This document shows positions 1 through 64,000 of a stretch of 64,000 nucleotides of DNA, piece by piece. Position 1 is the first letter of the stretch, and every line of letters begins with the position of its first letter. This stretch comes from Chloroflexota bacterium (GTDB lineage Bacteria > Chloroflexota > Dormibacteria > Dormibacterales > Dormibacteraceae). The translations under genes and the position numbers were made by a program. The stretch is taken from positions 248,001 to 312,000 of the forward strand of contig VBIW01000035.1 of NCBI GenBank assembly GCA_005880915.1, given 5' to 3'. A model generated the notes under the pieces. It searched no databases. It was given only the letters and a program-made list of their open reading frames with translations, and was not told the origin of the DNA.

Positions 1-276
1 CAGGCGGCCCGGCTCCTCACGTGGTGGGCCGCGTCGGTCCTCGACTCGGGGAGGCGGGCCGACCTCGAGACCGGAATGGCGAAGCTCTATGCGTCAGAGG
101 TCTGCATCAAAGCCTCGCTCGAGGCGATGCGCATCCACGGCGGCTACGGCTATTCGACCGAGTACGAGATCGAGCGCTTCTACCGCGACGCGCCCTTGAT
201 GGCGATTGGCGAGGGGACGAACGACATCCTGAGGACCGTCATCGCGCGCCAGCTTGCCCGCGACATCCCATCCTGA
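1..276 (+). CDS. Acyl-CoA dehydrogenase, C-terminal end (5' partial)
   Basis: The frame is open from the first base, so the gene starts outside the window; 91 residues are visible. They form the last helices of an acyl-CoA dehydrogenase. The signature is MRIHGGYGYSTEYEIERFYR followed by the IGEGTND segment, where the Glu before Gly-Thr matches the catalytic base of medium-chain-type enzymes. The family takes two hydrogens from an acyl-CoA and passes them to FAD and then ETF. The next gene starts 14 bases after the stop, with the GAAGGAGG ribosome site overlapping this stop, so the two are probably co-transcribed. The substrate cannot be told from this fragment. Confidence 0.9.
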   Translation, partial: QAARLLTWWAASVLDSGRRADLETGMAKLYASEVCIKASLEAMRIHGGYGYSTEYEIERFYRDAPLMAIGEGTNDILRTVIARQLARDIPS

Positions 277-289
277 AGGAGGCGCCAGA

Positions 290-667
290 GTGGAGTTTCT
301 GCGCAAGATCGACTTCGCCGAGCTGAACGCGAGCACAGGCCGCGCGACGCAGGCGCTGCTCGACCGGGAGTCCGGTGCCACGACGTGCAGCGTGAGATGC
401 ATCAAGACGCCACCCGGCGAGGGCTCTCCCGGCGGGCTGCACACGCATCCAGTCGACCAGCTCTTCTACGTCCTCAGCGGCACCATGAACCTGGAGATTG
501 CTGGGCAGTCATACAGCGCCGGCCCAGGCAACCTCGTGGTCTTTCCCGCCGGCGTCCCTCATCGCAACTGGAATGGAGGAACCGAGGCGACCGTGCACCT
601 GGCGATCAGCTCGCCTCTGCCTCCGGTCGACGAACCATTTGTGCGCCCCGTCGCACCCGATGCCTGA
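290..667 (+). CDS. Small cupin-domain protein
   Basis: A 125-residue single-domain cupin. The first cupin motif is visible as GGLHTHPVDQLFYVLSGTMN, with a Gln where the metal-binding Glu usually stands. The second motif is around VVFPAGVPHRNWN with its His. I chose the GTG at 290 because a strong GAAGGAGG lies 8 bases upstream; an ATG at 254 would overlap the previous gene. Small cupins of this type are often isomerases, dioxygenases or sugar/organic-acid binding proteins, and the substrate is unknown. The gene overlaps the following lyase gene by 8 bases, so it probably belongs to the same catabolic operon. Confidence 0.8.
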   Translation: MEFLRKIDFAELNASTGRATQALLDRESGATTCSVRCIKTPPGEGSPGGLHTHPVDQLFYVLSGTMNLEIAGQSYSAGPGNLVVFPAGVPHRNWNGGTEATVHLAISSPLPPVDEPFVRPVAPDA

Positions 668-1466
668 CATCCACGCACCGCGCAGCTGGCTGTTTGCTCC
701 GGGACACGACGAGAAGCTGCTGCGCAAGGTGTTCGCGGCCGGTGGAGACGAGGTCATCCTCGACCTGGAGGACGCCGTGCCGGCCGACCTGAAGGAGCGT
801 GCGCGCGCAATGGTCACGGAGGTTGTATCGACCCAACGCTGCTGGGTCCGCGTGAACCGCGCCAACACTCCCGAATGCGAGCGCGACCTGGCCGCCGTCG
901 CCGGAAAGGTTGCGGGCATCCGGGTCCCCAAGGTCGAGTCGGCCGCCGAGGTGGCATGGATCGCCGAGCGGGCCAAGGACGTGCCGCTCGACTGCACGGT
1001 CGAGTCGGCCCGCGGTGTGCACGCCGCGTACGAGATCGCGTCCGCGCCGGCCTGCACTCTCCTGTCGTATGGAGGCCTCGATCTGGCCGCCGACCTCGGC
1101 ATCCAGGGCGGCGACCAGGAGACCCTCTACGCGCGCTCGCACCTGGTCATCGCGGCGCGCTCGGCGGGCAAGCCACCGCCGAGTGACGGAATCTATCCGC
1201 GGCTCGACGACGACGCGGGCCTTCGCCGCGAGGCGGAGGCGGCCAGGCGGATCGGATTCTTCGGCAAGTCCGCCATCCATCCGCGCCAGGTGCCCATCAT
1301 CCACGAGGTGTTCAGGCCGAAGGTGGAAGAGCTCGAATGGGCCAGGCAGGTGATGGAGGCATTCGAGAAAGCCGGCGGCGCGGCGACAAAGACCAGCAGC
1401 GGCGAATTTGTCGACCGCCCCGTGGCGGAGCGCGCGCGCCGGCTGCTCCAGGCGGCGGAGCAGTGA
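660..1466 (+). CDS. HpcH/HpaI aldolase / CitE-like CoA-ester lyase
   Basis: A 268-residue TIM-barrel lyase of the CitE family. Visible family motifs are ILDLEDAVP near residue 30 (metal-binding acidic residues), VRVNR, VESARGVHAAYEIA, SYGGLDLAADLG and GKSAIHPRQV near the C-terminus. Relatives cleave or form C-C bonds in citryl-CoA, malyl-CoA, beta-methylmalyl-CoA or citramalyl-CoA. The ATG at 660 overlaps the cupin stop by 8 bases, and the length is right for a bacterial CitE-like protein. No citrate-lyase alpha or gamma subunit is nearby, so it is probably a stand-alone CoA-ester lyase. A CoA-transferase and an acyl-CoA dehydrogenase nearby support work on a short dicarboxylic or hydroxyacyl-CoA. 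Confidence 0.87.
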   Translation: MPDIHAPRSWLFAPGHDEKLLRKVFAAGGDEVILDLEDAVPADLKERARAMVTEVVSTQRCWVRVNRANTPECERDLAAVAGKVAGIRVPKVESAAEVAWIAERAKDVPLDCTVESARGVHAAYEIASAPACTLLSYGGLDLAADLGIQGGDQETLYARSHLVIAARSAGKPPPSDGIYPRLDDDAGLRREAEAARRIGFFGKSAIHPRQVPIIHEVFRPKVEELEWARQVMEAFEKAGGAATKTSSGEFVDRPVAERARRLLQAAEQ

Positions 1467-1523
1467 CTAACAACCGGTGCAGAATCACCTTCGAGCCGCG
1501 CGCAGGCGCGGACTTGCTGGTAG

Positions 1524-2555
1524 ATGGCCTCGGCCAATACTGACGCGTCGGTGGAGATAGACGAGGCTCCGGCCGTACGGCGAGATCCTTCAATTCTCGA
1601 GGCGATCAGGGGTGCGCTTTTCGACGAGATGGCCCGGGATGAGCGCGTCATGGTGCTGGGCATGGACGTCGGCAAGCTCGGCGGCGTCTTCCGGGTGACC
1701 CGCGGGCTCCAGGAAAAATATGGACCGGACCGCGTGGTGGACACGCCCCTGGCCGAGGCCGCAATCATTGGCGCGTCGCTTGGCCTGGCCGTCGGCGGCA
1801 TGGTCCCCGTGGCGGAGATCCAGTTCCTCGGGTTCACCCACCAGGCCTTCCACCAGATCGGGCCGCAGCTCGCCCGATACAGGTTTCGCTCCCGGGGGCG
1901 GTTCAACGCCCAGGTCACGATCCGCGCCCCGTTCGGAGGCGGCGTCAGGACGCCCGAGTTTCATTCCGACGCGATCGAGGCCCAGTTCGTCCAGGCGCCC
2001 GGCATCAAGATCGTCTGTCCCGCCTTTCCGGACGACGCCAAAGGCCTCCTCCTCCAGTCGATCCGCGACCCCGACCCGGTCCTCTACCTCGAGCCGCAAA
2101 GGCTCTACCGATCGGTCCGTGGCCCTGTCCCCGAAGGCGACCACACGGTGCCGTTTGGCTCATCGCGCCTGGTCAGAGAGGGCAAAGACGTGGTCCTCAT
2201 CGCGTGGAGCGCCGCGGTGCATCTGTGCCTTCTCGCTGCCGATCAACTCGCGCTGGAGGGGGTGTCCGTCTCGGTGCTCGACCTCCGGACCCTGGTTCCG
2301 CTCGACGTCGAGGGCCTCGTCGCCGCTGTCCAGCGCAGCGGGAAGGCGGTCGTCGTGCACGAGGCTCCGGTGACCGGCGGCTTTGGAGCTGAGGTCGTGG
2401 CCACGATCCAGCAGGAAGCCTTCGCGTCGCTGGACGCTCCTATCCGCAGGGTCGCCGCGCGCGACACTCCTTATCCGCCGGGCGCGCTGGAAGACCACTT
2501 CCTGCCCTCGGTCCGCAGGATCGTCGCCGCAAGCCATGCGACGGTCGACTACTGA
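1524..2555 (+). CDS. 2-oxoacid dehydrogenase E1 component, beta subunit
   Basis: A 343-residue transketolase-like subunit with the E1-beta order of features: ILEAIRGALFDEMARDERVM, then the MGMDVGKLGG-like turn, DTPLAEAAIIGASLGLAVGG, then GGGVRTPEFHSDAIEAQF and a C-terminal transketolase domain with VVHEAPVTGGFGAEV. Together with the alpha subunit directly downstream it would decarboxylate a 2-oxoacid (pyruvate, branched-chain oxoacid or acetoin-type substrate) using thiamine diphosphate. The alpha gene starts 2 bases after this stop. The beta-before-alpha order is the reverse of the usual one. No E2 acyltransferase or E3 gene lies in the window. Confidence 0.92.
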   Translation: MASANTDASVEIDEAPAVRRDPSILEAIRGALFDEMARDERVMVLGMDVGKLGGVFRVTRGLQEKYGPDRVVDTPLAEAAIIGASLGLAVGGMVPVAEIQFLGFTHQAFHQIGPQLARYRFRSRGRFNAQVTIRAPFGGGVRTPEFHSDAIEAQFVQAPGIKIVCPAFPDDAKGLLLQSIRDPDPVLYLEPQRLYRSVRGPVPEGDHTVPFGSSRLVREGKDVVLIAWSAAVHLCLLAADQLALEGVSVSVLDLRTLVPLDVEGLVAAVQRSGKAVVVHEAPVTGGFGAEVVATIQQEAFASLDAPIRRVAARDTPYPPGALEDHFLPSVRRIVAASHATVDY

Positions 2556-2556
2556 G

Positions 2557-3588
2557 ATGCTGGAGGTCCTGCGCGCCGACGCGACCTTGACCGCACCGTC
2601 GCCGATGAGTCCGGCGCAGGTCGTTGAAGCGCTGCGCCTGATGTTGATGTCGCGCGCCGTCGACGAGAGGTTGATCAAGCTCCAGAGGATGGGCCGCGTC
2701 GGCGTGTACGGCCCGGTGCATGGGCAGGAGGCCGCGGTGATCGGCTCGGCGATGGCACTCGACCCGCGGCGCGACTGGATGGTGCCCGCCTCGCGCGAGC
2801 ACCTGGCCATGGTCCGGCACGGCCTGCCGCTCGCGAATCTTTTCGCCACCTACATGGGCAGCTTCGATGCCGCCGCCATCCCCAACGGCGTCCAGCTGCT
2901 GCCGCGCCAGCAGTCGATCGGCGCCCAGCTCCCGCAGGCGGTCGGCCTGGCCTGGGCGCTCAAGCTGCGCAAGACAGGCGGCGTCGCCGCCGTGTACTTC
3001 GGAGAGGGCGCATCGTCCGAAGGCGACTTTCATGAGGCGTCGAATCTCGCGGGCGTCATGCGCGTCCCACTGGTGATGCTGCTCATCAACAACCGCTACG
3101 CGATCTCGACCCCCCTGAGCAAGCAGACCGCCGCGCCAGAGCTCGCGCGCCGGGCAGACGGCTACGGATTCCGAGGTTGCGCGGTGGACGGCAACGACCT
3201 CCTGGCGATGTATGCGGCGACCATCGACGCGGTCAACAGGGCACGGTCAGGGGAAGGCCCGACGCTGATCGAATGTCGGACGTATCGAATGGGCTTCCAC
3301 AACACCTCCGACAACCCGAAGGAATACCGAGAGGAGACCGAGCTCGCCGAGGCCGAACAGAGCGACCCCATCGAACGGGTCCGGCGCTACGCGACACGCG
3401 AAGGTTTCTGGTCCGCGGCCGATGAGGCCGCCGCGATCGAAGAGATACGTGCGCAGATCGACGCCGGGCAGAAGCATGTGGAGGCGCAGCCGAGGCCGGG
3501 CGCGGCAGCGATCTTCGAGCACGTCTACGACACGCTTTCTCCGCGCTTGCAGCAGCAGCGCAGCGAGGCCATTGACGACGCCACCTAG
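2557..3588 (+). CDS. 2-oxoacid dehydrogenase E1 component, alpha subunit
   Basis: A 343-residue E1-alpha subunit. The thiamine diphosphate motif is visible at about residues 149-177 as GEGASSEGDFHEASN followed by INN. The RSVDE-type opening (LMSRAVDERLIKLQRMGR) and the GPVHGQEA segment are also typical. The ATG at 2557 is 2 bases after the beta-subunit stop, so translation is probably coupled. It forms a heterotetramer with the beta subunit. Which oxoacid it uses cannot be told; acetoin dehydrogenase and branched-chain E1 enzymes look alike at this level. Confidence 0.92.
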   Translation: MLEVLRADATLTAPSPMSPAQVVEALRLMLMSRAVDERLIKLQRMGRVGVYGPVHGQEAAVIGSAMALDPRRDWMVPASREHLAMVRHGLPLANLFATYMGSFDAAAIPNGVQLLPRQQSIGAQLPQAVGLAWALKLRKTGGVAAVYFGEGASSEGDFHEASNLAGVMRVPLVMLLINNRYAISTPLSKQTAAPELARRADGYGFRGCAVDGNDLLAMYAATIDAVNRARSGEGPTLIECRTYRMGFHNTSDNPKEYREETELAEAEQSDPIERVRRYATREGFWSAADEAAAIEEIRAQIDAGQKHVEAQPRPGAAAIFEHVYDTLSPRLQQQRSEAIDDAT

Positions 3589-4774
3589 TCCGCGACCAGT
3601 TCTTGCCGGTCTGCGGATCGTCGAGCTGTCCGCCTTCGTCGCCGCACCCATCGGTGGCGCGACCCTGGCCGCGCTCGGCGCCGATGTCATCCGCGTCGAC
3701 CCGCCCGGCGGCGGTATCGACATCGACCGCTGGCCGCTGCATCGCGGCCGAAGCCTGTACTGGGCGGGCCTGAACCAGGGCAAGCGCTCGGTCACCATCG
3801 ACACCCGAAGCGAAGCGGGCCGGCGGCAGGTCGCGCGGCTCATCGCCGCGCCGGGAGAGGGAGGAGGGATTGTCCTGACCAACCTGCCGGTCAAGGGTTG
3901 GAACTCCTACGCGGAGCTCGCGAAGTTGCGGCCGGACCTGATCATGGTGGTCATCACGGGCGACCGCGACGGTGGGACCGCGGTCGACTACACGGTCAAC
4001 GCCGCCCTCGGTTTTCCCTGGCTGACGGGTCCAGAAGGACACGACGGACCCGTGAATCATGTGCTGCCGGCGTGGGATGCGATGACCGGATTCCTCGCGG
4101 CCTTTGCAATCCTCGCCGCCGAGCGTCATCGCAGGCTGACGGGCGAGGGTCAGCTCGTTGAGGTGAGCCTGTCCGACGTAGGCCTGGCGGTGTCCGGACA
4201 TCTCGGGCTGCTCGGCGAGGCGGTCCTGGAGCCGGAACCGCGCGGCCGGTATGGCAATGATGTCTACGGCACGTTCGGCCGGGATTTCGCCACACGCGAT
4301 CAGCGCCGAGTGATGGTCCTCGCGCTGACCGAGCGGCAGTGGTCGAGCCTGGGTCAGGCCACAGCGCTGGCCGCTGATTTCGCAGCCATCGAATCGCAAT
4401 TCGGCGCCGACTTGAGCAAGGAAGCTGACCGATGGACCTATCGCAGCCAGATCGGCGCGCTGCTGGAACGGTGGATTGCGCAACGCGACCTGGGCGAGGT
4501 CAACGCCGCATTCGAAAGCCACGGCGTGCTGTGGGGCCCGTATCAGACGGTGAAGCAGCTTGTCGCCGAGGACCCGCGCGCGTCCATCGCCAATCCGTTG
4601 TTCGCCGAGGTGGAATACCCCGGACTCGGCCGGTTCCTGACCGCCGCCTCGCCACTTCGGTTCGGTGCCGCTGCGCCCCTACCAGCGAGAGCCGCGCCCC
4701 GACTCGGACAGCACACAGAAGAGGTGCTGAATGAGTTCGGCATTGGGCCCGCGACCACAAAAGAAGGTCCGTGA
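3572..4774 (+). CDS. CoA-transferase family III (CaiB/BaiF)
   Basis: A protein of about 400 residues opening with GLRIVELSAFVAAPIGGATL, followed by LGADVIRVDPPGGG and LNQGKRSVTID, the standard family III pattern. The catalytic Asp is probably the one in AVDYTVNAALG, near residue 139. The family moves CoA between organic acids through an aspartyl-CoA thioester. I chose a TTG start at 3572 because no ATG or GTG occurs in frame near the conserved N-terminus; it overlaps the E1-alpha gene by 17 bases and has GCGAGG just upstream. It is the last gene of the presumed operon starting before base 1. Confidence 0.85.
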   Translation: MTTPPSPRPVLAGLRIVELSAFVAAPIGGATLAALGADVIRVDPPGGGIDIDRWPLHRGRSLYWAGLNQGKRSVTIDTRSEAGRRQVARLIAAPGEGGGIVLTNLPVKGWNSYAELAKLRPDLIMVVITGDRDGGTAVDYTVNAALGFPWLTGPEGHDGPVNHVLPAWDAMTGFLAAFAILAAERHRRLTGEGQLVEVSLSDVGLAVSGHLGLLGEAVLEPEPRGRYGNDVYGTFGRDFATRDQRRVMVLALTERQWSSLGQATALAADFAAIESQFGADLSKEADRWTYRSQIGALLERWIAQRDLGEVNAAFESHGVLWGPYQTVKQLVAEDPRASIANPLFAEVEYPGLGRFLTAASPLRFGAAAPLPARAAPRLGQHTEEVLNEFGIGPATTKEGP

Positions 4775-4819
4775 CGACCTGGGCAAAGCGCCACGGATCA
4801 ACGGTCCCTGCGAATCGAG

Positions 4820-5419
4820 CTAAGAGGCGACCAGGACCTTCAGCTCCGCGAGTGAGCTTCGCACGAGCTCGGACCAACCGAGCTCGTTGTCAGCATCGAC
4901 CCAGCGCTGGAACGCGACCCGGAAGACCGCGATGCCGGCCTCGGCAGTAAGGCTTGCGGCCGGGTCGGGGACGCCGCGCCGGCGGAGCGTGTCGGCGATC
5001 GCCGACGCGAGGGTGGCCATCTTGATCAGCTCGCGCTCGCGAAGCTCGGCGTTGGCAGCGATGATCGACTGGCGTTGCATGCTGTAGTCGCGGCGCTCCT
5101 CGTCGAACACGACCTCGGCGGCCAGCAGCCCCGCGGCGACCGCCTCGATTGGCGCAGCGGAAGAAGGGGCGCCTGACACCGCGCCGACCAGGAGGTCTCG
5201 GAGGTTGTTCGAGCCGCCGAACAGAACCTCCCTCTTGTCCGCGAAATGGCGGAAGAATGTCCGCTCAGTGAGGCCGGCGCGCTCTGCGATCTCGGCCACC
5301 GTGGTCTGGTCGTAGCCGCGCTTGGCGTACAGCTCCAGCGCCGACTGCATCAGCCGGCCCTTCGCGTCGGGGCCCCACCGGGTCATGGGCCCGATCATAG
5401 CGATGACAGCCGCTGACAT
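4820..5419 (-). CDS. TetR-family transcriptional repressor
   Basis: A 199-residue regulator with an N-terminal TetR helix-turn-helix: ALELYAKRGYDQTTVAEIAE, then RAGLTERTFFRHFADKREVLF. The rest is an alpha-helical ligand domain of normal length. It is divergent from the epimerase-like gene at 5510. The ATG at 5419 lies inside a 17-bp operator, so Met8 (5398) or Met12 (5386) are possible real starts. Two copies of a palindrome in the gap strongly suggest that it represses itself and the divergent gene. The ligand is unknown. Confidence 0.92.
   Translation of the reverse strand: MSAAVIAMIGPMTRWGPDAKGRLMQSALELYAKRGYDQTTVAEIAERAGLTERTFFRHFADKREVLFGGSNNLRDLLVGAVSGAPSSAAPIEAVAAGLLAAEVVFDEERRDYSMQRQSIIAANAELRERELIKMATLASAIADTLRRRGVPDPAASLTAEAGIAVFRVAFQRWVDADNELGWSELVRSSLAELKVLVAS
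5403..5419. promoter_or_regulatory. TetR operator 1 (imperfect palindrome)
   Basis: ATGACAG-CCG-CTGACAT differs from operator 2 by one base in the left arm and has the same 3-base centre length. It covers the first codon of the TetR frame and the -35 element of the divergent promoter. Its centre is 31 bp from the centre of operator 2, about three helical turns. Confidence 0.75.
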
Positions 5420-5432
5420 GGCGTGCTATATT
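5404..5432 (+). promoter_or_regulatory. Sigma-70-type promoter for the epimerase-like gene
   Basis: TGACAG (5404-5409) and TATATT (5427-5432) are separated by exactly 17 bases, and a TG sits just upstream of the -10 element. The predicted start of transcription falls inside operator 2 and the -35 inside operator 1, so repressor binding would block the promoter from both sides. Confidence 0.65.
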
Positions 5433-5433
5433 G

Positions 5434-5450
5434 ATGTCAGCGACTGACAT
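5434..5450. promoter_or_regulatory. TetR operator 2 (perfect palindrome)
   Basis: ATGTCAG-CGA-CTGACAT is a perfect 7-bp inverted repeat around a 3-bp centre. It lies just downstream of the -10 element of the epimerase-like gene, a typical repressor position. Confidence 0.8.
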
Positions 5451-5509
5451 TGAGGCCTCGGGGTCAACCGCCAATCGAAGAATTTGTCAAATCGACAGGA
5501 GGTTCGACC

Positions 5510-6424
5510 ATGCGCGTATTCGTCACCGGAGCAACTGGATTCATCGGCTCTGCCGTCGTCCGTGAGCTGCTTGACGCCGGCCACGAGGTCCTTGGCCTCG
5601 CTCGGTCCGACCAGGCCGCCGCGGCTATGGCCGCCGCCGGCGCGAAGGTTCATCGCGGGGACATCGGCGACCTGGACAGCCTGCGTCGCGGAGCGGCCGC
5701 ATCGGACGGCGTCGTTCACACCGCCTTCAACCACGACTTCAGCGTGAGCAGGCACAAGGCTGCCGCGGCCGACCGGCTTGCAGTCGAAGCCATGGCCGAG
5801 GCCCTGGTCGGCACCGACCGACCGATCGTCATCACCTCGGGCACGGCGGGTCTGTCGCCGGGCCACCTGGCGACGGAGCAGACGATTCCCGGGTTCGACG
5901 CGGTTGGACGCCATGCGGTCGAGGATGCCGTCTTCTCGTTTGCCGGTCGCGGTGTGCGGCCCGCCGTGGTGCGCTTGCCGCCGACGGTCCACGGCCGCGG
6001 CGACCATGGCTTCATCTCGATGCTCATCGACATCGCGAGGAACAAGGGCATCTCGGGTTACCCAGGCGAGGGGTCGAACCGCTGGCCCGCGGTGAACAGG
6101 CTCGATGCGGCCCATCTCTTCCGCCTGGCCCTGGAGTCGGCGCCGGCGGGCGCTCGGCTGCACGGCGTCGGTGAGGAGGGGATACCGGTGAGGGAGATTG
6201 CGGAGGTCATCGGCCGCCACCTCGGCCTGCCGGTCGTCGCCATTCCGCCCGAAGAGGCGGCCGGACATTTCGGCTTCCTGGCCGCCTTCTTCGCGCTGGA
6301 CTGCCCGGCCTCGAGCGCGCTGACCCAGCAGCTGCTGGGGTGGCACCCGGCGCAGCCAGGACTCGTCGCGGACCTGGAGCAAGGACACTATTTCGAGCGC
6401 AGGCCGGTCGCAGCTTCCCGCTGA
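5510..6424 (+). CDS. NAD(P)-binding epimerase/dehydratase-like (atypical SDR)
   Basis: A 304-residue Rossmann protein starting MRVFVTGATGFIGSAVVREL, with the nucleotide-binding TGATGFIG turn at residues 6-13 and GDIGDLDSL after strand 3. The ATG at 5510 has CAGGAGG 8 bases upstream. The catalytic Tyr-x-x-x-Lys of classical epimerases is not evident, and the ITSGTAGLS segment stands in for the Ser strand, so this is an atypical short-chain dehydrogenase (NmrA/YwnB or ActC-like). The TetR partner and two operators suggest an inducible detoxification or redox role. The substrate is unknown. Confidence 0.85.
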   Translation: MRVFVTGATGFIGSAVVRELLDAGHEVLGLARSDQAAAAMAAAGAKVHRGDIGDLDSLRRGAAASDGVVHTAFNHDFSVSRHKAAAADRLAVEAMAEALVGTDRPIVITSGTAGLSPGHLATEQTIPGFDAVGRHAVEDAVFSFAGRGVRPAVVRLPPTVHGRGDHGFISMLIDIARNKGISGYPGEGSNRWPAVNRLDAAHLFRLALESAPAGARLHGVGEEGIPVREIAEVIGRHLGLPVVAIPPEEAAGHFGFLAAFFALDCPASSALTQQLLGWHPAQPGLVADLEQGHYFERRPVAASR

Positions 6425-6435
6425 CAGGCAGGGAT

Positions 6436-6464
6436 GGATGGCCACTCGCGCCGAGCGGCCATCC
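6436..6464 (+). terminator. Possible transcription-end hairpin
   Basis: GGATGGCC (6436-6443) pairs with GGCCATCC (6457-6464), an 8-bp perfect stem 12 bases after the epimerase-like stop. No T-run follows, so factor-independent termination is uncertain. Confidence 0.35.
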
Positions 6465-6557
6465 GTCTCACGCCGGCGTAGGTTGACGATCACCGGGATC
6501 GATGAAGCGAGACAGCTTCTCAGCGTTGTTTAAGAATCCGCGCGTAGCGTCGCGGAC

Positions 6558-7466
6558 GTGCTCCTCGGCTGGCTGCGTTGGGGCGGCGTCGTCCAGACGG
6601 GACTGATGCTGATTTCGTTTGGCCTGGGTTCGATGTCCTGCGTCCAGCGAGGGCCAAGCGCCGGGACCAGGTCGCCGTCGCCGAGCACGTCGTCGTCGCC
6701 ATCGTCTCCGTCACCCACCGGAACGGCAAGCGGGGGCGGAAGCGTCTTTGTGATCGTGTTGGAAAACCAGTCCTACGACCAGGTGCTCAACGATCAGTAC
6801 TTCAGCGGGCTGGCAAGCCAGTACGCCATCGCGACCAACTACCACGCGATCACCCACCCGAGCGCTCCCAACTACCTCGCTCTGACTTCGGGAAGCACAT
6901 GGGGCGTCCGCGACGATGGTTACCACGTGCTGCCTGCTCAGGGCCTGGGCGATCAGCTGGATGCGGCCGGCGTCAGCTGGAACGTTTACGCGGAAGGTCT
7001 GACGAGCGACTGCCTCAACAGTCCCTATCCATACGCTGTCAAGCACAATCCCTTCGCCTACTACGGGGGACCTTGTTCGCCCAACATCGTTCCCATGACA
7101 ACACTGGCCGGTGATCTTGCCGGAACGACGCCGCGGCTCGCCTGGATCATCCCCAATATGTGCAATGACGGTCACGACTGCGGTCTATCGACGGTCGCCA
7201 GCTGGCTGGGGTCAGTTGTGCCTCAGGTCGTCGCCTCGGCCGCGTGGCAAAGCCACGGGCTGCTCTTCATCACCTGGGACGAAGATGACGGCAGCTCGGT
7301 CAACCAGGTGGCGACTTTTGTCATCGCGCCTGATCTGAAGGTCCATTCCTCGGGCGTGCGTTACGACCACTATTCTCTGCTCGCAACGATCGAGGATCGG
7401 CTGGGCGTCGGCCGCCGGGGTGCCGCCAAATCGGCCAGATCGATGAGCGATCTGGTCCCGGCCTAG
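6558..7466 (+). CDS. Secreted phosphoesterase (phospholipase C / acid phosphatase family)
   Basis: A 302-residue protein with a GTG start. A hydrophobic N-terminal segment (about residues 4-28, ending near a Cys after SMS) is followed by a Ser/Pro/Thr-rich linker (residues 32-58) and then the catalytic domain. VIVLENQSYDQVL is the metal-binding opening of the PF04185 phosphoesterase family. THPSAPNYLALTSGS carries the usual His and the candidate nucleophile region, and FITWDEDDGS is the late Asp-rich metal motif. It probably acts outside the membrane, possibly lipid-anchored, on phosphate monoesters or diesters. The lipobox is not canonical, so export mode is uncertain. Confidence 0.82.
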   Translation: MLLGWLRWGGVVQTGLMLISFGLGSMSCVQRGPSAGTRSPSPSTSSSPSSPSPTGTASGGGSVFVIVLENQSYDQVLNDQYFSGLASQYAIATNYHAITHPSAPNYLALTSGSTWGVRDDGYHVLPAQGLGDQLDAAGVSWNVYAEGLTSDCLNSPYPYAVKHNPFAYYGGPCSPNIVPMTTLAGDLAGTTPRLAWIIPNMCNDGHDCGLSTVASWLGSVVPQVVASAAWQSHGLLFITWDEDDGSSVNQVATFVIAPDLKVHSSGVRYDHYSLLATIEDRLGVGRRGAAKSARSMSDLVPA

Positions 7467-7486
7467 CCAATTCGCGGCGGGTTCGG

Positions 7487-7545
7487 TGCGTTTGGCGCCT
7501 AAGGGCTTATCCCGGAATGGGTTTTCGATGCGTTTGGCGCCTAAG
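7487..7545. repeat. Two 17-bp direct repeats with a palindromic core
   Basis: TGCGTTTGGCGCCTAAG occurs at 7487-7503 and again at 7529-7545, a 42-bp period. Each copy holds the near-palindrome TTNGGCGCCNAA. The pair lies between the phosphoesterase stop and the gene at 7667 and could be a tandem operator for that gene, or a small duplication. Confidence 0.55.
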
Positions 7546-7666
7546 CGTTCCTCGTCCTCTGAAATGTGCTCTCTGGAAACGAAATCTGTCCCCCATGGCA
7601 GCCTTGGCTCCGCTTCCTTTTCGTAGCCGCCCGAATCAGGCCGCCAGGCAGTAGGCTCTGCGCACC

Positions 7667-8503
7667 GTGAGACCGCCACCTGACGGAAGTTTTGTCGCGG
7701 GCCGAGAAGGCCGGCGCCATTTCCTCATCGATCCCCGCCGTCGGCTCGGGGGTCACGGCCGCGCGAGGCGATTCCTCATATCGGATCAGAGCCCTGAGGA
7801 TGTCGCCCAGGGTATCTGGCGCGGCCTGGTCTCGGCCCTTCAGCGCCACACCGTGGAGGATGCTGTAAGCGAGATGAGCGCCCAGGATAAGGAGGTCCTT
7901 ACCCTGGCTTATCTCCAGGGCCATACCAACGCCGAGATCGCTGGGACACTGAGCGTATCCGAGCGGACCGTGCGGCGACGGCTGTCCATCGCATTGGCGC
8001 ACCTCGACGAGTACGTACACCGGTCCGGAGCCTGGATTGCTTCGATCGCAACCGCAGCTCTTCTCCAGGTCGTCGAACAAGGCACCAGGCTCGGTCGCCT
8101 CGTAACCCATGTCCGACCGGAATGGCCCGCGGGAATCACGGCGGGCGCTCTCGCCATCGCGGCGGTCGGTCTGGCGGTTGCCGAGCGCAACCCCGCGACA
8201 ATCGTTCACCCCAACCCTCCAACCGCTGCCCAAATCGCTGGGTTGCCCGGGACGATTCACGGCATCACCCGCACGCAATCGAAAGCCTGGCCCCCCAATT
8301 CCACAACGCCTCGAGCGGCAGCAATCAGGCCGGTGAGCCTTCCCACGAACAGCGTGAAGAGCCCGTCCTCGCAAGAGTCTCGGGACGCTGGCGAGGGTTG
8401 CCGCGAGAACCCGACCAGCGCGCCGCCCAAGGTTCCAGTCCGATCACACTCATCCGGTGCTCCCGTGACGCATCCTTCCGCGGGCGGCTGCGACACCGAC
8501 TGA
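7667..8503 (+). CDS. Sigma-region-4-like HTH protein with a membrane segment
   Basis: A 278-residue protein with a GTG start. Residues about 66-115 (MSAQDKEVLTLAYLQGHTNA, then EIAGTLSVSERTVRRRLSIA) look like region 4 of an ECF sigma factor or a LuxR-type helix-turn-helix. No convincing sigma region 2 precedes it; residues 1-60 are basic and low in complexity. A hydrophobic stretch at about residues 155-168 (ITAGALAIAAVGLAVAE) could cross the membrane, followed by a Ser/Pro-rich tail of about 100 residues. It may be a sigma-like regulator fused to its own membrane tether. Both the start and the function are uncertain. Confidence 0.6.
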   Translation: MRPPPDGSFVAGREGRRHFLIDPRRRLGGHGRARRFLISDQSPEDVAQGIWRGLVSALQRHTVEDAVSEMSAQDKEVLTLAYLQGHTNAEIAGTLSVSERTVRRRLSIALAHLDEYVHRSGAWIASIATAALLQVVEQGTRLGRLVTHVRPEWPAGITAGALAIAAVGLAVAERNPATIVHPNPPTAAQIAGLPGTIHGITRTQSKAWPPNSTTPRAAAIRPVSLPTNSVKSPSSQESRDAGEGCRENPTSAPPKVPVRSHSSGAPVTHPSAGGCDTD

Positions 8504-8519
8504 GCAAGAGTCGGCCGGC

Positions 8520-9887
8520 TCAGGTCATGGCTGGAACCCTGGGCAGCTCCTCGATCGCAGCATCGATCCGCGACTGCGAGAGTTCGATGTCCTCGAGCTT
8601 GCCGGCGAAGTAGGCGTCGTAGGCGGACATGTCGAAGTGGCCGTGTCCGGACAAGCCGAACAGGATGGTCCGCTTCTCACCCGCCTCTCTTGCGGCCGCC
8701 GCCTCTTCTGCCACTGCGCGCAGCGCGTGGGCCGATTCAGGCGCAGGCAGGAAGCCTTCGGTGCGCGCAAAGCGCACGGCCTCCGCGAAGCATTCGTTCT
8801 GCTTGTAAGCGCGTGCCTCGACGACCTTGTGGTCGACCAGCGCGCACAGGGACGGCGCGTCGCCGTGGTACCGGAGACCGCCGGAGTGGATCCGGTCCGG
8901 GATGAAACTATGGCCGAGCGTGAACATCTTCACGACGGGGCCCATGCCCACCGCGTCGCCGAAATCGTATGCGTACACGCCGCGCGTCAGGGTCGGACAG
9001 GCGGCGGGCTCGGCGGCGACAAATCGCGTGTTCGGGTGGCGGCCCTTGAGCCTGTCGCCGATGAACGGGTAGGTCAGGCCGGCGAAGTTGGAACCGCCTC
9101 CGACACAGGCGATGACAACGTCGGGGTACTCGCCCGCCATCTCCATCTGCTTTTTGGCCTCGAGACCCATCACCGTCTGGTGGAGCAGGACGTGGTTGAC
9201 CACCGACCCGAGCGAATACTTGGCGTCGTCGTGCGTGGCGGCATCCTCAACCGCTTCTGAGATCGCGATGCCAAGGCTGCCGGGCGAATCCGGGTCTTCT
9301 TTCAAGATGCCGCGACCGGCGTTGGTCAGCTCGGTCGGGGAGGCATACACGGTCGCTCCCCAGGTCTCCATCATCGCCCGCCGGTAAGGCTTCTGCTCGT
9401 AAGACACCTTGACCATGTACACCGTGACCTCGAGGCCGAACAGCGCGCCCGCAAAAGCCAGCGCTGAGCCCCACTGGCCGGCGCCGGTCTCGGTGGTGAG
9501 CCGCCTCACACCCTCCTGGGCGTTGTAGTAAGCCTGGGCCACCGCCGTGTTCGGCTTGTGCGAACCCGCGGGAGAGACGCCCTCATATTTGAAGTAGATG
9601 TGGGCCGGCGTGTCCAGCGCCTTCTCGAGGCGATCCGCCCGATAAACCGGGCTCGGACGCCAGATCCGATAGATCTCGCGCACCTGGTCCGGGATCTCGA
9701 TCCACGGTTCGGCGGACACCTCCTGGGCGATGATCGCCTGGGGGAAGAGAGGCGCGAGGTCGGCCGGCCCCATCGGCTTGAGCGTCGCCGGGTGGAGGTA
9801 CGGCGCCGGCGGCGCCGGCATGTCGGGCAGGATGTTGTACCAGCGCTCGGGGATGTCGCTCTCGTCGAGAAGGATCTTCTTGGTCAC
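8520..9887 (-). CDS. trpB: Tryptophan synthase beta chain, TrpB2 type
   Basis: A 455-residue PLP enzyme. The PLP lysine sits in [11 protein letters not shown], and the phosphate-binding loop is [11 protein letters not shown]. The extended N-terminus ([14 protein letters not shown]) and overall length are those of TrpB2, the second class of tryptophan synthase beta chains, which often work without a TrpA partner. It would join indole and serine to make tryptophan, or salvage indole. I chose the GTG at 9887 because AGGAGG lies 10 bases upstream. The gene is 53 bases behind the aminobenzoyl-CoA-type monooxygenase and could be in the same transcript; no trpA is in the window. Confidence 0.93.
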
Positions 9888-9940
9888 GGCTCCCAGCCTC
9901 CTGAATCCGAGCCGAAGGCGCCTTGCCCAGAAGCGTAGCT

Positions 9941-12295
9941 CTAGCGGGTCGGCCCCGGGCGCCAGCGACGATGGCGCCCTTTGGCGGCGCCGCGGAGCAG
10001 CTCCAGGCGAGGCCGCGGGCCGTCGGTGCGGCCGGAGGGCGGCTTCCTGCTTCCCCGCTGAAACTGCAGCGGCCACTCGACGGCGACGTCCTGGTCGGCG
10101 GCGGCATGCAGCGTCCAGGCCGGGTCGTACAGGTGTGCCCGCCCGAGCGCGCAGAGGTCGGCGCGGCCGGCCAGGATGATGCTGTTCACGTCGTCGTAAC
10201 CGCTGATCGCGCCGACCGCGATCGTCGCCAGCCCGGTCACGTTTCGAATCCGATCGGCAAACGGCGTCTGGTAGCTGCGGCCAAAGCTCGGCTGCTCGTC
10301 AGCGACCGTCTGGCCGGTGGACACGTCGATCGCATCCACGCCATGCGCCGCGAACGCGCGCGCGACCTCAACTGAATCTTCATGGGTCAGCCCGCCTTCG
10401 TACCAGTCCACCGCAGACACGCGCACGGTCATCGGCCTGGCGGCGGGCCACTCGGCCCGCATCGCGTCGAACACCTCGAGCGGGTAGCGAAGCCGGTTCT
10501 GGAGGCTGCCGCCGTACTCATCGCCACGCACGTTGGTCAGCGGCGAGATGAAGCTGGCGAGCAGGTAGCCATGCGCGCAGTGCAGCTCGAGGAGGTCGAA
10601 ACCGGCCCGCACCGCCATTCGAGTTGCGTCGACGAACTGGTCTTTGACGAGCTCGAGGTCAGCGCGAGTCATCTCCCTGGGAATCTGGCTGACTGGCAGG
10701 TAGGGGAGAGGCGAGGGCGCGATCAGCTCCCAGTTGTCGGACTCCAGCGGCTCGTCCATGCCTTCCCACATGAGCCTGGTCGAACCCTTGCGCCCGGAAT
10801 GTCCGAGCTGGATTCCGATCTTCGCGACGCTGTTCCCGTGCACGAAATCAACCACCCGCGTGAACGCGGCCTCATGCTCGGGCCTGTACATGCCGGCGCA
10901 GCCCGGTGTGATGCGACCTTCGCGCGACACGCACGCCATCTCTGTCATGACCAGCGCCGCGCCGCCCAGCGCCTTGCTGCCCAGGTGCACCAGGTGGAAG
11001 TCGCCGATGAGCCCGTCGACCGCGGCGTACATGTCCATCGGCGAGACGATCACGCGGTTGGCGAGCTCGAGATCGCGCAGCCGGAACGGGGCGAACATCG
11101 GTGGCACCGCCGCCTTGCCCTTGTTGAACCAGCGGTCGACCTCCGCCACGAACTCCGGGTCGCGCGTCTTGAGGTTCCAGTAAGTCACGCGCCGGCTTCG
11201 GGTGAGCAGGTTGAAGGCGAACTGCAGGGGCTCCTGCCGCGTGTACTGCGAGATGTTCTCGAACCATTCGAGACTTGCCTGCGCGGCTCGCTGCGCACTC
11301 TCGACCACCGGGCGGCGCTCGGCTTCGTAAGCGACCAGGGCGGCGTCAACGCTCGGATTCTCGTGCAGGCATGCCGCCAGCGCGAGCGCATCCTCCATCG
11401 CGAGCTTGGTCCCTGAACCGATCGAAAAATGCGCCGTATGTGCGGCGTCTCCGATCAACAGCAAGTTGCCGTGACTCCAAGACCGGGTGCGCAAGGTGGC
11501 AAAGCGGATCCAGCGGCTGTTGTTGCCAAGAAGGGGTTCTCCTTGCAGCGCGCCGGCGAACACCTCGGCGCAGAAAGCCATCCCCGCCTCGTCGCTCTCA
11601 CCTGGATTCCAGGAACGAGCCGATGCGTCGGTCTGACCGCTTCGCGTCCAGCTGCCCTCCTCGAGCTCGACGATGAACGTGCTCATCTTGTTGCTGTACG
11701 GATAGGCGTGGGCCTGCACGGTTCCGACATCGGTTTCCGCGATGAAGAACTTGAAGGCCTCGAAGACAAGGGGCGTGCCCAGCCACATATAGCGCGCGTG
11801 CCGCACGTCGAGAGAAGGCTGAAACACCTCGGCGCATGCGTTGCGGGTCAGGCTGTTGACGCCGTCAGCCCCGACGACAAGGTCACGTGTGGCGCGCAGC
11901 TGATCGAGTGGCGGGGCCGGCTGGCGGTGGTGGATGGTCACCTCGGCCTCTTCGCACCGCTCGCGGAGGATGGCGAGCAGCCGCTGCCGGCTGATTGCCG
12001 CGAATGCGTGTCCGCCCGATGTGAGGACCTGGCCACGGTAATGAATGTCGATGTCGTCCCAGATCGCAAAGTCTCTGGAGAGCCGCTCGTAGAAAGCGGC
12101 ATCTGCGTTCTCGATGCCTCCGAGCGTCTCGTCCGAGAACACGACCCCGAACCCGAATGTGTCGTCAGCGGCATTTCGTTCCCAGACCTCGATCTTGTGG
12201 TTCGGGTTCAGGAGCTTGACCAGCGTTGCCAGGTAGAGTCCCGCCGGCCCCCCGCCGATGATCGCGATGTCAAGTGGATCCCTCGCGGCCGTCAG
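9941..12295 (-). CDS. Fused flavin monooxygenase / OYE reductase (2-aminobenzoyl-CoA or salicylyl-CoA 5-hydroxylase type)
   Basis: About 784 residues with two flavoprotein domains. Residues about 9-390 are a PHBH-type FAD monooxygenase: [13 protein letters not shown] for [17 protein letters not shown], and [20 protein letters not shown]. Residues about 400-760 are an Old-Yellow-Enzyme flavin reductase: [32 protein letters not shown] and [15 protein letters not shown]. This domain order is that of 2-aminobenzoyl-CoA monooxygenase/reductase and salicylyl-CoA 5-hydroxylase, which hydroxylate and partly reduce an aryl-CoA ring. No ATG, GTG or TTG occurs in frame before the FAD motif; the first standard start (GTG 12142) would remove it. 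I used the CTG at 12295, just behind AAGGGAG. A sequence error is the alternative. Confidence 0.85.
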
Positions 12296-13905
12296 CTCCC
12301 TTCACGCAGCCGGAAGCGCTGCAATTTGCCTGTCGCCGTCCGCGGCAGCTCGCGGGCGAACTCGATCGCGCGCGGATATTTGTACGGAGCGATCTGGCTC
12401 TTGACGAAGTCCTGCAGCGTCTTCGCCGGCTCCGGGCCGAGCTCTGCACCTTCCCGCAGCACCACCACAGCCTTGACGATCATGCCGCGCTCCTCGTCGG
12501 GCGCGCCGACGACCGCGGCCTCGGCGACACCGGGATGGCGGAGGAGCGCTTCTTCCACCTCGGGGCCCGCGATGTTGTAGCCGGCGCTGACGATCATGTC
12601 GTCGGCCCGCGCCTGGTAGCGGAAGTAGCCGTCGCCGTCGCGCACATAGACGTCGCCTGTGATGTTCCAGCCGTCTTGAACGTACGTCCGCTGGCGGTCG
12701 CCCCGAAGGTAGCGGCACCCGGTGGGCCCCTTCACGGCAAGCCGCCCGAGCTCCCCATCGGGCACAGGTCTCCCATCCGGGTCCTGGACTTCCGCCACAT
12801 AGCCCTGCACTGCGCGCCCGGTGCTGCCCGGCCGGATGTCATCGCCGGCGGCGGAGATGAAGATGTGGAGCATCTCGGTAGAGCCGATGCCGTCGATGAC
12901 GCGAATTCCGCACGCATCGTGGACCGCCTCCCATGTCGATTGCGGCAGCGTCTCGCCTGCCGACACGCAAGCTCGCAGCGAGGTAAGTTGGGCGGCGCCG
13001 AGGTCGGGCACCATCGCCCGGTACGCCGTGGGGGCTGTCGCGAGCACGGTGATGCCGTGGCGCCCGATCGCCTCCAGCACTCGCTGCGGCGCAGGCTGCT
13101 CGAGCAGGTAAACGGCGGCGCCGGCCCTCAACGGAAAGATGACGCTCTGGCCGAGGCCGAACGTGAAAGCCAGGGGTGGGGTCGCAGCAAACAGATCGTT
13201 TGGGGTCGGCTGGAGCACGTGACGCGAGAACGTATCCGCGATCGCAAGCACGTCGCGGTGAAAGTGCATTGTCGCCTTGGGCTTTCCTGTGGTACCCGAG
13301 GTGAAGGCGAGCATGCACACGTCGTCGGCGGCGGTGGCGGCGTTCTTGAAGGTCGAGTGCTTGGTCGCGGCCACGTTGACGAGGTCATCCTGGTCAGGGC
13401 TTCCATAAGTGAAGATCTGGAAACCGTCCGGAGCCGCGGCCTCGAGGTCGGCGATGAAGCGGTGGTCGCATATCGCCATGGTCACCGCGGCGATGTCCGT
13501 CATCGTCTCCAGCTCGCGAGTCCGGAGCAGCGGCATGGTCGTCACCGCCACGCCGCCGGCTTTGACGACGCCGAACCAGCTCGCGACCAGCCAGGGGTTG
13601 TTGGGCCCGCGCAGCAGCACGCGGTTGCCGGGCACCAGTCCGAACTCGTCCACGAGCGCCCGAGCGACCTGGTTCGACCTCGCGAGCAGGTCTCTGTACG
13701 TCCAGGTCTCGCTGTCGGTGACGATGCACCGCATGTCTCCGTGGCCGGCCTCGACGTGCCGGTCGAGCAGCTCGGCGGCGCAGTTCAGCGCCGGCGCGTA
13801 TTGCAGCTCGGGGAGGTTGAACAGGAGCTCAGGCCACTGTTCTCGGGGAGGAAGGTTCTCCCGGGTGAAGGTGTCCACATGAGCCGATCGTGCGACCTTC
13901 TTCAA
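12292..13905 (-). CDS. Aryl-CoA ligase (benzoate/2-aminobenzoate-CoA ligase type)
   Basis: A 537-residue AMP-forming acyl-CoA synthetase. The P-loop-like motif is LAFTSGTTGKPKATMHFHRD, the adenine-binding motif IDGIGSTEMLHIFIS, the hinge YQARADDMI, and the C-terminal catalytic Lys is in PRTATGKLQRFR. The N-terminal PREQWPELLFNLPEL opening is common in benzoate- and 2-aminobenzoate-CoA ligases. It would activate an aromatic acid to its CoA ester for the monooxygenase gene it overlaps. The start is either TTG at 13905 (GAGG upstream) or GTG at 13878. It is divergent from ridA with only 26 bases between, so both promoters must overlap. Confidence 0.9.
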   Translation of the reverse strand: MKKVARSAHVDTFTRENLPPREQWPELLFNLPELQYAPALNCAAELLDRHVEAGHGDMRCIVTDSETWTYRDLLARSNQVARALVDEFGLVPGNRVLLRGPNNPWLVASWFGVVKAGGVAVTTMPLLRTRELETMTDIAAVTMAICDHRFIADLEAAAPDGFQIFTYGSPDQDDLVNVAATKHSTFKNAATAADDVCMLAFTSGTTGKPKATMHFHRDVLAIADTFSRHVLQPTPNDLFAATPPLAFTFGLGQSVIFPLRAGAAVYLLEQPAPQRVLEAIGRHGITVLATAPTAYRAMVPDLGAAQLTSLRACVSAGETLPQSTWEAVHDACGIRVIDGIGSTEMLHIFISAAGDDIRPGSTGRAVQGYVAEVQDPDGRPVPDGELGRLAVKGPTGCRYLRGDRQRTYVQDGWNITGDVYVRDGDGYFRYQARADDMIVSAGYNIAGPEVEEALLRHPGVAEAAVVGAPDEERGMIVKAVVVLREGAELGPEPAKTLQDFVKSQIAPYKYPRAIEFARELPRTATGKLQRFRLREGS

Positions 13906-13931
13906 AAGCCCTGCCTCGACATACTACCTTC

Positions 13932-14342
13932 ATGCAGCCTGCCGGCCCGCCCCGGAACGTCAACCCGGAAGAGCTTGCTCCGGCGCGTGGTTTCTCCCAC
14001 GCCACCGTCGCCGGCGACACGGTGTGGATTGGGGGCCAGGTCGGTTCAGACGCCTCGGGCAAGATCGTCGAACCTGGCGACATCGTGGCCCAATACGCCC
14101 GGGCCATTCACAACGTGGCAATCGCCTTGCACGCGGCGGGCTGCGCGCCGGAGGACACCGTGAAGCTCACCTACTACGTGACCGACATGAAGGCTTACCG
14201 GGACAATCGAGGCGCGCTCGGAGCGGCGTACCGCGAGTTCTTCCGCACCGATTACCCCGCGTCGACGCTGATCGAGGTCCGCTCGCTCGTTGACCCCGCT
14301 GCTTTGATCGAGATCGACGCGGTGGCTGTGCGCCCGAAATGA
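13932..14342 (+). CDS. ridA: RidA/YjgF-family enamine/imine deaminase
   Basis: A 136-residue RidA-family protein, normal length. The conserved pattern includes ARGFSHATVAGDTVWIGGQV, NVAIALHAAGCAPEDTVKLT and the late Arg in ASTLIEVRSLVDPAALIEID, which binds the substrate carboxylate in active RidA proteins. The family hydrolyses reactive enamines and imines. A RidA homologue also accompanies known 2-aminobenzoate catabolic genes, where an enamine/imine intermediate is expected. The ATG at 13932 was chosen over an upstream in-frame start at 13890, which would overlap the divergent ligase. It ends in an ATGA overlap with the hydratase gene. Confidence 0.88.
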   Translation: MQPAGPPRNVNPEELAPARGFSHATVAGDTVWIGGQVGSDASGKIVEPGDIVAQYARAIHNVAIALHAAGCAPEDTVKLTYYVTDMKAYRDNRGALGAAYREFFRTDYPASTLIEVRSLVDPAALIEIDAVAVRPK

Positions 14343-15136
14343 AGCGGTGGGACCAGTTCGATTACGAGGAGCGAGAGGGGGTCGCCACCATCACGTTCTC
14401 GCGTCCAGAGCGGCTCAACTCCCTGACCTTCGAGGTTTACGCCGGCATCCGTGACCTGACCGATTCGCTTCGGAAGCGCAACGACGTCCGCGTGTTGGTC
14501 ATCCGCGGCCAGGGTCGCGGTTTCTGTTCGGGCGGTGACGTCGACGAGATCATCGCCCAGCTGCTCGGGATGGGGACAAAAGAGGTCTTCGAATTTGCGC
14601 GGATGACCGGCGCCTGCGTGCGCAATCTCCGCGAGATGCCTCAGCCGGTGATCGCCGCGGTGAACGGCATCGCCGCCGGCGCGGGCGCTGTCCTGGCCGC
14701 CGCGGCCGACATCCGCGTTCTGGCGGAATCGGCGAGCTTTCGGTTTCTCTTCACGAGCGTCGGGCTGTCGGGCGGAGACATGGGGATCTGCTGGCTGCTC
14801 CCGCGGATCGTCGGCTTGGGCAGGGCGACCGAGGCCCTGTTGCTCGGGGGAAAGATCACGAGCCAGCAGGCTCTGGCGTGGGGACTTGCCTCAAAGGTCG
14901 TAGCCGACGACCAGCTTGACTCGGCCGTAGCAGAACAGGTCAGCCGGCTGAAGGAGCTTGCTCCCTGGGGTCTGGCGATGACGAAGGAAATGCTCAACCG
15001 GGCGGCTTCGACCGATTACTCGAGCGCCATCGAGATGGAGGCGTTCACCCAATCGCTGCTCATGACCGCCGAGGACTTCCGCGAGTTCTACGCAGGCTTC
15101 ACGGGAAAGCGCAAGCCCGAGTACCGCGGTCGCTGA
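14339..15136 (+). CDS. Enoyl-CoA hydratase/isomerase family protein
   Basis: A 265-residue crotonase-fold protein. The oxyanion-hole segments are visible as RGFCSGGDVDEI (about residues 59-70) and AVNGIAAGAGAVLAAAADIR (about 103-122). The region FLFTSVGLSGGDMGICWLLP holds the second catalytic position; Gly-Gly-Asp replaces the usual Glu spacing, so hydratase versus ring-opening or isomerase activity is open. It starts inside the ridA stop (ATGA), so both proteins are probably made from one transcript. In this setting it would process the dearomatised ring or a beta-oxidation intermediate. Confidence 0.9.
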   Translation: MKRWDQFDYEEREGVATITFSRPERLNSLTFEVYAGIRDLTDSLRKRNDVRVLVIRGQGRGFCSGGDVDEIIAQLLGMGTKEVFEFARMTGACVRNLREMPQPVIAAVNGIAAGAGAVLAAAADIRVLAESASFRFLFTSVGLSGGDMGICWLLPRIVGLGRATEALLLGGKITSQQALAWGLASKVVADDQLDSAVAEQVSRLKELAPWGLAMTKEMLNRAASTDYSSAIEMEAFTQSLLMTAEDFREFYAGFTGKRKPEYRGR

Positions 15137-15141
15137 GTCGC

Positions 15142-16569
15142 ATGAGCATCGACGCAGCGACCACCTCCGAGCTGCGGGCAATCCTGGGCGCGAGGCTTTC
15201 CTTTAATGAGGGAGACCGGGCCGCCCACGGCAGGGAGGAGTCGTACCACCGCACTCTGAGCCCGGACATGGTGGGATACCCGGAGAGCACCGCGGAGGTG
15301 GCGGCGATCATACGGGCGTGCGCCCGGACCGCCACACCGGTGATCCCGTATGGGACGGGCACCTCCCTCGAGGGTCACATTGCGGCGGTCAACGGCGGAT
15401 TGTGCCTCGACACGAGCCGGATGAACCGTGTCACCGAGATCCGGCCGGCGGACCTGGACGTGACTGTCCAACCTGGCGTCACGCGCGAGGCCCTCAACAA
15501 GGCGCTCGCAGGGCACGGCCTGTTTTTCCCTGTGGACCCTGGCGCCGACGCGTCGCTTGGTGGAATGGCTGCCACCCGGGCGTCCGGCACCACGACGGTC
15601 AGGTATGGCTCGATGCGCGAGAACGTCCTGAACATGGAGGTGGTGCTAGCGGACGGCCGAGTCATCCGGACGGCGTCGCGGGCGCGCAAGTCTTCTGCCG
15701 GCTACGACCTGACCCGACTGTTTGTGGGTTCGGAGGGGACGCTCGGCGTGATCACCGAGCTGACCCTCCGAGTTCATGGATTGCCGGAGGCGATGAGCGC
15801 GGCGGTGTGTTCGTTTCCCGCGCTGGAACAAGCCGTTCTGTGCGTGGCCTCGGTGATTCAGCTCGGGGTGCCCGTGGCGAGAGCTGAGCTGCTCGACGAG
15901 ATCTACATCGACGCGGTGAACCGCCGCAGCGGTCTGGGCCTCAAGACGATGTCCACGATCCTGTTTGAGTTCCATGGAAGCGAGGGTTCCGTCAAGCACG
16001 ACGCTGAAGAGGTCGCCGCTCTCGCACGGGACTTTGGTGCCGCATCCGTGGAATCCGCGACGACGCAGCAGGACCGCAACCGGCTGTGGCGAGCGCGGCA
16101 CGAGGCGTACTACGCCGGGCTGGCGCTGCGTCCTGGCTCGAAGGGCCTGGTCACCGACGTCTGCGTCCCGATCTCGAGCCTGGCCCGGTGCATCGCCGAG
16201 ACCAGGGCTGACATCGAGAAGACAGATCTCATCGCGCCGATTCTCGGCCACGTCGGCGACGGCAACTTCCACGTTTGCTTCCTCCTCGATCCCGCTCGCG
16301 CGGATGAGCTGGAACAGGCACAGGCCGTCAACCGTCGCATGGTGGCGCGGGCGATCGAGATGGGGGGCACATGCTCGGGAGAGCACGGCGTGGGTTACGG
16401 AAAGGCCGAATTTCTCGCCGCCGAGCATGGTGAGGCGCTCAACGTGATGGCTGCGCTCAAGAAGACGCTGGATCCGCAGGGGATCATGAACCCCGGCAAG
16501 ATGACCGATGCGGCGCTCGACCTGGCCCATCACGTACGCGGAGAGCGACCGGCAGAACCGGCCGGCTGA
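15142..16569 (+). CDS. FAD-linked oxidase, GlcD / D-lactate dehydrogenase type
   Basis: A 475-residue VAO/PCMH-family flavoprotein. The FAD-binding signature VIPYGTGTSLEGH is near residue 70, and the C-terminal FAD-linked oxidase domain carries ILGHVGDGNFHVCF and CSGEHGVGYGK. These are hallmarks of glycolate oxidase GlcD and bacterial D-lactate dehydrogenases, which oxidise 2-hydroxyacids to 2-oxoacids. The ATG lies 5 bases after the hydratase stop, so it looks like the third gene of the ridA operon. No GlcE/GlcF partners are present, so it probably acts alone. The substrate could be a hydroxyacid released by the aromatic pathway. Confidence 0.9.
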   Translation: MSIDAATTSELRAILGARLSFNEGDRAAHGREESYHRTLSPDMVGYPESTAEVAAIIRACARTATPVIPYGTGTSLEGHIAAVNGGLCLDTSRMNRVTEIRPADLDVTVQPGVTREALNKALAGHGLFFPVDPGADASLGGMAATRASGTTTVRYGSMRENVLNMEVVLADGRVIRTASRARKSSAGYDLTRLFVGSEGTLGVITELTLRVHGLPEAMSAAVCSFPALEQAVLCVASVIQLGVPVARAELLDEIYIDAVNRRSGLGLKTMSTILFEFHGSEGSVKHDAEEVAALARDFGAASVESATTQQDRNRLWRARHEAYYAGLALRPGSKGLVTDVCVPISSLARCIAETRADIEKTDLIAPILGHVGDGNFHVCFLLDPARADELEQAQAVNRRMVARAIEMGGTCSGEHGVGYGKAEFLAAEHGEALNVMAALKKTLDPQGIMNPGKMTDAALDLAHHVRGERPAEPAG

Positions 16570-16632
16570 AAATTCTCCGGATCACGAAAGTTGTTCAGCC
16601 TTGTCGGAATGCCAGACCGACCGGCGAGGCCC

Positions 16633-17070
16633 TCAAGCCTTCTTCTCGACAACCTCCTTCAGACCGTTGAGAACAGGTCCCCAGTTGTCGTCGGCCATCT
16701 TGTCGGCCTCCTCCTGGGTGGGGTTGTTGTCTTGAGTCAGCGTCAGCGTCGTCGTGCCGTCGTCGCCGGCCAGCTCATACGTGAGCGTGTGGTAGTTCTC
16801 CGGCTTGTCCTCGCTGCCGCCCATCGGGCTCCAGTGTGTGTACTTCAGGAACTTCTGCGGCTCAATGGCGAGGACGGTGCCTTTGTCCTCATATGACCGG
16901 CCCTTCCACTCACCTTTCCATGAGATCGGGCTGCCCTCCTTCCAGTCCGTCGCCATTTCGGTCCCGTGCAGATACTGCTTGACCATCGCGGGGTTGGTCA
17001 GGGCGTTCCACACCTCCCGCTTCGTGGCGTGGATGGTCACTTTCTTGACTGCGTCGAATCCTCTGGACAT
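16633..17070 (-). CDS. SRPBCC-family protein (AHSA1-like)
   Basis: A 145-residue START/Bet v 1-like protein. The pattern KKVTIHATKREVWNALTNPA and a late helix with NNPTQEEADKMADDNWGPVL are typical of the AHSA1/YndB-type group, which binds small hydrophobic ligands in a deep cavity. The ATG at 17070 was chosen because GGAG lies 7 bases upstream. It stands alone between two plus-strand genes and has no assigned partner. Function unknown. Confidence 0.88.
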   Translation of the reverse strand: MSRGFDAVKKVTIHATKREVWNALTNPAMVKQYLHGTEMATDWKEGSPISWKGEWKGRSYEDKGTVLAIEPQKFLKYTHWSPMGGSEDKPENYHTLTYELAGDDGTTTLTLTQDNNPTQEEADKMADDNWGPVLNGLKEVVEKKA

Positions 17071-17320
17071 ATAGCTTCTCCATGGTTCGCGATCTTGGTG
17101 CAGTGCACAGAGCAAAGGTTACGCACTTCTTTCTACTGCGGCCAGCCCTATGAATACCGCAAATCATTGATGGAACAAAGCTCTCGCCAGAAGTTCCCAC
17201 AGATCGCACACCACCCCCGAGGAGGCCTGCCTTGCGCGACCCCTCCAGGATCGCCTTTGAACCGGGCCAGGTGGCGATAAGGCGTGGCGGCGCAGCAGCG
17301 TTGCCTCATGATCTGACGCT

Positions 17321-18499
17321 GTGACCGGCGACGTCAACCCGCGGCACGTACAGCGCGTCGACCTGGGCATGGCCGTCGGGGTTCGCGCTGAGGAAATCCA
17401 CGAGCGGGCCCTCAAGATTGTCTATCCGCAGGGGGAGGACAGGGGAGCGAGCGACGCCTACCTTCAGCTCCGCTGGGCTCGGACGCTGGTCGGAACGCTG
17501 CTGATTGCGCGATGGCTGATCACCGGCATGGGGGCCGATCAGGACGAGATGGAATGGGTCAGCCATAGCGGCGCCATGGCCGCACGCGAAGGGGTATCGA
17601 TCGTCACCACGACGCGCGCTTTCCACGTTTGGCGCGACATCCTGATTGATGTCCTGCACGAGGAGGCCGCCCGGCTGGGCACGCCCGCCGACCTGCTGCG
17701 TGAGGCGGTGGGGGTTGCGCGCCACAGCTGCGACGCTAGCCTGGTCCGGATCGCGGGCGCTTACGATGCCCAGCTTCGCGCGTCGAACGCGCAGCTGGAG
17801 AAGGCGAGTCAATTCAAGTCGGAGTTCCTGGCCAAGATGAGTCATGAGCTGCGCACACCACTCACCGCCATCATCGGCTTCTGCGACGTCCTTATCAGTG
17901 GCATCGACGGCGACCTGAATCCCGAGCAGACCACGGACACGCGGCAGGTGCTCCAGAGCGCCCTCTCGATGCTCGAGCTGGTCAACGGGATCCTCGACCT
18001 TTCCAAGATCGAATCGGGCCATCTAGAAATCGCCATCGAAGAGATCGACCTGGCTGCGAGCGCTGAGCAAGTCGTCGCCACCCTTCAACAACTGGCAAAG
18101 GCCAAAGCCCTGAGTCTGACGAGTGACGTGACGGCCGGTGCCCGCAGCGTAAGAGGCGATCCTGGTCGTGTGCGCCAGGTCCTCACGAACCTTGTGTCCA
18201 ACGCGATCAAGTTCACGCCCAGAGGCTCGATTGCCATCCGGGCAAAACCGGTCGGTGCGATGGTCGAGGTCTCGGTGATCGACACTGGGATTGGGATCTC
18301 CGAAGACGCGCAGGAACGAATCTTTCAAGAGTTCCGACAGGCCGACGACAAGACAAGTCAACTCTATGGTGGTACTGGCCTGGGTCTTTCGATCGCACGG
18401 AAGCTCGTGGAGCTACAGGGTGGGCGAATGGGCGTTACGTCGAAGCCCGGTGAAGGGTCGAATTTCTGGTTCACCTTGCCCCAGTCGGTGGGAGTCTGA
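17321..18499 (+). CDS. Sensor histidine kinase (no membrane segments)
   Basis: A 392-residue kinase with a GTG start. Residues 1-150 form a helical sensor-like region I cannot assign. A short coiled coil leads to the phospho-acceptor H-box KMSHELRTPLTAIIGF, with the His near residue 174. The ATPase domain shows the N-box LTNLVSNAIKFTPRG, G1 IDTGIGISED, F-box ERIFQEFRQAD and G2 GGTGLGLSIARKLVE. No transmembrane helix is seen, so it senses something in the cytoplasm or is recruited by another protein. No response regulator is adjacent; it is an orphan kinase. Confidence 0.9.
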   Translation: MTGDVNPRHVQRVDLGMAVGVRAEEIHERALKIVYPQGEDRGASDAYLQLRWARTLVGTLLIARWLITGMGADQDEMEWVSHSGAMAAREGVSIVTTTRAFHVWRDILIDVLHEEAARLGTPADLLREAVGVARHSCDASLVRIAGAYDAQLRASNAQLEKASQFKSEFLAKMSHELRTPLTAIIGFCDVLISGIDGDLNPEQTTDTRQVLQSALSMLELVNGILDLSKIESGHLEIAIEEIDLAASAEQVVATLQQLAKAKALSLTSDVTAGARSVRGDPGRVRQVLTNLVSNAIKFTPRGSIAIRAKPVGAMVEVSVIDTGIGISEDAQERIFQEFRQADDKTSQLYGGTGLGLSIARKLVELQGGRMGVTSKPGEGSNFWFTLPQSVGV

Positions 18500-18763
18500 C
18501 CCCGCCTGAATCTGCGGTCGGATCGCAACCCAAGGAACAACGACGCATGCGATCGTGCACCCGTCCATTTAGGTAATGCGCCAGGTTGACAGCGTTTTCT
18601 CTACAAGCGAATTGCCCTGAGTAGAACGCCAGCGGAGTCCCTTGCGAAGTAATCCGGAACGTGCCGTGATTTCGAGGAGGGCGGCGAGGCAATCGCTCAT
18701 TTCCTCACGGGGGTGGGCTGTATGGACTCATTCGGCGAACTGGTACCAGGTCATACGGCATTC

Positions 18764-19744
18764 ATGCGGCGGCTCATCATCAACGCGTCGGTGCTTCTTG
18801 CCGCAGGCTTTCTCATTCTTTCCCGCACATCGCCCGCTCTGGCTGCGGACAACGGACACGGCCACGGCAAGGCACACGACCACACGAGCGCTTCCGCGGT
18901 GGCGAACCGCCACGACTCTGCGAAGGCGTCAAACCAGGAGCACGTCGGCGGGGGCGCGGGAGGTGAGGGCGGTAAAGGGCCAACAGGCAAAGGCCAGGCA
19001 AAGGGAGGCGCTTCGGCGTCCGCCGGCGCGCATGCCGCAGCCAAGACCCAGACTCGCGGCGCCGTGAGTGCGGGCCACGGTCATCAGGAGGAAGCGATGG
19101 CCAGCACCGGCACCGCTGGAGCATCGACTGGTGATTCCGTCGCCGCCATGGCGAGCACGGGCAGCGTTGGATCATCGACCGGCAGTGCAAACGGATCGAC
19201 CGGCAGTGCAAACGGATCGACCGGTAGTGCAAATGGATCGACCGGCAGTGCCAATGCGTCGACCGGCAGTGCCAATGGGTCGGCCGGAAGCGCAAATGGG
19301 TCGACCGGAAACGCAAACGGGTCGACCGGCAGTGCAAACGCGTCGACGGGCAGCGCCAATGGGTCGACTGGCAGTGTCAGCGGATCGTCCGGAAGCGTCA
19401 ATGGATCGACCAGCAGCGTTGGCGGCTCGTCCGGCAAAGTCAGCGGCTCCGCAGGCGGCCAGGTGGTGGGCCAAACCGGCGGCCAGACTGGTCAAACGGT
19501 GTCAGGAAGTGGAACGTCAAGCGGCAGCGTCTCTGGGGCGACGGCTACATCAGGCAGCGCCGGCGCATCGAGCGCGACCACAACATCAGGCAGCGCAGGC
19601 GCATCGGGCGCCGTTTCTGGCGCGACCGCAACATCGGGCGGAACCGTGCTGGCCAGCACAGGTCTGCCCCTGGTGGGCGGGGTTGTGGGCGGCGTGCTGT
19701 TCCTTCTGGGAGCGCTCGGCATCAGGTCCAGGACTCGGCGTTAG
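18764..19744 (+). CDS. Repeat-rich surface protein with LAxTG-like sorting signal
   Basis: From the ATG at 18764 the 326-residue product has a clean signal peptide: basic MRRL, hydrophobic core, cleavage after SPALA. Earlier in-frame starts at 18713 (GTG) and 18722 (ATG) would only add 14-17 residues before it. A His/Gly/Lys-rich region comes next, then 13 seven-residue units of the STGSANG type, then more Gly/Ser/Thr-rich sequence. The C-terminus is VLASTGLPLVGGVVGGVLFL, a short hydrophobic run and a basic RTRR end. That matches a class E (LAxTG) sortase signal, so the protein is probably linked to the wall peptidoglycan. No sortase gene is in the window. Confidence 0.82.
   Translation: MRRLIINASVLLAAGFLILSRTSPALAADNGHGHGKAHDHTSASAVANRHDSAKASNQEHVGGGAGGEGGKGPTGKGQAKGGASASAGAHAAAKTQTRGAVSAGHGHQEEAMASTGTAGASTGDSVAAMASTGSVGSSTGSANGSTGSANGSTGSANGSTGSANASTGSANGSAGSANGSTGNANGSTGSANASTGSANGSTGSVSGSSGSVNGSTSSVGGSSGKVSGSAGGQVVGQTGGQTGQTVSGSGTSSGSVSGATATSGSAGASSATTTSGSAGASGAVSGATATSGGTVLASTGLPLVGGVVGGVLFLLGALGIRSRTRR
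19175..19447 (+). repeat. Thirteen 21-bp coding tandem repeats
   Basis: Thirteen in-frame units of 21 bases, consensus GGATCGACCGGCAGTGCAAAC rotated to the Ser codon, encode STGSANG and variants. The first units are almost identical in DNA, and later ones drift to SGSVNG-like forms. Such arrays change length easily by slippage or recombination. Confidence 0.85.
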
Positions 19745-19758
19745 TCCGAAGAGCGGGA

Positions 19759-19790
19759 AGCGGGCTCGCAAGAGTGCGGGCCCGCTTTTT
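19759..19790 (+). terminator. Rho-independent terminator
   Basis: AGCGGGC (19759-19765) pairs with GCCCGCT (19780-19786), and the second arm runs straight into a T-tract ending at 19790. It sits 15 bases after the surface-protein stop, where an intrinsic terminator is expected. Confidence 0.85.
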
Positions 19791-19830
19791 CGGCCACCGA
19801 CGCTAGCGCAGGCTTAGAAACGATCGCGCG

Positions 19831-19860
19831 TTGACACTTTTGCGCGGCGTTTGTTAGTGT
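19831..19860 (+). promoter_or_regulatory. Sigma-70-type promoter for the LysM/M23 gene
   Basis: A perfect TTGACA (19831-19836) is followed after 18 bases by TAGTGT (19855-19860). The -10 element matches only at the key T-A-n-n-n-T positions. It lies between the terminator and the peptidase gene, 58 bases before the TTG start. Confidence 0.5.
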
Positions 19861-19917
19861 GGCGCGGGTCTTCAGGGTCTGCGACGCGCAAGAAAGGAGA
19901 CCAGGGGTAGGTACGCG

Positions 19918-20889
19918 TTGCGAATCAATCGCTACATGACCCATGCCGTGGTGGTCGCCCTGGCGATGGCCATGTCCGGCTACACCGCCGTCGACCGAAG
20001 TCTTTTTCCTGACTTCCATGCAGCTGCAGTCACGGCTGCCGCCGCTGACGAATCAAGTGCCGTCGGGGACGTCTCGCTGGGTCGTGACAGCGTCATCATC
20101 AAGCCCCTCTCCGTCCCAACGTCCGCACTTGCGAGCCGCGCTCCAATCGTGCATGTGGTCGTGGACGGAGACACGCTGGAAAGCATCGGGCGGCAGTTCA
20201 AACTCCCATGGAGGGACGTCGTCTGGTCGAATCCAGGCCTGCGCATGCCGCTCAAAGTGGGACGACCGCTCGAGCTGCCTCCGGTTCCGGGCGTGGTGGT
20301 CGTCGTCAGGAAGGGAGACACAGCCACAAGCCTGGCTGCCGCCTACGGCGTGGACGTCAGCACGGTGCTCGGCTTCAATCGAATTCGCGGCCCGCAGCTG
20401 ATGCCCGGCACAGTGCTCGTCATTCCCGTCGATCCGGCGCAGGGTCCGAACCTGAGCACAGGTGTGCCGGCTGACCCGGTAGACCCCGGCCAGTTGCTGT
20501 GTCCGATCGCCGGCGCGAAGATCATCCAGCAGTTCGGACCGACGTCGTTCGCGATTGAACCGTCCTTCGGCGGTTATCTGCATTTCCACACCGGCATCGA
20601 TTTGCTGGCCGGCTACGGCACGTCGATCGTCGCGTCTGCCGGTGGAAGAGTTACAGCAGCAGGTCCGGCAGATTACTTCGGGATCCGGGTCGAGGTCACC
20701 GATAGCTTCGGTCTCGTCGAGGTGTACGCCCACATGTCGCAGGTGGCAGTAGCTGTTGGGCAGGAAGTTCAGCAGGGCGCTACGGTCGGGTCGGTTGGCA
20801 GCACAGGTCTGTCGATCGGCGCGCACCTTCACTTTCAGCTCGAAGTCGGCCGCGTGCCGACCGCCCCAGGTCCGCTGATCGGCTGCTGA
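19918..20889 (+). CDS. Secreted LysM-domain M23 endopeptidase
   Basis: A 323-residue exported peptidoglycan hydrolase. An N-terminal hydrophobic signal (about residues 8-25) is followed by two LysM-like modules (VVDGDTLESIGRQFKLPWRD near residue 80 and VRKGDTATSLAAAYGVDVST near residue 128). The M23 domain has its zinc residues visible in HFHTGIDLL (His and Asp) and HLHFQLE (HxH). All expected catalytic residues are present. It would cut peptide cross-links in the wall during growth or division, or regulate such enzymes. The start is TTG at 19918 or ATG at 19936; AAGGAG and AGGGGTAGG lie upstream. Confidence 0.93.
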   Translation: MRINRYMTHAVVVALAMAMSGYTAVDRSLFPDFHAAAVTAAAADESSAVGDVSLGRDSVIIKPLSVPTSALASRAPIVHVVVDGDTLESIGRQFKLPWRDVVWSNPGLRMPLKVGRPLELPPVPGVVVVVRKGDTATSLAAAYGVDVSTVLGFNRIRGPQLMPGTVLVIPVDPAQGPNLSTGVPADPVDPGQLLCPIAGAKIIQQFGPTSFAIEPSFGGYLHFHTGIDLLAGYGTSIVASAGGRVTAAGPADYFGIRVEVTDSFGLVEVYAHMSQVAVAVGQEVQQGATVGSVGSTGLSIGAHLHFQLEVGRVPTAPGPLIGC

Positions 20890-20978
20890 GGGACGCTCGA
20901 CACGAAGACCCTCGAACAGGTTGACTCGCGCGCGTCTTCTATTAGTGGACCGTATCGCCGCGAAGCCGTCTGGGACCT

Positions 20979-22172
20979 GTGCCCACACCGGTACGGCTTG
21001 ACCCATTGGCGTGCCTGGTGGGCATACCTACCATGCAGGCCAGGGAGCGGCAGACCGAGAACGGTTCGGTGACCGTCCAGGCGGGAAGCACGGCCCAGAG
21101 CGGGTCAGCGAAGAGCCTGTCGCTCCCGCCAGAACCCCGCCCGGCTTCGCGGGCCGGTCTTTCCAAGGGCAGATCACAGAAGGCAGGTAATCGAATTCGC
21201 GCGGTAGTCACCGGAGCGGCGGGATTCATCGGCTCGCATCTTTGCGACCGGTTGCTTGCCGACGGCCACGAGGTCGTCGGCATCGATTGCTTCAGGGACT
21301 CCTACGCGAGAAACCTCAAAGAGCAGAACCTGGCTACCGCGCGTGCCTCGCGTGGCTTTTCGTTTTGCCGCCTCGACCTGGCTGAGGAAGACTTGAGCTC
21401 GGTCCTCGACGGGGCCGAGGTCGTCTACCACCTTGCCAGTCGTTCCGGGCTTGGCGTGTCGACCGGCCGTGATTTCGACCAGTACATCTTCGACAACGTG
21501 CTTGCGACCCAGCGGCTCCTCGAAGCGCTCGCAGGCAGACCGATCACGCGCCTGGTCTACGCAGGCAGCTCATCGGTATACGGCGAAGCCGAAATGCTGC
21601 CGACAAAGGAATCGTCTGTGCCACGCCCATTGTCGACGTACGGAGCGACGAAGCTCGCGGCGGAAAACCTCGTCCAGCTGTATGGGCGGAATTTCGGGCT
21701 GCCGGTCACGGTGCTCCGGTATTTCACCGTCTACGGACCTCGACAGCGCCCGGACATGGCGATCTCACGATTCATGCGAGCGCTCATTCAGGGCGACGAG
21801 ATCGAGGTCAACGGCGACGGCGAGCAGACTCGCGACTTCACGTTCATAGCTGACGCCGTCGAGGCAACCGTTCGGAGCGCTACCGCCAACGTTGTCGGCG
21901 ACGTGCTCAACATCGGCGGTGGCAGCCGATCCACCATAAACGACGTCCTGGATGCGCTCGCGGACATATCAGGGAGGACGATTCGCCGCCGCTACCTGGC
22001 GGCAGCCGCCGCCGACCAGAGGCACGCCGCAGCCTCGATCAACCTCGCGCGATGGCGCCTGAGCTGGGAACCCCGCGTGGCCCTCCAGAACGGGCTTGCC
22101 AGCCAGTGGGCGTGGTTCCAGCAGCTTGCCGGGCGGGAGCCAGGCGTCAGCAAGGCGGCCGTCCCGGCCTGA
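20979..22172 (+). CDS. NAD-dependent sugar-nucleotide epimerase/dehydratase
   Basis: An extended SDR protein. The Rossmann turn VTGAAGFIGSHLCDRLLADG is near residue 77, and the catalytic set is VYAGSSSVYG and STYGATKLAAE (Tyr-x-x-x-Lys). LRYFTVYGPRQRPDMAI and DFTFIADAVEA are typical of UDP-glucose/UDP-glucuronate 4-epimerases and dTDP-glucose dehydratase relatives. The conserved part begins near 21200; the frame is open upstream, and GTG 20979, ATG 21033 or GTG 21069 may be the start. The leading 60-70 residues are low in complexity and probably unstructured. It likely makes a UDP-sugar for the EPS locus. Confidence 0.88.
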   Translation: MPTPVRLDPLACLVGIPTMQARERQTENGSVTVQAGSTAQSGSAKSLSLPPEPRPASRAGLSKGRSQKAGNRIRAVVTGAAGFIGSHLCDRLLADGHEVVGIDCFRDSYARNLKEQNLATARASRGFSFCRLDLAEEDLSSVLDGAEVVYHLASRSGLGVSTGRDFDQYIFDNVLATQRLLEALAGRPITRLVYAGSSSVYGEAEMLPTKESSVPRPLSTYGATKLAAENLVQLYGRNFGLPVTVLRYFTVYGPRQRPDMAISRFMRALIQGDEIEVNGDGEQTRDFTFIADAVEATVRSATANVVGDVLNIGGGSRSTINDVLDALADISGRTIRRRYLAAAAADQRHAAASINLARWRLSWEPRVALQNGLASQWAWFQQLAGREPGVSKAAVPA

Positions 22173-22217
22173 CCAGGTGCCCGCGTCTCATGGGCTCGGG
22201 CCTATGCTGACGGCGCC

Positions 22218-22547
22218 ATGTCTGACCGCCGCCGCTATCCGCGGGTCCAGGCGAACGTCATGTGCAGGCCCGCGGGCAACAACCTGTTCCATCAGAAGCG
22301 CAACCCCCAGGACATCAGCCTTGGCGGAATCCGCGTCTTCTCAGACGAAGATTTTGCGCTGGGCAGCCGCCTCGACCTCGATGTTCTGATCGATAACCAG
22401 GCGCCCGTCCGCTGCTGGGCGACCGTTGTGTGGCGGACGGCCCTGGGTCCCCACTCTCCGGCGAAATTCGACGTCGGTCTCAAGTTCACCGACATGGCGC
22501 CGGCGGACATCCAGCGCCTGGCCGCGGTGCTGGTCCCGGCGCGCTGA
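22218..22547 (+). CDS. PilZ-domain protein, probable c-di-GMP receptor
   Basis: A 109-residue single PilZ domain. Both c-di-GMP binding motifs are intact: the RxxxR-type stretch RRRYPR at residues 4-9 and DISLGG near residue 33. As a stand-alone PilZ protein it would bind the second messenger and change the activity of a partner. Its place between a sugar-nucleotide epimerase and an EPS sugar transferase suggests control of polysaccharide production or of pili. Confidence 0.9.
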   Translation: MSDRRRYPRVQANVMCRPAGNNLFHQKRNPQDISLGGIRVFSDEDFALGSRLDLDVLIDNQAPVRCWATVVWRTALGPHSPAKFDVGLKFTDMAPADIQRLAAVLVPAR

Positions 22548-22557
22548 GCGACAGCCC

Positions 22558-22647
22558 ATGTGGCAGTTTGCGGTCGGCCTGCTGGTCGGGATCGCTGTCG
22601 GCGTCCTCATCATGGCAGCGCTCGTCGCCGCCGGTCGCAGACCCTAG
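22558..22647 (+). CDS. 29-residue single-pass membrane protein
   Basis: A short frame starting ATG at 22558, 10 bases after the PilZ stop. The product MWQFAVGLLVGIAVGVLIMA continues ALVAAGRRP: one membrane helix of about 21 residues with a basic end. The region upstream, GCGACAGCCC, is a poor ribosome site. Its composition and tight spacing behind the PilZ gene are the only support. Function unknown. Confidence 0.45.
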   Translation: MWQFAVGLLVGIAVGVLIMAALVAAGRRP

Positions 22648-22649
22648 CC

Positions 22650-22668
22650 GTCCCAGAACGACCGGGAC
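22650..22668. promoter_or_regulatory. GTCCC-N9-GGGAC inverted repeat upstream of EPS genes
   Basis: GTCCC (22650-22654) and GGGAC (22664-22668) form an inverted repeat just before TTGACT (22671-22676), a possible -35. The same boxes recur upstream of three other EPS or pilus transcription units in this window. Confidence 0.45.
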
Positions 22669-22754
22669 AATTGACTTCATCTCGGCCAATCGACGAGCGG
22701 CGACATGTATGGAAATGCCCATTCAAATCGTGACGGTCGACCGCTTACTTTTCA

Positions 22755-23441
22755 TTGCACAAGAAGGTGCAGCGAGCAGAGCAAATCAACCACCGCGACG
22801 CGAGCCTGGGGCTGCCTCAGTCCGTCGACAGGCTTTTTCGCTACGAGACCACGCTCAAACGCCTGCTCGACCTCGTGCTCGCCGGCCTGGGGCTCCTTGG
22901 GACATTGCCGCTGTGGCTGGTGATCGTCATTGCGATCAAACTTGATTCCTCTGGCCCGGCGATCTTCGTCCAGGACCGCGTGGGGATCCACGGCCGCCGC
23001 TTCCGCTTTTACAAGTTCCGCTCGATGTACGCCGATGCCGAGCACCGGATCGAGGAGCTCCGGTCGAGCAATGAAGTCTCGGGGCCGGTCTTCAAGATGC
23101 GGAGCGACCCACGCGTGACCAGGGTGGGCCTCCTTCTCCGCCGCACAAGCCTCGACGAGCTGCCGCAGCTCATCAACGTGCTCAAAGGGGAGATGAGCCT
23201 CGTCGGACCGCGGCCGCCCCTCCCCAAAGAGGTGGCGCAGTACAGCGCGAGCGATATGGTCCGGCTCAGCGTGAAACCAGGCCTCACCTGCCTGTGGCAG
23301 GTCAGCGGGCGCTCGAACGTGAGCTTCGAGCAGTGGATGGATTTCGACCGCGAGTACGTCCACAACCTGTCATTCGGGCTGGACGTGATGATCCTGTTCC
23401 GCACCGTCGGGACAGTGCTCAGCATGCGGGGCGCGTACTGA
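22755..23441 (+). CDS. Polyisoprenyl-phosphate sugar-phosphate transferase (EPS initiating enzyme)
   Basis: A 228-residue bacterial sugar transferase of the WcaJ/WbaP C-terminal type. It starts with a membrane helix (LKRLLDLVLAGLGLLGTLPL) followed by the catalytic part: GPAIFVQDRVGIHGRRFRFY, KFRSMYADAE, RRTSLDELPQLINVLKGEMS, LVGPRPPLPKE and KPGLTCLWQVSGRS. The family puts the first sugar phosphate onto undecaprenyl phosphate at the inner face of the membrane. It lacks the extra N-terminal helices of long homologues. It is the first gene of an operon with the next two glycosyltransferases and is thus a likely entry point for repeat-unit synthesis. TTG 22755 or GTG 22767 is the start. Confidence 0.93.
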   Translation: MHKKVQRAEQINHRDASLGLPQSVDRLFRYETTLKRLLDLVLAGLGLLGTLPLWLVIVIAIKLDSSGPAIFVQDRVGIHGRRFRFYKFRSMYADAEHRIEELRSSNEVSGPVFKMRSDPRVTRVGLLLRRTSLDELPQLINVLKGEMSLVGPRPPLPKEVAQYSASDMVRLSVKPGLTCLWQVSGRSNVSFEQWMDFDREYVHNLSFGLDVMILFRTVGTVLSMRGAY

Positions 23442-23461
23442 CCTTCGCGTTGGGGCTCTTG

Positions 23462-24643
23462 ATGGCGCTCCCGGGCGCGATTCTGGCCGGCTTCAGCCTG
23501 TACCTGCTCGCGCTTGCGCTCGCCAGCTCCGCACGGATGCCGCGCCGTACCTGGGCCGCCGGTGATCCCCACACGAGGCTCACCGTGCTCATCCCGGCGC
23601 ACGACGAGGAAACGCTCATCGAGCGCTGCCTCCGCTCCCTGCAGAAGCAGAGTTATCCGTCCGGGCTCTACCGCCTGGTCGTGATCGCCGACAACTGCAC
23701 GGACGCCACGGCCGCCGTGGCGAAGAGCGGGGGCGCCGAGGTGATGGTCCGCACCGCGCCGAACCTGCGCGGTAAGGGTCACGCGCTGAGGTGGGCGATC
23801 GACCGATTGCTGCCAGGTGCGGATTCACCCGACGCAATCGCTGTCGTGGATGCGGACTCGGTCGCCGCCGAGGGCCTCCTGGCCGGTCTGGTCGCAGAGC
23901 TCGAAGCCGGCCACGCCGTGGTTCAGGCCGACTACGCCCTGCTCGAAGGTCCGGGTCCACAGCTGGGCGAGATGGCCCGGATCGGGTTTCTCCTCTTCCA
24001 CCGCGTGCGTTTCTCCGGCCGGCTTCGCCTCGGCCTGGCCGCAAACCTCGTGGGCAACGGAATGCTCTTCGACCGCCACGTCCTCGAGACCCACCCGTGG
24101 GATGCGTTCACGGCGGCGGAGGACCTCGAATATTCGGTGCGATTGAGACTCGCCGGGATCGAGCCTCGATTCGCACCCGACGCCCAGGTGGCCGGTCCCG
24201 GGCCGGGCTCCAGGGTCGGCGCGCGGAGCCAGCGAATGCGCTGGGAAGGTGGTCGCTTCCATGTGGTACGCCAACGCCTGCCACAGCTCGTGCTGGCAGC
24301 CATCGCGCGCCATGATGCCGGCCTCCTTGACGCGGCGCTCGACCTCGCGACTCCGCCCCTCGGGCTGCTGAGCCTGTGCTCCGTGGCAGGTCTGCCGGTC
24401 GTTGCGGTTGGAGTCGTGGCTGGACTCGCCCCCGTGTGGGCAGTGGTGCCCTGGGTCATCGCAAGTCTCGCGATCCCGGCATTCGTTGTGGTTGGCCTGA
24501 GGTCTGCCGGCGCGCCAGGGCTGGCGTGGCGGGCGTTCGTCAATGCCCCCCGGTTCCTTGGCTGGAAGCTGGGTACTTACATTCGGCTCGCGCGCGGCTA
24601 CGACGTGCAGCGCTGGGACCGCACCGACCGGGTGGTGCCGTGA
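23462..24643 (+). CDS. Membrane glycosyltransferase family 2
   Basis: About 393 residues. An N-terminal helix (LPGAILAGFSLYLLALALAS) anchors the GT-A domain, which shows LTVLIPAHDEETLIERCLRS, VIADNCTDATA, VVDADS (the metal-binding DxD) and ERM-like SQRMRWEGGR (the QxxRW motif of processive enzymes). C-terminal helices follow at about residues 290-370. That layout is shared by cellulose/hyaluronan-type synthases and by single-sugar transferases such as YkcC. The start is ATG 23462 or TTG 23450. It ends in a GTGA overlap with the next gene. Confidence 0.88.
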   Translation: MALPGAILAGFSLYLLALALASSARMPRRTWAAGDPHTRLTVLIPAHDEETLIERCLRSLQKQSYPSGLYRLVVIADNCTDATAAVAKSGGAEVMVRTAPNLRGKGHALRWAIDRLLPGADSPDAIAVVDADSVAAEGLLAGLVAELEAGHAVVQADYALLEGPGPQLGEMARIGFLLFHRVRFSGRLRLGLAANLVGNGMLFDRHVLETHPWDAFTAAEDLEYSVRLRLAGIEPRFAPDAQVAGPGPGSRVGARSQRMRWEGGRFHVVRQRLPQLVLAAIARHDAGLLDAALDLATPPLGLLSLCSVAGLPVVAVGVVAGLAPVWAVVPWVIASLAIPAFVVVGLRSAGAPGLAWRAFVNAPRFLGWKLGTYIRLARGYDVQRWDRTDRVVP

Positions 24644-25407
24644 TCGCTCCTGGTCAGGTCGCGGGCGTCAGGGTGGATGCGGTCGACCTGGAAGGAGCCG
24701 TGGCGAGGATCGAGTCGGCCGTCAGCGACGGCACTCTCCTGCAGATCGCCACGATCAACCTGGACTTCCTCGTGCGGGCTCAGCGTTCCGCGGAGCTCAG
24801 GCAGATCCTGAACCAGAGCGAGCTGAACGTCGCCGACGGCATGCCGGTGGTCTGGTTGTCCAACCTGGCCGGGCGCCGGCTGCCGAGCCGCACCGCCGGC
24901 AGTGACCTGGTGCCGATGGCCCTCGGCCGCCTGGCGGCGAGAGGAGCGAGGGTTTTCCTCCTGGGCGGCGAAGGAGCGGTGGCGGCAGACGCCGGACGCC
25001 GTCTGGCCGAGGCTTACCCGGGCCTTGTCATCGCCGGCCATTGCGAACCGCCGCGAGCCTCGATCGACCGGATGCCGAATCGATCGATCCTCCGCCTCAT
25101 CCAGCAGGCGCGTCCCGACGTGCTCCTGGTGGCGTTGGGCAACCCGAAGCAGGAGCTATGGATTTCCCGTCACCGCGAGGCGCTCGGGGTCAAGGTTGCG
25201 ATCGGTGTCGGGTGCACGCTCGACCTGCTCGCCGGCAAGTCCCGCCGGGCCCCTGGATGGATGCAGCGCGCTGGGTTGGAGTGGCTTTACCGGCTGGGCC
25301 AGGAGCCGAGGCGCCTCGTCGGACGCTACGTCATCGACACCTTGTGGCTGGGCCTCTTTGCTGTCGGCGCGGCCAGGCAACGGCTCGCGCGACGAGTCGC
25401 CACGTAG
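24640..25407 (+). CDS. WecG/TagA/CpsF-family glycosyltransferase (GT26)
   Basis: A 255-residue GT26 enzyme. The motifs are TINLDFLVRAQRS, LNVADGMPVVW (catalytic Asp), VFLLGGEG and VALGNPKQELWISRH, with a basic amphipathic C-terminus (RRAPGWMQRAGLEWLYRLGQ) that binds the membrane. Relatives add N-acetylmannosamine or a similar sugar to a lipid-linked acceptor. The GTG start at 24640 overlaps the previous stop (GTGA), so it is coupled to the GT2 gene. It would add the second or a later sugar in EPS or teichoic-acid-like repeat assembly. Confidence 0.92.
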   Translation: MIAPGQVAGVRVDAVDLEGAVARIESAVSDGTLLQIATINLDFLVRAQRSAELRQILNQSELNVADGMPVVWLSNLAGRRLPSRTAGSDLVPMALGRLAARGARVFLLGGEGAVAADAGRRLAEAYPGLVIAGHCEPPRASIDRMPNRSILRLIQQARPDVLLVALGNPKQELWISRHREALGVKVAIGVGCTLDLLAGKSRRAPGWMQRAGLEWLYRLGQEPRRLVGRYVIDTLWLGLFAVGAARQRLARRVAT

Positions 25408-25410
25408 CGC

Positions 25411-28400
25411 TCAGCCGGCCGCGACCGACGTATCCAGCAGGACCGAGAAGGGATTCCCTGCGCCGGATTCGAACAGCAGGGGCACGTAGCCCGCGCCCAG
25501 AACCTCTGACCGCGGCAGGTGTGGCTGGGTGTTGTTGCCGGCCGCGTTGTTGGTGAGGTTGGTCTCCCCAGACGCGACGGAGTAGGGTGACATGAGCGTC
25601 GCGTACTTGACGTCGCTGCTCGCGCCGCCGGTCGAGTTCGCCCAGAACAAAAAGACCTTCGAGCGTCGATCGACGGCAAGCGCAGGGCTCGAGTTGGAGG
25701 CCGAGGCGCTGCCGACCGCGATCGGCGCATTCCAGTGGATGACGTTGTTGGCCGGCGTCACCGGGTCGACGGTTGCTGTGCCGTTGAGGTAACCGGGGCT
25801 GCGGGTGGCGGACGAACCGTCGCAAAACGCAACATGAACCAACAGCGATGCGGGATCGATCAAGGCCACCAGGTTCCCCGCATACGCGTAACCGCTGAGC
25901 GAAGCGCTGCCCACCGCGGCCGACAAGACCGCGACCTCGGGTCCCCAATTCGACAGGTTTGGTGCCAGTGCATCGGGCAAGAGCCGCGATATGACCTGGT
26001 TGTTGATGGCGTACAGTGCGACGGTCGCACCAAGTGCCGCGTCGTGAACGAGCACGATCACCGGTCGCGAGTTGGCTCCGGATGCCGAAAGCTGGAAATG
26101 CGTCGAGCCCCAACCGGAGGTGGCGTTCTTCGTCCCGGTCCAGTTCATGAAGACGGCGTGCGAGCCGTCCTGGTACGCGCACAGGAGTCTGGTCCCGGTC
26201 CAGGCGAGCTGCACGTAGAAAGCGTTGCCGGACGAACCCGGCACGCTCGTGCGGGCATCCCAGGACCACGTCTTCGTCGCCGCCGTGTACGTCCCGTGCT
26301 GAACCGCGGCGACCGCCGTCGTGTCGGCGATCCACACGTCGCTGGTCGACGACCCGTTGTTGACGATCAGCATGTCGGGCAACGCGTAGAAGGAGTTGAG
26401 CGCGGTGAGCGCCTGCACCGAGGTCACCGCCGGCGACGAGCCCCCAGGGTTTGTGACCTGGTACAGGTGCTCGCTTGTGCCATCCCAGCCCAGCACGGCC
26501 AGCGATCCGTCGCAAAGGGTTGCCACGCGGCGCTGGCTGGGCAGCGTCAGGGCCTGGTTGCTGGGAGTGGCGAAAACCGCGAGCCTCCCTCGCAACGCCA
26601 CATTGAAACGCGCCCCGACATTGCGCCAGCTGTTCGCGGCCATGAAGAAGCGAGCGGGGGCGTCGGCTGTGAAGCCGGTGCCTGGCACGACAAGTGAAAA
26701 ACGCGAGTGGACGTCGCTGAGGCCGCGGACTGGCGCCGCGATCCGGAAACGCACGGCGGTGTCGGCGGATGACCTCGTCGCGGTAAGGGTGGTGTTGTCG
26801 AACACGACCGCCCATGGGCTCGACGTTCCCCACGCGCTCGTGCCGGCTGACACATAGACGAGCGGCACATAACCCGACAGGGTGTCGCCCCGCGGCACGT
26901 GCGGCTGCATGTTGTTGCCGGAAGGCTTGTTGGTCAGGTTGGTCGGAGCCGGAGCCGACGTGAAAGGCGCGGTGAGGATGGTGTACATCACGTCGCTGCT
27001 GCCTGAGCCGGGTGATGTCGCCCAGAAGATGTACACCTTCGACGAGCCGTCGATCGCCACCGCCGGGCTGGACGCTGAGCGCAGAGGCGGCGACCCGATC
27101 GCCAGCGGTGAGCTCCAGCTGATGGAGCGGGTGCCGGCAGTGATCTTGCCCAGCATGTAACCCGGGCTGACAGGACCGTTCCCGCCGTCACAAAAGACGT
27201 AGTGGAGGGCTCCGGTCCGCGCGTCGATGGCGGCGTTGTGATTGTTGAAGTAGGGGTACGCGTAGTTGACCGCCACCTCCACGCCCGCAGTGACTACGTT
27301 CTGCTCCGCGCCCCAGTTGGCCAGCAGCGGCGACAGCGCGTCAGGCAGGACTCGCGAGATCACCTGCGTGCCGATGAAGTACATGCAGACAGTTGCGCCC
27401 ACCGAAGAGTCATGGACCAGGACCGGAGCAGGTCTCACATTCGCGTTGGAGCCGCCAGAGAGCTGAATCGAGCCCTGCGAGCTCCAACCGGTGGCTCCGG
27501 TGAGGTCGGTTGTCCAGTTGTAATAAAGGGCGTGGGGCGCCCCGTCGTTGTAGGCAACGATGAGCCGGGTACCTGTCCAAACAACGTTGACGTAGAAGGC
27601 ACTGCCAGTCGACCCGGGAACCACGTGAGTGGCATCCCACGTCCAACTGTTCGTGGCCGGTGCGTAGCGCCCGTGCGTGATGCTGGTGACGGTCGTCGTG
27701 TCCGCGATCCAGATATCTGAGGTGCCGTCAGGGTTGTTCACCACGTGCATATCGGGCAGCGAATAGAACGAGCCCATGTTGCTGAACTGCCGGACGCTTG
27801 TCATCGACGGGCTGCTCGAGGACGCGGCGGAGATCTGGTAGAGGTGTGTGTTCGAGCCGTCGAAGTCGAGCACGGCGACAGTTCCGTCAGCGAGCGACGC
27901 AACCCTGCGCTGAGTCCCGAGTGCCAGGGCCGCGCTGTTGGATGACGAGGTCACCATGAACGGAGCCCCGACCGCCGGAGGCGGAGGGGGAGGCGGCGGT
28001 GGGGGCGGAGGTGGAGGTGGGGGTGGGGGTGGAGGCCCGCCTGGCGTGCCGTTCGGGACGCTGGTGTCGAGGAGGATCTTCCACGGCGGCGCGGTGCCAT
28101 TGACCGTCGTTCCGATCCCGTAGATGAGCGGGACGAAGCCGGCACCGATGACCTGCTGCGGGATGTGCGAGCCCTGGTTGTTGTTGGACAGCGCGTTGGT
28201 CATGTTGGTGGTGGCGGACGCCTGCTGATAGGGCGACGCTATCGTCACGTACTTCACGTCGCCCGTCGTGCTGGTCGGCTCGGTGCACCAATAGGCGTAG
28301 ACGAGGCCCGCGCTGTCCACGCTGATCGCAGGCATCGATGCAGTGTGGTCCGTGTCGATCGTGACCGGCGCCGACCAGGTGATCACGTTGTTGATCGGGT

Positions 28401-29262
28401 TGGCGGCATCGACTGTGACGGTCCCGGTCAGGTAACCAGGGCTACGAGGGCCACCGGCGGTGCTGTCGCAGTAGAGGTAATGGACACGCTTGCTGGCCGG
28501 ATCGATGATTCCGCTCTGGGCGTCCTCGTCGTCGTACTGACCGCCGAGAGTGGTGTTGGCCTTCACCCCGAGGGACGTCTCGGGACCCCAGTTGGCGGCC
28601 GCCGGCGACGTGGCATCCGGAAGCACCCTCGAAAACACGCCGACAGGCTGCGTAGCGCCCTGCGGATAGATCGCGATCGTGGCGGCGAGCGAGCTGTCGT
28701 GGAGCAGTACCGGTTTGGCGGTTCGCGTCGAGGCGCCGACACTGCCCAGCTGGAACTGGGCGGGCTGCCAGCCCGACGTTCCCGTCCGGTCGGACGTCCA
28801 GTTGCACACGACCGCAAAGTTCCCCCCGGCGACATCCTGGTGGAGCTCGATCAGGAACGACCCTGTCCACGTGATCTGCGACCAGAAAGACGAAGTGGTC
28901 GACGCGGCAACAGCCGTCCGCGCCGACCACGTCCATACCGCACCGCTCGCCGTGTACGTGGCATGAACGACCGCGAGGTTGTTTTGCGTGTCGGTGAACC
29001 ACAGTTCGCTGCTCGTCGAGGCGGTGTTCAGCACGTACATGTCGGGGATGGCCGCCGGATGGGACTGTCCGGGATACCCGGTGATCGCCTGGACCACGGG
29101 CGTGGCGCTCTTCGGGTTGATGACCTGGATCAGCTTCCAGGCCGACCCGTCGTGAAACAGGACCACCAACGAGCCGTCGCATAGAAAAGCAACCCGGCGC
29201 TGGGCGCCTCCGCCGAGGAAAGAGTTCGACGACTGCGTCGTGGTCGCGATCTGCACCGCCAT
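25411..29262 (-). CDS. Giant three-module propeller-like protein with polyproline linker
   Basis: A 1283-residue protein made of three related modules of about 350-400 residues. Each repeats the same order: QRRVA(S/T)L.DG(S/T).AVL.DG, then (Y/S)ALPDM.(I/V)NN...SDVWIADTT, a Trp-rich strand, VLVHD(A/S).(L/V)GAT, RLLPDALAP..NWG(P/A)E and SPGYL.GT.TVD. The repeats read as blades of a sialidase-like beta-propeller. Modules 1 and 2 are joined by about 20 consecutive prolines; modules 2 and 3 by a linker of about 75 residues rich in Arg and Phe. No signal peptide or membrane helix is visible, so how it would leave the cell is unclear. Its ATG is 2 bases behind the preceding gene's stop. I do not recognise the family; a surface adhesin or tail-fibre-like role is a guess. 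Confidence 0.8.
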   Translation of the reverse strand: MAVQIATTTQSSNSFLGGGAQRRVAFLCDGSLVVLFHDGSAWKLIQVINPKSATPVVQAITGYPGQSHPAAIPDMYVLNTASTSSELWFTDTQNNLAVVHATYTASGAVWTWSARTAVAASTTSSFWSQITWTGSFLIELHQDVAGGNFAVVCNWTSDRTGTSGWQPAQFQLGSVGASTRTAKPVLLHDSSLAATIAIYPQGATQPVGVFSRVLPDATSPAAANWGPETSLGVKANTTLGGQYDDEDAQSGIIDPASKRVHYLYCDSTAGGPRSPGYLTGTVTVDAANPINNVITWSAPVTIDTDHTASMPAISVDSAGLVYAYWCTEPTSTTGDVKYVTIASPYQQASATTNMTNALSNNNQGSHIPQQVIGAGFVPLIYGIGTTVNGTAPPWKILLDTSVPNGTPGGPPPPPPPPPPPPPPPPPPPPAVGAPFMVTSSSNSAALALGTQRRVASLADGTVAVLDFDGSNTHLYQISAASSSSPSMTSVRQFSNMGSFYSLPDMHVVNNPDGTSDIWIADTTTVTSITHGRYAPATNSWTWDATHVVPGSTGSAFYVNVVWTGTRLIVAYNDGAPHALYYNWTTDLTGATGWSSQGSIQLSGGSNANVRPAPVLVHDSSVGATVCMYFIGTQVISRVLPDALSPLLANWGAEQNVVTAGVEVAVNYAYPYFNNHNAAIDARTGALHYVFCDGGNGPVSPGYMLGKITAGTRSISWSSPLAIGSPPLRSASSPAVAIDGSSKVYIFWATSPGSGSSDVMYTILTAPFTSAPAPTNLTNKPSGNNMQPHVPRGDTLSGYVPLVYVSAGTSAWGTSSPWAVVFDNTTLTATRSSADTAVRFRIAAPVRGLSDVHSRFSLVVPGTGFTADAPARFFMAANSWRNVGARFNVALRGRLAVFATPSNQALTLPSQRRVATLCDGSLAVLGWDGTSEHLYQVTNPGGSSPAVTSVQALTALNSFYALPDMLIVNNGSSTSDVWIADTTAVAAVQHGTYTAATKTWSWDARTSVPGSSGNAFYVQLAWTGTRLLCAYQDGSHAVFMNWTGTKNATSGWGSTHFQLSASGANSRPVIVLVHDAALGATVALYAINNQVISRLLPDALAPNLSNWGPEVAVLSAAVGSASLSGYAYAGNLVALIDPASLLVHVAFCDGSSATRSPGYLNGTATVDPVTPANNVIHWNAPIAVGSASASNSSPALAVDRRSKVFLFWANSTGGASSDVKYATLMSPYSVASGETNLTNNAAGNNTQPHLPRSEVLGAGYVPLLFESGAGNPFSVLLDTSVAAG
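27976..28035 (+). repeat. G-rich tract encoding the polyproline linker
   Basis: About 60 bases of almost pure G runs on the plus strand encode about 20 prolines on the minus strand. The proline codons are mixed (CCT, CCA, CCC, CCG), so it is not a simple triplet expansion. The G runs could form a quadruplex, and long proline runs need EF-P for efficient translation. Confidence 0.75.
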
Positions 29263-29264
29263 CG

Positions 29265-29726
29265 TCAGATCCGCACCCCGAGATGCTCGAGCGCAAGCGG
29301 TCCGACGGACCGGTAGCGAATTGCGAACACGTTGTCCTCGAATTCCACCACCCGCTGTTCGGCTGTTTCCCAGGCTCGGCAAACGCATGCGCCGGACGCG
29401 TCGACGACCGCACCGATCACATGCGCTGAACACCAGTGCAGCTGCTTTCCGTCGACCGCGGCGGCGCCTCCCGCCTTGAACTGAAATAGACGGTGGTCCT
29501 CGCGGCTCGCCAGCTCGGCCACGGCCCCGTTCGGACAGACCAGGCGGACCCCGATGAGGCCGTCGCGCTCCAACTCATCCCAGTGGCCGGCTTCGACGAG
29601 GTGGGGCAGAAGCCCACCGCCTGAGGCCACATCCCACTCGGTGACCACGCGTCCCCGGGAGTAACGCGCCTCCCACCACGAGCGTCCGCTGGCGCGGACA
29701 AGCCCGGCCAGGTCCAGAGAGAGCAT
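29265..29726 (-). CDS. Hypothetical protein (153 residues)
   Basis: A 153-residue protein, MLSLDLAGLVRASGRSWWEA onward, with short strands, several Trp and a moderately acidic middle. It has no signal peptide or membrane helix. The ATG overlaps the previous stop as TGATG, and its own stop is 2 bases before the propeller gene. It is therefore part of a tight four-gene unit. I do not recognise the family; a small all-beta accessory or chaperone to one of its neighbours is possible. Confidence 0.7.
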   Translation of the reverse strand: MLSLDLAGLVRASGRSWWEARYSRGRVVTEWDVASGGGLLPHLVEAGHWDELERDGLIGVRLVCPNGAVAELASREDHRLFQFKAGGAAAVDGKQLHWCSAHVIGAVVDASGACVCRAWETAEQRVVEFEDNVFAIRYRSVGPLALEHLGVRI

Positions 29727-30424
29727 CAGGCCCAGGTGTATTTCAGCGTGACGACAGGGGTGTAGGTCATCGGGTTCAGGTTGGGTCCGGCAAAGAGGGC
29801 GAGCATGCCGTACCACTGATTCGAGGTCCTGGCCGGCGGTGTCGCGGTGCACGCGATGAAGTCGTTGTCGCCCTGGAGCGCCTGGTAGGTGGTCAGCCAC
29901 GCATTGGATGCGGTGGTCGCCGCACCATTGGCCCCGTCCGTGATCGCAGGCGCCGCCGGCGGCGCGGCCGCAGGCACCTGGGATGTCCCGTTGCCGAACC
30001 AGTTGGCCTTCAGGTAGCTCCTCGGCGTCGCCCCTGTGTCGCCTGCCGCGCCACCGAGCAGCTGGCCGTCACCGCGGGTTACCGCGGCGTGGGCGGTCGA
30101 GTAGTAGCTGGTCACGACAGGTGGCGAGGCGAAGGTCCCGCTTGCGTCCCAGTTCCACCTGCAAAGCAGGTAGCTGCCGTTGGAGAAGGCTGCCGGGCTT
30201 GCTCCGCCTGGAACGCCGAAGCCGGTGGCGTCGGACGTGAAGCAGTACGTGAACGCGACGACTGTCGGCGCGGACGGCTGAATCATGCTGGGCCACGCCG
30301 CGGAGCCGGTCGCCGTCTGGTTTCCCTGGTCCGACCATCTGATCTCCGCAGAGACACCCATCCATGCCGGCGACGCCAGCGTGCCGGTGTTGAGCTCGAA
30401 GCTCAGGTTGGTGAAATTAGCCAT
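29726..30424 (-). CDS. Hypothetical Ala/Thr-rich protein, possible structural protein
   Basis: A 232-residue protein beginning MANFTNLSFELNTGTLASPA, rich in Ala, Thr, Trp, Asn and Gly, with no cysteine clusters, no signal peptide and no membrane helix. The composition and start are reminiscent of phage or pseudo-phage structural proteins. That is a weak impression, and no phage gene is nearby. It overlaps the substrate-binding-protein gene by 8 bases and the next gene by 1 base, with GGAGG 10 bases upstream of the ATG. Function unknown. Confidence 0.7.
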   Translation of the reverse strand: MANFTNLSFELNTGTLASPAWMGVSAEIRWSDQGNQTATGSAAWPSMIQPSAPTVVAFTYCFTSDATGFGVPGGASPAAFSNGSYLLCRWNWDASGTFASPPVVTSYYSTAHAAVTRGDGQLLGGAAGDTGATPRSYLKANWFGNGTSQVPAAAPPAAPAITDGANGAATTASNAWLTTYQALQGDNDFIACTATPPARTSNQWYGMLALFAGPNLNPMTYTPVVTLKYTWA

Positions 30425-31556
30425 CGACGATTCCTCCTGTCAGGCCTGTGGTGTGGCGGAAGTCGCGGTCGAGCGCAAAGGTGGCCGCGTCGAGATGCAC
30501 CAGCGTGGTGTCTATCGAGTTGGCCGTCGCGATGAGCTGATTTGAATAGACCGGTTTGGAGGCGGGCTTGGCGAGGCCGGACTGCTCGGCAGCGCTCATG
30601 TAGCGCTGCCAGCGTGGCCTTTCGTGGAGCCCCCATGCCATGCCGCGACGGCGGCCGGACGAATAGACGGACGATGCGACTGCAAGCGAGTCCACGGCCG
30701 CTTGCGGCGAGAGCGTTTCGGCGAGCCCGGGCGCGGACCGATACGTGATCTGGGCTGCGCCACGAGGATTCTCGGCCGCGAACTCGAGTGCCAGGACGAG
30801 CGCCTGCAGGAAGCGATTCAGGCCGTCGATCTCGAGAGCGGTTCTGTGCTCGAGGCCGACGACGGCGTACGAGTGCGCCGGCAGCTGCGACCACCGATCG
30901 CCGACAAAGTGAGTCAGGTGGCGGCCGGCGTCGGTGTGGGCAAGACCGCGCCACGAAAGCGCCGCATCGGTCACACCGTCCGCCGCGAACTCCAACCAAC
31001 GATCCCGGGCGACGACGAGCGTGACCACGCGCGGGTTGACACCTGCCTCAACCAGGAGCGGATCGACAATCGCCTTCCAGCTCTCGTCGCCGATCGCTAT
31101 GGAGGCGCCTTCGAGGTCGCGGGGTCGCCTCACACGCCCTCCCCTGTGCAGGGCGAAGCCGAAAACACTTCCGGCGCAAAGCTGGAAGATCGAAGTCGGG
31201 TTCAGCCCGCGGTCGGCCATCGACAGCAGCTCGGCAGGCGACACAAATGTCACGGCGGAGTCGGCGCCGGCGCCACCGGGAGAGGGCTCGCGCTGAGCGA
31301 CGATGCTCAGGTCGACACCCAGCTGTTTCAAATACCCGCGTTCGAAGGCGACCCAGATCGGGTAGTCGTCCACGCTGGCGAGCGTTCCCCGCGACGGCAT
31401 CCATGTGAGCGCGACCCGGTCACGTTTCGGGGCGACGAGGAACATGTTCGCGGCGCCGAGACCCGCGGTCGTGGCGAGGCTCCAGCCCAGGAAGCTTCGC
31501 CGGGTCAGAGTACGGGCCAAAGGTGACCAGTCGGCGCTCTTCGAGACAGCCGTCAA
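30417..31556 (-). CDS. Tat-exported NMT1/SsuA-type substrate-binding protein
   Basis: A 379-residue protein with a twin-arginine signal, LTRRSFLGWSLATTAGLGAA (residues about 17-36). The mature part has the periplasmic-binding fold of NMT1/THI5 and SsuA proteins: VDDYPIWVAFERGYLKQLGV, VTFVSPAELLSMADRGL and IAIGDESWKAIVDPLLVEAG. Relatives bind thiamine precursors, alkanesulfonates or nitrate. No ABC permease or ATPase gene is adjacent; instead three unfamiliar genes follow in overlap. It could be an orphan receptor, or its fold may have been reused in a surface assembly. Confidence 0.82.
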   Translation of the reverse strand: MTAVSKSADWSPLARTLTRRSFLGWSLATTAGLGAANMFLVAPKRDRVALTWMPSRGTLASVDDYPIWVAFERGYLKQLGVDLSIVAQREPSPGGAGADSAVTFVSPAELLSMADRGLNPTSIFQLCAGSVFGFALHRGGRVRRPRDLEGASIAIGDESWKAIVDPLLVEAGVNPRVVTLVVARDRWLEFAADGVTDAALSWRGLAHTDAGRHLTHFVGDRWSQLPAHSYAVVGLEHRTALEIDGLNRFLQALVLALEFAAENPRGAAQITYRSAPGLAETLSPQAAVDSLAVASSVYSSGRRRGMAWGLHERPRWQRYMSAAEQSGLAKPASKPVYSNQLIATANSIDTTLVHLDAATFALDRDFRHTTGLTGGIVDG

Positions 31557-31644
31557 CAGGCGCTTCCCTCGCGCATCACGCCATCGACCCTAAAGGACGC
31601 CGGGCGCTGCAACCATAGGCACCTTGTCCTGCACCGTCCGGGGC

Positions 31645-31699
31645 GTCCCGGGTTGGGTCAGGGACGTTTCGTAGTGGGCGCGGGACCCGAACGTGTCCC
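31645..31699. promoter_or_regulatory. Two GGGAC/GTCCC inverted repeats upstream of a GT operon
   Basis: GTCCC (31645-31649) with GGGAC (31661-31665), and GGGAC (31682-31686) with GTCCC (31695-31699), form two dyads 46 bases or more before the GTG at 31745. They lie in a 188-base gap between divergent transcription units and resemble the boxes before 22755, 51462 and 58084. Confidence 0.5.
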
Positions 31700-31744
31700 A
31701 AAACGCCTCTCGCGGAAATCGGCCGGCCGGCGCACAGTCTGATC

Positions 31745-32857
31745 GTGAGCACCGCCCTGCACGCACGCGCGTCCGGGCCGGACGCCGGCCTGGCGAGCCG
31801 TTCCAGACTGCTCCTGGTGCCCTGGATGGTCGCCGGCGTGCAGTCGCAGTTCGAGCAGATGCGGAGCTCGCCGGGCATGGAGCAGGCCCGCGTCATCCCT
31901 GTGCGCCCGTTTCGCGAGGGAGGGCTGATCGAGAGGCTGCCCCTGCCACCTCCGCTGCGTGGCACGATCCGATCGACCGTCGCAGCTGCAGCCTCGATAC
32001 CCCAGCGCGGGATCCGAGCCGTGTGGACGCAGGTGGCGCTGCCCATGCTGCCGTTCGCCATGACGCGGTCGGTTCCGATCCACTACGCGATCGACTGCAC
32101 GCCGGCGCTACTTCATGGATTTGGTAATCAGTACGCCGGGGTGGACGACCCTGCCAGCCCTGCGGGGCGCCTGGTCGGCGCCTGCCTGCGCCTCTACTTC
32201 AGCCGGTGCGCCGGCCTGCTGCCGTGGTCCGCGTGGGCGGCCCGCTCGATGATCAGGGACTACGCCGCCGCGGCCGACCGGGTCCATGTCGTGCCGCCGG
32301 GAATCGACCTCGAGCGCTGGTTTCCGGTCGCGCACGAGCCGCCGGCCCGTCCCCGGCTTCTCTTTGTCGGCGGCGACTTCCAGCGCAAGGGCGGCCCGTT
32401 GCTGCTCGATGCGTACCGGCGGCATCTTCGCGACGAATGCGACCTCCACCTCGTGACGAGGGCGAGGCTCGCTCCTGAGCCTGGGGTGTTCGTCTACAAC
32501 GGTCTTGAGGTCGGCGACGCCGGCTTGCGCGAGCTGTACCAGTCGAGCGACCTGCTCGTGCTGCCGACCACAGCCGACTGTTTCTCAATGGCGGCGCTCG
32601 AGGCCATGGCCTGCGGCTTGCCAGTCGTGATCTCGGGAGTCGGCGGGATCTCCGAGATCGTCACGGACGGAGAGACAGGAATGTTGATTACACCCGGTCG
32701 TGGCGATTCGCTGCTGCGAGCCCTCCGCCTGATGTTGGCAGCACCTGGGCTGCGTCAGCGTTTCGGTCTCGCCGGCCGGCGTCGCGTGGAGCAGCATTTC
32801 GACGCCCGGGTTCAGTCCGCTGCGACGCTTGCCATCATGGCCGGATCCGGCGCCTGA
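31745..32857 (+). CDS. Glycosyltransferase family 4/1 (GT-B)
   Basis: A 370-residue GT-B enzyme with a GTG start. The C-terminal nucleotide-sugar domain is clear: VVPPGIDLERWFPV, RLLFVGGDFQRKGGPLLLDA, LVLPTTADCFSMAALEAMAC and PVVISGVGGISEIVTDGETG, with the family Glu-x7-Glu pattern. The N-terminal acceptor domain is less typical. It overlaps the next gene by one base (TGATG). It resembles the GT encoded at 53366-54475, sharing the FVGGDFQRKGGP string, so the two may be paralogues. Likely role: adding a sugar to the EPS repeat unit. Confidence 0.9.
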   Translation: MSTALHARASGPDAGLASRSRLLLVPWMVAGVQSQFEQMRSSPGMEQARVIPVRPFREGGLIERLPLPPPLRGTIRSTVAAAASIPQRGIRAVWTQVALPMLPFAMTRSVPIHYAIDCTPALLHGFGNQYAGVDDPASPAGRLVGACLRLYFSRCAGLLPWSAWAARSMIRDYAAAADRVHVVPPGIDLERWFPVAHEPPARPRLLFVGGDFQRKGGPLLLDAYRRHLRDECDLHLVTRARLAPEPGVFVYNGLEVGDAGLRELYQSSDLLVLPTTADCFSMAALEAMACGLPVVISGVGGISEIVTDGETGMLITPGRGDSLLRALRLMLAAPGLRQRFGLAGRRRVEQHFDARVQSAATLAIMAGSGA

Positions 32858-33777
32858 TGGAGCGGCGCATCGTTCCGGTCAGCGTGGTGATCTGTACCCG
32901 TGACCGGCCCGCCGACCTGAATCGGTGCCTGGAGAGCCTGGCCCTCCTCGATCCGCAGCCGCTCGAGGTGATCGTCGTCGACCAGGGCTCGCCGCCCGCG
33001 GTTCTGTCCTCCGCGACACTGCGCGTGCTGCACCGTCCCATCGCCGAGCGTGGCCTTTCGCGTGCGCGCAACCATGGCCTCGGCGTTGCCCGCGGCGATG
33101 TGATTGCCTTCCTCGACGACGACTGCGTGGTTGGAGCTACATGGGCAGGCGACGTGGCTGCGATCTTCGAGAGGGACCCAGATGCTGGCATCGTCTTCGG
33201 GACCGTCATCGGCGTGAGCGCGGATCCTGATGACTACGTGCCGGCTTACGCGATCTCGCGCGAGCGGAGGCTGGTTGGAAGGACCGCCGCGGCTCGAGCA
33301 CACGGCATCGGCGCTGCGATGTACTTGCGCGCGGCGACAGCCGCGGTTGTCGGCACGTTCGACACACGCCTGGGTGCCGGCGGCGAGTTCCGGAGCAGCG
33401 AAGACTGGGACTACTCCTTTCGCGCCCTGTGCAGCGGAACATCGATTGTCGAGACACCCACCGTGGTTGTGCGCCACCTCGGCGCAAAGCGTTACTCCGA
33501 CGGCACCGCCGCGAGACTGTTGCGGTGGAACGCGTTCTCGCATGGGGCGGTGCACGCCAAGCTGCTCCGCTGCGGGGACTGGATCGCGATCGTCCTCATG
33601 AGCAACGAATTGCTGAGCCTCACAGCAGCCGTCAGGCCGTGGAACGCGCTCTGGCGCCGTCCGACGAATGCTGCTCGCCTTTATATGTATGTGCGAGGTC
33701 TGGGAGCTGGCTTAAGGGCTCCAGTGAGCAAATCTGAAATGTTGTTCCGAGAGGTCGTGAGTGTGGCGCGGGCCTGA
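32857..33777 (+). CDS. Glycosyltransferase family 2
   Basis: A 306-residue GT-A enzyme: PVSVVICTRDRPADLNRCLE, VIVVDQGSPPAVL, GLSRARNHGLGVARGDVIAF followed by LDDDC (metal-binding DxD) and SSEDWDYSFRALCSG (the ED catalytic-base region). It is coupled to the GT-B gene by TGATG. The C-terminal part has a basic amphipathic stretch that could touch the membrane. It adds a sugar to a lipid-linked intermediate; donor and acceptor are unknown. Confidence 0.92.
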   Translation: MERRIVPVSVVICTRDRPADLNRCLESLALLDPQPLEVIVVDQGSPPAVLSSATLRVLHRPIAERGLSRARNHGLGVARGDVIAFLDDDCVVGATWAGDVAAIFERDPDAGIVFGTVIGVSADPDDYVPAYAISRERRLVGRTAAARAHGIGAAMYLRAATAAVVGTFDTRLGAGGEFRSSEDWDYSFRALCSGTSIVETPTVVVRHLGAKRYSDGTAARLLRWNAFSHGAVHAKLLRCGDWIAIVLMSNELLSLTAAVRPWNALWRRPTNAARLYMYVRGLGAGLRAPVSKSEMLFREVVSVARA

Positions 33778-33844
33778 CTCAGATTCCGGGCGCTTGTCCC
33801 TGTGGAGACGCGAGCGCCCATTGCGAGCGTAGCCGTTAATCAGG

Positions 33845-34606
33845 ATGCTCAACGGAATGGCCGGCCAGCCAGGCGCCCTCGTATCGGCCGTAGCAGAGCA
33901 AAAGACCACTCCGGTGGCCAGCCCTCTCGCGTACAGGACGTCACACCTGCTCATGGCCTCGGCTCTTCGCGCGATGTTTCGTTTCGAGGTGAGCGGTCGC
34001 TCCAACGTTCCGCGGGGAAGTTCGTACATCGTCGTCGCCAACCACCTCAACTGGCTCGATGCGTTCGCGCTCTTGCTCGCGCTGCCCAAAGAGCCGCAGC
34101 TGCAGCTCGTTGGCTGGGACACGATCTTCGATTCGCCGCGGCTGGCGCGCCTGATCAGAACGACCCGGGTCGGCTTCATCCCGATCCACCGCGACCGGAT
34201 CAAGCGCTCGCTGCGCCGCCCCGAGACAGGGCGGACGCTTCAGCAGAGTCTGAACAGCGGATTCCCGGTTGTCTTGTTTCCAGAGGGACAGGTGGGGTGC
34301 GACGAGGGCGTGGTCATGCCGTTCCGGCCTGGCTTTGCGCGCCTGGCCCGGGTCACCGGCATGCCCATCCTTCCGGTTGCGCTCTCCGGAACTCGCAACC
34401 TGTGGCTGCGCAAGAAGATTCTGGTCGCCATAGGCTCGCCGATCGACCCGCGCGGGATGGAGCTCAGAACGCTGGTCGAGCGCACTCACAAGGCCATGGT
34501 CGGCGTAATGCCTGAGCATCGAGCTTTCCGTGGCCTCAAGCTCTTCGAGCGTAGGCTCACGCGCCTCATCCCGTCGCTGACGAACTGGACAGCGGCCGAC
34601 CTCTAG
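33845..34606 (+). CDS. PlsC-like 1-acyl-glycerol-phosphate acyltransferase
   Basis: A 253-residue acyltransferase. The catalytic HX4D box is VVANHLNWLDA, the substrate-binding FPEG box is VVLFPEGQVGCDEG, and GFIPIHRD and LPVALSGTRNLW are the other blocks. Relatives make phosphatidic acid, but members in glycan loci can also acylate sugars or lipid carriers. It is convergent with the end of the 13-gene operon (stop at 34603), overlapping it by 4 bases. It follows the GT2 gene after 67 bases, so it may be in the same transcript. Confidence 0.88.
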   Translation: MLNGMAGQPGALVSAVAEQKTTPVASPLAYRTSHLLMASALRAMFRFEVSGRSNVPRGSSYIVVANHLNWLDAFALLLALPKEPQLQLVGWDTIFDSPRLARLIRTTRVGFIPIHRDRIKRSLRRPETGRTLQQSLNSGFPVVLFPEGQVGCDEGVVMPFRPGFARLARVTGMPILPVALSGTRNLWLRKKILVAIGSPIDPRGMELRTLVERTHKAMVGVMPEHRAFRGLKLFERRLTRLIPSLTNWTAADL

Positions 34607-37383
34607 CCGCGCTGTAGCAGGGTCCGCACGCGCGCAATGCTGGGCAGCTTGCGGAGACCGGATGCGCCGCCCACTTCGAGCAAGGCAAGCACCAGCTCGA
34701 TGTTCGAATCGCCGGCGGCAGGGGCAGCGCATTCGGGGCATCGACCCGGGTTGTGCCCGATCATCAAGCCGGCCGCCTGCGCAAGACCTTCTCCATATGA
34801 GCCGCGGCATCGCACTGCGCCCGTACCCGCCTCGAGCCCAGGCTCGGCGTTCGCCGGGACTGCGGCCAGTCGGGCGAGCCGAAACATTGACAGGTCTGGT
34901 ACTGAGTCGCCGACGGCGAGCGCCAGTGGAGGTTGGTATTCGACACCCAGGTGGCGCGCCAACGCCTGCAGCCCCGTCCGTTTGTCCACCTCGACGGCCA
35001 CGAAATCGGTCTGGGCCCAGCCCTGCTCGATGCGGATTCGGTGCGAGAGTCCCGCGGCGGCAACGACCCGTTCGGCGACCTCTAGATCGATCGCGCAACG
35101 CCGTCCCCGGCGGATGGTGAAGCCGCGGATCGAAAACTGAAAGGCGGGGTCGAGCTCCACGCCCTCGACCTCTAGAAGCGCGCGGCGCAATGCGGCGAGA
35201 TCCTCGAGCTCATCGCGGCTGATCAGGGTCTGCGACATGCCGCTCACGGCGTCATGCATCACCGACCCGTACTCCGCGACACCACCGGCGAGCCGGTAGT
35301 CGCGGCACCGTTGGACGACATCGGTCAGCGAGCGGCCGGTCGCGATCACGGGTCGAAATCCATGTCGGGTCAGCGCTCGCAGCGCCAGAAGAGCATGTCC
35401 GGACGGTGACGAGTACCACCACGGTCCACTTTCCAGCACGCCGTCGATGTCGATCGCGCAAAGCTCGCCTTTCACCGACGCGATCGCATCATGGAGATAG
35501 CGGTGCGCCATGAATTTCCGGTGCAGCGATGCGGCGCGCCGCTCGCCGTCGGTGAGCAGCTCGACCAGCGCCGCATGCGAATCGCCATTCGCCGTCTCTT
35601 TTCGCAGGATCGTATCCCTCCGATCGGCCTGGCTGACCACCTGATACAGAAACCAGCGCGCATCGTCGATCTCAACGCCGGTCGCCGCATCGAACTCTTC
35701 GCGCGCGCAGGCCCCGAAGTCTTCGTCCGGAAGCCGTTGCGCGGCCGCCGCGGCCACGTCGTATGCGGCGTCATAGCTGAGCGGGACCTGATAGACGAAG
35801 GGCGCCTCCGCAAAATCGCGTTTGAGTACGGTCCCGTTCACCTGGAACCACTGGCCCGGCCCCATGTCAGAGTCGATCAGTGAGGGACGCGCCGCATGAA
35901 GGAGCCTTTTTGCCGCACTGTGAAGGACCGGGCGAAGCGGAAGCGCGAGGCGGCCGAAACCAACGGCGAGCCAGCGGGCCGCCTGTTCCCAGACCGCGTC
36001 GTGGCCGGCCAACCTCGCTGAGAGATCGTCATGCACTGGCAGCAGCGATGCCCGTTGCATCGCGTAGCGGGCGAGGTGACGAGCGAGCGCCGCGCGCTGG
36101 ATTGGATCCGACTCATCGATAGAGGCGCTTGCAGGGATCCACTCGCGATACATCAGGCCGTCTTTAGTCCCGTGGATGTCAGGGACCAGGCCGCCCAGCC
36201 GGGCCCCGATCGCGGCTGCTGCATCCGCGAACAGTCCGAGCCCGACACCGGTCACTAACACGCCGCCAGTCTCGTATGCGCCGTCCGCGCCGAGGATCTG
36301 GACGTCGAATCTCGCCCTGACATGAGTCCGGCGGTCCATGTGGCTCCACTCCTTGCGCACCGCTCGTGCCACCCTGGTTTCCAGCAGCTCCGACAGGGTG
36401 TCGGCAACGGCGCCCTCGTCAAGGAGCGAGTGGACGTGCCATTCCTGCCACTCGAGGCGGACCTGGCGCCAGGGCTTGAGCCGCTCCGACCAGCCCGCCG
36501 CGCCAGGGAACAGCTGAAGCAGAAGCGTGACCCGCTCCGCGTCGATTCCATGCGCCACGAGCTCGTCCGCCGTTCGCGCGACGCTGCCGCCTGAGGTCGG
36601 CGGGTCATCCACGATCACTACCTCTGCCGCGGCGGCCGCCGCCTGCCTCAGAAGCCTGCGATCGCGAGGGAGCTCAGGCTGGCCCGGCCGCCGGCTCGTC
36701 CACTCCACGTGGGTGAAGCCGGCCTTGCGCAATGCGGTGGCCACGATGGGTGCCATGAAGCATCCCGACGTCCTGACGCCGATGACGAGCACCGGACGTT
36801 GGCGATCAGGTCGCACGCAGGCGAAACGCTCCGCCAGCGCGATGCAGTCCTCAGGCCGCTGATCGAACGTGAAGAAGCACCGTGGGGGAATCGCGATCTG
36901 CCGGAGAGGCAGGCCTTCAGCGCCAGACAGGCCGCGCCACTCCCGGCGAAGCTCGCTGACGTCGGTCGCTGCGGCGCCCCACAGCGCGTCCGCCAGCCGG
37001 CCCGCAAATGCCTCCAGGGACTCGAGATGTCGGACCAGGTTTTGCTCGCGTCTGACACGCAGCAAGCGCGACGTGGCTTCGGTCGCCCGCAAGACGAGCC
37101 CGGCGGCTCCTCCGGCGGGTTTGCGCAGTCGCGACGCGTATTTCCTGATCCGCCTCAAGTCGCCGGCGTCACGATGTAGGTAGTCACTGACGACCTGGCA
37201 CATCGAGGCGACCGCCAGGTAGGAGTCCACGAGTGCGGCGTCGTCGCTTCGGTCGGCCGCGGCCAGGCGAGCCCCTGCCAGCTCGACGAGCTCCTGAAGC
37301 TCGAACACGGGGTGATAGCTGGGTGTCGCCACAGGCGCCGGTTGTTTTGTGCGAGGCGCATCCGCAAGCGCCGGCGTCGTCAT
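34603..37383 (-). CDS. Phosphoribosyltransferase / kinase-like / HAD phosphatase fusion
   Basis: A 926-residue protein with three parts. Residues about 150-300 hold a type I phosphoribosyltransferase fold with the PRPP motif VVIVDDPPTSGGSVARTADE near residue 260. Residues about 375-560 look kinase-like: VLVTGVGLGLFADAAAAIG, then IDSDMGPGQWFQ and TVLKRDF in positions reminiscent of the catalytic and metal loops of aminoglycoside-phosphotransferase-type kinases. Residues about 635-900 are a HAD phosphatase: CAIDIDGVLESGP (nucleophile Asp near 645), VIATGRSLTD and LAVGDSVPDLSMF. It is the last gene of the 13-gene operon and starts in an ATGA overlap. The PRTase and HAD calls are firm; the middle call is tentative. 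It may make or remodel a phosphoribosyl or sugar-phosphate group for the glycan. Confidence 0.82.
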   Translation of the reverse strand: MTTPALADAPRTKQPAPVATPSYHPVFELQELVELAGARLAAADRSDDAALVDSYLAVASMCQVVSDYLHRDAGDLRRIRKYASRLRKPAGGAAGLVLRATEATSRLLRVRREQNLVRHLESLEAFAGRLADALWGAAATDVSELRREWRGLSGAEGLPLRQIAIPPRCFFTFDQRPEDCIALAERFACVRPDRQRPVLVIGVRTSGCFMAPIVATALRKAGFTHVEWTSRRPGQPELPRDRRLLRQAAAAAAEVVIVDDPPTSGGSVARTADELVAHGIDAERVTLLLQLFPGAAGWSERLKPWRQVRLEWQEWHVHSLLDEGAVADTLSELLETRVARAVRKEWSHMDRRTHVRARFDVQILGADGAYETGGVLVTGVGLGLFADAAAAIGARLGGLVPDIHGTKDGLMYREWIPASASIDESDPIQRAALARHLARYAMQRASLLPVHDDLSARLAGHDAVWEQAARWLAVGFGRLALPLRPVLHSAAKRLLHAARPSLIDSDMGPGQWFQVNGTVLKRDFAEAPFVYQVPLSYDAAYDVAAAAAQRLPDEDFGACAREEFDAATGVEIDDARWFLYQVVSQADRRDTILRKETANGDSHAALVELLTDGERRAASLHRKFMAHRYLHDAIASVKGELCAIDIDGVLESGPWWYSSPSGHALLALRALTRHGFRPVIATGRSLTDVVQRCRDYRLAGGVAEYGSVMHDAVSGMSQTLISRDELEDLAALRRALLEVEGVELDPAFQFSIRGFTIRRGRRCAIDLEVAERVVAAAGLSHRIRIEQGWAQTDFVAVEVDKRTGLQALARHLGVEYQPPLALAVGDSVPDLSMFRLARLAAVPANAEPGLEAGTGAVRCRGSYGEGLAQAAGLMIGHNPGRCPECAAPAAGDSNIELVLALLEVGGASGLRKLPSIARVRTLLQRG

Positions 37384-38420
37384 GCCGCGCGGCGTGCGGG
37401 TCGGGCTATGTCGGCGAGATGGCGGTGCAGCGCTTCCGCATAGACAGGCAGGTCGAACTGAGCGAGCACCGCGTCGCGGGCGTTTGCTCCGAGCCTGCGG
37501 CGCTCCGCCGGATCATCAAGCAGGCGCCGCAAGGCGTCATGCAGGGCGGCAGGATCGCCTGGCGGCACGAGGACACCGGTCTCGCCGTCGACGACCACAT
37601 CGCGCTGTCCCCCGGTCGCGCTGACGACTACCGGGCGGCCCATCGCCATCGCCTCGAGGATCGTCGTCACCCCGGCCTGGAAGTCGTTCGGGATCAAAGG
37701 AACCACGACAACGGCGGAGAGCGCGTACAGCTCGCGCAGCTCGGTGGCGCTCCTCATGCCGACCGTGATGTTGGACGGCATCGTCGCGGGCATCCGGCAC
37801 ACCGCGCCGGGCGAATAGAGGCTTCCGGCGCCGATGATCGTCCGCACCGGAAGGTCGCGGACCGCCGCGGCCAGCGTCGCGTAGTCGCGGTGCTCGCGGC
37901 CGGCGGACACGATCACCGACTGGCCGGACTCGGGCTGTGCCTGCCAGAAGCTAGCATCCGCGTAGTACGGCACGAATGCCGCGGACCCGGGCCCAAAACC
38001 GAGCGAGTCCACCGCGACCTCGAGCTGTGTCCGCGAATGGACGAGCATGCGCGTGATCCCCATGTGACGCAGCCAGCGGAGCATCCTCGGTTTGGAACGG
38101 GATGTCAGGTGGTGGCCGAGAACAAGGTGCGGGCGGCTTGGACCGATCGTCTCCAGCGCCACGCCAAGTGGGATGCCGACATGCTCCCCGTCCGAGAAGA
38201 CGGCATCAGCATTCTCCGCGGCACGCAGCGCTGCCCTCACTTGCCGCAAGGACCGGCTTGTCGACCTGCCGGGTGCGATTCCAAGCGTCGACCAGTCGAG
38301 GAGCCGGACGCCGTAGTCGCGCTCCAGCGCGATGAACTCAGGCACCGGCCGCGTACCGTTGCGGATGGCCAGGCGGGCGTTCGGGCCGGCGTCGGCCGAG
38401 ACAATCATCAGCGTTCTCAC
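37380..38420 (-). CDS. Glycosyltransferase family 4
   Basis: A 346-residue GT-B enzyme. The N-terminal domain is short and unusual, and the C-terminal domain is typical: VIVSAGREHRDYATLAAAVR, VVVPLIPNDFQAGVTTILEA, MAMGRPVVVSATGGQRDVVV and DGETGVLVPPGDPAAL. Both its start and stop overlap neighbouring genes by 4 bases. It probably transfers a hexose within the operon's glycan. Confidence 0.9.
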   Translation of the reverse strand: MRTLMIVSADAGPNARLAIRNGTRPVPEFIALERDYGVRLLDWSTLGIAPGRSTSRSLRQVRAALRAAENADAVFSDGEHVGIPLGVALETIGPSRPHLVLGHHLTSRSKPRMLRWLRHMGITRMLVHSRTQLEVAVDSLGFGPGSAAFVPYYADASFWQAQPESGQSVIVSAGREHRDYATLAAAVRDLPVRTIIGAGSLYSPGAVCRMPATMPSNITVGMRSATELRELYALSAVVVVPLIPNDFQAGVTTILEAMAMGRPVVVSATGGQRDVVVDGETGVLVPPGDPAALHDALRRLLDDPAERRRLGANARDAVLAQFDLPVYAEALHRHLADIARPARRAA

Positions 38421-38989
38421 GCCTGGACCTCACGGGGCGCCGCCCAAGTATGTGGTGCAACTGCCCGCACGGTGGCAGGGACTCCAACCGCGGTTGCGCC
38501 TGCAGGCACGTCGTGGATGACGACGGCGTTGGCGCCGACGGAGCAGCCGTTACCGAGCCGAACCGCGCCAAGCACCCGGGCGCCGGCGCCGACGAAAACG
38601 CCATCGCCGATCAATGGGAACTCCCACTCGTTACGCATGCCGATGGTGACGGCGTGGATGAACGTGGCGTTGGCGCCGACCGCCTCGGCGATCACCACAC
38701 TCCCATAAGGATGCGGGATGTACAGCCCGGGTCCGATGGGCACGGCCGGTCCGATCTCGAGTCCGAAAAGCAGCATGTTCAGGCGCTCCAGGAGAGTCGG
38801 CAGTCCCCGCAGCCGGTGCACGTGACACCAGCGCGATGCGCGGTAGATCGCAGTGGCCCACAGGGCCGGGTGACGCCACAGCAGCCGGAGCACGTCGCGG
38901 CGTCGCAACCGCAGATCGCTCGGAACGCCACCGACAGGCCGGACCGACCGGTCGAGCCACCGCTTCACGTCTTCGCCGAACGCGCTCAC
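38417..38989 (-). CDS. Serine-acetyltransferase-like hexapeptide acyltransferase
   Basis: A 190-residue left-handed beta-helix protein. Hexapeptide turns run from IGPGLYIPHPYGSVVIAEAV through FIHAVTIGMR to IGDGVFVGAGARVLGAVRLG and VGANAVVIHDVPAGATAVGV, the CysE-type pattern with the catalytic-His region IPHPYG. Its place between two glycosyltransferases points to O-acetylation of a sugar rather than to cysteine synthesis. Overlaps of 4 bases on both sides couple its translation. The acyl donor is probably acetyl-CoA. Confidence 0.9.
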   Translation of the reverse strand: MSAFGEDVKRWLDRSVRPVGGVPSDLRLRRRDVLRLLWRHPALWATAIYRASRWCHVHRLRGLPTLLERLNMLLFGLEIGPAVPIGPGLYIPHPYGSVVIAEAVGANATFIHAVTIGMRNEWEFPLIGDGVFVGAGARVLGAVRLGNGCSVGANAVVIHDVPAGATAVGVPATVRAVAPHTWAAPREVQA

Positions 38990-39996
38990 GCAGTTGTCTC
39001 CGCGGTTCTCGGGGCCGGGTCCTGGCGCGTGAGCTCAAGTGCGCGCTCACGGCCGAGTTGCCCGGCGACCCCGCGCCAGTAGGCGGCGGTGAACAGAGCA
39101 GAGCAGAGCTGCATCGCCGCCGCGTTCAGCCCCGATGTTTGTGCTGCCACCGTCACCGCGAAACCGCAGCCGGGAAGAGCTCGCCACAGCAGCGGCTGGG
39201 CAAGCACTGATCGCGTCAGCAGCCGCGTGTAGCGATGCCGGCCTTGAAACTCACGTTTGACCCAACCTGGCAGGTCGTCTCCTGTGCGAATTCGTTCGAG
39301 CATCACGTCTGTTCGCCCGTAGTCGTGGGCTGCGCTGAGCCATGCTGAAAACGAACGCCGCGCAAGGTGCTTCGCGGCCGCGTCCGGATTGAACACGAAG
39401 CGGAGGCCGCGGTCGTGGAGCCGCCAGGCGAGCTCGACATCCTCTCCACGGGTGAAGGCCTGGTTGAATCCGCCGGCCGCCCTTACATGGTCGGCCCCGA
39501 CCGACGCGTTGCCCGTATAGAACTGCCTTGGTGTGGGCGTCCAATCGCCGGCCTGCATGGCACGGTACTGCTCGCTGAGCGTTGTCCACTCCCACTTTGC
39601 CCAGGGCGCGGGCCGCGTCTCATCGGCCGCGAGGAGCGGGCCGATGACCACGAGATTGGGCTCTGCGTGCGCCAAAGCATGCTGCTCGACCAGCGAACGA
39701 GCGGGTATCACGTCATCGTCCAGAAAAAGGACATATGGTTCCGTCGCGAGCTCGAGGCCGCGATTGCGAGCTGCGGCTGGTCCGCCTTTCACCTGGTTGA
39801 CGACGCGGCACCTGAATGGGTACTCGCGCATAGCAAGCGACTCGTCAAAGGTGTCGGGGCCATCGATGACGACTACGACCTCGAAGCACTCGGCTGGGTA
39901 CGTCTGCTCGCTCAGCGCGTCGAGCATGCGGAGCAGCGATCGGGGTCGCCGATGGGTCGGCGTGACGATGCTGAAACGCAGCCTGGGCGCGCTCAT
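38986..39996 (-). CDS. Glycosyltransferase family 2
   Basis: A 336-residue GT-A enzyme: RFSIVTPTHRRPRSLLRMLD, VVVVIDGPDTF, GGPAAARNRGLELATEPYVL followed by FLDDDV (DxD) and FTRGEDVELAWRLHDRG (catalytic ED). C-terminal hydrophobic segments near residues 270-310 may bind the membrane. Coupled on both sides by 4-base overlaps. Donor and acceptor unknown. Confidence 0.92.
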   Translation of the reverse strand: MSAPRLRFSIVTPTHRRPRSLLRMLDALSEQTYPAECFEVVVVIDGPDTFDESLAMREYPFRCRVVNQVKGGPAAARNRGLELATEPYVLFLDDDVIPARSLVEQHALAHAEPNLVVIGPLLAADETRPAPWAKWEWTTLSEQYRAMQAGDWTPTPRQFYTGNASVGADHVRAAGGFNQAFTRGEDVELAWRLHDRGLRFVFNPDAAAKHLARRSFSAWLSAAHDYGRTDVMLERIRTGDDLPGWVKREFQGRHRYTRLLTRSVLAQPLLWRALPGCGFAVTVAAQTSGLNAAAMQLCSALFTAAYWRGVAGQLGRERALELTRQDPAPRTAETTA

Positions 39997-42614
39997 GCGG
40001 CGGCTCGGCTCAGCCTGAACCTCGCCGGCAGCCGGTCGGTCAGACCGCGAAGCTCCGCAATCTCATCGCGTGTTGGAAGCCGAAGGACAAGTGCCAGCAC
40101 CGCGAATACGACGAGGCCGGTGACGATCTCCGCGACCAGGCCGAAACGAGCCACGGCCAGGACTGCCAGCCCCATGCCGGCGGTCGCAAGGGCGGTCCGC
40201 GCGAGGCGACTCAGCAAGCGCACCTGGACGAGCCACGGCAGCAGGACGATCGCCCCGGCCGATTCGAACACCTCGGTCGCGAGCAGAGAGACTGCGGACC
40301 CGATGGCGCCATTCCCGCGCGCCTGGAAAACCGGGATCAGGATCAAGTTCGCCACGATGTTCAGGACCGTTGCGATCGCGACAACCTTGATCCACGCGGG
40401 CACCCGTCCCTGTGCCAGCAAGACCTGGTAGGCGAGCATGTTGAAGAAGGTTGGGACGACAGTCCATCCCAGGATGGCCAGCACGGGGGCCGCGCCCGAG
40501 AAAGGCTGGCCGTACAGCACCTGGATTAGGGGGCCGGAGACCAGCGCCAGCCCCGCCGCGATGGGCAGGCTCAAGACGACCGCGGTCTCCACAGCGGGAC
40601 GGCCGGCTGACTGGAGCTCTTTTGCGCCTGTTGTATGGGCCGCCGCAAGCCGCGGGAACCATGCGGTGCCGAGCACCCCGGCGACCATAAGCACCGCTGT
40701 GAAGAGCTGCACCGGCACGCCGTACCAGCCGATGACGGTGACGGGAGCGAGTGCCGACAGCAGGACCGAATCGATCCACAGGTAGGTGATGAAGAAAAGA
40801 CCGCCGATCCAGTAGCTCAGCCCCGATCGCACGATGTATCTGATCTGTCGAGCGCCCTCACGCCACTCGATCCGAAAGAGGCGGCGGCTCCAGTAGAGGT
40901 TCAGTCCGAGGAGGAGCACCGTGAGTGCGAGGTCCAGGAGCAGCAGCGCGACGATGCCGCCACCCATCAGCACGACGGCGATGCCGAAGAGGCTGATGAG
41001 CCCGTTGCCCACGAGAGCTCCGTACGCGAGGTACTCCATGCGCTCGAGTCCGGTGAACGCGGCCTGGATCGCGCCGCTGAGGGTGGCCGTCACGGTGACT
41101 CCAGTCGCCAGGAAGATGATCAGCGACTGCTCGCCGCCAAAGTGCAGCAGCTTGATATAGGCGAGCATGAAGATGAACGCAGGAATCACGCACGCAAGGC
41201 GCATGACCATGGTGCCGCCCACTAGCCGAGGTGCTCGAGTGTGGTCACGTGCAATCTCGCGCATCAGCAGGGTGCCCGCGCCCTGGTTGATTACGTTGCC
41301 CAGCAGGGCGGTGATCGCGAGTGCGATCACAAACTCGCCAATCGGGGCTGGGCCGAGCCGGCGCGGAACAAAGATGAGCCAGAGAAGGCCGAACGCCCAC
41401 GAGGCAAGCTGACCTCCGGCGAGAAACACGATGTTCCGTAGCAGTCGACCTGCCCCCGAGCTGCGCGGCAGAGCTACTTCGGCGGCGGACCGTGGGTGCG
41501 CCTCGGCCGCCACCTGGCTGGGCATGTTCAGCGTGCCTGTGCCCCGGCTCAATGCGAGCCTTGCGGCCTTCAGTGCCTCATCCACCGCGATCTCGCTGAG
41601 GCCGGCCATGGGACATGTCCAGTCCTGGCAGCCGCCCGCGGGATAGCGAGGACGCTTGCAGTCGTTGATGCTCCGCTCCATTTCCGCGGTCATCTTCTTC
41701 ACGATCAGCGGGGGTATGCCCGAGCCACCCAGCCGCTCCGGGTGAGACGGGCCGGCCAGGACGACAGTCGCCGTGCCTTCGGCTCGGGCGAGAACATTCA
41801 CGGCGCTGTCGACGGTGATCACGAGCGCGGCGCGGCGAACGACTGCGCCGAGCTCGGGTAGCGTGACCTTGCCCGCCAACGATGCCGATGCACCTGTCAT
41901 CGATTGCCGGATCGACTCGACCAGGGCCTCCTCGCTCCGAGAGCCGGTCAGCACGATGTACAGGGTTCGGTCCACGGCCAGGCCGTCAGCCAGGGAAGCC
42001 CAGCGATCGGCAGGCCACTGCTGGCACGCCCAATCAGAACCGGGATGCAGGACGACCAGCGGCCGGATTCCATCCCAGCCGGTCTGCCGGAGCGCGGCTC
42101 CGGCCGCTGCATGGTCTTGATCCGAGATCGCGATCATTGGCGCGGGTTCCGCGACGTCGGCTATGCCTGCCGACGTCAGGAGCCGCCGGTTCTGGGCGAT
42201 CTCGTCGCCGTCGAAGTCATACGGCCCCAGCTCGCTCGAGAGGAGCCATCCATGGCCCGACCCATAGCCAACCCGCGTGCGCGACCCCGCCAGCCTCGCC
42301 AGCAGACGGAGCAGAGTCGATCCCCACCACAGGACGATCACGACGTCATAAGAGACCCCGGTGGCGCGGACGATCCGCACCAGCTCGACAAGCTTGCGCA
42401 GGCGGCCTCTTGACGGATGCCGATAGAGACTGCTGACGACGAGCTGGTCCACCACGGTCGATGACCGATAGGCGGCGGCAGCGTCCTCGCCGACGACCAG
42501 CGTCAGATGCGAATCGGGGAGCGAGTCACGCACCGCGCGGATGCAGAACCCGACCCGCATGGCGTCGCCCGCCCCGCAGTCGTCGAGCACGAGCAGGACG
42601 CGGTGTCTCACCAT
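39993..42614 (-). CDS. GT9 glycosyltransferase fused to a Wzx-type flippase
   Basis: An 873-residue fusion. Residues 1 to about 365 are a heptosyltransferase-like GT9 domain: VLLVLDDCGAGDAMRVGFCI, VVLHPGSDWACQQWPADRWA, then LAGKVTLPELGAVVRRAALV and ITVDSAVNVLARAEGT. After a linker of about 40 residues, residues about 405-870 form a polysaccharide flippase with 12-14 membrane helices (opening IVFLAGGQLASWAFGLLWLI; Arg-rich C-terminus). No stop or gap separates the halves. The ATG at 42614 overlaps the previous gene by 7 bases; the frame is open further upstream, but only inside that gene. Joining the last sugar transfer to export is the obvious idea. The fusion is unusual. Confidence 0.87.
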   Translation of the reverse strand: MVRHRVLLVLDDCGAGDAMRVGFCIRAVRDSLPDSHLTLVVGEDAAAAYRSSTVVDQLVVSSLYRHPSRGRLRKLVELVRIVRATGVSYDVVIVLWWGSTLLRLLARLAGSRTRVGYGSGHGWLLSSELGPYDFDGDEIAQNRRLLTSAGIADVAEPAPMIAISDQDHAAAGAALRQTGWDGIRPLVVLHPGSDWACQQWPADRWASLADGLAVDRTLYIVLTGSRSEEALVESIRQSMTGASASLAGKVTLPELGAVVRRAALVITVDSAVNVLARAEGTATVVLAGPSHPERLGGSGIPPLIVKKMTAEMERSINDCKRPRYPAGGCQDWTCPMAGLSEIAVDEALKAARLALSRGTGTLNMPSQVAAEAHPRSAAEVALPRSSGAGRLLRNIVFLAGGQLASWAFGLLWLIFVPRRLGPAPIGEFVIALAITALLGNVINQGAGTLLMREIARDHTRAPRLVGGTMVMRLACVIPAFIFMLAYIKLLHFGGEQSLIIFLATGVTVTATLSGAIQAAFTGLERMEYLAYGALVGNGLISLFGIAVVLMGGGIVALLLLDLALTVLLLGLNLYWSRRLFRIEWREGARQIRYIVRSGLSYWIGGLFFITYLWIDSVLLSALAPVTVIGWYGVPVQLFTAVLMVAGVLGTAWFPRLAAAHTTGAKELQSAGRPAVETAVVLSLPIAAGLALVSGPLIQVLYGQPFSGAAPVLAILGWTVVPTFFNMLAYQVLLAQGRVPAWIKVVAIATVLNIVANLILIPVFQARGNGAIGSAVSLLATEVFESAGAIVLLPWLVQVRLLSRLARTALATAGMGLAVLAVARFGLVAEIVTGLVVFAVLALVLRLPTRDEIAELRGLTDRLPARFRLSRAAA

Positions 42615-43564
42615 GCGGGACCGGCCGGCAGGCGACCCTGAAGTCGCGCGCCGTAATAAGTCGCGATTCGCTTCCCGCTCCGCAGGTAGCAAACCGCCGC
42701 CTCGGTCAGGTCGCCCTTCCGGAGGTGCTCCCAGCCCCAGTCGCGCCACAGCCGCGGCAAGAGCCGGCTCTGGCGCTGGCGCCATGTCTTCTGGACGAAT
42801 CGGCGCTCCTCATCGGTCAGCCACTGGGCGTTGATCCACCGCGTGAAAAGCCGCGTCTCCTGGTTCCGCGCGTTGACCCGCCGCCCGTGGTTGAGAGCGT
42901 GGATCCGCCGCTTGACCAGGCGCTGCGGCACGTAATGCACGGTGCCGCGAAGGGCGACCCTGAGCCAGAGGTCGAGATCTTCCGCGTACCAGCCCTGGTC
43001 CTCGCTGAATCCACCGGACTTCACATAGGCCGAGCGGCGGAGGACGGAGATCGAAGGACTGACCCGCCCCCAGAAGAACAACGCCGCAAACGGGGTGGCG
43101 GCATCCTCCGGCGGTAGGAGCCGCACGCCAAACCTGGCCGGGACATACCGCGTGCCGGGCGACCCGTACTCGATCGGCCGATCTTCGGCATCGATCCATT
43201 CGGGCTCGCAGAACGCCATCGCGACTTCCGGGTGCGCGTCGAGGTAGCTCACCATCGTCTCGAGCATCGCCGGATTCAGCACGTCATCCGCGTCCAGGAA
43301 GAGGACGTAGTCGCTGTTCGATTGCGTGGCTTCGAACCCACGATTGCGAGCGGCGATCGCGCCTGCGTTGGCTTGCCGGATCAGTCTGAGACGGGTGTCG
43401 CTTTCGGCCCGGCGTGCCACGAGCTGGGGCGAATCATCGGGGCTCCCGTCATCGACGACGATGTGCTCCCAATCGGGCATCGTCTGAGCCGCGACGCTGT
43501 CGAGAAGCGCGGTCACGAATTGGCCCGCGTCGTAGCACGGGGTGATGATGCTTACCCGCGTCAC
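42608..43564 (-). CDS. Glycosyltransferase family 2
   Basis: A 318-residue GT-A enzyme: RVSIITPCYDAGQFVTALLD, HIVVDDGSPDDSPQLV, AGAIAARNRGFEATQSNSDY, then VLFLDADDVL (DxD) and GWYAEDLDLWLRVAL (catalytic ED). Overlaps the GH44 gene by 4 and the GT9-flippase gene by 7 bases. The C-terminal basic, Trp-rich helix (RQRQSRLLPRLWRDWGWEHL) may contact the membrane. Confidence 0.92.
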   Translation of the reverse strand: MTRVSIITPCYDAGQFVTALLDSVAAQTMPDWEHIVVDDGSPDDSPQLVARRAESDTRLRLIRQANAGAIAARNRGFEATQSNSDYVLFLDADDVLNPAMLETMVSYLDAHPEVAMAFCEPEWIDAEDRPIEYGSPGTRYVPARFGVRLLPPEDAATPFAALFFWGRVSPSISVLRRSAYVKSGGFSEDQGWYAEDLDLWLRVALRGTVHYVPQRLVKRRIHALNHGRRVNARNQETRLFTRWINAQWLTDEERRFVQKTWRQRQSRLLPRLWRDWGWEHLRKGDLTEAAVCYLRSGKRIATYYGARLQGRLPAGPAW

Positions 43565-45285
43565 TGCTTCACCAGCCGCACCAGCCGGACCGAGAGAGGC
43601 TCGAGGGTCAGCGGTGTCGCGAGCGAGGTGATGGTCTCCGGGCTGATCTCGGACGACCCCGGGTGGATCACGAACTGCTCGACCTTGTAGCCGGCCGAAT
43701 CGGCGACCTGCAGCTGAACAGTCGCCGTCTGAGTGAGGCTTTCGTTGGCAAGGATGAGGTCGAGCTCACCCGTATTGGAGTGGCGGGAAGCAAACGCGGC
43801 CACCTGCCGAGCGCCCGACGTGACCGGAACCGCAAGGTCGCCGAAGGTCCCGCCGTGCCCGTCGTAGTTGCGGTAGAGCTTGAAGGCCGCAGACCCGGGC
43901 GTGCCCTTCGGCGGGTACGGCCAGTAGTTGGCCATCGCGACGCCGTGCCGTCCATATTGGCCCAGCACCTCGGCCAGGGCGACGGCGCCGCTCGCGTCGT
44001 ACTCGCCGCCAAAGTTGTACTCGCTGATCGAGATCCCGGTGCCCGGATACGCCCTCGAGATCCAGCCCTGCAGCATCGGCAGGAGATCCACCGGCTGGCC
44101 AATCCACGACTCGTCGCTGTAGGTCGGATCCCACAGGCTGCGCACCGACCGAATGCGCAGGGCCTGGGTCGCCGGGTCGCTTGCGTGCGCGGACGACACC
44201 TTGGTCGCCTGCGGGTAGTAATGAACGTCGAGGTAATCGAGCGTGCGCTTGCCGACCGCACGGTCGTGCTGGGCGACCTGCTGCAGCCACCACTCGAGAA
44301 ACGGAACGTCCCCATGCGCCTGCCGGTCCGCGTGAGTCGCGTAGTTGTCGCTGCCGGCGTCAAGGGCAGAGTACTGGTACGCGGTCCAGCCCGAGACAAC
44401 GGGTCCAAGGACCTTTGCCGAAGGGTCCACAGCCTTGACCGCGTCGGCGTAGGTCGTGAACTCCTTCAGCATCTCGGCATAGCTAGCCCGCACCGGGTGC
44501 ACGTCGGTGTGGTTTGTGCACCAGAGGTCAGGTTCGTTATCCATGGCGAAGTAAGTGACGCCCTTCGCACCTGTGCCGAACTTCTTGACCAGGTAGTGCA
44601 CCCAATCGTCCTGGTAGACCACCTGAGCCGAGGGATCGGGCGCCGTCGAGAACGTTGCGTTCTTGGCGGGAAGCGAGGGCACGCTGGTCCGAACGCGATT
44701 GGCGGTCGGGTCGTAGCCCGCGATCGCGGCCGAACCGGCGGCCACAGGAGGACCGCCTTGACTGGGGACGTTGGCGGCCATCACGTTGCTGTCGTCGTTC
44801 TTGGCGACCCAGCCCAGCGTGGGCACCGTGATGAGCGGCTGTGCGCCGGCGGCCAGCGATTGCTGAATGAAAGCATCCACGGCATTGCCCGAACGGCCGC
44901 CGTTGTTGTTGCGGAACTCCCAGTCCCGGCCCGCGTTCCACGCGTGGCCGTTGTCCCAGTTGAACGTGCTCGCCGAGTTGCCGCCCCAACGATTGACGGT
45001 CGCTCCAAGCTCCTTCACGTACGCGGGGTCCGCGAACGACACGCCGTAGATGAGAGGGCTGATCGCCGTGGCGGCCGATAGGGTGTCGATCCGCACCGTG
45101 ACGCTGCCGAGCGGCACGTCCGCGGTGGGCTGGCCGTTGTCTGTGCTCGAGGAGAAGTCGAACCGCGGCAGGTGTGCCTCGACCTTCGAGACAAAGCGCG
45201 GGTGAGCGACCACCACGTACATGCCGGCGGCCGAAGCGGTGATGGCCCCCGCGACAAACGACGCGAGGAGTGGAAGCAGTTTCAT
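43561..45285 (-). CDS. Membrane-anchored GH44 glycoside hydrolase
   Basis: A 574-residue protein with an N-terminal signal anchor (LLPLLASFVAGAITASAAGM). The catalytic domain is GH44-like: AATAISPLIYGVSF-type opening, NRWGGNSASTFNWDNGHAWN, the acid/base in YFAMDNEPDLW (about residue 248), and the nucleophile in SISEYNFGGEYDASGAVA (about residue 419). A small C-terminal beta-domain follows. GH44 enzymes cut beta-1,4-glucans and xyloglucan. Inside an EPS operon it probably trims or releases the chain during export rather than feeding the cell. Coupled by ATGA overlaps on both sides. Confidence 0.9.
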   Translation of the reverse strand: MKLLPLLASFVAGAITASAAGMYVVVAHPRFVSKVEAHLPRFDFSSSTDNGQPTADVPLGSVTVRIDTLSAATAISPLIYGVSFADPAYVKELGATVNRWGGNSASTFNWDNGHAWNAGRDWEFRNNNGGRSGNAVDAFIQQSLAAGAQPLITVPTLGWVAKNDDSNVMAANVPSQGGPPVAAGSAAIAGYDPTANRVRTSVPSLPAKNATFSTAPDPSAQVVYQDDWVHYLVKKFGTGAKGVTYFAMDNEPDLWCTNHTDVHPVRASYAEMLKEFTTYADAVKAVDPSAKVLGPVVSGWTAYQYSALDAGSDNYATHADRQAHGDVPFLEWWLQQVAQHDRAVGKRTLDYLDVHYYPQATKVSSAHASDPATQALRIRSVRSLWDPTYSDESWIGQPVDLLPMLQGWISRAYPGTGISISEYNFGGEYDASGAVALAEVLGQYGRHGVAMANYWPYPPKGTPGSAAFKLYRNYDGHGGTFGDLAVPVTSGARQVAAFASRHSNTGELDLILANESLTQTATVQLQVADSAGYKVEQFVIHPGSSEISPETITSLATPLTLEPLSVRLVRLVKQ

Positions 45286-46433
45286 CGAAGCCGCCTCAGT
45301 CGGAGCCGCACCCTGTCACCGAGCTGCAGCGCTCCGGTCACGGCGCGGTTGGGCGCGAAAAGAATGTTCCTCACCACGCGTGACTCGCTGTCCCAGCGCT
45401 CCTTGAGCTGACCTCCACCGCGCAGGAACTCGACCCGCTTGACGCCTCGGCTCATGCAGTGCTTGAGCACCTCGAGTGTGGTGACCAGCTGGACGCCGTA
45501 CTTCGCCCAGGCCGGCTCGAACCCGCTGTAGTAAAGGAACAGTGTGTTCGCCCGTTCGAACCACATCTGCGCCGCCACGACCTCGCCGTCGAGAAGCAGA
45601 AGCCCGACCTTGAACTCGCCATTCGCGGCCAGCACGGGAGCCATCTCTTCGATGAATGCGACCCGGTCAGGACGGTAGAAGTGGTCGTGGTGCTGGACCC
45701 GGCTGACGTCCGCTGCGTTGGCGCGCGTCCTGTGCAGCCTTACCGCCGCAGGCAGTGCGCGGAGGACGTCCTCCGGCGTGTGAGCGACCTCCAGCTCGAA
45801 CGAATGGCCGTGCCGGATCAGAAGCTTCGCGTAGTACCTCGAGTTGCTCCGCATGCTCTTGTTGAGGCCCTGGACGAAGGCCAGCCAGTCCGATGGCAGC
45901 TCCCGGTAATGGAACGGCACCCACGGCTGCTGCCGCACCGCGTTCTCTGTGAGCCACCGAGGCATCGCCTCGCCTTCTGGAATGGATGGCAGCCACACCG
46001 AGGTCACGCGGTTCGCCGCGAGCCACGCGGCGAGGCGGGCCATCAGCTCTGACCGGTGCTCCGGCGGAAAGAGGAGCTCGAGGTGCTCGGTCATCCCCTG
46101 GTTGCCGTAGTCCTCCCAGCCGATCGGCTTCAACACGCGAAGCGCCAGCGGGCCGATGCCGGCCCGCCGCTCCTGGAAAGGCGCTATCCCGATCATGCGG
46201 CCGTCGCGGACGAAGGTCAGGATCTGGAGCCGGTTCGGGCCGGCGAAGTAGCGCCACCACTGCCGGCACCACTCCCAGGACAGCATCGGTGACGACGGCT
46301 CCATGCGCGCCGCAACGTCGTTCCAGTCGTGGCGCAGCCCGTCGAAACCTCGCTCATCGTCGACGACCCTGACCTCTAGCCGCTCGGCGGACGCGAGGAC
46401 CGGCTCATGAACCTCGGCGACGCTGTTCAGCAT
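45282..46433 (-). CDS. FemAB/GNAT-like acyltransferase (CelD/BioF2-like)
   Basis: A 383-residue protein of the double-GNAT FemAB-like group found in EPS loci. The features are FDGLRHDWNDVAARMEPSSP, WCRQWWRYFAGPNRLQILTF, the central LNKSMRSNSRYYAKLLIRHG and the late block GEVVAAQMWFERANTLFLYY with SGFEPAWAKYGVQLVTTLEV. Relatives transfer acyl or aminoacyl groups, but few have been tested. The ATG at 46433 overlaps the LarA-like gene by 7 bases. With an ATP-grasp ligase and a sulfolactate pathway upstream, transfer of an activated acyl unit to a sugar amine is a reasonable idea. Confidence 0.85.
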   Translation of the reverse strand: MLNSVAEVHEPVLASAERLEVRVVDDERGFDGLRHDWNDVAARMEPSSPMLSWEWCRQWWRYFAGPNRLQILTFVRDGRMIGIAPFQERRAGIGPLALRVLKPIGWEDYGNQGMTEHLELLFPPEHRSELMARLAAWLAANRVTSVWLPSIPEGEAMPRWLTENAVRQQPWVPFHYRELPSDWLAFVQGLNKSMRSNSRYYAKLLIRHGHSFELEVAHTPEDVLRALPAAVRLHRTRANAADVSRVQHHDHFYRPDRVAFIEEMAPVLAANGEFKVGLLLLDGEVVAAQMWFERANTLFLYYSGFEPAWAKYGVQLVTTLEVLKHCMSRGVKRVEFLRGGGQLKERWDSESRVVRNILFAPNRAVTGALQLGDRVRLRLRRLR

Positions 46434-47830
46434 TCCGCGGCCTCGAGCAGCGCGCGCGCCGGCGCCGATTCGATGCACTGGAGCGGTGCGCATGCATACA
46501 CGGCGACCCTCAGCCGGCCGCGTCCAGACTGCTCTTCGAGAATCCGGCTGACGACCTGGCCCCAGTCGCTCGCGTGGAGCATGCCGGGCATCACTTTGGG
46601 CAACGAACCGGCAGGTGCCATGGGCGTCCACAGGTGTACCGAGCGCGATGGAGACTGCGAGATCTGACCCGCAAACTGCTGCCGCGGTGCTTCCCGAGCA
46701 GGCCTGGGGGCGGGGCGAGCGCGGAGGCGGCTGACAGTCGACCGCGCCTTGCCCAACGCACGGACCGGAACCGTCGACGGGTGGACGACCGACCACCTCC
46801 GCAGGCGGTGCACGGCGGCCTCGAATCGGGGCCCGTTCAGATAAGGAAAGAGCCGGTGCAGGCCCAGACCTTCGGGACAGGCGGCGATCAGCACCCGAGA
46901 TGCCTCACGTCCGGCGTGAGCCAGCGGGGCGAGCCCCTTGCTCCTGGCGAAAGTGAGCGAGACGTCCATCGGGTAGGCATTGGCGATGACCACGTCGTAG
47001 CGGTCGCCGGCCGGCGCAGCGGCGTAGTGCACGCGTGAGTAGCGCGCGGCTTCTTCGTAAAAGGAGCGAGGGTCCCCGGCCACGACCCGCACCGGCCGGC
47101 GCGCGGCGTCGATGTGCAGCGTCACCACAGTGCGCAGCCCGGCGATGAGGGCCATCTCATCCAGGTCGCGTCGGAAGTCGTTGTCGATGTCGTACGAACC
47201 CGCGACGCTCGAGTGTCCGTAGTGCAGGCCGACGATCGATCTGTGGGCGAGAACGCCGAGAAGAAGCTTGGAGCCGCCTCCGAATCCGACGCTGTGCTGC
47301 GGGTAGACGCCACCGATGCCGATGAGAAAGTCGCTCGAAGCGACTTCGCTGTTGACGATCACGGGGGTCCCAAAGCTCGTCCGGCCGAGCGATACACCGG
47401 TCGCGCGCGGATCGTGGAGGAGGAGCCGGCACGTGGCTGCTGCGTCTCGGCCCGCCTTCTTGGCGGCGGCCTCCGGATGCGGGCGACCGTGGGCGCCCGA
47501 CGCGACGATGATCCGCACGTCCTGTCGGGGGATTCCAGCTGCGTCCAGCTCACGCAAGACGTGAGGGATCACGATGTCGGTTGGCGTCGGACGCGTGAGG
47601 TCATCGACGACGATCAGCGGCCGGCGCTTGCCTCGCGCCGCGACGCGGAGCGGCGGCTGCCCCACAGGGGCCTCGATCGCCGACCGTATGGCGGCCTCGC
47701 CGATGGGCTCTGGTGTCGCCGGGACAAGCATGTCGACCTCCCAGCCGGCCGGGATCTCGAGCTGCCTCTCTTCGTCGCCGTACCAGGCGCCCAGGCGGAT
47801 CGCGAGATGCGAAGCGGTGAGGGAGCTCAT
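46427..47830 (-). CDS. LarA-like nickel-dependent racemase family protein (DUF2088)
   Basis: A 467-residue protein with the LarA fold. VVDDLTRPTPTDIVIPHVL matches the Asp/Arg substrate region; IIVASGAHGRPHPE carries the first His. GVYPQHSVGFGGGSKLLLGV contains the His and Lys expected to hold the nickel-pincer nucleotide, although the His-to-Lys spacing is one shorter than in lactate racemase. IVGLHYGHSSVAG supplies another His. LarA relatives racemise or epimerise 2-hydroxyacids; sulfolactate, predicted from the ComA/ComB genes upstream, is one. The LarB/C/E cofactor enzymes are not in the window. Overlaps 4 and 7 bases with its neighbours. Confidence 0.85.
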   Translation of the reverse strand: MSSLTASHLAIRLGAWYGDEERQLEIPAGWEVDMLVPATPEPIGEAAIRSAIEAPVGQPPLRVAARGKRRPLIVVDDLTRPTPTDIVIPHVLRELDAAGIPRQDVRIIVASGAHGRPHPEAAAKKAGRDAAATCRLLLHDPRATGVSLGRTSFGTPVIVNSEVASSDFLIGIGGVYPQHSVGFGGGSKLLLGVLAHRSIVGLHYGHSSVAGSYDIDNDFRRDLDEMALIAGLRTVVTLHIDAARRPVRVVAGDPRSFYEEAARYSRVHYAAAPAGDRYDVVIANAYPMDVSLTFARSKGLAPLAHAGREASRVLIAACPEGLGLHRLFPYLNGPRFEAAVHRLRRWSVVHPSTVPVRALGKARSTVSRLRARPAPRPAREAPRQQFAGQISQSPSRSVHLWTPMAPAGSLPKVMPGMLHASDWGQVVSRILEEQSGRGRLRVAVYACAPLQCIESAPARALLEAAEC

Positions 47831-48636
47831 CGCCCCTTTTGCGCGACGACCATGTACTGCGAGCCCGTCGACCGGAGAAGGGGAAGGCGCTCATCTGCGA
47901 GCCCCTGCAGCCTGGCGTGCAGCATCACTGCTGCCTTTCCTTTCAGCGTCGGGCGGCCAAAAAAGGTAAACGGGCCGAAGCCGAAAGTGAAACCGCGCCG
48001 CCTGTGCAGACCCGCTGCGCCGAGCTGGCGGTCGAACTCGTGGCGCCAGGTCGTTGTCGTCGACGGGCCATTTGTCCGGCCGCGCCCCAGGCCGCGCCGC
48101 AGGGGTTGCAGCATCGGGTTCAAGAGCGGGTCGACAAGGTGTGTGAGGCGAGCGCGATTGTCGGTGTTCGCGATGAAGAATCCTCCAGGGCGCAACACGC
48201 GCGACATCTCCTGGAGGGCCAGCCGGGGATCGTGGAGCCACGGCAGCACTCCCAGGGCGATGACCAGGTCGTAGGTCGCGTCCGGGTAGCTGAGCGAGTG
48301 CACGTCCGCGATCGCGGTGTTCAAGCGGGCGGTGACGCCTGCGCGGTGCGCGTTTTGCGCCGCGGTGTCGAGCATCGCCGGCGTGGAATCGGTCGCGTCC
48401 ACCACAAAGCCGCGCTCGGCAAGCCTCACGGCGACATGGCCTGCGCCGCAGCCGACTTCGAGGACCCTGGAGCCAAGAAGCAGCGGAAGGCGCCCGACCT
48501 CTTCCATCGCGCGCGCAGCGCGCTCACGGTGGATGACGCTGAAAACGTCGTCCTGGTCGTAGAGCTTCTCCCAGAACGCCGCATCCTTCTGGAAGTAATC
48601 GGTGACGGACGACTGCGGGTCCTCGCGCGCGATCAT
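47827..48636 (-). CDS. SAM-dependent methyltransferase (class I)
   Basis: A 269-residue class I methyltransferase. SAM motif I is RVLEVGCGAGHVAVRLAERG (about residues 56-75), followed by VDATDSTPAMLDTAAQNAHR and YDLVIALGVLPWLHDPRLAL. The C-terminal half has aromatic GFTFGFGPFTFFG. The ATG at 48636 overlaps the ATP-grasp stop (ATGA). O-methylation of a sugar or of the sulfolactate unit is plausible; the sequence does not fix the substrate. Confidence 0.9.
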   Translation of the reverse strand: MIAREDPQSSVTDYFQKDAAFWEKLYDQDDVFSVIHRERAARAMEEVGRLPLLLGSRVLEVGCGAGHVAVRLAERGFVVDATDSTPAMLDTAAQNAHRAGVTARLNTAIADVHSLSYPDATYDLVIALGVLPWLHDPRLALQEMSRVLRPGGFFIANTDNRARLTHLVDPLLNPMLQPLRRGLGRGRTNGPSTTTTWRHEFDRQLGAAGLHRRRGFTFGFGPFTFFGRPTLKGKAAVMLHARLQGLADERLPLLRSTGSQYMVVAQKGR

Positions 48637-49907
48637 GCAGCGCTCTCTCCCGGCTTCGCGCGCAGCGCGATCGTCCTGGCGATGGCGGACCGGACCCGAC
48701 GGCGCGTGCGGCGCCACTTCGCTCCCGCCGTCTCCCGCGCCAGCGCCGCCATCGTCAAAAAGAATGGAAGAGGATCGTCCCGCGCCCAGGTCGCTCCCTC
48801 GCGCACGCTGCGCAGCGAGCCCAGCCAGCCGCCGAAGCTCAGTCCCTCGAGCCTTCGGTAGTGCCAGGCGGAGACAAGGTCTGCCGACTCGTTGATCCAC
48901 CTCCGGCCGTCTGTGACCACGGCCGCCGGGACCTGCTCGCCGGTCAGGTCGAGGTACATGGCTCGCGCCACATCCAGGCCGCGGTCGTCGACGAACATGC
49001 GAAACGCCCCACCCAGGCGCGGGTTGATGTCGAGCACCTTGTAGCGGCCGTCGCGCGCGTCGAATCGATAGCCGATGTCGACGATGCCCTGGTAGCCGAC
49101 GGCGCGCAAGAAGTCGCATGTGGCCTCGATCACCTCGTTGTTCTGCCGGAGCTCACCAAGGCTGGCGATTCCCATCCTGGCCGGGTGCTGCCGCACCTTG
49201 ACACCCGTGAACGCGGCCAGGCACTCAGAATCGGCATCGAAGTAACCGTTGAAGATCCAGACGTCCTGATCGCGGCCGGGGACGTACTCCTGGAACATCA
49301 CATTCGGCTCGTCGGGCGATTCCTCGAGGCGCTGATACGCCGCGAGCAGCTGGTCCGCATCCTCGACGACGGCCTTCTCGAGCACGTCCGGGCGGCTGTG
49401 AATCGGCTTTAGCATCACCGGGTAATCGAGGCGGGCCGCTTCGATGGCGGCCTGCGCGCGGTTGGCGGGAAAGACGATGCGGGGAGTGGGAAGGCCGTGC
49501 CTGGTCGCGAGCCGGTAGAGCCCGTCCTTGGCGGCCAGCTGCTCGACCATCGCGCTCGAGACCCGAGGAAAACGGAACGAGCGCGCGAGCTCGGCTGAAT
49601 GCTGCGCCACGAAAACCGCCCATTCGTCCGAGCCCGCGACGAGGATCGTGCCGTGGCCGAGACGCCTTGCCGCGGCCTCCAGCTCCAGCATCGTCCGCGA
49701 CTCGTCCTCCCACGGCCGGCCGTCACAGCCCACGTCTACCTTTCCGGCTGAGTAGCGGGATACGCTCGCGGCCGAACGCGATCGGTGGGACAGGCCGAAG
49801 ACCGGGACGCCCAGCCTGCCGAGCGACCGCATCATGCCGAGCGGACCGGCGTATCGCGGCGGTCCCATGACCAGGACCGCCGTACGACCGTTGGTGATGG
49901 GTCTCAA
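48633..49907 (-). CDS. ATP-grasp ligase (CarB-like)
   Basis: A 424-residue ATP-grasp enzyme. The N-terminal pre-ATP-grasp fold (AVLVMGPPRYAGPLGMMRSL) is followed by the nucleotide-binding part: QLAAKDGLYRLATRHGLPTP, YPVMLKPIHS with the ATP Lys, NVMFQEYVPGRDQDVWIFNG and the metal-binding YKVLDINPRLGGAFRMF. Such enzymes activate a carboxylate as acyl phosphate and join it to an amine or thiol. Sulfolactate from ComA/ComB would be a suitable acid, and an aminosugar or amino acid the partner. Coupled by ATGA on both sides. Confidence 0.88.
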   Translation of the reverse strand: MRPITNGRTAVLVMGPPRYAGPLGMMRSLGRLGVPVFGLSHRSRSAASVSRYSAGKVDVGCDGRPWEDESRTMLELEAAARRLGHGTILVAGSDEWAVFVAQHSAELARSFRFPRVSSAMVEQLAAKDGLYRLATRHGLPTPRIVFPANRAQAAIEAARLDYPVMLKPIHSRPDVLEKAVVEDADQLLAAYQRLEESPDEPNVMFQEYVPGRDQDVWIFNGYFDADSECLAAFTGVKVRQHPARMGIASLGELRQNNEVIEATCDFLRAVGYQGIVDIGYRFDARDGRYKVLDINPRLGGAFRMFVDDRGLDVARAMYLDLTGEQVPAAVVTDGRRWINESADLVSAWHYRRLEGLSFGGWLGSLRSVREGATWARDDPLPFFLTMAALARETAGAKWRRTRRRVRSAIARTIALRAKPGESAA

Positions 49908-50641
49908 GCTTCGGCGGCCAGCCTTACCGCCCCGGGCAGGAGCAAGCTCACCTGCTGGCCGTTGAACACAGCCGACGCATCGATGTCGTCGACGCGGGTG
50001 AGCGCGAACTCGAGGTCGTCGTGCTGGCCGGTCTCGCGGAGGAAATCCGCGCTTGGGCTTTCCCGCATCTCATCGACCGCGACGCCGTGCCACTGCGCCA
50101 GCTCCGCTATGGTCCGCTCGTTCTCCGGCATGTATCCCTGGCTGTAGAGAAGCTCGGCGATGCGCGCGCACGCGTACTGGTCCTCGGGGCGCGCTTTGCC
50201 GCGAGTCCCGGCTCCGACCAGCGCGACGCGGCGATGGGTGCCGATCAGCTGGGCAGCGGTGGCGATCATGTTGCGCAGGCAGGCGACATAGATCGAGCTC
50301 GCGCCGCGAGCCTCCGACAGCAACTTTGTGCCGGCCGAGGTGACGAGCACGATCGGGCGGCAGTTCGCCAACCTCTCGACGGCAGCCGGCGAGTTGTTCA
50401 GGTCGAATCCGTCCGGCTTGATCCCCGCCTGCTCGCCGGCAAGGATCGGGTCGTGCAGGCGCGTCGCCACGTCTCGGGCCTCCTCGACGGTCGAAACCGG
50501 GTAGATCGGATGGCCGCAGGCCAGCGCGGTGACGATGACCGTCGTCGCGCGGAAGACATCGACGGCGACGATGGCGTGGGTGTCCCGGTACAGGTGCACC
50601 GTCTCGGGTGTCGCGTCGATGACGAAGGATGGACGCATCAC
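49904..50641 (-). CDS. comB: 2-phosphosulfolactate phosphatase (ComB)
   Basis: A 245-residue ComB-family Mg-dependent phosphatase. Conserved blocks are VAVDVFRATTVIVTALACGH, DPILAGEQAGIKPDGFDLNN, SPAAV, VTSAGTKLLSEARGA and GTRGKARPEDQYACARIAEL. It removes phosphate from (R)-2-phospho-3-sulfolactate to give (R)-3-sulfolactate. It follows ComA in an ATGA overlap, the exact order of the pathway. Only these two sulfonate genes are present; no sulfolactate dehydrogenase or sulfopyruvate decarboxylase (ComC/ComDE) is in the window, so coenzyme M is not the evident end product. Confidence 0.92.
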   Translation of the reverse strand: MMRPSFVIDATPETVHLYRDTHAIVAVDVFRATTVIVTALACGHPIYPVSTVEEARDVATRLHDPILAGEQAGIKPDGFDLNNSPAAVERLANCRPIVLVTSAGTKLLSEARGASSIYVACLRNMIATAAQLIGTHRRVALVGAGTRGKARPEDQYACARIAELLYSQGYMPENERTIAELAQWHGVAVDEMRESPSADFLRETGQHDDLEFALTRVDDIDASAVFNGQQVSLLLPGAVRLAAEA

Positions 50642-51462
50642 GCGACAGGCTCAGACAACGGGAGCGGGGCAAGCATCGTGCCGTACGCGTCGGAGTGCAG
50701 GCCGCGGCGATAGATCTCGACCCGGAGCAGCTCCTCGAGCCGAACGTTGCTCAGACGGACTCGCGGACCGAAATGGTTGAGGAAATCGAACTGGCTTCTC
50801 TTGTTGGGGGCCTCGAAGATGGTCCGCTCCATCCCAAAGGCGCGGGCGAACGCCTCTGCCGCGTCGAAGTTCAGCTTCCCTGAATCGTCGAACAGCCCGA
50901 TCTGCTGCGCGCTCTCGCGCCCCTCGACCACTATGGCCACGGCGCCGGCGTCGAGCCACTCCATCCCGGTGGCGATCAGCTCGCCCACAACGCGGTCGTT
51001 GAATGCGCCGCCGTGCTTGTCGCCGAGCTCCATCTGGACGGACAGGCCGTAGCGACCGGCAAGCGCCACGATCTGGGCGGGGGTGTGGTTCATCTCGGTG
51101 AATCCGTGGCCCGCTTCTATGCGGTCGATGCCCAGGCTTGCGTTGAGCTCGAGATACTCCTCCAGACGTCCGCGGTCTTTCGCGATCTCGAACGGTCCGC
51201 CGCCGGTGACGAGGGTGACGTGCTTTCGCTTGGCGGCCGCGATCTTCGCGCGGGTCGCGGATTCGTCAGCGATCAACCAGCAACACATCGAAAGCTTCAA
51301 CAGGCTGATCAGGTGACCGCTCTGCTCGATGTGGCTGACCACGGTGGCCACGTCATAGCCGGGGTCGAACGGGCTGGTCAGCGGCGGCAGGTCGGGCACG
51401 CCCAGCGAGCGAACGAACTCACGTGTCGAGCTCCGGGGCGTGGAGCCGTTGGTGGCGGTCAT
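50638..51462 (-). CDS. comA: Phosphosulfolactate synthase (ComA family)
   Basis: A 274-residue TIM-barrel protein of the ComA family, which adds sulfite to phosphoenolpyruvate to make (R)-phosphosulfolactate. Typical blocks are LLKLSMCCWLI, VTLVTGGGPFEIAKDRGRLE, LGIDRIEAGHGFTEM, YGLSVQMELGDKHGGAF and VVEGRESAQQIGLFD. The ATG at 51462 has AAAGGAG 8 bases upstream, the strongest ribosome site of this strand, which marks it as the first gene of the 13-gene operon. The plant HSA32 proteins share this fold without a proven sulfonate role. The adjacent ComB makes the metabolic reading much more likely. Confidence 0.9.
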   Translation of the reverse strand: MTATNGSTPRSSTREFVRSLGVPDLPPLTSPFDPGYDVATVVSHIEQSGHLISLLKLSMCCWLIADESATRAKIAAAKRKHVTLVTGGGPFEIAKDRGRLEEYLELNASLGIDRIEAGHGFTEMNHTPAQIVALAGRYGLSVQMELGDKHGGAFNDRVVGELIATGMEWLDAGAVAIVVEGRESAQQIGLFDDSGKLNFDAAEAFARAFGMERTIFEAPNKRSQFDFLNHFGPRVRLSNVRLEELLRVEIYRRGLHSDAYGTMLAPLPLSEPVA

Positions 51463-51554
51463 AGGTAGATCTCCTTTGCGGCCTGGGGGCTGGCCGGCGA
51501 TGCGTCCACACATGGATTGAGACAGCCCGGCGCACCCGATTCAATCGGCGGCCC

Positions 51555-51626
51555 GGGACCGACCATGGGCACCTGTATCGGGACACCTGGGCTCCAGTCT
51601 CGGCACCGCCTGGGAGAAGGGGGACA
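51555..51626. promoter_or_regulatory. Three GGGAC boxes upstream of the comA operon
   Basis: GGGAC occurs at 51555-51559, 51580-51584 and 51621-51625, all in the same orientation, in the 290-base gap between comA and the divergent surface-protein gene. Two continue as GGGACA, the form seen upstream of 58084. The same gap has the 10-bp palindrome GCGTTAACGC (51697-51706). No convincing -10/-35 pair was found on either strand. Confidence 0.4.
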
Positions 51627-51752
51627 TCTGGCATACTTTTTGGGGCGCGGGTATTTACATCGGTTTACAGCCGGCCGCAAGTAAGTTGATGAAGCTGCGT
51701 TAACGCTGACGTTTAGGCCTCAGCTACGGACTCCACACTTCCGGAGGTTCAC

Positions 51753-53324
51753 ATGCGACGTTTGTTGGCCTGGGCCGCGACCGCGGCTTCGATCGGTCTG
51801 GTGGCGATACCTGCGGTGCAGCCGGTGCCGGCTTCCGCCGCGACGACTTCCGCCTTCAGCTTCAACTGGTCAGGTGGTGCGAGCGCCCCCGTGACGTGGA
51901 ACGGCGACGGTTCGCCGAGCACGTGGGACGTCCTCACGCATGCGCGGGGGCCGGGCGACGCGATGCAGCCCACGGTCGCCCAGCACGGCGCGGACTGCAG
52001 CCCCCCACCCGCCACGCACGTGATCACCACTCTGTCTGACAGCGTTTTCATCTGCCGCAACCACGTGATGACCTCGGTCACCGACCGTGGATATGGGGCC
52101 GACGTGCTCACTCCGGACCACATGGTCGACTTCGCGAGCGGCGAGAGCGTCCTCTCGTTCTCGGTCTCCACTCTGCACAATGACGCTCGCGACTACTTCG
52201 ACATCTGGATCACACCGTTTGCCAGCAACCTGATGGTCCCTCTGACCGATGCGGTTGACGTCCAGGGACCGCCACAGAACGCAATCAGGGTGCGTGATTG
52301 CTTTTGCGGCAACAACACAGACGTCTTCACAGCCAGCGTCTTCAACAACTTCGCAGAGAGCCCGCTGCCCACTGCTTCCGGCACCCCGCTGCAGTCGCTG
52401 CTGCCGCCGAGCGCCGTGACCCGCACCGGATTCGAGCTTCACCTTTCCGCGAACCACATCCGATTTGGCGTTCCGCAGGCGGGCCTGTGGTGGATCGACG
52501 CGGCGGCCAACATTCCGTTCAGCCGTGGTGTCGTGCAGCTGATCCACCACTCATATGACGCGTGCAAAGACCAGACCACGACCATGGCCAATCCATGCGT
52601 CGCGGACACCTGGCATTGGTCGAACTTCGCGATCTCTCAGTCGGTGCCGTTCACGATCATCAACGGCTCGCCGCGGTCCGCCAACCCCGGGGCGACGACC
52701 ATCCATTTCCCGGCCCCGGCGCCGGCCAACGCGTTTCTTCGGTTCGAGGCCGTAAGCGGCGGGCTGCAGCTCAGCTTCGACGGCGGCCACTCGTTCCAGG
52801 CGCCAAGCCGGCAGCCGATCATCGGCGACCACGGCAACATTCACGCCGACCACTTCACGCCGTACTTCACGCCGGTTCCAGCCGGCACGACGTCGGTCGT
52901 TGTCTCAGGCCAGAACTGGTACGGCGGCCAGTGGTGGCTCCGTGACCCGTCGATCTGGGCGGCCCAGGGCACCTCGCCGGTCGTCCAGCCGCCGGCCGGC
53001 AATCCGCCGACCAACCCACCCACGAGCGCGCCGACCAACCCTCCGACCCACCCTCCGACCAACCCTCCAACCTCGCATCCGACGAACCCTCCCACCGGCA
53101 ACCCCGGGTCGGGGTCACCCGGCGGAAGTGGCAGCGGTGAGGGGAGTGGCGGCGGTCAGAGCAGCGAGGGCGCTTCGACGACACCTGTCGAGAAGGTGAC
53201 GGAGTTCGTCGCCAAGCTGGATGCCGCGGTCAACCCGACACACGAACCGGCTATCAACGTGATCCTCGTGGGGCTCCTTCTGGCGGCCGTCTGGGCCGTG
53301 CTCCGCGTGATTCGCAGCAGCTAG
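51753..53324 (+). CDS. Secreted membrane-anchored surface protein with Pro/Thr stalk
   Basis: A 523-residue exported protein. Signal peptide: MRRLLAWAATAASIGLVAIP through PVPASA. Residues about 30-410 form a beta-rich globular domain with paired Cys (ADCSPPP, FICRN, RVRDCFCGNN), suggesting disulfides. A stalk of NPPT-type repeats covers about residues 413-450, then a Gly/Ser linker, and a C-terminal helix (INVILVGLLLAAVWAVLRVI) with a short basic end anchors it. CGGAGG lies 6 bases before the ATG. It is divergent from comA and ends before a strong shared hairpin. The family is not recognised; a role at the EPS surface is an inference. Confidence 0.82.
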   Translation: MRRLLAWAATAASIGLVAIPAVQPVPASAATTSAFSFNWSGGASAPVTWNGDGSPSTWDVLTHARGPGDAMQPTVAQHGADCSPPPATHVITTLSDSVFICRNHVMTSVTDRGYGADVLTPDHMVDFASGESVLSFSVSTLHNDARDYFDIWITPFASNLMVPLTDAVDVQGPPQNAIRVRDCFCGNNTDVFTASVFNNFAESPLPTASGTPLQSLLPPSAVTRTGFELHLSANHIRFGVPQAGLWWIDAAANIPFSRGVVQLIHHSYDACKDQTTTMANPCVADTWHWSNFAISQSVPFTIINGSPRSANPGATTIHFPAPAPANAFLRFEAVSGGLQLSFDGGHSFQAPSRQPIIGDHGNIHADHFTPYFTPVPAGTTSVVVSGQNWYGGQWWLRDPSIWAAQGTSPVVQPPAGNPPTNPPTSAPTNPPTHPPTNPPTSHPTNPPTGNPGSGSPGGSGSGEGSGGGQSSEGASTTPVEKVTEFVAKLDAAVNPTHEPAINVILVGLLLAAVWAVLRVIRSS

Positions 53325-53334
53325 AGAAGGCAAT

Positions 53335-53361
53335 CAGAGGGCCGCGCAGCGCGGCCCTCTG
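53335..53361. terminator. Bidirectional hairpin between convergent genes
   Basis: CAGAGGGCCGCG (53335-53346) pairs perfectly with CGCGGCCCTCTG (53350-53361) around a 3-base loop. It lies in the 41-base gap between the surface-protein stop (53324) and the glycosyltransferase stop (53366), so it can serve both strands. No T-run is present on either side. Confidence 0.7.
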
Positions 53362-53365
53362 ACCG

Positions 53366-54475
53366 TCACGCCGACAGCGACGCTTCCATCGGCTGGCGGC
53401 TGAGCGACACCATGAGGTCGACGATGCGTCGGTTGTTGGCATCCGCGTCGTGCTCCCGCTCCGCAAGCTGCCTGCTGCCTTTCCCCATCTCACGCCGCCT
53501 GGCAGCAGACCCGACGAGTGCCGCCAGGGCCTGGCCGAGGGCGCGCGGATCGGCGGGCGGAACCAGGTAGCCGTTTTCCCCCTCGCTGATCATCTCGGGG
53601 ATGGCGCCCGCGGTCGAGGCCACGACCGGCAGGCCGGAAGCGAGGCCCTCCGCGACCGCCTGAGGGAAGCAGTCGCCGCGCGATGGAAGGGTGAAGATGT
53701 CAGCCTCGCGATACAGACGCACCAGCTCAGGGTCTTGGGGTGCCAGCCCGCGGTGGATCCGGCAAACCACGCCGGCTGGGACCTGCACATCGGCATTGGT
53801 CACCACGTCACACTCGGCCCGCGGTCCCAGCCGCCGCATCGCCTCCAGAAGGTCGGGGCCGCCCTTGCGCTGGAAGTCGCCACCCACGAAAAGGATTCGC
53901 ACGGGCCCCCTCGTTCCGCCGTCCCCGCCCGGCCGGAAGCGCTGGATGTCGACGCCTGGGCGAATGACCGAGATCTTGTACCTTGGGACGCCGTAGTCGG
54001 CCACCAGTGAGTCGGCGGCCCAGCGACACCACGTGACAAGGGCGGCGGCGCGACGGAACACCGACTGGTTGACGTGAAGCTTGAGTATCTCGAGCACAGC
54101 GTGGCTCACCGCGTGTCCATAAGCGGCGCCCTGGGAGTCGTAGTTCAGGGGAGTGGCGTCGAGCGACACCACAGTTGGAATCCTGTCCATGATTGAACCG
54201 CTCAACAGCGCTGCGACCTGCGTATGGATGAATACGGCGTCGACAGGACCCTCGCGCAGCCGGCTGAGCAGCGCGGACCTGGCCTGGCGGCTCGCTTCGA
54301 CCGACCAGCTTCGCAGGCCGGGAATGCGCCCGATGAGCGCGTTGCTGCGCGGCGGGGCGATAGGAATGATCGTGGACCGGACCGAATCCGAGCTCGCATC
54401 CAGCGCACGCCTGATGTTGCGTGCGTGCGCGACGTGTCCCAATGTCTGCTCGAGCACGAAGACCAGATCAGACAA
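53366..54475 (-). CDS. Glycosyltransferase family 4
   Basis: A 369-residue GT-B enzyme: VFVLEQTLGHVAHARNIRRA at the start, VIRPGVDIQRFRPGG, RILFVGGDFQRKGGPDLLEA, IFTLPSRGDCFPQAVAEGLA and PVVASTAGAIPEMISEGENG. It resembles the enzyme at 31745-32857 in the FVGGDFQRKGGP block. It overlaps the Wzy-like gene by 8 bases and is the last gene of the operon starting at 57823. Donor and acceptor unknown. Confidence 0.92.
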   Translation of the reverse strand: MSDLVFVLEQTLGHVAHARNIRRALDASSDSVRSTIIPIAPPRSNALIGRIPGLRSWSVEASRQARSALLSRLREGPVDAVFIHTQVAALLSGSIMDRIPTVVSLDATPLNYDSQGAAYGHAVSHAVLEILKLHVNQSVFRRAAALVTWCRWAADSLVADYGVPRYKISVIRPGVDIQRFRPGGDGGTRGPVRILFVGGDFQRKGGPDLLEAMRRLGPRAECDVVTNADVQVPAGVVCRIHRGLAPQDPELVRLYREADIFTLPSRGDCFPQAVAEGLASGLPVVASTAGAIPEMISEGENGYLVPPADPRALGQALAALVGSAARRREMGKGSRQLAEREHDADANNRRIVDLMVSLSRQPMEASLSA

Positions 54476-55982
54476 CGCGCCGCGTCTCCTCTGCCGGTTC
54501 CGGGAACAGCCTCGGCACCACGTTCAGCAAGCCGAGCGCTGCGCCGATGAAGATCATGTTGCGATAGCTCTCGAGCTGCAGGTCGGCATACGCGACGAAG
54601 AGTTCGCACATGATCGCGGCGCCGATCACGGCTACCAATGCAAGGATGAATCGGTTTCGCTGAACGTTCAGGGAACGGCAGACCTGGAGCAGCCCGGTGC
54701 CGAAGAGCCCCCAGAAGGTGACGCAGCCGACCAGGCCCATTCGCACACCGATCCACAGCAGCGTGTTGTGCGGAATGTAGTTCCAGAGCGGATAGATGCT
54801 CGAAATGTCGGCCTGGGTGAGGACAGTCAAGAAAGGCATGCCAAAGCCCATGCCGATGAGTCGGTTGGTGTCGAAGCTCAGCTTGAGGTTCGTGTTCTCG
54901 GCCTGCCGGTAAATGTCCGACAGGTAGTCCCTGTAGCTGGGATCGAACTGCGAACGCACTGGCCGTACAAGCTGGCCGATAAGGCCGTTCTGCACGTTCC
55001 AGAAGACGATCAGGAAGACGACGCAAGCCGCGACCGCAATCACGGTGAAAATGAGCACGCGACGCCGCTGCTCCGGGTTGAAGCGAATCGCCAGAACCAA
55101 GATGACGGCGATGCCGGCCGCGAGGGCGGCGATGCCGGCCCGTCTCTCGTTGGCCAATAGCGCGCCGAGCGCGACTACCGAGGCGACCGCCAGGAGCTTG
55201 AACGTCCGCGTCCAACCGGTCCAGATCAGCGTGGCCAGGGCGGCCATCGGCACCAGCGCCAGAAAAAAGGAGTCTTCGTGCCCGAGGACAGTCTCGTGCG
55301 TGCCCAGGTTGTGGCCTAAGACGATGAAGTACCGGAAGTCGCCGATGACGGCTTTGAAGAGGATTGCCACTACGGCGATCACCGCGATGCGCTCGATGTC
55401 TTGCCTCGATCGGATCAGCAGCGACGCGATCACGAAGGCGATGAAGCCATAGACCTGGGGTCTGAGCTCCCACAGGGACTTGTTCAGGTCGCCACCGGCG
55501 AGCAGACCGTGCATCTCGCCCATCAAGACGGCGCCGAGAAACAACAGGTACGGCCAGAAGAGACGGCCCTTGACAAGACCGGCGCGGATCGCTGGCCCGG
55601 ACTTCGCGATGCCGAGCACCAACACCAGTCCCATCAGCAGCTCCGCTGGTGTGGCTGAGATCCCCTTTACCCCCAGCGAGTTGCTGAGGTTCTCGAAGAG
55701 GGGGATCCGGTCAGTCAGAGAGTCCGGGAAGCCGAGCGGAAAAATCTCGACCACGATCGCGCCGACCAGCAGGACATGCAGGCCGCGAACGGGCGATGCG
55801 ACGATCCACGGGGTGAGTGCGGCGAGGGCGATGAGCACGCCGAGCGCACGCGGAGTCGTGACGTTGACGAGCGCTACGAGGACGACGATCGCGGTCGCGA
55901 TCTGAAGCAGCGTCCGGGGTCGCAGCAGCGTCCCGTCTGGCGCCTGCGCGCGGCTGCCGATCGGAAGAGCGGTCGCCATCAA
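54468..55982 (-). CDS. O-antigen ligase / Wzy-type polymerase family membrane protein
   Basis: A 504-residue membrane protein with about 12 helices. The large external loop between late helices contains PVRSQFDPSYRDYLSDIYRQ and the HNTLLWIGVRMGLVG stretch typical of the Wzy_C/O-antigen ligase family. It would polymerise lipid-linked repeat units after flipping. Next to CpsC/CpsD-type chain-length proteins, a polymerase role is more likely than ligation. The ATG is 3 bases behind the small membrane-protein gene. Confidence 0.88.
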   Translation of the reverse strand: MMATALPIGSRAQAPDGTLLRPRTLLQIATAIVVLVALVNVTTPRALGVLIALAALTPWIVASPVRGLHVLLVGAIVVEIFPLGFPDSLTDRIPLFENLSNSLGVKGISATPAELLMGLVLVLGIAKSGPAIRAGLVKGRLFWPYLLFLGAVLMGEMHGLLAGGDLNKSLWELRPQVYGFIAFVIASLLIRSRQDIERIAVIAVVAILFKAVIGDFRYFIVLGHNLGTHETVLGHEDSFFLALVPMAALATLIWTGWTRTFKLLAVASVVALGALLANERRAGIAALAAGIAVILVLAIRFNPEQRRRVLIFTVIAVAACVVFLIVFWNVQNGLIGQLVRPVRSQFDPSYRDYLSDIYRQAENTNLKLSFDTNRLIGMGFGMPFLTVLTQADISSIYPLWNYIPHNTLLWIGVRMGLVGCVTFWGLFGTGLLQVCRSLNVQRNRFILALVAVIGAAIMCELFVAYADLQLESYRNMIFIGAALGLLNVVPRLFPEPAEETRRVV

Positions 55983-55985
55983 GGA

Positions 55986-56114
55986 TCAGTGCGAATACGC
56001 GATATAGCTGAAGACGACCGCGAGCAGGGCGATCAGGAGGTAGGAGCGAGATGATGTGCGGACGCCCAGCAACCCGAGGACGAGAACCACTCCGGCAATG
56101 GCCAGAAGCAACAT
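55986..56114 (-). CDS. 42-residue two-helix membrane protein
   Basis: A short frame between the CpsD-like gene and the Wzy-like gene. It reads MLLLAIAGVVLVLGLLGVRT followed by SSRSYLLIALLAVVFSYIAY and SH: two hydrophobic helices with a short polar turn. It starts 12 bases after the CpsD stop and ends 3 bases before the Wzy start, so it fills the gap precisely. The hydrophobic pattern and spacing make it a likely real gene. It may be a small subunit of the polymerase. Not recognised. Confidence 0.65.
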   Translation of the reverse strand: MLLLAIAGVVLVLGLLGVRTSSRSYLLIALLAVVFSYIAYSH

Positions 56115-56126
56115 CGATTCAGCAGC

Positions 56127-56873
56127 TCAGAGCAGGCGCCGCAACGACGAGGGAGTCTTCGGGTTGTAGTCGTTGAGAACAACTCCCGCAACGCGCTCAC
56201 GACCGAGAAGGAACATCACCTTCTCGAGGTCATCCACCATCGTTCGCCCATAGCGCGCGATCACGAGGATCTTTTCGGCAAGCCGGGACGCAAGTGAGCT
56301 GTAGGCGATGTTCAACATGGGGGGGAGGTCGATGACTATGTTCGGAAAGCTGGCGCGGAACTTGTCGATCAGGTCGCTGTTGGTGAGGCGGAACACGAGA
56401 CGCGTCGGATCGGGTCCGGGATCACCCGCGGGCAGCACGAATGCGTTTTCCAGCGGAGCGGCCCGCACGAGGCGGAGCTGATTCAAGCCTTCGAGCCAGC
56501 CGGCGAGCCCGGGTCCGCCCTTGAGGCCGAACACCTCTTCGAACCCGACGCTGCTTGCGAAGTCCGTCTCAACCAGGAGCGTGGGTTCGGCCGTGTCCGC
56601 GGCCATCGCGACCGCGATCCCGATTGCGATCGACGTCTTTCCCTCGCCATGCACGGCGCTCGTGATCCCAAGGACGCGGCGCACCTGGCCTTCGCGCTCT
56701 TCAAACGGCACCGCGAGATACGCCTGGCGGCACCGATCGATGAACCAGGGCGGCAGGCTGATCGGCCTCGTCCGCTCGCGGCCGATATCGGCGAACCCGG
56801 GCGGCACGGGCCTCGGCTTGAGCGCGGCGGAAATTGCCTCGTCGACATCCTGGTCGGTCATCGCGTCCGCCAT
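56127..56873 (-). CDS. CpsD/CapB-type P-loop ATPase (BY-kinase-like)
   Basis: A 248-residue cytoplasmic ATPase. Walker A is ITSAVHGEGKTSIAIGIAVA, the Walker A' region is TLLVETDFASS, and Walker B is IVIDLPPML. It starts in a TGATG overlap with the chain-length gene, the usual CpsC/CpsD pairing. The C-terminus ends SLRRLL and lacks the tyrosine cluster by which BY-kinases phosphorylate themselves, so it may act as an ATPase switch rather than a tyrosine kinase. It would control polymer length and export. Confidence 0.88.
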   Translation of the reverse strand: MADAMTDQDVDEAISAALKPRPVPPGFADIGRERTRPISLPPWFIDRCRQAYLAVPFEEREGQVRRVLGITSAVHGEGKTSIAIGIAVAMAADTAEPTLLVETDFASSVGFEEVFGLKGGPGLAGWLEGLNQLRLVRAAPLENAFVLPAGDPGPDPTRLVFRLTNSDLIDKFRASFPNIVIDLPPMLNIAYSSLASRLAEKILVIARYGRTMVDDLEKVMFLLGRERVAGVVLNDYNPKTPSSLRRLL

Positions 56874-57823
56874 CACGCAGCGTCTGCCGAGAGGCTTCCG
56901 ATGGTGGTCACGACGCGCACGCCGAGCCGGCTCTCGATCTCCTTCGGATTGCGGGTCGTGCGATCGATCCAGCCCAGGAAGACGAGGTACGCGATCCCTG
57001 GCAGCGCCGCGGCGGCGGCCAGCGCGATCGCGTACTTCTTGGTCACCGATGTGAAGCGTCCGCCACTGGTCTTGGGCGGATCGACAGTTCGGACCGCGGT
57101 CTGGTCGATCTCGGCGGCCGCGTCCTTGGAGAACTGAATGCTCTGCAGCTTGTCCTGCAGATCGTTGACGCTGGTCTGCGCCAGTTGCACGTCGCTCTCG
57201 AGCCGATCCAGCCGCGGATCCGGAGTCCTGACGATGGTTTGCTGGATCGGATGCGCCACCAGGTAGGCATTGAGCGCGTCGCTGGCGGTCTGCAGGCGCT
57301 CCTTCGCCTGCTGCAGCTGCGCGGTGTAGAACTGGCTGGCGACATCGGCCTGCTGCTGCTCGGTACGGATCAGCCAATCTCGGTGCAGAGAGATCGTGGT
57401 CGTCAGGACCTGGATGCAAACGTTTGCCCGTCGGCATTCGACTTTGATCGTGACCAGATGCGAGCCTGAGGAGCTGATGACCAGGCTGGTCCTCACGTCG
57501 CTCAAAACCTGGTCGCGCTCCGACATGCTGCCCACCGCGTGGCTGTCGAGCAGGCCCTGCCCGAGCTGGGAGTAGAAGGTATCGGTCTGCGTCAGCTGGT
57601 CGAGCGAGTCGACTGCGTTCTGCGCCGGGGTCAGGTACTGGTTCCAGCCGTTTGCCGTGGATACGTTCCCGATATAAGCAGGGTTGTCCACCCAGAGCTG
57701 GGCGGAGCCGTCCTTACCCTGGAAGATCAGCAGAGCTGCGCCACCCGCTACCAAGGGCAGCGCAAGGCAGAGCAGGGCAAACCTGATCCAGTGGCGGAAG
57801 AGAACCTCGAGGTACTTGAACAT
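56873..57823 (-). CDS. Wzz/CpsC-type chain-length determinant
   Basis: A 316-residue protein with two membrane helices: FALLCLALPLVAGGAALLIF (residues about 15-34) and YAIALAAAAALPGIAYLVFL (about 269-288). Between them is an extracytoplasmic domain with a long coiled-coil stretch (AQLQQAKERLQTASDALNAY; LDRLESDVQLAQTSVNDLQD). A short cytoplasmic tail ends it. This is the layout of polysaccharide co-polymerases, which work with the Wzy polymerase and the downstream ATPase. It is the first gene of the operon and is divergent from pilT. Confidence 0.9.
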   Translation of the reverse strand: MFKYLEVLFRHWIRFALLCLALPLVAGGAALLIFQGKDGSAQLWVDNPAYIGNVSTANGWNQYLTPAQNAVDSLDQLTQTDTFYSQLGQGLLDSHAVGSMSERDQVLSDVRTSLVISSSGSHLVTIKVECRRANVCIQVLTTTISLHRDWLIRTEQQQADVASQFYTAQLQQAKERLQTASDALNAYLVAHPIQQTIVRTPDPRLDRLESDVQLAQTSVNDLQDKLQSIQFSKDAAAEIDQTAVRTVDPPKTSGGRFTSVTKKYAIALAAAAALPGIAYLVFLGWIDRTTRNPKEIESRLGVRVVTTIGSLSADAA

Positions 57824-57884
57824 ATGTGGGGTTTGTCGTAGCTGATGCTAGGGGCGGGGACGGCATGCCTGGAATAAGGCAGGC

Positions 57885-58025
57885 GTCCCACGGCGCGTGG
57901 GACATCGCGGATCTGTGCGCATCATTCAGGACTACGCGGCAACCGTTCCGGGACATCGCCCACGGAGCGTCCAAACGCCGGGACAAGTGTCCCGATACGG
58001 TGCGAATCTCGGGACAGAAGTCCCG
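57885..58025. promoter_or_regulatory. Cluster of GGGAC/GTCCC inverted repeats between EPS and pilT
   Basis: Three perfect dyads lie within 141 bases: GTCCCAC-N5-GTGGGAC (57885-57903), CGGGACA-N2-TGTCCCG (57979-57994) and CGGGAC-N4-GTCCCG (58010-58025). A further single GGGACA starts at 57950. The gap separates the divergent cpsC-like and pilT genes, so one protein binding here could control both EPS and pili. Confidence 0.65.
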
Positions 58026-58083
58026 GTGGTTTGCCGACTCCACTCAGGCGGTCGGCAGAAAGCGGTGTTACGGTGAAATCGCC

Positions 58084-59187
58084 GTGACCCTGTTTGAAGC
58101 ACTCAATCGAATGCTGGACGAGGCCGGGTCCGACCTGCTCCTCAGCGTGGGAGCGTCAGCGCGCATCCGCAAGGACGGCGTATTGGTCAGCCTCGACAGC
58201 ACAGCGCCAGCCCTTCAGCCGAAGGATGTGAACGCGATGCTCAGCGAGGTGCTCGACGCAGCCCAGCTGAAAGCGCTCAGCCAGGGCCGCAACGTCGACT
58301 TCGCGTTCACCTTTGAGGATCGCGTGCGCGTACGCGGCAATGCTTACCTGCAGAAGGGAACCCCGGCCGCAGCGTTTCGCTCGCTGCCCTTGCAAATCCC
58401 GACCTTCGAGCAGCTTGGGGTCCCGGAAGCCATCTACACGATGATCGGCCGCAACCAGGGACTGATCCTGGTGACTGGCCCGACCGGTTCCGGAAAGTCG
58501 ACGACCCTGGCAGCGATGATCGACTACGTCAACCGGACTCGCGCCTGTCACATCCTGACAGTGGAAGACCCGATCGAGTACGTGCACCATCACGGCCTTG
58601 CCCTGGTCGACCAGCGGCAGGTCGGTATCGACACGAGGAGCTTTGCCGACGCCCTGCGATCCGCCTTCCGGGAAGACCCCGACGTGATCCTCATCGGCGA
58701 GATGCGCGATACCGAGACGATGCGGGCAGCGCTCACGATCGCTGAGACCGGGCACCTGGTCCTCGCGACGCTGCACACGAACGACGCGCCGCAGGCCGTC
58801 AACCGGATCGTGGACAGCTTCGCCGGCGCGCAGCAGCAGCAGGTGCGCGCCCAGCTGGCGACCTGCCTGGCCGGGGTCATCTACCAGCAGCTGATCCCGG
58901 CCGTCGGGGGAGGGAGGGTCGCCGCCTTCGAGATGCTTGTGGCCAATGTGGCCGTTCGATCAATGATCAAGGACGGCAAGACGGATCAGATCCGAAGCGT
59001 GTTGCTGACCAGCTTGCGGCAGGGCTCGCAGACTCTCGAGCGTTCATTGAACCAGCTCCTGCGCGCGGGATTGGTCACCGAGCGCGACGCCCGCGCGCAT
59101 TCCCTCTACCCGGGCGAGATCCAGGTCATCTCTACCGCGCCCGCGCCCTCGCGCTCGCCGCGTAGCGGTGCGCGGCAAGACTCGTAA
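58084..59187 (+). CDS. pilT: Type IV pilus retraction ATPase PilT
   Basis: A 367-residue PilT-type secretion ATPase. Walker A is LVTGPTGSGKSTTLAAMIDY near residue 131; the Asp box is HILTVEDPIEYVHHH; Walker B is DPDVILIGEMRDTETMRAAL; the His box is ETGHLVLATLHTNDAPQAVN. The start is probably the GTG at 58084 (VTLFEALNRM), which gives normal PilT length. The frame is open to 57826, but that part is the regulatory repeat cluster and looks non-coding. PilT powers pilus retraction and twitching. Its 3' end overlaps the convergent prepilin peptidase fragment. Confidence 0.93.
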   Translation: MTLFEALNRMLDEAGSDLLLSVGASARIRKDGVLVSLDSTAPALQPKDVNAMLSEVLDAAQLKALSQGRNVDFAFTFEDRVRVRGNAYLQKGTPAAAFRSLPLQIPTFEQLGVPEAIYTMIGRNQGLILVTGPTGSGKSTTLAAMIDYVNRTRACHILTVEDPIEYVHHHGLALVDQRQVGIDTRSFADALRSAFREDPDVILIGEMRDTETMRAALTIAETGHLVLATLHTNDAPQAVNRIVDSFAGAQQQQVRAQLATCLAGVIYQQLIPAVGGGRVAAFEMLVANVAVRSMIKDGKTDQIRSVLLTSLRQGSQTLERSLNQLLRAGLVTERDARAHSLYPGEIQVISTAPAPSRSPRSGARQDS

Positions 59188-59545
59188 CCGCCAGCCCCCA
59201 ACCAGCGACCAGGCACAGGCCCGCGGCCGCGCCTGGCCACAACCCGAACGAGATGATGGGCGCCACCATGAGCGCCCCCGCCACCGCTTCCACCAGTGGC
59301 GCCGAGACGCCGATCCGGCAGCCGCATGTTGCGCACCGGCCCCTGCGAAGCCAGTAACCGAGCACGGGTAGGAGATCAATGGCGTTGAGCTCCCGGTCGC
59401 AGGCCACGCAGTGGGAGCGTGGCCTGACGATGGACTCGCCCCTGGGGAGTCGATCGGCCACCAGGTTGATGAAGCTGCCCAGCACGAGCCCGACAAAAGT
59501 TAGATATGCAGTCAGGAATGGAGCGACGATGGCGATCGGGATCAT
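59132..59545 (-). CDS. Prepilin peptidase, N-terminal domain only
   Basis: A 137-residue protein matching only the N-terminal half of PilD-type peptidases. GLVLGSFINLVADRLPRGES is followed by the two zinc-type CxxC pairs (HCVACDRE and RCATCGCR) and LLPVLGYWLRRG. Two more hydrophobic segments follow, then a basic end (RYAASARARAR). The second half of PilD, which carries the two catalytic aspartates of the A24 peptidase, is missing. Full-length enzymes have about 250-290 residues. It overlaps the convergent pilT by 56 bases. It is either a methyltransferase-only relic or half of a split enzyme. Confidence 0.8.
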   Translation of the reverse strand: MIPIAIVAPFLTAYLTFVGLVLGSFINLVADRLPRGESIVRPRSHCVACDRELNAIDLLPVLGYWLRRGRCATCGCRIGVSAPLVEAVAGALMVAPIISFGLWPGAAAGLCLVAGWGLAVTSLAAHRYAASARARAR

Positions 59546-59564
59546 GGTTCTCTCACAAAGCGAG

Positions 59565-59588
59565 GGGCGCCGCTCGCGTGCGGCGCCC
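59565..59588. terminator. Hairpin between pilin and prepilin peptidase fragment
   Basis: GGGCGCCGC (59565-59573) pairs with GCGGCGCCC (59580-59588) around a 6-base loop, 23 bases after the pilin stop on the minus strand. The stem is strong, but the following bases on the minus strand form only a short T-rich patch. It may reduce, rather than end, transcription into the peptidase fragment, or protect the pilin mRNA. Confidence 0.55.
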
Positions 59589-59611
59589 TTATCCTCGCCC
59601 TCTTTCGGTGA

Positions 59612-60079
59612 TTACAGCGTGTGGCAGCCGGCGCTCGGGTCAGTCGCGCTGGCACCAGGAGCCAGGGCCTTGGACTTGTCGCTGTAGATGTTCGTGATCT
59701 TCCCGTTCTTGTCCCATGAGTAATAGAACTGGGTGGAGCCGTTGCGTGTGAAGTTGGGATTTGTCGCTGACGGGGCGGTGTTGTAAAGGCCCGAACCGTT
59801 GAAGAGGACGATCGACATGTCGTTCTTGTCGTCCACCGCGGTGATCGTGTCGGTGTTGTTGGCGGCCATGAAAGCGTCAAGGGCTGCCTGGACTGTCTTG
59901 TACTCGGTGTTGCAGGCCTGGACGTTCGAGTTGGTGGTGAGGCCGACCAGGCTGAGGGTGACGATCGCGGCCAGGATGCCAAGGATTGTCACGACGACGA
60001 GCAACTCGATCAAAGTAAAGCCCTGCTGACCCTTGCGTCCCCGCAAGTTCTTGTTCAACCAACCGTGGAAACCTGCCAT
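59612..60079 (-). CDS. Type IV major pilin-like protein
   Basis: A 155-residue prepilin. The leader (about 20 residues, basic) ends in a Gly before FTLIELLVVVTILGILAAIV, with the conserved Glu at mature position 5. The soluble part is short and has two Cys (QACNTEY and AGCHTL), probably a disulfide-closed D-region. AAGGGGG lies 7 bases before the ATG. It sits alone after a 163-base gap, as expected for a highly expressed major pilin. Confidence 0.93.
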   Translation of the reverse strand: MAGFHGWLNKNLRGRKGQQGFTLIELLVVVTILGILAAIVTLSLVGLTTNSNVQACNTEYKTVQAALDAFMAANNTDTITAVDDKNDMSIVLFNGSGLYNTAPSATNPNFTRNGSTQFYYSWDKNGKITNIYSDKSKALAPGASATDPSAGCHTL

Positions 60080-60242
60080 TAGATCGCCCCCTTGTACGGC
60101 TGCCGCAATTCCCGACGCGGCACCGCTGTTTGCTGACTTGACTGGCTCAGTCTGGGTGCGAGTCGGCGAAACTTGAATAGAGGGAGTGGCCCACTGGGTA
60201 GGCGGCTGTCCCTATTCGGTCTGGGCCTGTGGGCGGAGCCGG

Positions 60243-60413
60243 CTAGTGCAGTCCCAGGCCCACCGTGACCGCCGCGGCCCCGAGGAGCAGAATCGAGCCG
60301 AACAGGGAGGCGCAACCCCTGCGCCGAACGGCTTGCCGCCGGGTTTCGCCGACCAGGTTGAGGTCCGCGAGGGGACGACGTCGCTCCTGTTGCTCTGGTC
60401 GCTTCCGCTTCAT
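60243..60413 (-). CDS. Mini-PilN-like membrane protein (56 residues)
   Basis: A 56-residue protein: a basic cytoplasmic part with RRRPLADLNLVGETRRQAVR, then one membrane helix (LFGSILLLGAAAVTVGLGL). The LNLV stretch is in the place of the PilN N-terminal INLLP motif, which binds PilM, and the helix follows as in PilN. The entire periplasmic domain of PilN is absent. It starts in a TGATG overlap with pilM, exactly where pilN is expected, with GGAGGAG just upstream. Confidence 0.65.
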   Translation of the reverse strand: MKRKRPEQQERRRPLADLNLVGETRRQAVRRRGCASLFGSILLLGAAAVTVGLGLH

Positions 60414-61273
60414 CAGCTCCTCCGCATGAGCAGGCCCAGGCATGCCAGATAGGTCGAGTGGCGGACGTTCGGCGGCACGCGGGCCGGGATCGGTAAGAGC
60501 GCTACGGGCTGGCCGATGAGCGCCGAGAGCTCTGTGAGCAGCTGCGACGGCAGCGCTTGCTCACTGGAAACAAATACGGGAGCTGACGACTCGAAGTCAC
60601 CGTTGGACTGACGCCGGTAGAAGCGGAGGGCCGTCCGGAGCGGCGAGGCCAGCGTGGAGACCGCGTCATCTCCGATTGGTTCCTTGACCTTGAAGCTGTG
60701 CCAAAGCCGAGGCAGGTGGCCGTCCAGCAGGATGATTTCCGCCGGGTCCGACGACAGGTCGAGGACGATGCATGCGGGCGCCGGCACTGCCCGGGCCACG
60801 CTCGCCGACTTCAACTCGACCACGACGGGCTCCAGGTCCGCCAGCTTGACCGCCTCGGTGAGGTTCTTGATCAGAGCCTGATCCCAGGCTGCGGCATAGA
60901 CAACTCGCTGTCCTTCGGCGTCGATGACGTCCATCCAGCGAGTCGCCATCCGCTGGGGGTCGAACGAAAGCTCCCGGGCGATGGCGGCATCAACGTCCCG
61001 CGCCGTGGACGTGGCCGCGAGACGAAGGATCCTGAAGGTGGCGAGGGAGTCGCTCGCGGCCACAAAGGCTCGGGTCTGGGTGATCTCAATCCGAGCCAGC
61101 AGCGGCTTGAGGGCTCGAGCCACAGCGCCGGGATCTGCTACCTTGCCGCCGGCCGACGCGCCGTCCGGAACCGAAGCCGATCCGCAGCGCATCTGGCCGC
61201 CCATGGTGCCTTCGACGACTCGAATCGAAGTACCGGACAGGTCGACAGCCAGTCGAGCCGCTAGTTGGGCCAC
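60413..61273 (-). CDS. pilM: Type IV pilus assembly protein PilM
   Basis: A 286-residue actin-like ATPase-fold protein with a GTG start. RLAVDLSGTSIRVVEGTMGG is the phosphate-1 region, RELSFDPQRMATRWMDVID the PilM-specific insert, and ACIVLDLSSDPAEIILLDGH the second phosphate region. It is somewhat shorter than the usual 340-350 residues. PilM forms the cytoplasmic ring of the pilus machine and binds the N-terminus of PilN. It starts 3 bases after the PilX/PilY1-like gene and overlaps the mini-PilN gene. Confidence 0.85.
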   Translation of the reverse strand: MAQLAARLAVDLSGTSIRVVEGTMGGQMRCGSASVPDGASAGGKVADPGAVARALKPLLARIEITQTRAFVAASDSLATFRILRLAATSTARDVDAAIARELSFDPQRMATRWMDVIDAEGQRVVYAAAWDQALIKNLTEAVKLADLEPVVVELKSASVARAVPAPACIVLDLSSDPAEIILLDGHLPRLWHSFKVKEPIGDDAVSTLASPLRTALRFYRRQSNGDFESSAPVFVSSEQALPSQLLTELSALIGQPVALLPIPARVPPNVRHSTYLACLGLLMRRS

Positions 61274-61276
61274 AGA

Positions 61277-62875
61277 TCAGCCGGAATAGTATGTCCAGCC
61301 TTGCACATGGACTGTTTGCGGGCTTCCGATGGCGCCCAGCTCCACGCTCGCGCTGAGACGCGGGTTGGCTCCCGAACATGCTGGTGGAGCAGCAGTGATG
61401 CATGCGGACAGCACAGCGTCCCGAGCGTCCAGCGGCACCTCATATAAGTTCCCGTCCCGAGCGCCAAGGTAGATGCATATTCCCGCGGTGCACGATCCAA
61501 CCTGTGCCGAGCTGCCGAACTGACTCATCTGCCCATATCTCTCGACCTCGACTAGGCCCAGTCCGTTTTGCAGCTGAAGCTCGTGCAGAATCCCATCATC
61601 AGCGCCGATGTACCAGTTGCCGGCAGCGTCGGTTCGTGGGCTTGTTTTGATCGCGGAGCCCGTTGCTTTGCTGCCAATCAAGCCGAGTGATGAGCTGAAG
61701 ATGTAGAGGACGCCGTTCTGGCCCCCCACCCCGAAGAGGTTCCCGCACGGGGCGCACCAGGTAGGCGAGCCCGAGATGCCAGTGGGCACCGAGCCCTGCG
61801 CAAGGGTCATGCCACCATTCGAGTCGAGCCGGACCACGGCTATCCCGCCTCCCCCGAACGTGATGGCGATGCTGGCCGGCAGACCGGTTCCCGATGCGGC
61901 CATGCCGGCTACGTTGGCCCAGGGCAGAGAAAGAGAATCGATCAACTTCAAGCCGTTGCGGAACGAAGACCGCACCAAACGACTGGAGACATTGTCCGAA
62001 ACGACCGCATAAACCTCGTCAGTCGTGCGACTGCAGTTTGCGCAGGCCAGGGCGATCGGCCCCGCGACGATCGGCTGATTCGCGTACAGGGGCTGGCTGG
62101 ATATGGCGTCGCAGTCGCCGCCTGAGATGTCGCTGACCTGGAGCGTCGGGCCATCGCCGTAGTAGATGTATCCCGGAACGCTCGGGCTCGCCCCTGCTTG
62201 TGAGACCACTCCAGGGGTGCCGGCCGCGATGGTGCAGCGCCGAGACGTGCTCGACGAGTTGTCGTCCGCCCGGACGACCACGCAATTCGTGTTCGGCGAG
62301 CATGCTGCTCCGGTCGTCGGGAAGACGTCGAGCAGCTGGGTTCCCGAGCTTGGATTCCCGAGCAGGAGCGGTGGCGCCGTCAGGGTGCCGTTGAGCTGGT
62401 ACGTCCAGCGCGGCGAGCTTGCGCCGAAGCGGTAGTCGAAGATCAATCCGCTTGAATTGCCGACGACATAGTCGTTGAAGCCGTTGGCCTGCGTCTGTGC
62501 CCCGTCGACTGCGAATGACGCTGCCGAGGTGCCTACGCGGTTGAACTTCTGGGCTTCCCGGATCGTGGGCCAGCAACTCACGTATTGCGCCGAAGCCGAG
62601 AGCTTGTTCACTGTCGCGGTCGCAAACGCAGGGCAGGGAGCGTTGAGCTGCGTCGACTGGAGCTGGCTCAGGTATAGCTCGATCGCCGAGTTGTCGGTCG
62701 CCTCGTTGGCGACGCGATTCAGCAGATTATGCGAGAGCAAGAAGTTGGTGCTCAGCTCGGTCATCAAAGCCCCGGAGATGATGGCGATGAATGCGGTCAT
62801 GATCAGAACGCCGCTGAGCACGCTGCCCCGCTGGGAACGCCTGCGGTCTTTCAGGAGAGCCAGGATGGCCGTCAC
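61277..62875 (-). CDS. PilX-like anchor fused to a PilY1-like propeller domain
   Basis: A 532-residue protein. Residues about 10-60 are PilX-like: RGSVLSGVLIMTAFIAIISG opens a membrane helix followed by a helical spine (NEATDNSAIELYLSQLQSTQ). The rest is a large beta-rich domain with blade-like repeats (AGNWYIGADDGILHELQLQN; CIYLGARDGNLYEVPLDARD) that look like a PQQ-type propeller. It also has several Cys pairs. PilX and PilY1 are usually separate proteins that prime pili and bind surfaces or host cells. The GTG at 62875 overlaps the preceding stop (GTGA). Confidence 0.75.
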   Translation of the reverse strand: MTAILALLKDRRRSQRGSVLSGVLIMTAFIAIISGALMTELSTNFLLSHNLLNRVANEATDNSAIELYLSQLQSTQLNAPCPAFATATVNKLSASAQYVSCWPTIREAQKFNRVGTSAASFAVDGAQTQANGFNDYVVGNSSGLIFDYRFGASSPRWTYQLNGTLTAPPLLLGNPSSGTQLLDVFPTTGAACSPNTNCVVVRADDNSSSTSRRCTIAAGTPGVVSQAGASPSVPGYIYYGDGPTLQVSDISGGDCDAISSQPLYANQPIVAGPIALACANCSRTTDEVYAVVSDNVSSRLVRSSFRNGLKLIDSLSLPWANVAGMAASGTGLPASIAITFGGGGIAVVRLDSNGGMTLAQGSVPTGISGSPTWCAPCGNLFGVGGQNGVLYIFSSSLGLIGSKATGSAIKTSPRTDAAGNWYIGADDGILHELQLQNGLGLVEVERYGQMSQFGSSAQVGSCTAGICIYLGARDGNLYEVPLDARDAVLSACITAAPPACSGANPRLSASVELGAIGSPQTVHVQGWTYYSG

Positions 62876-63342
62876 GGGTTCACGCGCGGATAGAACCGAA
62901 ATGTCTGGGATTCGCTGTAGGCCTGGATCGTGATGGTCAGGCTGACGACGACGGTCGAGTTTGTGTCGACATACCACGAGAAGGCGCTCACGTCGGTAGC
63001 CGCGTGCTCGGTCGCGCCAGTATTCGCCACGGCGCGATCTAGAAAGCTGCGGCCGTCCCAGGTGTAGGTGACTCCGCTCAAGAGGAGCGGCTGGGTCGTG
63101 CATGGACAAGCGCCGCCGCTCGGGGTGGCACTTCGGGCGAAATCGTCATAGGCGAGGTACTCAAAGTTTCGGATCTGGCTGCTGGCTTCGACGCGGCTCG
63201 TCGCGATCATGGCGCCGCGCCAGGACGTGAGCACGACCGAGGTGAGGGCCGACAGCAGGAGGGCGCCGATCGCAGCAGAGATGATCACCTCCACAAGAGT
63301 GAAACCACCCTGGCCCTTCAGGAAGGTGCGGCGAGGCTTCAT
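62872..63342 (-). CDS. Type IV pilin-like minor prepilin (PilW/PilV type)
   Basis: A 156-residue prepilin-like protein: MKPRRTFLKGQGGFTLVEVI opens a short basic leader, Gly-Phe cleavage site and Glu5, followed by the hydrophobic helix (ISAAIGALLLSALTSVVLTS). The soluble part is moderate in size with one Cys pair (GGACPCTTQ). It overlaps both neighbours by 4 bases. It is likely one of the minor pilins that start fibre assembly. Confidence 0.88.
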   Translation of the reverse strand: MKPRRTFLKGQGGFTLVEVIISAAIGALLLSALTSVVLTSWRGAMIATSRVEASSQIRNFEYLAYDDFARSATPSGGACPCTTQPLLLSGVTYTWDGRSFLDRAVANTGATEHAATDVSAFSWYVDTNSTVVVSLTITIQAYSESQTFRFYPRVNP

Positions 63343-63788
63343 CGGTCGATCTTGTAAAGCGAGATGCCCGAGCCGATGGCCGCATCGGAAGGCCACGAGG
63401 TGACCTTGACCGTCCAGACCTGGACTGCATTGGGCGCGGATGCCAGCGGCTGCCAGCTGACGTCAGCTCGCAGCGTGTAAGGGCCGCTCGGGCAGTCGGT
63501 CCGATAACCGCTGGGGGCGGCTATCGGGCTGGTTGGAGATTCGGTCGCGAAGCAATCCGAGTACGTTGCAGCGCCGGCATCGAACTTGCTGGCGCTGATC
63601 GTCTCCATCTCGTACTGGAGCACCGCCTGGACGGCAGTGTTTCGCTTGGCGATCGTGGAGTCGAGAAGGCCGGTGCTCAGCGTCCCGACGATCAGAGCGA
63701 GCGCGAGGCTCGCGATAACGAGGCTGACCAGCAGTTCGACCAGGGTTGCCCCGGACTGTGCTCGACGGCGATCCTTCAATGCCGGCAT
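63339..63788 (-). CDS. Type IV pilin-like minor prepilin
   Basis: A 149-residue prepilin: basic leader MPALKDRRRAQSG, then ATLVELLVSLVIASLALALI, with Glu at mature position 5 and Ala in place of Phe at position 1. The C-terminal domain has a Cys pair (YSDCFATE and YRTDCPSG). It overlaps the PilC gene by one base (TGATG) and the next prepilin by 4 bases. PilV- or PilI-type minor pilin. Confidence 0.85.
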   Translation of the reverse strand: MPALKDRRRAQSGATLVELLVSLVIASLALALIVGTLSTGLLDSTIAKRNTAVQAVLQYEMETISASKFDAGAATYSDCFATESPTSPIAAPSGYRTDCPSGPYTLRADVSWQPLASAPNAVQVWTVKVTSWPSDAAIGSGISLYKIDR

Positions 63789-64000
63789 CAGCGAACTGCT
63801 TTGAGCAGCCCGTACATCGGCAGGATCACAGAGATCGCCACGAAGCCCACCGCGCCGCCGACCGCTATCACAAGGGATGGCTCCATCAGCGCGATCATGT
63901 TTCGGACCTTGTAATCCATCTCTTCCGCCAGGAAGTCGGCGATCTGCTCGAGGCTCGAGTCGAGGGTTCCGGTCTCCTCGCCGACACGGATCATGCGGAT
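63788..64000 (-). CDS. pilC: Type IV pilus platform protein PilC/GspF, C-terminal end (5' partial)
   Basis: The frame runs off the right edge; 70 residues are visible. IRVGEETGTLDSSLEQIADF, the acidic helix LAEEMDYKVRNMIALMEPSL and a final membrane helix (VIAVGGAVGFVAISVILPMY ending GLLKAVR) are the standard end of PilC/GspF inner-membrane platform proteins. It is the furthest-upstream visible gene of the minus-strand pilus operon. Confidence 0.93.
   Translation of the reverse strand: MRMIRVGEETGTLDSSLEQIADFLAEEMDYKVRNMIALMEPSLVIAVGGAVGFVAISVILPMYGLLKAVR

Follow-up and report, generated by a model that had tools for sequence, protein, structure and literature searches.

Conserved GGGAC/GTCCC boxes upstream of pilT in a Chloroflexota genome and a probable regulon of pilus genes

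The intergenic gap between a cpsC-like gene and a divergent pilT gene of a Chloroflexota bacterium is crowded with GGGAC/GTCCC boxes, raising the question of whether these are regulatory sites and, if so, which genes share them and which protein reads them. The locus belongs to a stretch of 64,000 nucleotides (the window), part of the 418-kb contig C81 of genome G000 (4.13 Mb, 228 contigs), whose source is an uncultured Chloroflexota lineage, probably of soil. Boxes were counted in the promoter-type intergenic set of this genome (334 regions, 80 kb), and the 250-300 bp upstream of pilT were compared among 14 genomes of the same family, most of them incomplete. Gene starts were taken from a simple gene caller and BLAST, and all P values ignore phylogeny, so that independence is overstated for these related genomes.

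The gap spans 260 bp and, with its flanking genes, presents the following features.

56873 to 57823, minus strand: cpsC-like gene, divergent from pilT (open reading frame; relatives in G021, G023 and G001)
57885 to 57903, unstranded: outward dyad GTCCC-N9-GGGAC (GTCCCACG-GCG-CGTGGGAC) of putative EPS-type geometry, 5' of cpsC
57950 to 57955, plus strand: extra half-site GGGACA (GGGACATCGCCCA), read from the sequence
57979 to 57994, plus strand: distal pilT dyad CGGGACAAGTGTCCCG, 31 bp 5' of the proximal dyad
58010 to 58025, plus strand: proximal pilT dyad CGGGACAGAAGTCCCG, 73 bp 5' of the pilT start
58043 to 58051, plus strand: predicted -10-like position of pilT, weak here (CTCAGGCGG, CTCAGG), placed from 37 sites whose AT content peaks at +34/+35 relative to GGGACA
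58084 to 59187, plus strand: pilT-like pilus retraction ATPase, 367 aa (Pfam T2SSE 6e-46; orthologues present)

The name cpsC is that of an earlier note on this DNA, and the protein itself returned zero Pfam matches. Eight half-sites were found in the gap (57857, 57885, 57899, 57950, 57980, 57989, 58011 and 58020), the GGGAC at 57857 being an extra one absent from the list in that note, and the perfect 16-bp CGGGACN4GTCCCG dyads, 31 bp apart, are the sole two copies in the genome. The enrichment that had been claimed for this gap was borne out, as it ranks first of the 334 intergenic regions with P about 1e-6. The boxes named elsewhere in the window are all present as well (22650/22664, 31645/31661/31682/31695 and 51555/51580/51621). 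Among their regions, 31521-31744 carries 4 boxes (P 0.003, rank 3 of 334), while 51463-51815 with 3 boxes (P 0.06) and 22548-22754 with 2 boxes (P 0.10) are unremarkable by count. The background had been set too dense at one box per about 250 bases, since 157 half-sites were counted in the 64-kb window (1 per 408) and 200 in the 80 kb of intergenic DNA (1 per 400). Equal density in unrelated intergenic regions, which would have told against the boxes, was not what the counts gave, with no enrichment of GGGAC between genes across the 334 regions (200 seen vs 232 expected). A loose search for GGGAC-N0..20-GTCCC over the whole window stayed at the chance level (3 seen, 3.45 expected), and conservation is therefore the real test. 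The 4-bp spacing accounts for 6 of 23 GGGAC-Nx-GTCCC pairs and for 4 of the 7 intergenic pairs, and the boxes are significant because clustering, the 4-bp spacing and conservation come together.

Comparison of the regions upstream of pilT revealed GGGACA as the first of 2080 6-mers, with 29 occurrences vs 2.28 expected in 12 of the 14 family genomes (P 3e-22, phylogeny ignored). The proximal box lies 69-76 bp 5' of the pilT start in 9 of the 14, and most of those nine have a second box 21-31 bp farther upstream, usually on the same strand. The recurrence of the dyads in relatives, on which the earlier note had made its proposal depend, was found at pilT: G008 carries two GGGACAAATGTCCC dyads 29 bp apart despite changed spacer and flanks, and G007 carries two that are wider apart. 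The gene 5' of pilT varies among genomes and the box stays, so the box travels with pilT. The pilT of G005 has no box, its pilB having aGGACA only, and no matching box pattern was found upstream of pilT in other families of the class. At the level of sequence comparison, the GGGAC/GTCCC boxes at pilT are thus confirmed as real, conserved regulatory sites.

Beyond pilT, the main targets were found to be pilB and pilA, together with a Tad pilus operon located elsewhere in the genome; the earlier note names none of these. In nine genomes GGGACA is located 69-71 bp 5' of the pilB start, and in a tenth the distance is 79 bp. The Tad operon (from the RDD gene-cpaB onward) is preceded by GGGACAAATGTCCC in G008, G002 and G010 and by GGGACGAATGTCCC in G000. 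The pilA features in the window are given below.

60207 to 60212, minus strand: pilA promoter box GGGACA, 133 bp 5' of the pilin start, the second-best matrix match in 937 kb
60251 to 60255, minus strand: second pilA half-site GGGAC, 43 bp 5' of the first, a pair that G008 and G007 share at identical spacing
59612 to 60079, minus strand: pilA-like pilin, 155 aa (Pfam N_methyl 1e-10)

The conserved pilA footprint consists of (G/C)GGAC(A/T/C), followed by CGCCCA-N6-TGGGCCA and then CTCTATTCAGG. A 137-aa protein encoded between pilA and pilT (59132-59545, minus strand) resembles only the N-terminal part of prepilin peptidase, without the C-terminal peptidase part, and relatives keep it at 125-134 aa. 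Alignment of 37 pilA, pilB, pilT and Tad sites disclosed an AT-rich, -10-like element with its highest AT content (0.84/0.92) 34-35 bp past the leading G of the box; its position would put the box between about -45 and -32, a usual location for an activator site. At pilA and pilB the GGGAC is accompanied by G-N-CC at the right phase only.

These promoters also bear on the reading that the boxes act in RNA, as hairpins in the pilT or cpsC leader that would control translation or termination. The segment 57965-58040 has an unusually stable fold (-38.8 kcal/mol, z -4.5), as inverted repeats must, whereas pilA, pilB and many pilT promoters have an imperfect dyad or a direct repeat without a long stem and the -10-like element stands 3' of the box. 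The gap gave neither an Rfam match nor a terminator; control through RNA is considered very improbable.

A matrix built from relatives only, with G000 held out, was scanned over 937 kb of the 4.13 Mb with reversed sequence as the control, and its top four matches fell at pilB (31.8), pilA (22.4), pilT (18.5) and Tad (18.0), against a control maximum of 15.6. A survey of 16 genomes of genus g1 uncovered nine perfect GGGACANNTGTCCC dyads, eight of which adjoin pilus genes, including the Tad operons of G008, G002 and G010. The perfect dyads of sister genus g2 (G017, G030, G061 and G063-G065) were rejected as support, being a dispersed hairpin repeat where inspected. In that genus, an intergenic repeat of ~80 bp, with the hairpin GCGGAGGGGACATCTGTCCCCTCCGC at its end, is dispersed in several copies per genome (L288-L293, L295-L297), and it appears unrelated to the pilus boxes. 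An origin of the boxes by chance clustering, or as copies of a dispersed repeat between genes, would fit both the occurrence of the same dyad word inside the g2 repeat and the chance-level dyad search, but scarcely the first ranks among regions and among 6-mers, the fixed position and the held-out matrix, and G000 lacks a g2-type repeat at these sites; this explanation is regarded as close to negligible.

As for the reader of the box, a DosR-like regulator was predicted from the DosR box and then sought, and the pilus cluster to the right of the window was found to encode the following proteins.

C81:314903-315604 (L137 4903-5604): RRa, NarL/FixJ response regulator, directly 5' of pilB
C81:316467-317201: RRc, response regulator in the pilus cluster
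C81:317429-318142: HisKA_3 kinase in the pilus cluster
C81:318139-318795: RRb, NarL/FixJ response regulator next to the HisKA_3 kinase

RRb combines Pfam Response_reg (4e-28) and GerE (7e-23) domains, and RRa has a Pfam GerE match with a receiver judged by eye from the sequence. Among the 25 GerE (LuxR-type) HTHs of the genome, the KTVRNH helix occurs in RRa and RRb only; its DevR counterpart, by alignment with PDB 3c3w, is EKTVKNYV, and in RRb the helix reads ISEKTVRNH with hardly any variation across 12 genomes of the family. The RRb receiver keeps VLMD(I/V/L/M)KMP throughout, with a phosphorylatable Asp, and most RRa orthologues have FCELRAEP with Glu at the phosphorylation site, possibly a constitutive phosphomimic. 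All family members with pilT boxes contain RRb, and in G002/G010 a kinase-regulator pair with the same helix adjoins the Tad dyad. From this neighbourhood and the helix we infer the identity of the regulator, and RRb and RRa are the best candidate readers of the box.

The boxes might instead be true sites read by another protein (RRc, an unlinked NarL-type regulator or one of another family) while RRb and RRa regulate something else. Several observations speak for this assignment, as the two candidates were singled out only by proximity and helix similarity, G019 keeps the boxes with RRa missing, and in G005, where the pilT box is gone, all three of RRb, RRa and RRc persist, about 30 kb away from pilB. 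RRb also occurs in G020, G029 and G032 without a pilT match and is therefore not pilus-specific. Reading by another protein is countered by the restriction of the DevR-like helix to RRa and RRb, and RRc was rejected as the regulator since it has another helix and is patchy, missing from G017, G021 and G023, all with pilT boxes or near-boxes. A different reader is on balance judged unlikely.

Three further observations concern the promoters of the regulators. Autoregulation of the kinase-RRb operon was considered from GGACATGTCCC in G000, G012 and G008, yet GGGACA is only weakly enriched there (P 0.015, rank 77) and the candidate was dropped. A second, different control site, the conserved inverted repeat AAATGGTCATTTCAGACCATTGACC, was noticed 5' of the same operon (L137 7229-7428 and orthologues). 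The element TCCCATTAC, which may be an atypical -10 or sigma element, is common to the RRa and pilB promoters, with CCATTA in 9 of 9 RRa promoters.

Taken together, pilT, pilA, pilB and the Tad operon probably constitute a small surface-appendage regulon, whose dyads would be activator sites read by the DosR/DevR-LiaR-type (NarL/FixJ) regulator of the pilus cluster. In the proposed mechanism, the neighbouring HisKA_3 kinase would phosphorylate the regulator and thereby switch it on; a dimer would occupy GGGACANNTGTCCC just 5' of the -35 region or overlapping with it, one or more further dimers would bind the tandem boxes 2-4 helical turns upstream, and the proximal and upstream dimers together would recruit RNA polymerase. 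The spacing of the tandem boxes is 21-31 bp in most pilT promoters and 43 bp in that of pilA, with the AT peak about 33-35 bp 3' of the box. DevR targets are reported to have tandem sites bound cooperatively, the start-proximal one overlapping the -35 region (PMC3029386). We infer activation rather than repression, and likewise the signal; on the activator view, the pilT start would lie near 58055 and the pilA start just 3' of CTATTCAGG. Counting against this reading are the weak pilT -10 of G000 (CTCAGG), the lack of any sigma-70 promoter match in the gap, the Glu of the RRa receiver, an inner base pair unlike that of DosR, the presence of RRb in genomes that gave no pilT match, and G005 with its regulators but no pilT box.

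Whether the same boxes extend to the exopolysaccharide (EPS) genes was approached through the sites listed below.

22650 to 22669, plus strand: outward dyad GTCCC-N9-GGGACA, 5' of the EPS sugar transferase
22755 to 23441, plus strand: undecaprenyl-phosphate sugar transferase for EPS priming (Pfam Bac_transf 1e-66; orthologues in G012, G007, G008 and G005)
31645 to 31699, unstranded: cluster of four half-sites (31645/31661/31682/31695) before a glycosyltransferase, a candidate only (P 0.003)
51621 to 51626, plus strand: GGGACA half-site before a 523-aa gene, a candidate only (matrix 13.5, below the control maximum)

The sugar-transferase promoters keep GTCCY-N9/10-GGGACA in 5 of 5 orthologues with a variable interior, and the outward GTCCY-N9/10-GGGAC precedes cpsC in all 4 genomes where cpsC and pilT diverge (G000, G001, G021 and G023). 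The outward pattern came top of 6400 inverted-repeat patterns, in 9 of 9 regions vs 3 of the 334 intergenic regions of G000 (the gaps under study included), in an exhaustive test with a post hoc choice on related sequences. The result is thus suggestive. Also 5' of the sugar transferase (22690-22760 and orthologues), the block GTATKGAAATGCCCATTCAAATCGTGACC is strongly conserved, more so than the GGGAC box.

The boxes common to pilus and EPS units in the earlier note held in part, with the half-site retained at pilT, cpsC and the sugar transferase, while no orthologues of the genes behind 31645 and 51555 were found in the relatives searched and the box at 51621 is at noise. Half-sites also occur at 51555 and 51580, and the 31645 cluster is absent from the matrix matches listed. 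One regulator for all four sites, as had been suggested, is possible but too broad a claim: the outward N9-10 geometry at EPS genes differs from the inward N4 geometry at pilus genes, and the same protein therefore need not bind. The same regulator might act at EPS promoters via GTCCC-N9/10-GGGAC. An extended scheme, in which one kinase with a phosphorylatable RRb and a Glu-phosphomimic RRa would read one half-site in two geometries, inward N4 for type IV/Tad pili and outward N9-10 for EPS (cpsC and the priming sugar transferase), is quite doubtful; if it were true, geometry would choose between pilus-based motility or adhesion and matrix production. The comparison suggests that pilus and matrix genes have the GGGAC half-site in common.

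The analysis yields a testable regulon for type IV and Tad pili in uncultured soil Chloroflexota, with a box, a promoter geometry, and a candidate kinase and regulators. No earlier description of pilus regulation in this lineage was found in the open-access papers searched. DosR/LiaR-type sites are known above all from dormancy and envelope stress, and the pilus boxes suggest the reuse of such a DNA site for surface appendages.

Among known systems, the closest solved relatives of RRb are VraR/LiaR (5hev, 7ve6 and 4gvp), which match better than DevR/DosR (3c3w); LiaR/VraR are known for envelope stress in Firmicutes, in contrast to the pili here. The inward pilus form GGGACA-NN-TGTCCC resembles the DosR/DevR box, which in Mycobacterium tuberculosis is TTSGGGACTWWAGTCCCSAA (PMC2275270), in its core GGGAC-N4-GTCCC (57980 and 58011 in the window, twice in G008, and in G007). 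Further likenesses are the tandem boxes, with the proximal one predicted to lie near or over -35, and the NarL/FixJ regulator with a K..(K/R)N recognition helix, as Lys179, Lys182 and Asn183, the base contacts of DosR (PMC4082495), align with K, R and N of RRb. On the other hand, the inner T-W-W-A and the flanking TTS/SAA of the DosR box are lacking here: the spacers are AAGT, AGAA, AAAT and ACAT, the flanks vary, and the inner pair is A..T where DosR has T..A. Pilus genes take the place of dormancy genes as targets, and the adjacent kinase is a short HisKA_3 protein, in which no GAF domain was found, rather than a heme/GAF DosS-type one. OsdR of Streptomyces coelicolor, a DevR orthologue, recognizes the related 16-bp palindrome AGGGCCGATCGGCCCT (PMC5069765), with the half-site GGGCC instead of GGGAC. 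In Pseudomonas aeruginosa, the NarL/LuxR-family two-component system PprA-PprB is situated inside the Tad locus and activates the Tad operons (PMC3510237), differing from the present case in phylum and in acting mainly on type IVb Flp pili, CupE and BapA.
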